Source: Verrucomicrobiota bacterium
Lineage (GTDB): Bacteria; Verrucomicrobiota; Verrucomicrobiia; Verrucomicrobiales; DEV007
NCBI GenBank assembly: GCA_020629815.1
Contig: JAHDCN010000071.1
Coordinates: 1-11,106, forward strand
DNA: 11,106 nt
Direction of reading: 5' to 3'
The translations under genes were made by a program, and so were the position numbers. Positions 1-11,106 of this stretch are shown here, piece by piece; the first letter of the stretch is position 1, and every line of letters begins with the position of its first letter. The notes beneath the pieces are model-generated. The model worked only from the letters and a program-made list of their open reading frames with translations. It was not told where the DNA came from and made no database searches.

Positions 1-752
1 GCGATATTTTTGCTCTTCTTCGCTTCTCGCAGATCGTCTTCGTCAATCACGCCGGCACGGGCGCAGTTGATAAGAACCGCACCGTCTTTCATCAAATCAA
101 ACAGGCTGGCATTGATCATGCCGCGGGTCTTGTCATTCTCCGGAATGTGCAGGGAGATGTAGTCAGATTGAGCAAACAGGTGTTCGACATCCGGCACGAG
201 CTCGACTCCAAATTCAGCGGCTTTGTCTGCGGAAATAATTGGATCAAAAGCCAGCAGCTTCATATCGAATCCAATCAGGCGACGCGCCAGCAGCTGACCG
301 ATGTGACCAAGGCCGAGAATCCCCAGAGTTTTGCCAGTGATCTCGCTACCCATGAATGAGGACTTTTCCCATTTTCCAGCGCGGCAAGAAATGTCCGCCG
401 GGATCAGGTGACGCGCGTGAGCCAACATCAGGGCGACCACTTCCTCGGCAACTGCGTTGGAGTTAGCGCCCGGTGTGTTCATTACGTCGATGCCTTTTTC
501 ACGGGCATACTCGGTATCGATGGTGTTGAAGCCGGCTCCAGCGCGAACCACGACTTTCAATTCAGGAAAGGCGTCGATGACTTCACTGGTCACCTTATTG
601 GAGCGAACGATAAACGCGTGCGCATCACTGTGTTCTTTGGCCAGTTCGAGCAGGTCGGCACCTTCTTCCTGATAAACGGTGTAGCCTCCGTGATTTTCGA
701 GAATCTCTTTCGCTACAGCGTCGAGTTTGGTGGGTATCAGAACTTTTTTCAC
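1..752 (-). CDS. serA: D-3-phosphoglycerate dehydrogenase-like 2-hydroxyacid dehydrogenase (C-terminus cut by window edge)
   Basis: The first 250 residues of an NAD-dependent D-isomer-specific 2-hydroxyacid dehydrogenase are visible. It probably oxidises 3-phosphoglycerate to 3-phosphohydroxypyruvate in the cytoplasm, the first step of serine synthesis. Seen: the substrate-domain motif VRAGAGFNTID at 69-79, NTPGANSNAVAEE at 92-104, the Rossmann motif GLGHIG at 147-152 with an acidic residue (D170) at the expected end of the next strand, and INCARAGVIDE at 228-238, whose R232 matches the catalytic arginine. The catalytic Glu and His would lie beyond the left edge, as would any C-terminal ACT domain, so length and subtype cannot be settled. 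The start is GTG at 752-750: no in-frame ATG precedes it and the protein begins with a typical beta strand (VKKVLIPT). There is no clear Shine-Dalgarno. It is the third gene of tatC-uup-serA, 105 bases after uup. Glyoxylate/hydroxypyruvate reductase is a possible alternative; the family is secure, the substrate less so. Confidence 0.85.
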   Translation of the reverse strand, partial: MKKVLIPTKLDAVAKEILENHGGYTVYQEEGADLLELAKEHSDAHAFIVRSNKVTSEVIDAFPELKVVVRAGAGFNTIDTEYAREKGIDVMNTPGANSNAVAEEVVALMLAHARHLIPADISCRAGKWEKSSFMGSEITGKTLGILGLGHIGQLLARRLIGFDMKLLAFDPIISADKAAEFGVELVPDVEHLFAQSDYISLHIPENDKTRGMINASLFDLMKDGAVLINCARAGVIDEDDLREAKKSKNI

Positions 753-857
753 AGCTGAATGGGTTGGTGGTCGAGAAGGTATGGTTCGAGAAAGCCTACG
801 CAAGGAATTTAACTCGGGCGGAATGGTGAAAATTGTGTCTCGTTTGGGATTGGCAGC

Positions 858-2762
858 TTATCCGTTTTGCTTCCACTCTTCCCAGGTTCTGCGAATCTCT
901 TCCAGTTGCTCCCATCTTTCGTAGAGCGCCTGAACTTCGGATTTTTTACCGGTCAATTCCCCCGCAAGCGCCGCAGCTTCGTCAGCATGATCGACGAAAA
1001 ACTGAGGGTCTTCGAGCTTTGCTTCAATTTCTGAAACCACCTCCTCTGCTTCGAGGATAGTCTCCTCCATGGATTCCAGCTCACGCTCTTCTTTCCACTT
1101 GAGCTTGGGCGGCTCATCGCCTTTGGAAACAGAACCGGTTCGCTTTTTCTTTGGTTTCGTTTTGGCCGCAGAAAACTGCAAGTCTTGCGCTTTCCGCTTC
1201 TCTCGATAGTACGAGTAGTTCCCCGAATTGACGCTAACAGAACCGGGTTCTTCAAACACAATCACCCGATCACAAACCCGATCCAGAAAGTACCGGTCGT
1301 GGCTGACCACCAGGGAGGTTCCTTCGAAGTTGATCAGCGCTTCTTCCAAAACGCGCAAACTCTGCAGATCGAGATCGTTAGTCGGCTCATCCAAAATCAG
1401 AAAATTCCCGCCGCGTTTTAGAATTTTCGCCAGCAGAACCCGGTTTTTTTCGCCTCCCGAGAGGTGGGCAATCCGCTCTTTGATACGGTGGTCAGAAAAC
1501 AAAAAGCGCTTCAGATATCCACGAACGGAAATCGTTTCCGGACCGAATTTCATCATCTCTTTCCCCTCTGCCACCTCTTCGAAAATGCTCTTTTCCTCAT
1601 CCAGCTCCAGCCGGTTTTGATCTGCGTAATTGAAGATCGTCCGTTTGCCGATTTTTACCTGTCCCTCAGTTGGTGGCTCTTCACCTTGAATCACCCGGAG
1701 CAGCGTCGTTTTCCCTGCTCCATTGGGACCTACAATCCCCACACACTCCCCAGCTTCAAACTCGAGGTCTAATCCCAGAAACAGGGGACGGTTCTCAATG
1801 AAGTAGGAAACGCTCTCCAACTGAACGACAATATTGCCAAGGTTCGGAGCCGGAGGAACGACCAACTCCATATCAAGTTCCTGACCGGGGGCTTTCTGCG
1901 CTTTGACCGCGTAGAAATTGTCGAGTCGGCTGCGTTGCTTGGTGCCGCGCGCTTTTACACCGGCCCGCACCCAGTCGATTTCCCGTTTTAAAAAGCGCTG
2001 CCGCTTATGTTCCGCTGCTGCAGCGGCCATTTGTCGCTCTTGTTTGGCGACCAGATAGTCGCTGTAGTTGCCTTCGTGGGAAAAGAATTTTCCATCGCTG
2101 AGCTCGACCATTCTCGTCGCAATACGATCCAGAAAATAGCGGTCGTGAGTGACGAAGAAACAAGCACCGGGCAGGTCGGCTAAATACCCCTCGAGCCACT
2201 CGATTGCTTCAGCATCAAGGTGGTTGGTAGGCTCATCGAGAATCAATAGATCCGGCTTTGCAACCAGTGCTCTGGCAAGGCCGACCCGGCGTTTCTCTCC
2301 ACCGGAAAGGTAACTGACAACGCGGTCCGCCGGCGGGGTATGCAGTTTGCGCATCAGGGTTTCGATGCGGGATTCCAGATTCCAACCGTCAGCCTGATCA
2401 ATAGTCTGCTGGAGACGATCCTGTTCCGCATCGCTCACTGCTTCCCCCGCTTCGAACCGGGCAATCGCTGCGATTAAGTCCGCCGCACCGGATCGAATAT
2501 TCTCCACCACTGTCGCATTCTCATCGAGTTGGAATTCCTGCGGCAAATAGCCGACCACCAAACCCTGACGCCTCGCCACATTGCCATCATCGGGCCGCTC
2601 CTCTCCTGCCAGGATACGGAGAAAGGAAGATTTACCGCAACCGTTCCGCCCAACGAGACCGGCTTTGTCGCCATCGTGAATCGCCAGCGTAGCTCCGTCC
2701 AAAAGAGGCGCGTTCCCATAGGACAGAGAAAGATCTGTCGCAGATAATATCGCATCAGCCAT
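858..2762 (-). CDS. uup: Uup-type ABC-F ATPase
   Basis: This cytoplasmic soluble ABC-F ATPase of 634 residues has two fused nucleotide-binding domains and no membrane segments. Domain 1 has Walker A GRNGCGKSS at 38-46, signature LSGGE at 152-156, Walker B/D-loop DEPTNHLD at 176-183 and switch histidine H206. The charged inter-domain linker (about 235-300) corresponds to the P-site tRNA interaction motif of the family. Domain 2 has GPNGAGKTT at 345-353, LSGGE at 434-438, DEPTNDLD at 458-465 and H488. A lysine-rich hinge (537-541) leads to a Glu/Lys-rich coiled coil (about 555-630), the extra C-terminal domain typical of Uup. The combination of AIEWLEGYL after the first Walker B, DEPTNDLD in the second and the coiled coil points to Uup rather than EttA or YheS. 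In E. coli, Uup affects transposon excision and ribosome-related stress; its role here is inferred. A strong AAGGGG lies 7 bases before the ATG. tatC ends 21 bases upstream, so the two are probably co-transcribed. Confidence 0.93.
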   Translation of the reverse strand: MADAILSATDLSLSYGNAPLLDGATLAIHDGDKAGLVGRNGCGKSSFLRILAGEERPDDGNVARRQGLVVGYLPQEFQLDENATVVENIRSGAADLIAAIARFEAGEAVSDAEQDRLQQTIDQADGWNLESRIETLMRKLHTPPADRVVSYLSGGEKRRVGLARALVAKPDLLILDEPTNHLDAEAIEWLEGYLADLPGACFFVTHDRYFLDRIATRMVELSDGKFFSHEGNYSDYLVAKQERQMAAAAAEHKRQRFLKREIDWVRAGVKARGTKQRSRLDNFYAVKAQKAPGQELDMELVVPPAPNLGNIVVQLESVSYFIENRPLFLGLDLEFEAGECVGIVGPNGAGKTTLLRVIQGEEPPTEGQVKIGKRTIFNYADQNRLELDEEKSIFEEVAEGKEMMKFGPETISVRGYLKRFLFSDHRIKERIAHLSGGEKNRVLLAKILKRGGNFLILDEPTNDLDLQSLRVLEEALINFEGTSLVVSHDRYFLDRVCDRVIVFEEPGSVSVNSGNYSYYREKRKAQDLQFSAAKTKPKKKRTGSVSKGDEPPKLKWKEERELESMEETILEAEEVVSEIEAKLEDPQFFVDHADEAAALAGELTGKKSEVQALYERWEQLEEIRRTWEEWKQNG

Positions 2763-2783
2763 CGGCGCGCCCCTTGAAATTCG

Positions 2784-4535
2784 TCAGCCCAACATCAGGC
2801 GCTCCATCATGGCCGCCAGTTTTTCCGGGCCAATCCCCGGAACGTTTTCGACGTCATCAAAGGTTTCGTAGGGCCGGTGATCAATCAAAGTCTGAGCCAA
2901 TGCAGGACCGATTCCCGGCAGGGTTTGCAACTCCTCCAAATCAGCATAGTTCAGATCGACAACGGGACCGTCCGGTTCACAGCCATCGCCATACTTTTCT
3001 TCGAAATCGTCGTCCTCTTGGTGATCTTCGCTGTGATCACTTTCGCCATCGAGATTTTCCGGTTCAACATGCTCTGCATCTTCCGGCTTGTCGGGCCAGT
3101 CCTGAATCGGTTTGTGCTCTTCCTCGCCATGATGCGGATCATCCCCATGGCCATAGTGATCCCCATGATACGGGTCATGATATGGATCGTTGGCATGATC
3201 CTCATCCCAATCCTGATGATCTTCGTGCCAGCTTTCGTCATGTTGAACCGTGCCGTCGGGACCGTGATCGCCGTGGTTTTCATCGTCGTAGAGGTGAGCG
3301 TGCTCTTTTTCGTATTGCTCGATCTCGCGACGGTGCAACTCTTCCTTCTCCTCTTCGGTCAGTTCGTCGGAAGACTTGGAATACAACTCCTCCATCCGAG
3401 ACCGGTATTCGGCTTCTTCTTTGGCCTCACGCTTCTCCCGTTTTCGTTCCAGGATACTGGCGATGAGAATACATATCTCATAAAGAATGACCATTGGTCC
3501 CGCCAGCAGCAGCAGCGTCATGATATCCGGTGGAGTCAAAATCGCGGCTGAAACCAGGATCACGATCCAAGCATAGGTTCGTGTCGATCGCATCACACGA
3601 GCGGTGAGCAGCTCCAGTTTTACCAGAATGGTAACGATAACCGGCAGCTGGAAGCTCAAGCCGAACACAAGAGTCAGGCGGGTGATAAACTTGATATACT
3701 CACCAATCCGATAGATCACGGACCCGCCTTTGGCTGCAACGATCACCAACTTGTCGCGGGTTTCGTCGTAACGGAACGCGAGGTTGGCATTTTGCTGAAT
3801 CGCAAACAGGTCGATCATGTAATTTCGAACCTGCTCTTTCATTTCGGGTGAGAGGCTCTTCGGTGCTGGTTGATCATCTGTCTTAGCTTCTTCCTCAGAC
3901 TTCGGCTCTTCTCCGGCAGGTAAAATACTCTTGCCGTCTACGCCGAGAAGAGGCAGCTCAGCAAGTGGCGCCTCCAAAGCTTTAGCCGCTGGATCCAAAT
4001 TCGAGAATCGCTCGACCTGGAAGGTGTAGAAAAATTTCAGCGCGATCGGTGAAGCCAGGAAGAACGCAAAGGAGGCCCCGGCCAGAAACAAGAGAAAGCC
4101 GACCCATACACCGGGAATGACCATCTTTTTCTCCACCTGTCGAAGTCCGGGAAGAATGAACTCGAACAGGAAGTACACCATCAAGGGGAAGGAAACGATA
4201 ATGGCCGCGAAAAAGGCGACCTTGATCATCAGCATTAACGCCTCCTGTGGGGCGAGAGTAATAAACTCGATCTGATTCCACAGGGTCACTCCGGGACCGA
4301 CATCGACCATTTTCGAAGGCCACTGGACGAATTCAAAGATCTGTTTGTGAAATGCGAAAGCCAGAATGGTGGTCACCATCAAAGTCAGGCCGATCTTTCC
4401 CAAGGTGACCCGCAGATCCTCCAGATGGTCGAGAAACGGTTTCTCGTAGGCATCGTATCCTTCGTCCGCACCGGGGCGGGCCCGGGCTGCATCTTCCCGG
4501 ACCTTAAAAAGTTTTTCGAAAGCTGATTTAATCAT
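2784..4535 (-). CDS. tatC: TatC with enlarged periplasmic loop and cytoplasmic His/Asp-rich tail ending in ComEA-like HhH domain
   Basis: TatC, inner-membrane receptor subunit of the twin-arginine translocase, which exports folded proteins; 583 residues against about 258 in E. coli. Core features: HLEDLR at 37-42, TM1 about 46-63, TM2 about 101-123, F126, P129 and E135 (matching E. coli F94, P97 and signal-binding E103), TM3 about 141-161, TM4 about 284-305, TM5 about 321-334, LTPPD at 333-337, TM6 about 340-361. Oddities: D40 sits where E. coli has E15; about 95 extra residues (173-275) lie in the TM3-TM4 periplasmic loop; after TM6 come a charged helix (364-412), a stretch with 15 histidines in 412-474, an acidic linker, and two HhH motifs (LPGIGPALAQ at 539-548, VPGIGPEKLA at 565-574). 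By TatC topology the tail is cytoplasmic. ATG 4535 is chosen because AGGAAG lies 9 bases upstream; a GTG at 4652 would add an atypical leader. No tatA or tatB is in the window. TatC identity is secure; the tail's function is unknown. Confidence 0.93.
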   Translation of the reverse strand: MIKSAFEKLFKVREDAARARPGADEGYDAYEKPFLDHLEDLRVTLGKIGLTLMVTTILAFAFHKQIFEFVQWPSKMVDVGPGVTLWNQIEFITLAPQEALMLMIKVAFFAAIIVSFPLMVYFLFEFILPGLRQVEKKMVIPGVWVGFLLFLAGASFAFFLASPIALKFFYTFQVERFSNLDPAAKALEAPLAELPLLGVDGKSILPAGEEPKSEEEAKTDDQPAPKSLSPEMKEQVRNYMIDLFAIQQNANLAFRYDETRDKLVIVAAKGGSVIYRIGEYIKFITRLTLVFGLSFQLPVIVTILVKLELLTARVMRSTRTYAWIVILVSAAILTPPDIMTLLLLAGPMVILYEICILIASILERKREKREAKEEAEYRSRMEELYSKSSDELTEEEKEELHRREIEQYEKEHAHLYDDENHGDHGPDGTVQHDESWHEDHQDWDEDHANDPYHDPYHGDHYGHGDDPHHGEEEHKPIQDWPDKPEDAEHVEPENLDGESDHSEDHQEDDDFEEKYGDGCEPDGPVVDLNYADLEELQTLPGIGPALAQTLIDHRPYETFDDVENVPGIGPEKLAAMMERLMLG

Positions 4536-4576
4536 TTCGTCTTTCTTCCTGTTCTTCGATTTCGAAGTGGGCCGTG

Positions 4577-4604
4577 AATCTACCCGAATTTTGGAGAACG
4601 GCAA
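4577..4604 (-). promoter_or_regulatory. possible sigma-70-like promoter for tatC
   Basis: On the minus strand, TTGCCG (4604-4599) is followed by a 16-base spacer and TAGATT (4582-4577), about 40 bases before the tatC ATG. Each box departs from consensus at two positions. Position and divergent gene arrangement favour a promoter somewhere here, but this particular one is a weak call. Confidence 0.25.
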
Positions 4605-4716
4605 AGGGCGCAAGGCTTCAACATGAAACGCGTGCCACACTCTCAAGGTCACGCAAAAACGTATAAATGCCCTCGATCTATGCTTGAATCCCTAATCCCT
4701 CGTGGTAAGAACGGCT

Positions 4717-4746
4717 TTGCAAAAAAGAATTGGCGGGAGCTATAAA
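4717..4746 (+). promoter_or_regulatory. sigma-70-like promoter for the PUR-alpha-like gene
   Basis: TTGCAA (4717-4722), an 18-base spacer, then TATAAA (4741-4746). Transcription would start near 4753, just before GGAGG at 4761-4765 and the ATG at 4780. This order argues against translation from the GTG at 4702, which lies upstream of the promoter. It would drive the PUR-like gene and possibly yicC and dgoK. Confidence 0.5.
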
Positions 4747-4779
4747 CTTTCGCAGGTCACGGAGGACAGAAATTTTACT

Positions 4780-5016
4780 ATGATTGGCTACGAAGAGGAC
4801 AATAAAAGAAGAGGGCCAGAGCCCCTGCATACCGAAAAGATTTTCGCGGACAGAAAAATCTTTTTCATGGATTTAAAAGAGAACGACCGCGGTCGGTTCG
4901 TGAAAATCACGGAAGACGTTCGCGGACGCCGGGACACCATTATGGTGCCGGCCGAGGTTCTCGAAGACTTTATTGAGGCGCTGAACAACGTTCAGGACGC
5001 CAGCGAGAACGCGTAA
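4780..5016 (+). CDS. single-repeat PUR-alpha-like nucleic-acid-binding protein (DUF3276-type)
   Basis: A 78-residue cytoplasmic protein made almost entirely of one PUR repeat (about 18-70). The core DLKENDRGRFVKI at 31-43 strongly resembles the repeat of eukaryotic Pur-alpha (aromatic strand, D-x-K-x-N, then K/RGRF-x-KI), followed by GRRDTIMVP at 49-57 and a helix EVLEDFIEAL at 59-68. Known bacterial one-repeat PUR proteins bind single-stranded or structured DNA and RNA, some as dimers; in Borrelia one acts as a regulator. Binding here is inferred. I chose ATG 4780 over GTG 4702 because GGAGG lies at 4761-4765 (a longish 14-base spacing), a good promoter sits between the two candidates, and the extra 26 residues show no PUR character. 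It is followed 50 bases later by yicC, itself an RNA-active family, suggesting a joint RNA-related role. Confidence 0.8.
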   Translation: MIGYEEDNKRRGPEPLHTEKIFADRKIFFMDLKENDRGRFVKITEDVRGRRDTIMVPAEVLEDFIEALNNVQDASENA

Positions 5017-5032
5017 TATCGCGATTCTTCAC

Positions 5033-5049
5033 CGGCGGATTTTCCGCCG
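5033..5049 (+). terminator. short GC-rich hairpin between the PUR-like gene and yicC
   Basis: CGGCGGA (5033-5039) pairs perfectly with TCCGCCG (5043-5049) around a three-base TTT loop. The bases after it (AACAATTTTCG) are moderately T-rich but have no clean T run, so it is at best a leaky intrinsic terminator. It lies 17 bases before the yicC ATG, which has no obvious Shine-Dalgarno, so it could also influence yicC translation or transcript stability. Confidence 0.4.
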
Positions 5050-5066
5050 AACAATTTTCGTTTGTT

Positions 5067-5942
5067 ATGCGTAGCATGACCGGATTCGGCCGTGGCGAAG
5101 CTGCGGCAAATGGCTGGGAAATCTGTGTCGAACTGTCCGGTGTAAACCGGAAGCAGATCGATATTTCCGTAAACCTACCCGGATCGGTGGCAGATCTCGA
5201 ACCGGCGATTCGCAAAACGGTTTCCGGACAGGTATCGAGAGGGCGCGTCAATGTGCGAGTGCACCTCAAGCATACCGAAACCGGCGACAACGAGCTGTTC
5301 TTTGATGAAGAGCTCGCCAATCGCTACGTGAGCTCGGCGAAGAAGCTGGCAGAGGAAGCCGGCATCGAAACCGAAATACGGGCGGCTGACCTATTTCGCG
5401 CTCCTGGTGTTTTTCGAGTGGAAGAAGCTAAAGCTGAGTCAGATCAAATTCGCAAGCCTCTGGAAACGGCATTGGCGGCAGCTCTTGATCAGCTCACTTC
5501 TATGCAGTCGACAGAGGGGGAGCACCTTCGCGACGACCTCGAACAGCGACTACAAAATATCGAAGACGAAGTTGGGGAAGTGCTGAAACACTCACCCACA
5601 GTTGTGGACAACTATCGGAAGAACCTGTTTTCCCGACTGAACGAGTCCGGACTGGAGCTCAATCTGGACGACGAACGCGTTCTTCGTGAGATTGGAATCT
5701 TTGCCGAGCGCTGTGATATCAGCGAAGAGATCACAAGGATCAACAGCCACGCCAAGCAGTTCCGCACCTATTTTTCCAGCACTGATCCGGTTGGCCGGTC
5801 ACTGGACTTTCTTTGTCAGGAATTGAACCGGGAGCTGAACACGATCGGGAGCAAAGCAAATGATGCCCAAATTGCCCAAAGGATCGTCAATGCGAAGACC
5901 GAATTGGAGAAGATTCGCGAGCAAGTGCAGAACGTGCAGTAG
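5067..5942 (+). CDS. yicC: YicC family endoribonuclease
   Basis: A 291-residue cytoplasmic protein of the YicC/YloC family, the usual family length. E. coli YicC has been reported as an endoribonuclease that degrades small RNAs. Seen: the hallmark N-terminus MRSMTGFGRG (1-10), VNRKQIDIS at 26-34, the EGEHLRDDL helix at 150-158 leading into a charged helical arm, and the C-terminal DUF1732 block with FAERCDISEEITRINSHAK (212-230) and VGRSLDFLCQELNRELNTI (242-260), followed by GSKAND. All expected conserved blocks are present and in order. The ATG at 5067 places the family motif at residue 1; no clear Shine-Dalgarno precedes it. In many genomes yicC is followed by gmk and rpoZ, but here the next gene, 8 bases on, is dgoK. 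The upstream neighbour is the PUR-like gene. Confidence 0.93.
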   Translation: MRSMTGFGRGEAAANGWEICVELSGVNRKQIDISVNLPGSVADLEPAIRKTVSGQVSRGRVNVRVHLKHTETGDNELFFDEELANRYVSSAKKLAEEAGIETEIRAADLFRAPGVFRVEEAKAESDQIRKPLETALAAALDQLTSMQSTEGEHLRDDLEQRLQNIEDEVGEVLKHSPTVVDNYRKNLFSRLNESGLELNLDDERVLREIGIFAERCDISEEITRINSHAKQFRTYFSSTDPVGRSLDFLCQELNRELNTIGSKANDAQIAQRIVNAKTELEKIREQVQNVQ

Positions 5943-5950
5943 CGGAAACG

Positions 5951-6889
5951 ATGGACATTGTCCCTAACCCTCTCGGGAAAAAGACAATCGTCGTAGATTG
6001 GGGCACTACCTCGCTTCGCTGCACATTGGTCGATTCAGATGGTTGCCTACTGGGCAACCTAGAGACGCAGGCCGGGATTCAGTTCATCAAAGATAAGCGA
6101 TTCCAGGCCACATTGATGGGCGTAATCGCCCCCTGGCTGGAAAAGCACGGGAACGTTCCTGTAGTGGCGCTTGGAATGATCACCTCCAAAGATGGCTGGG
6201 TGGAATTGCCGTATGTCCCCTGCCCGGCTACGCCGGCTGATCTGGCGAAAGCGATTCACAGCACGACCTTGCCCAACGGCTCAGAGCTACATTTTTTGCC
6301 AGGGTTAACCGACACTCTACGCGCCCCATTCCCTGATGTCATGCGTGGCGAAGAAACACAAATTGTTGGATTCGGCCTCAATGATCCAATCACTCTTGTT
6401 CTGCCGGGCACTCACTCCAAATGGGCACGGATTGCTGAGGAGCAAGTGACTGGCTTTCAGACCTTCGTTACGGGCGAAATCTTTGCGCTCTTCTCCCAAC
6501 ACTCCTTTATCGCCAAGACGGAGGCGAAAGACACTGATAGTGAAGATTGGGAAGTAGTCGCAAGCGGGGCTCGAGCTGCCCGGGACTCTGACGCTGCAGA
6601 TGCAGCATTCCTAAGCCAACTCTTTTCCGTTCGCACAGGAATGTTAGCAGGTCAATTAGAGCCCGCGCAAATGCAGAGCTACTTATCCGGAATCGTGATC
6701 GGCAATGAGTTCCGGCAGGCGATGGCGGCAGGTTGGTTCACAAAAGGAGACCGGATCGGAATTGTCGGCAATGACAAGTTAAAGGACCGCTATGGTCAGG
6801 TCGCTGAGCTATTTGATCTGAAAATCAAAGCTGACGGGGAGCACGAAGCGGTCGCTGGAGCACTGAAGATTCTGGCTCAGAAAAACTAG
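5951..6889 (+). CDS. dgoK: 2-dehydro-3-deoxygalactonokinase
   Basis: A 312-residue cytoplasmic kinase that phosphorylates 2-dehydro-3-deoxy-D-galactonate at C6 using ATP, in the De Ley-Doudoroff route of galactonate breakdown. Seen: the N-terminal phosphate-loop motif VDWGTTSLR at 15-23, PGL at 117-119, the family hallmark VMRGEETQIVG at 130-140, LPGTHSKW at 151-158, FVTGEIFALF at 172-181, and the LSGIVIGNE block at 245-253. Length and motif order match E. coli DgoK throughout. The ATG lies 8 bases after the yicC stop with only a weak GCGGAA in front, so it is likely co-transcribed and perhaps translationally coupled. None of its usual partners (KDPGal aldolase, galactonate dehydratase, sugar dehydrogenase, transporter) is in the window. 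Its stop overlaps the convergent DUF2805 stop by four bases. Substrate is inferred from the family. Confidence 0.9.
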   Translation: MDIVPNPLGKKTIVVDWGTTSLRCTLVDSDGCLLGNLETQAGIQFIKDKRFQATLMGVIAPWLEKHGNVPVVALGMITSKDGWVELPYVPCPATPADLAKAIHSTTLPNGSELHFLPGLTDTLRAPFPDVMRGEETQIVGFGLNDPITLVLPGTHSKWARIAEEQVTGFQTFVTGEIFALFSQHSFIAKTEAKDTDSEDWEVVASGARAARDSDAADAAFLSQLFSVRTGMLAGQLEPAQMQSYLSGIVIGNEFRQAMAAGWFTKGDRIGIVGNDKLKDRYGQVAELFDLKIKADGEHEAVAGALKILAQKN

Positions 6890-7143
6890 TCTTGATCGGA
6901 AACCCTACCGTTTCGGTTTTCGAATTTCTTCCGGTGCTTGGTGACCCGGCCACTGACACGCTTTCGCCACAGCCGAAAGCTACCCGGCTTCAGTTCGCGA
7001 CGCATCACTTTGATGACGTCGGCTTCGGTCAAACCGGTTCGTTTTTGAATCACCTCGAAAGTTGTCCGGTCATGCCACGCCAGACGAACCACCAGATTTA
7101 CCGTTTCGTCAGGCAGTGTACGCAAATGAGCCGGAGTTCCCAT
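6886..7143 (-). CDS. DUF2805 / TIGR03643 family protein
   Basis: A small basic protein of 85 residues with no signal peptide or membrane segment. It matches the TIGR03643/DUF2805 family as I recall it: an N-terminal helix with LAWHDRTTFEVIQKRTGLTE at 21-40, a second helix ADVIKVMRRE at 41-50, then KPGSFRLWRKRVSGRVTKHR at 52-71. The helical half looks like a helix-turn-helix and the tail is rich in Arg/Lys, so nucleic-acid binding is plausible, but no member of the family has a function I know of. The ATG at 7143 is the only reasonable start, since an in-frame TGA lies a few codons upstream; no Shine-Dalgarno is visible. It begins 48 bases after the VWA gene on the same strand, so it may be the distal gene of that transcript. 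Its TAG stop shares CTAG with the dgoK stop. Confidence 0.85.
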   Translation of the reverse strand: MGTPAHLRTLPDETVNLVVRLAWHDRTTFEVIQKRTGLTEADVIKVMRRELKPGSFRLWRKRVSGRVTKHRKKFENRNGRVSDQD

Positions 7144-7191
7144 GCTAATGGGTAACGATCCGGCTCACGATCTAGTTGCTCTCGCAATTGC

Positions 7192-9645
7192 TTATTCGAC
7201 CTCGAGAGTAATCGCTTCGGTCTTGGTGAACTTCTCGCGAGTATCTGCAGATCTGCCGAGCGATGCGGCAAATCCCTCCCAAGGCTCAATATCACGTCGG
7301 CCGGCCCAACCAGTAAGCAAAACCTTTGAGCTTGAGGTCCGTGCATGAATCTTGCGAGGGCCAAAGCTTGGACCTTCCACTTTCATATCGCGAATGCCGC
7401 GAGGCAGCACTCGGATCAACTCATCATAGCGCTTGGTATTGTAACCCGGCTCAAAGCCATCCGCTTCCCACGAACTCTTATAGCGGTCACGGTCCTGTCG
7501 CGGCAGATTGAACACGACTGTATTCGGCTTCACCCCAAGACGAATCTCATCCAAATCAGTGAGCCCTTCCGCCGGTAAATCCTGTCCGAAATAGGTGTCT
7601 TTTCGGCCGATCTCATGTGCCAACCTTGGCATCCAGAACGAGATGTGAGCATGGTCTGTGCTGCCATCTTTCGGCGGCTCAGCTACATAGGTCGCATACA
7701 GTTTCTGGGTGCCAAGCCCTCCAAGGAACATGTGAACATCAAACTTGAGGTTATCTTCCAGAATCATCTTCCAGACAATCTTCTTCCCGTCGAACGTTGG
7801 AGGCTCTGCCAGTTTCTCAAACTTCCGGCGACGACCGCGGTATGCAGGGTCTTTCATCCGTTCCGGATCGCGCTTCCAACTGTGATACCAGAATCGAATC
7901 GGGTTTTGAATGTAACCGCCGTTTTCATCTTTCAAGAAAATCTCGGCTTGCGCCTCAGGTCCGTAAAAGACCGCATCATATGCCTTTTCGGACAGCCTAT
8001 GAATCTCCTCCATGTTTTCGCTCGGTTTCCACATGTAAGGCTCGGTTCCGATCATCGCATCGCGGGGAGTCGCATAGGTAAAGCTGGTCTCCTCGGTCAT
8101 GTCTTTCGGCTTGGTCAGCGTCAAAGAAGTTGGCTCGTCTTCTGGTTTGAAAATCGAAACGAGTGAAGGCAATGTTCTGCCCAGGGTACGTCGGGCAATT
8201 TTCTGGTCGAGAGTTTTCAGGTTGTCGGTCGTCTTCTCCGCCGGTTGCACGTAGGTGCGGATTTTGCGACGGCCTAGATTCTGCCCGATCTCTTTCGCGA
8301 GTTCCTCGTCTGCGAAATCCTCGAAGTCAGAGAAAATATAAAGAGAATCGATTTTCTGCTCGACCAGGAAATCAATCGCAGATGTCACCATGTCGCCGCC
8401 GCTGCGAATCGCCAGGAAGGAATTCGGGCGGGTTTTGAAAGTATCAATTAAGCGATCCACGTAGCGCTGTGGAGCTTTTCTCGGCAAATCGTGCCACAGG
8501 AACCAGTAAGGGGAGTGGGTATTATCTTCCCAGCGTGGCTTGACCTCATCAGGAATAATCAGTCTTACGTCCGGCTCACGAGTCCGTTTCCGCATCACGG
8601 TGTCACGCACATAAACAATCGGCGCGTCTTTGAAGTTTTTATCCACCTCACGAACCACGTGTGGCAGGAACTCAGCCATTGAACCGGAAACATCGAGAAT
8701 CACACCCAACACTTCGCCTTCCATTTTCTGGCCAAACATCATCTTCGACTCGCTGGACGTTTGCATCCCCATGTCCATCGAAGGAGCAAAATCGATTCCG
8801 GTAGAAGCGAATCCCATGTCGGAAGTGGATTCGACATCCACACTGGAAAAGGCAAAAGCGGAAGTAGCCTGCACAGACACAATATCTGTCATGGAACTGG
8901 CTGAAGAAGAAGCCGTTTGGGTTGGCCGCTTCATTGTCTGGTTCTCAATCGTTTCCTGCTGCTGCTCCGCCATTGACGAAGCCACAATCTGAGGAGCGCC
9001 CGGGCGCGGAGACTGAGTAACCACCAACATCAACGCAGCAATCACAGCCGCGTGAATCAAAACTGTCAAAACGATCGAATTCAATTTGTCGCGGCGCATG
9101 GAGACGAGACGCTTGCGCTCACTTTCCTCCTCGGCCTGCTGCAGCATCTCTGCCTCGGCAACCAATTCAGGATCGATTTCGTCCGGATTTCTAACAATAA
9201 CCGGCGCAGGGGCTTTCTGACCTGCCTTCGCTTTGGTCGGGGTTGGCTCTGCAACAGCAACCGCAGCTACCACTTCGTCATCCGCATCTTCCTCATCAGC
9301 GACTGCAGCAACGAGAACCGGCTCGTCAACTTCTGCTTCCACTGGCACAGCTGCTCCGGTGATCCTTTGAATCGCTGCGACCGCTTCGGCATTTTCAGGA
9401 TTCACGTCGAGGGCTGCCGCATAGATTCCGTGTGCTTGATCAGTCGCGCCAACCAGCTCGTAGCATTTGCCGGCGGCCACCAATCCAAGATCATCTCCCG
9501 GGAGTGATTCCGCACCGTTGATTGCTTCAATCGCATCATCATGCAATCCCTCTCCCTGACACGCTTGAATTAAAGCAAGCCGGGTTTCCCAATTTTCCGG
9601 GTCGGCTTCGAGGGACCCTTTCAGGGCATTAATAATCGCTGACAT
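7192..9645 (-). CDS. TPR / TonB-like anchor / VWA-domain envelope protein
   Basis: An 817-residue protein I cannot name. In order: TPR-like helices (about 1-95, with DPEN at 15-18 and NPEN at 82-85 spaced like TPR ends); an Ala/Val/acidic linker (97-150); a charged coiled stretch (155-188) ending in RRDK; one membrane segment (189-210); a Ser/Thr/Met/Gln-rich linker (222-305); a VWA domain (about 310-470); and about 340 residues of unrecognised sequence with aromatic-rich patches. Positive charges before the TM place TPRs in the cytoplasm and VWA in the periplasm. The TM segment TVLIHAAVIAALML (194-207) resembles the TonB anchor, with H198 aligning to E. coli TonB H20. VWA shows the MIDAS motif DVSGS (318-322), GGD at 416-418 where GGT is usual, and FSD ending at D440. 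Divergent from the sugar isomerase gene and 48 bases before the DUF2805 gene. Start ATG 9645 has only a weak AGAAAG before it. Architecture is clear; function unknown. Confidence 0.85.
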   Translation of the reverse strand: MSAIINALKGSLEADPENWETRLALIQACQGEGLHDDAIEAINGAESLPGDDLGLVAAGKCYELVGATDQAHGIYAAALDVNPENAEAVAAIQRITGAAVPVEAEVDEPVLVAAVADEEDADDEVVAAVAVAEPTPTKAKAGQKAPAPVIVRNPDEIDPELVAEAEMLQQAEEESERKRLVSMRRDKLNSIVLTVLIHAAVIAALMLVVTQSPRPGAPQIVASSMAEQQQETIENQTMKRPTQTASSSASSMTDIVSVQATSAFAFSSVDVESTSDMGFASTGIDFAPSMDMGMQTSSESKMMFGQKMEGEVLGVILDVSGSMAEFLPHVVREVDKNFKDAPIVYVRDTVMRKRTREPDVRLIIPDEVKPRWEDNTHSPYWFLWHDLPRKAPQRYVDRLIDTFKTRPNSFLAIRSGGDMVTSAIDFLVEQKIDSLYIFSDFEDFADEELAKEIGQNLGRRKIRTYVQPAEKTTDNLKTLDQKIARRTLGRTLPSLVSIFKPEDEPTSLTLTKPKDMTEETSFTYATPRDAMIGTEPYMWKPSENMEEIHRLSEKAYDAVFYGPEAQAEIFLKDENGGYIQNPIRFWYHSWKRDPERMKDPAYRGRRRKFEKLAEPPTFDGKKIVWKMILEDNLKFDVHMFLGGLGTQKLYATYVAEPPKDGSTDHAHISFWMPRLAHEIGRKDTYFGQDLPAEGLTDLDEIRLGVKPNTVVFNLPRQDRDRYKSSWEADGFEPGYNTKRYDELIRVLPRGIRDMKVEGPSFGPRKIHARTSSSKVLLTGWAGRRDIEPWEGFAASLGRSADTREKFTKTEAITLEVE

Positions 9646-9675
9646 GACTTTCTGTGGTAAGAAGGAACTTTTTCT

Positions 9676-9703
9676 TTGCTAAGGTGTCGGATTTTTGTCT
9701 CAA
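9676..9703 (-). promoter_or_regulatory. possible promoter for the VWA gene
   Basis: On the minus strand TTGAGA (9703-9698) is followed by a 16-base spacer and TAGCAA (9681-9676), which would place the transcript start about 24 bases before the ATG. The -10 box is poor, so this is a tentative call based mainly on position. Confidence 0.2.
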
Positions 9704-9713
9704 ATTCCAGACT

Positions 9714-9761
9714 TTTCTGAATTGTCTGCTACCCATCAAGTGGGCATTTTTTATTCAGAAA
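9714..9761 (+). terminator. terminator-like hairpin nested in an inverted repeat, leader of the sugar isomerase gene
   Basis: The inner hairpin CCCAT-CAA-GTGGG (9732-9744; four Watson-Crick pairs plus one U-G) is followed by CA and six Ts (9747-9752), the form of a short intrinsic terminator in the plus direction. An outer perfect 8-base inverted repeat, TTTCTGAA (9714-9721) and TTCAGAAA (9754-9761), encloses it. No plus-strand gene lies upstream that would need terminating, so an attenuating leader for the gene starting at 9832, or a block on antisense transcription, are the options. The inner stem is short, so strength is doubtful. Confidence 0.4.
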
Positions 9762-9831
9762 GCGCTGCATCGAGCAGGATTCGTTCACCTTCTTGCATAG
9801 ACAATTGCAAAATTTCCTCCAAACTGTGACA

Positions 9832-10704
9832 ATGAATCGGCGTTCTTTTTGTATTTTTGCAGGATCCTCTCTTTTTCCCTTGGCTAGTTTGCGCGCTCTG
9901 GAGGCAGACAATCGCTACCGTCAGAATATTGGCATTCAGCTCTACACCCTTCGAAACCAACTCAAAGCAGACCTCAAAGGAACCATAAAGGCGGTTGCGA
10001 ATGCCGGATACAAACAAGTCGAATCATATGGCTATCCCGGCAAACTCGATGTGATCGCAGCTGCCAAAGATGCAGGACTCGCAGTAAACTCTTCTCATTT
10101 CGAATGGAACTCGGTGGTCAATCCGACAGACGACGGAGTGGAACCTTTTGAGAAAATTTTGGAAAAAGCCAAAGCAGCAGGGCTTAGCCATTTGGTAGTG
10201 CCCTACCTCACCGAAAGAAACCGCGGATCTCTTGACGACTACAAGCAGGTCGCAGAAAACTGCAACAAAGGCGCGGCACTTGCCAAAGAGGCAGGCATTC
10301 AACTCGCCTACCACAACCATGCCTTTGAATTTGAGCCGAAGAATGACGAAGGCCGCAGTGGCTTCGATGTTTTTGTCGATGAGTTCTCAGAAGATATGAA
10401 ATTTGAGCTCGACGTTTTCTGGGTCGTTGCCGGCGGAAAGGATCCCATCTCGCTGATCTCGGAGCTCAACGGCCGGGTTTCCCAACTTCATTTGAAAGAT
10501 TTGAAAAAGGGTCAGGCGGTCCCTGCTTACAACAACATCCCCAAGGACGCTTTTGAGGAACTCGGCGATGGTAGTATCGCAATGGAACCGATCATCAAGG
10601 CGGCCGGTGACACCGGAGTTTCTATCTGCCACATCGAACAGGACCATTCACCGAATCCGATTGCCAGTATCAAGCAAAGCATCAACTACCTTCAGAAACT
10701 GTAG
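9832..10704 (+). CDS. Tat-exported sugar phosphate isomerase/epimerase (xylose isomerase-like TIM barrel)
   Basis: A 290-residue protein of the AP-endonuclease-2/xylose-isomerase-like TIM barrel superfamily. The N-terminus MNRRSFCIFA begins with a twin-arginine motif (NRRSF), then a hydrophobic stretch (7-20) and a likely cleavage after ALEA (22-25), so export by the Tat system is predicted; the tatC gene is in this window. The barrel starts at NIGIQLYTLR (32-41). Candidate metal or substrate residues: E64 in QVESYG, H89, AYHNHAFEFE (159-168), E192 and D194 in FELDVFW, H220 in LHLKD, and E269 in HIEQD. Such enzymes often act on sugars or inositols as isomerases, epimerases or dehydratases; the substrate cannot be told from sequence. 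The ATG at 9832 is preferred over a TTG at 9793 because it places the RR motif at residues 3-4; neither has a good Shine-Dalgarno. The next gene begins 8 bases after the stop, suggesting an operon. Confidence 0.85.
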   Translation: MNRRSFCIFAGSSLFPLASLRALEADNRYRQNIGIQLYTLRNQLKADLKGTIKAVANAGYKQVESYGYPGKLDVIAAAKDAGLAVNSSHFEWNSVVNPTDDGVEPFEKILEKAKAAGLSHLVVPYLTERNRGSLDDYKQVAENCNKGAALAKEAGIQLAYHNHAFEFEPKNDEGRSGFDVFVDEFSEDMKFELDVFWVVAGGKDPISLISELNGRVSQLHLKDLKKGQAVPAYNNIPKDAFEELGDGSIAMEPIIKAAGDTGVSICHIEQDHSPNPIASIKQSINYLQKL

Positions 10705-10712
10705 CAGCCATC

Positions 10713-11106
10713 ATGGCGGGTGCTTTTCTGCGTCGATACGCAATCTCTCTGATTTTCTTCATTCTTCTGCTGGCAGTCTGTTTGGGATGGTGGCAAAGCA
10801 GCCGCTACTCCGAACGCCGTTTGTTTTACCTGGGAAACCGGACCGTGGAGATCTTCACAGCCAGCTCGCTGATGCGGCTTAGCTTTATCGACGGTCATGT
10901 TGCCAACCTTGGCCGGCAGTTGATGTATCGACACCGGAATGCCCGAGGGAAAATGCAGCTTCGCCCTCTGGCGCCGACTTTTCAGAAAGAACCGGCGATG
11001 ATCCATGTCACACTTGGATTCTGGCACCTGGCTTTGATCGCAAGCCTCGGTCTGCTCGGCTCACTCGGATTCAGTTTCTCGAAACACAGGAAAAATCGAA
11101 ATGCCT
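10713..11106 (+). CDS. unrecognised two-TM membrane protein (cut by right edge)
   Basis: An open frame from ATG 10713 to the edge gives 131 residues without a stop. I do not recognise it with confidence. It has a basic start (MAGAFLRRY), a first hydrophobic segment (about 10-27, ending in GWW), a soluble stretch with basic and hydroxyl residues (28-97), and a second hydrophobic segment (about 98-119, HVTLGFWHLALIASLGLLG) followed by a basic tail SKHRKNRN. The layout of short TM, small extracytoplasmic domain, second TM and basic tail recalls a family of planctomycete/verrucomicrobial hypothetical proteins that can end in a CPxCGYD zinc ribbon, but that end would lie beyond the window. It starts 8 bases after the isomerase gene, so co-transcription is likely. 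No clear Shine-Dalgarno. Evidence that it is coding: steady protein-like composition, overlap-free tight spacing and credible membrane segments. Confidence 0.65.
   Translation, partial: MAGAFLRRYAISLIFFILLLAVCLGWWQSSRYSERRLFYLGNRTVEIFTASSLMRLSFIDGHVANLGRQLMYRHRNARGKMQLRPLAPTFQKEPAMIHVTLGFWHLALIASLGLLGSLGFSFSKHRKNRNA

Follow-up and report, generated by a model that had tools for sequence, protein, structure and literature searches.

The tatC locus and its ComEA-type HhH domain

The stretch of DNA analysed here, hereafter the window, comprises 11,106 nucleotides of contig JAHDCN010000071.1 from a Verrucomicrobiota bacterium of the order Verrucomicrobiales, and carries on its reverse strand a tatC gene that runs on into a long tail ending in a double helix-hairpin-helix (HhH) domain (Table 1). 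The TatC core is recognised by PF00902 (E=7.6e-54, 183.1 bits against a cut-off of 25.1) and by TIGR00945 (161.6 against 132.7), and residues 525-577 by the Pfam profile HHH_3 (E=1e-11; 45.2 bits, cut-off 27; two homologues, P0051 with 24.5 and P0096 with 22.8, score under it). The original prediction of a TatC and a ComEA-like double HhH in one frame is thus borne out, and the residue numbers given in it for the HhH motifs and the segment preceding them (526-537, 539-548 and 565-574) are exact.

Table 1. Features of the tatC-HhH fusion gene and its immediate context (positions in the window).
Feature	Positions	Strand	Details
tatC-HhH fusion gene	2784..4535	-	583 aa; ATG at 4535, stop included at 2784; single unbroken frame
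TatC core, residues 36-364, with an insertion within	3444..4430	-	PF00902, TIGR00945; six TM segments are the family expectation
Insertion of ~100 residues (about 173-275), between both TatC profile matches	3711..4019	-	Profile matches
Conserved post-TM6 segment, residues 365-418	3282..3443	-	Around L(S/T)EEEK.EL..EIEQYE.EHAHLY
Acidic His/Asp-rich linker, residues 419-518	2982..3281	-	Low conservation, length varies
ComEA-type double HhH domain and flanks, residues 519-583	2787..2981	-	Invariant Cys519, Arg554, Arg579
Divergent PurA-family gene (context, outside the fusion)	4702..5016	+	PF04845, E=1.3e-10
YicC-family endoribonuclease (context), beyond PurA	5067..5942	+	TIGR00255, 262.3 bits against a cut-off of 167.5

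The core matches TatC over the curated cut-offs, and the fusion differs from known TatC by the insertion of ~100 residues and by a tail of ~220 residues, of which the ~150 between core and HhH domain are acidic and His-rich. The insertion is found throughout the same-genus alignment and by TatC topology we take it to be the second periplasmic loop; the C-terminal tail, by the established topology of TatC, presumably lies on the cytoplasmic side. TatC and HhH domains are each known; here TatC bears an additional domain that is conserved and presumably cytoplasmic, and searches of the open-licence PMC literature showed no description of a TatC-HhH fusion. In one study of TatC diversity, as described there, poorly aligned carboxyl termini were generally removed (PMC3827258).

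Alignments to the structures 2DUY, 8DFK and 8DSS were made with a consensus-like query, whose best PDB match is the ComEA-related 2DUY (E=9.6e-12). Like ComEA, the domain consists of a pair of HhH motifs with a short loop between them and is as compact as 2DUY; however, it falls below both ComEA profile cut-offs (39.4 against 152.35 for TIGR01259 and 27.7 against 53.1 for TIGR00426), lacks the lysine equivalent to K63/K164 of ComEA, is acidic and, by topology, would be cytoplasmic, where ComEA is periplasmic or at the cell surface. The family and PDB matches also include PsbU, a photosystem II protein with the HhH fold, and the domain passes the Pfam cut-off for PsbU (PF06514, 31.9 against 24.5) but is far below the equivalog cut-off (NF002708, 32.7 against 85).

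The PurA-family gene adjoins tatC in 26 of the 29 same-genus loci, within the available flanks. Two explanations from the gene neighbourhood were rejected. The PurA-YicC arrangement was considered as the reason for the fusion, and within the available flanks it is found only in genera g1 and g19. The C-terminal MLG of the protein could have been kept for the start signal of a downstream ABC-F gene; since an ABC-F match lies 3' of tatC in the window alone among the 29 same-genus loci (flanks of about 120 bases to 4 kb), the MLG is not explained in this way.

Distribution and history of the fusion

Thirty-three of the 56 genomes searched belong to the same genus, and all 29 of their TatCs that were read to the stop codon end in an HhH domain within one unbroken frame. 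The fusion is therefore neither a chance event nor a false join, and the artefacts of assembly or frameshift against which the original prediction had warned are ruled out; nor is the tail missing in close relatives. In the other four same-genus genomes (completeness 63-86%) there were HhH-type matches without a TatC core (G006, G018, G022) or no match (G002). With residues 500-583 as query, 16 proteins including our own were retrieved from a collection of 5.8 billion proteins, and 16/16 carry precomputed TatC and HHH_3 assignments. The whole protein as query gave at least 1052 proteins above threshold, when the 8000 candidates sharing most words were scored, with a precomputed HHH_3 assignment in 118 of the best 120 of the 1052. 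The named records among the matches are Verrucomicrobiota, under labels that include Verrucomicrobiales, Verrucomicrobiaceae, Akkermansiaceae and Verrucomicrobiales bacterium BCK34.

The carriers belong to one family of mostly uncultured Verrucomicrobiales bacteria. A search of 74 genomes of the family, in 18 genera including our own, gave a TatC match in 66 (29 in the own genus, 15 in g18, g19, g20, g21, g24, g26 and g29, and 22 in other genera). All 13 TatCs read to the stop in g18, g19, g21, g24, g26 and g29 end in the HhH domain, while G075 (g18) and G079, the sole genome of g20, are cut by contig ends; the domain is seen in seven genera, the eighth genus of the clade not being readable to its end. 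An HhH match was found in 0 of the 21 TatCs read to the stop in the other genera of the family (G085 is cut) and in 0 of 17 read in other families of the order, for which 21 genomes were searched. A further contig scan gave seven loci, of which five named ones (L052-L056) are, by identical frame length and score, genomes already in the set (L006, L019, L023, L009 and L051) and the other two (L057, L058) are without an HhH match. A survey of 237 genomes of this class only, at E<=1e-6 and with the family represented by our own genome alone, located 40 HhH places outside that genome; 11 of these, the longest frames among them, were examined and none is a TatC, and the remaining 29 are frames of 358 aa or less.

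Where the HhH domain is missing, TatC ends in other ways. By eye, charged helix-like repeats close the TatCs of g15, g17, g23, g25, g27 and g28 (a type EELKxELKAEL, perhaps a single alpha-helix, at the C-termini of L099-L103, L105-L113 and L116, with masked letters in L109 and L116), and acidic low-complexity tails close those of g3, g16 and g22; in the one genome of g2 a SAP/HeH-like stretch replaces the HhH (L046:308-1924, forward strand; SAP_new25 E=0.012, below the cut-off). The EHAHL motif of the post-TM6 segment is common to several TatCs of family f3 without HhH, and the cytoplasmic arm thus seems, judged by this motif, to be older than the HhH domain.

In a tree of the TatC core the HhH carriers form one clade with support of 99/95 and one change of state. 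The tree comprises 65 rows and 263 columns, tail omitted and mostly-gap columns dropped, with 14 of the 29 same-genus TatCs and 15 rows from other families; the partial row L129 and further duplicate or partial ones (L092, L118-L121, L130) were excluded, L123 and L127, which contig ends truncate, are in the tree and outside the state count, and states were assigned per genus, hence L095, also truncated, is scored as lacking HhH. The family as coded is not one clade, g2, g16 and g22 standing among other families at weak forks. A tree of the HhH domain itself (49 rows, 56 columns) is poorly resolved and places the g29 domains with standalone proteins; a tree that groups all 18 TatC HhH rows scores 1.35 log units higher than the free one, and a single origin is not rejected (AU p 0.53). 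Given the one clade of the core tree a single old gain suffices, and most simply the domain would have been gained once in the ancestor of the clade and kept since, which is not proved for g29.

The domain is under purifying selection. Its dN/dS (NG86) lies between 0.00 and 0.37 in 47 of 48 pairs with a core dS under 1.2, the remaining pair being undefined. In the two closest pairs the HhH values, 0.07 and 0.12, compare with 0.14 and 0.40 in the linker and 0.01 and 0.02 in the core; many of the remaining pairs are near saturation at synonymous sites.

Residues kept and lost in the HhH domain

For the analysis of single residues we aligned 122 full-length proteins from several genera, those with 520 residues or more (of 123; P0008 dropped), which amount to only 12 clusters at 70% identity. 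Cys519, Pro521, Asn529, Leu539, Arg554 and Arg579 are invariant in all 122; column 583 is Gly in 117, and 116 of the proteins end in Gly, 98 of them in MLG. The C.P.GP stretch is missing in g24 and g29, so Cys519 is not shared by the whole clade. Judged by its spacing from the K63 position, Arg554 corresponds to R71 of V. cholerae ComEA, thought structural by the authors of that work (PMC3879209).

DNA binding in ComEA is described as dominated by one essential lysine, K63 in V. cholerae and K164 in B. subtilis (PMC3879209, PMC9747964), and the alanine mutant of the Geobacillus equivalent K166 as being without DNA binding (PMC9747964). At this position, residue 546, the window encodes Leu, and the alignment holds L in 71, M in 45, I in 3, T in 2 and V in 1, with a basic residue in 0/122. 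Of the residues nearby or in the second motif, 545 (the place of V. cholerae K62) is Lys in 85/122, 571 (the place of Geobacillus K195) is acidic in 95 and basic in 7, and 572 is Lys or Arg in 113. Both GxG hairpins are intact in 82 proteins and neither in 14, and 21 retain the first alone and 5 the second alone, so that at least one is lost in 40/122; on a quick tree the two hairpins need 8 and 7 changes. The domain is acidic, with a net charge of -15 to -1 (mean -5.9), at the end of a stretch from TM6 to Cys519 that in the 29 loci has a charge of -59 to -25 (mean -40) and 7 to 23 His. By comparison, the net charge is 0 to +5 in 12 small HhH proteins that stand alone (one a fragment; 10 come from same-genus genomes), and the proteins of these genomes that by eye are nuclease-like HhH proteins are mildly acidic (-4 to -1). 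The key lysine is, by eye, also missing in the 12 standalone proteins and in T. thermophilus 2DUY, and its absence is therefore not a mark of the fusion. Because both GxG hairpins, Lys545 and a basic residue 572 are each kept in most of the proteins, some phosphate binding is possible.

Among the small HhH proteins, those with a single TM segment (113-137 aa from stop to stop) occur in nine same-genus genomes (L059-L061, L063, L064, L067-L069 and L071) and are probably anchored ComEA homologues; none was found in our own genome, which is 69% complete. A basic stretch precedes their TM segment, so by the positive-inside rule their HhH is probably periplasmic. A further 62-aa frame at a contig end (L076) starts with a peptide that resembles, and that we take to be, a translated sequencing adapter, hence this contig end is probably contaminated.

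Possible roles of the cytoplasmic domain

The TatC core presumably functions in Tat export in the usual way, together with a TatA-type partner. TatA/B-family matches number one in 48 of the 56 genomes, two in 4 and none in 4, a TatA-family match being present in our own genome; from the single match in most genomes, the system is probably of the TatAC kind, without evident TatB, as known elsewhere (PMC13186574). The idea that the HhH stands in for a second TatA/TatB gene was rejected, as a single match is the norm throughout the order, whether or not TatC has the HhH.

The original prediction had offered two uses for the domain, a tether of the translocon to the nucleoid or a fold reused for protein contacts. 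In the former the HhH would bind chromosomal DNA and keep the Tat receptor near the nucleoid, which is in keeping with its ComEA-type sequence and best match to 2DUY, with the intact hairpins of 82/122 proteins and the basic residue 572 of 113, and with the SAP-like end (below the cut-off) of a TatC from another genus of the family. Nevertheless the key lysine is absent in all 122 proteins, the domain, itself acidic, sits on a linker with a mean charge of -40, and 40/122 have lost one or both hairpins while other residues stay invariant; the proposal is weakened by these sequence features and we regard it as decidedly unlikely. Protein contact appears to fit the evidence better. A rival is self-association, in which the HhH domains of neighbouring TatCs, or of TatC and another HhH protein, pair and aid the receptor oligomer where TatB is missing. 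HhH domains do pair in XPF-ERCC1, no TatB is evident here, and E. coli TatC is described as an obligate oligomer (PMC5102672); against this, other genera have the same one-gene TatA/B set-up and no HhH, and the HhH of the small HhH proteins is probably on the other, periplasmic side. This rival seems quite unlikely to us. The domain might also do no more than close off a long disordered arm with something folded and resistant to proteases, a place where any fold would do. The different arm ends of other genera (charged helix repeats by eye, SAP-like and acidic low-complexity stretches) speak for such a cap, but Cys519, invariant and located just beyond the Pfam domain, and the MLG of 98/122 proteins hint at a specific contact, and we consider a mere cap unlikely.

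The position of the arm, its richness in His and charge, and the invariance of residues other than the DNA-binding ones favour protein docking at the receptor. Thus, we propose, with about even confidence, that the ComEA-type HhH serves for contact with a protein, at the end of the cytoplasmic arm of a Tat receptor that has no evident TatB. PsbU is an extrinsic subunit of photosystem II that works by protein contact. In the proposed mechanism the acidic His-rich arm, probably flexible, would extend into the cytoplasm with the HhH at its end, and this cap would, as in PsbU, contact protein and not DNA. What it docks at the receptor would be a partner from the cytoplasm, a further Tat subunit or a cargo of the pathway. 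Some observations count against protein contact: 82/122 proteins retain both GxG, 85 have Lys at residue 545 and 113 a basic residue at 572, the standalone HhH proteins lack the key lysine as well and the nuclease-like ones are mildly acidic too, and the 122 proteins are only 12 clusters.

A bolder form of protein docking is a TatB-like role. The membrane-extrinsic part of E. coli TatB is likewise a charged cytoplasmic arm at the Tat receptor, and its functional His patch is described as needed for quality control of cargo folding (PMC9436932); here, in contrast, the arm belongs to TatC, and the likeness is one of position and composition. The HhH and His-rich arm may act in a similar manner, in cargo binding and a folding check, and TatC would then have grown its own cargo-checking arm, an acidic His-rich linker with an HhH that recognises a protein partner, the neighbouring genera bearing other end modules. 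We hold this to be possible, on the doubtful side. Against the docking reading as a whole, the His-rich linker is poorly conserved, His-rich tails are also found on TatCs of the family without HhH, and one review describes TatA/TatB function as not requiring their hydrophilic C-terminal domain (PMC13186574).

A cytoplasmic domain of TatC that is under selection and kept across several genera means that some bacteria have added a part to the receptor itself, which is usually drawn as minimal, TatC with TatA-type helices. TatC without its HhH is a defined construct for asking what the cytoplasmic face of TatC reads besides the signal peptide, and it bears on how TatB-less systems check their cargo. 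The domain is also an example of why a Pfam name alone is no ground for calling an HhH DNA-binding.

Two other proteins of the window are recorded here as observations in their own right. The first, encoded on the reverse strand at 7192-9645, has 817 aa and matches TPR profiles weakly; a TM segment and a VWA-like stretch are visible by eye. The second is a TIM-barrel protein (PF01261; 9793-10704, forward strand) whose N-terminal region contains MNRRSF; this could be a twin-arginine signal, and the protein is perhaps a Tat cargo.
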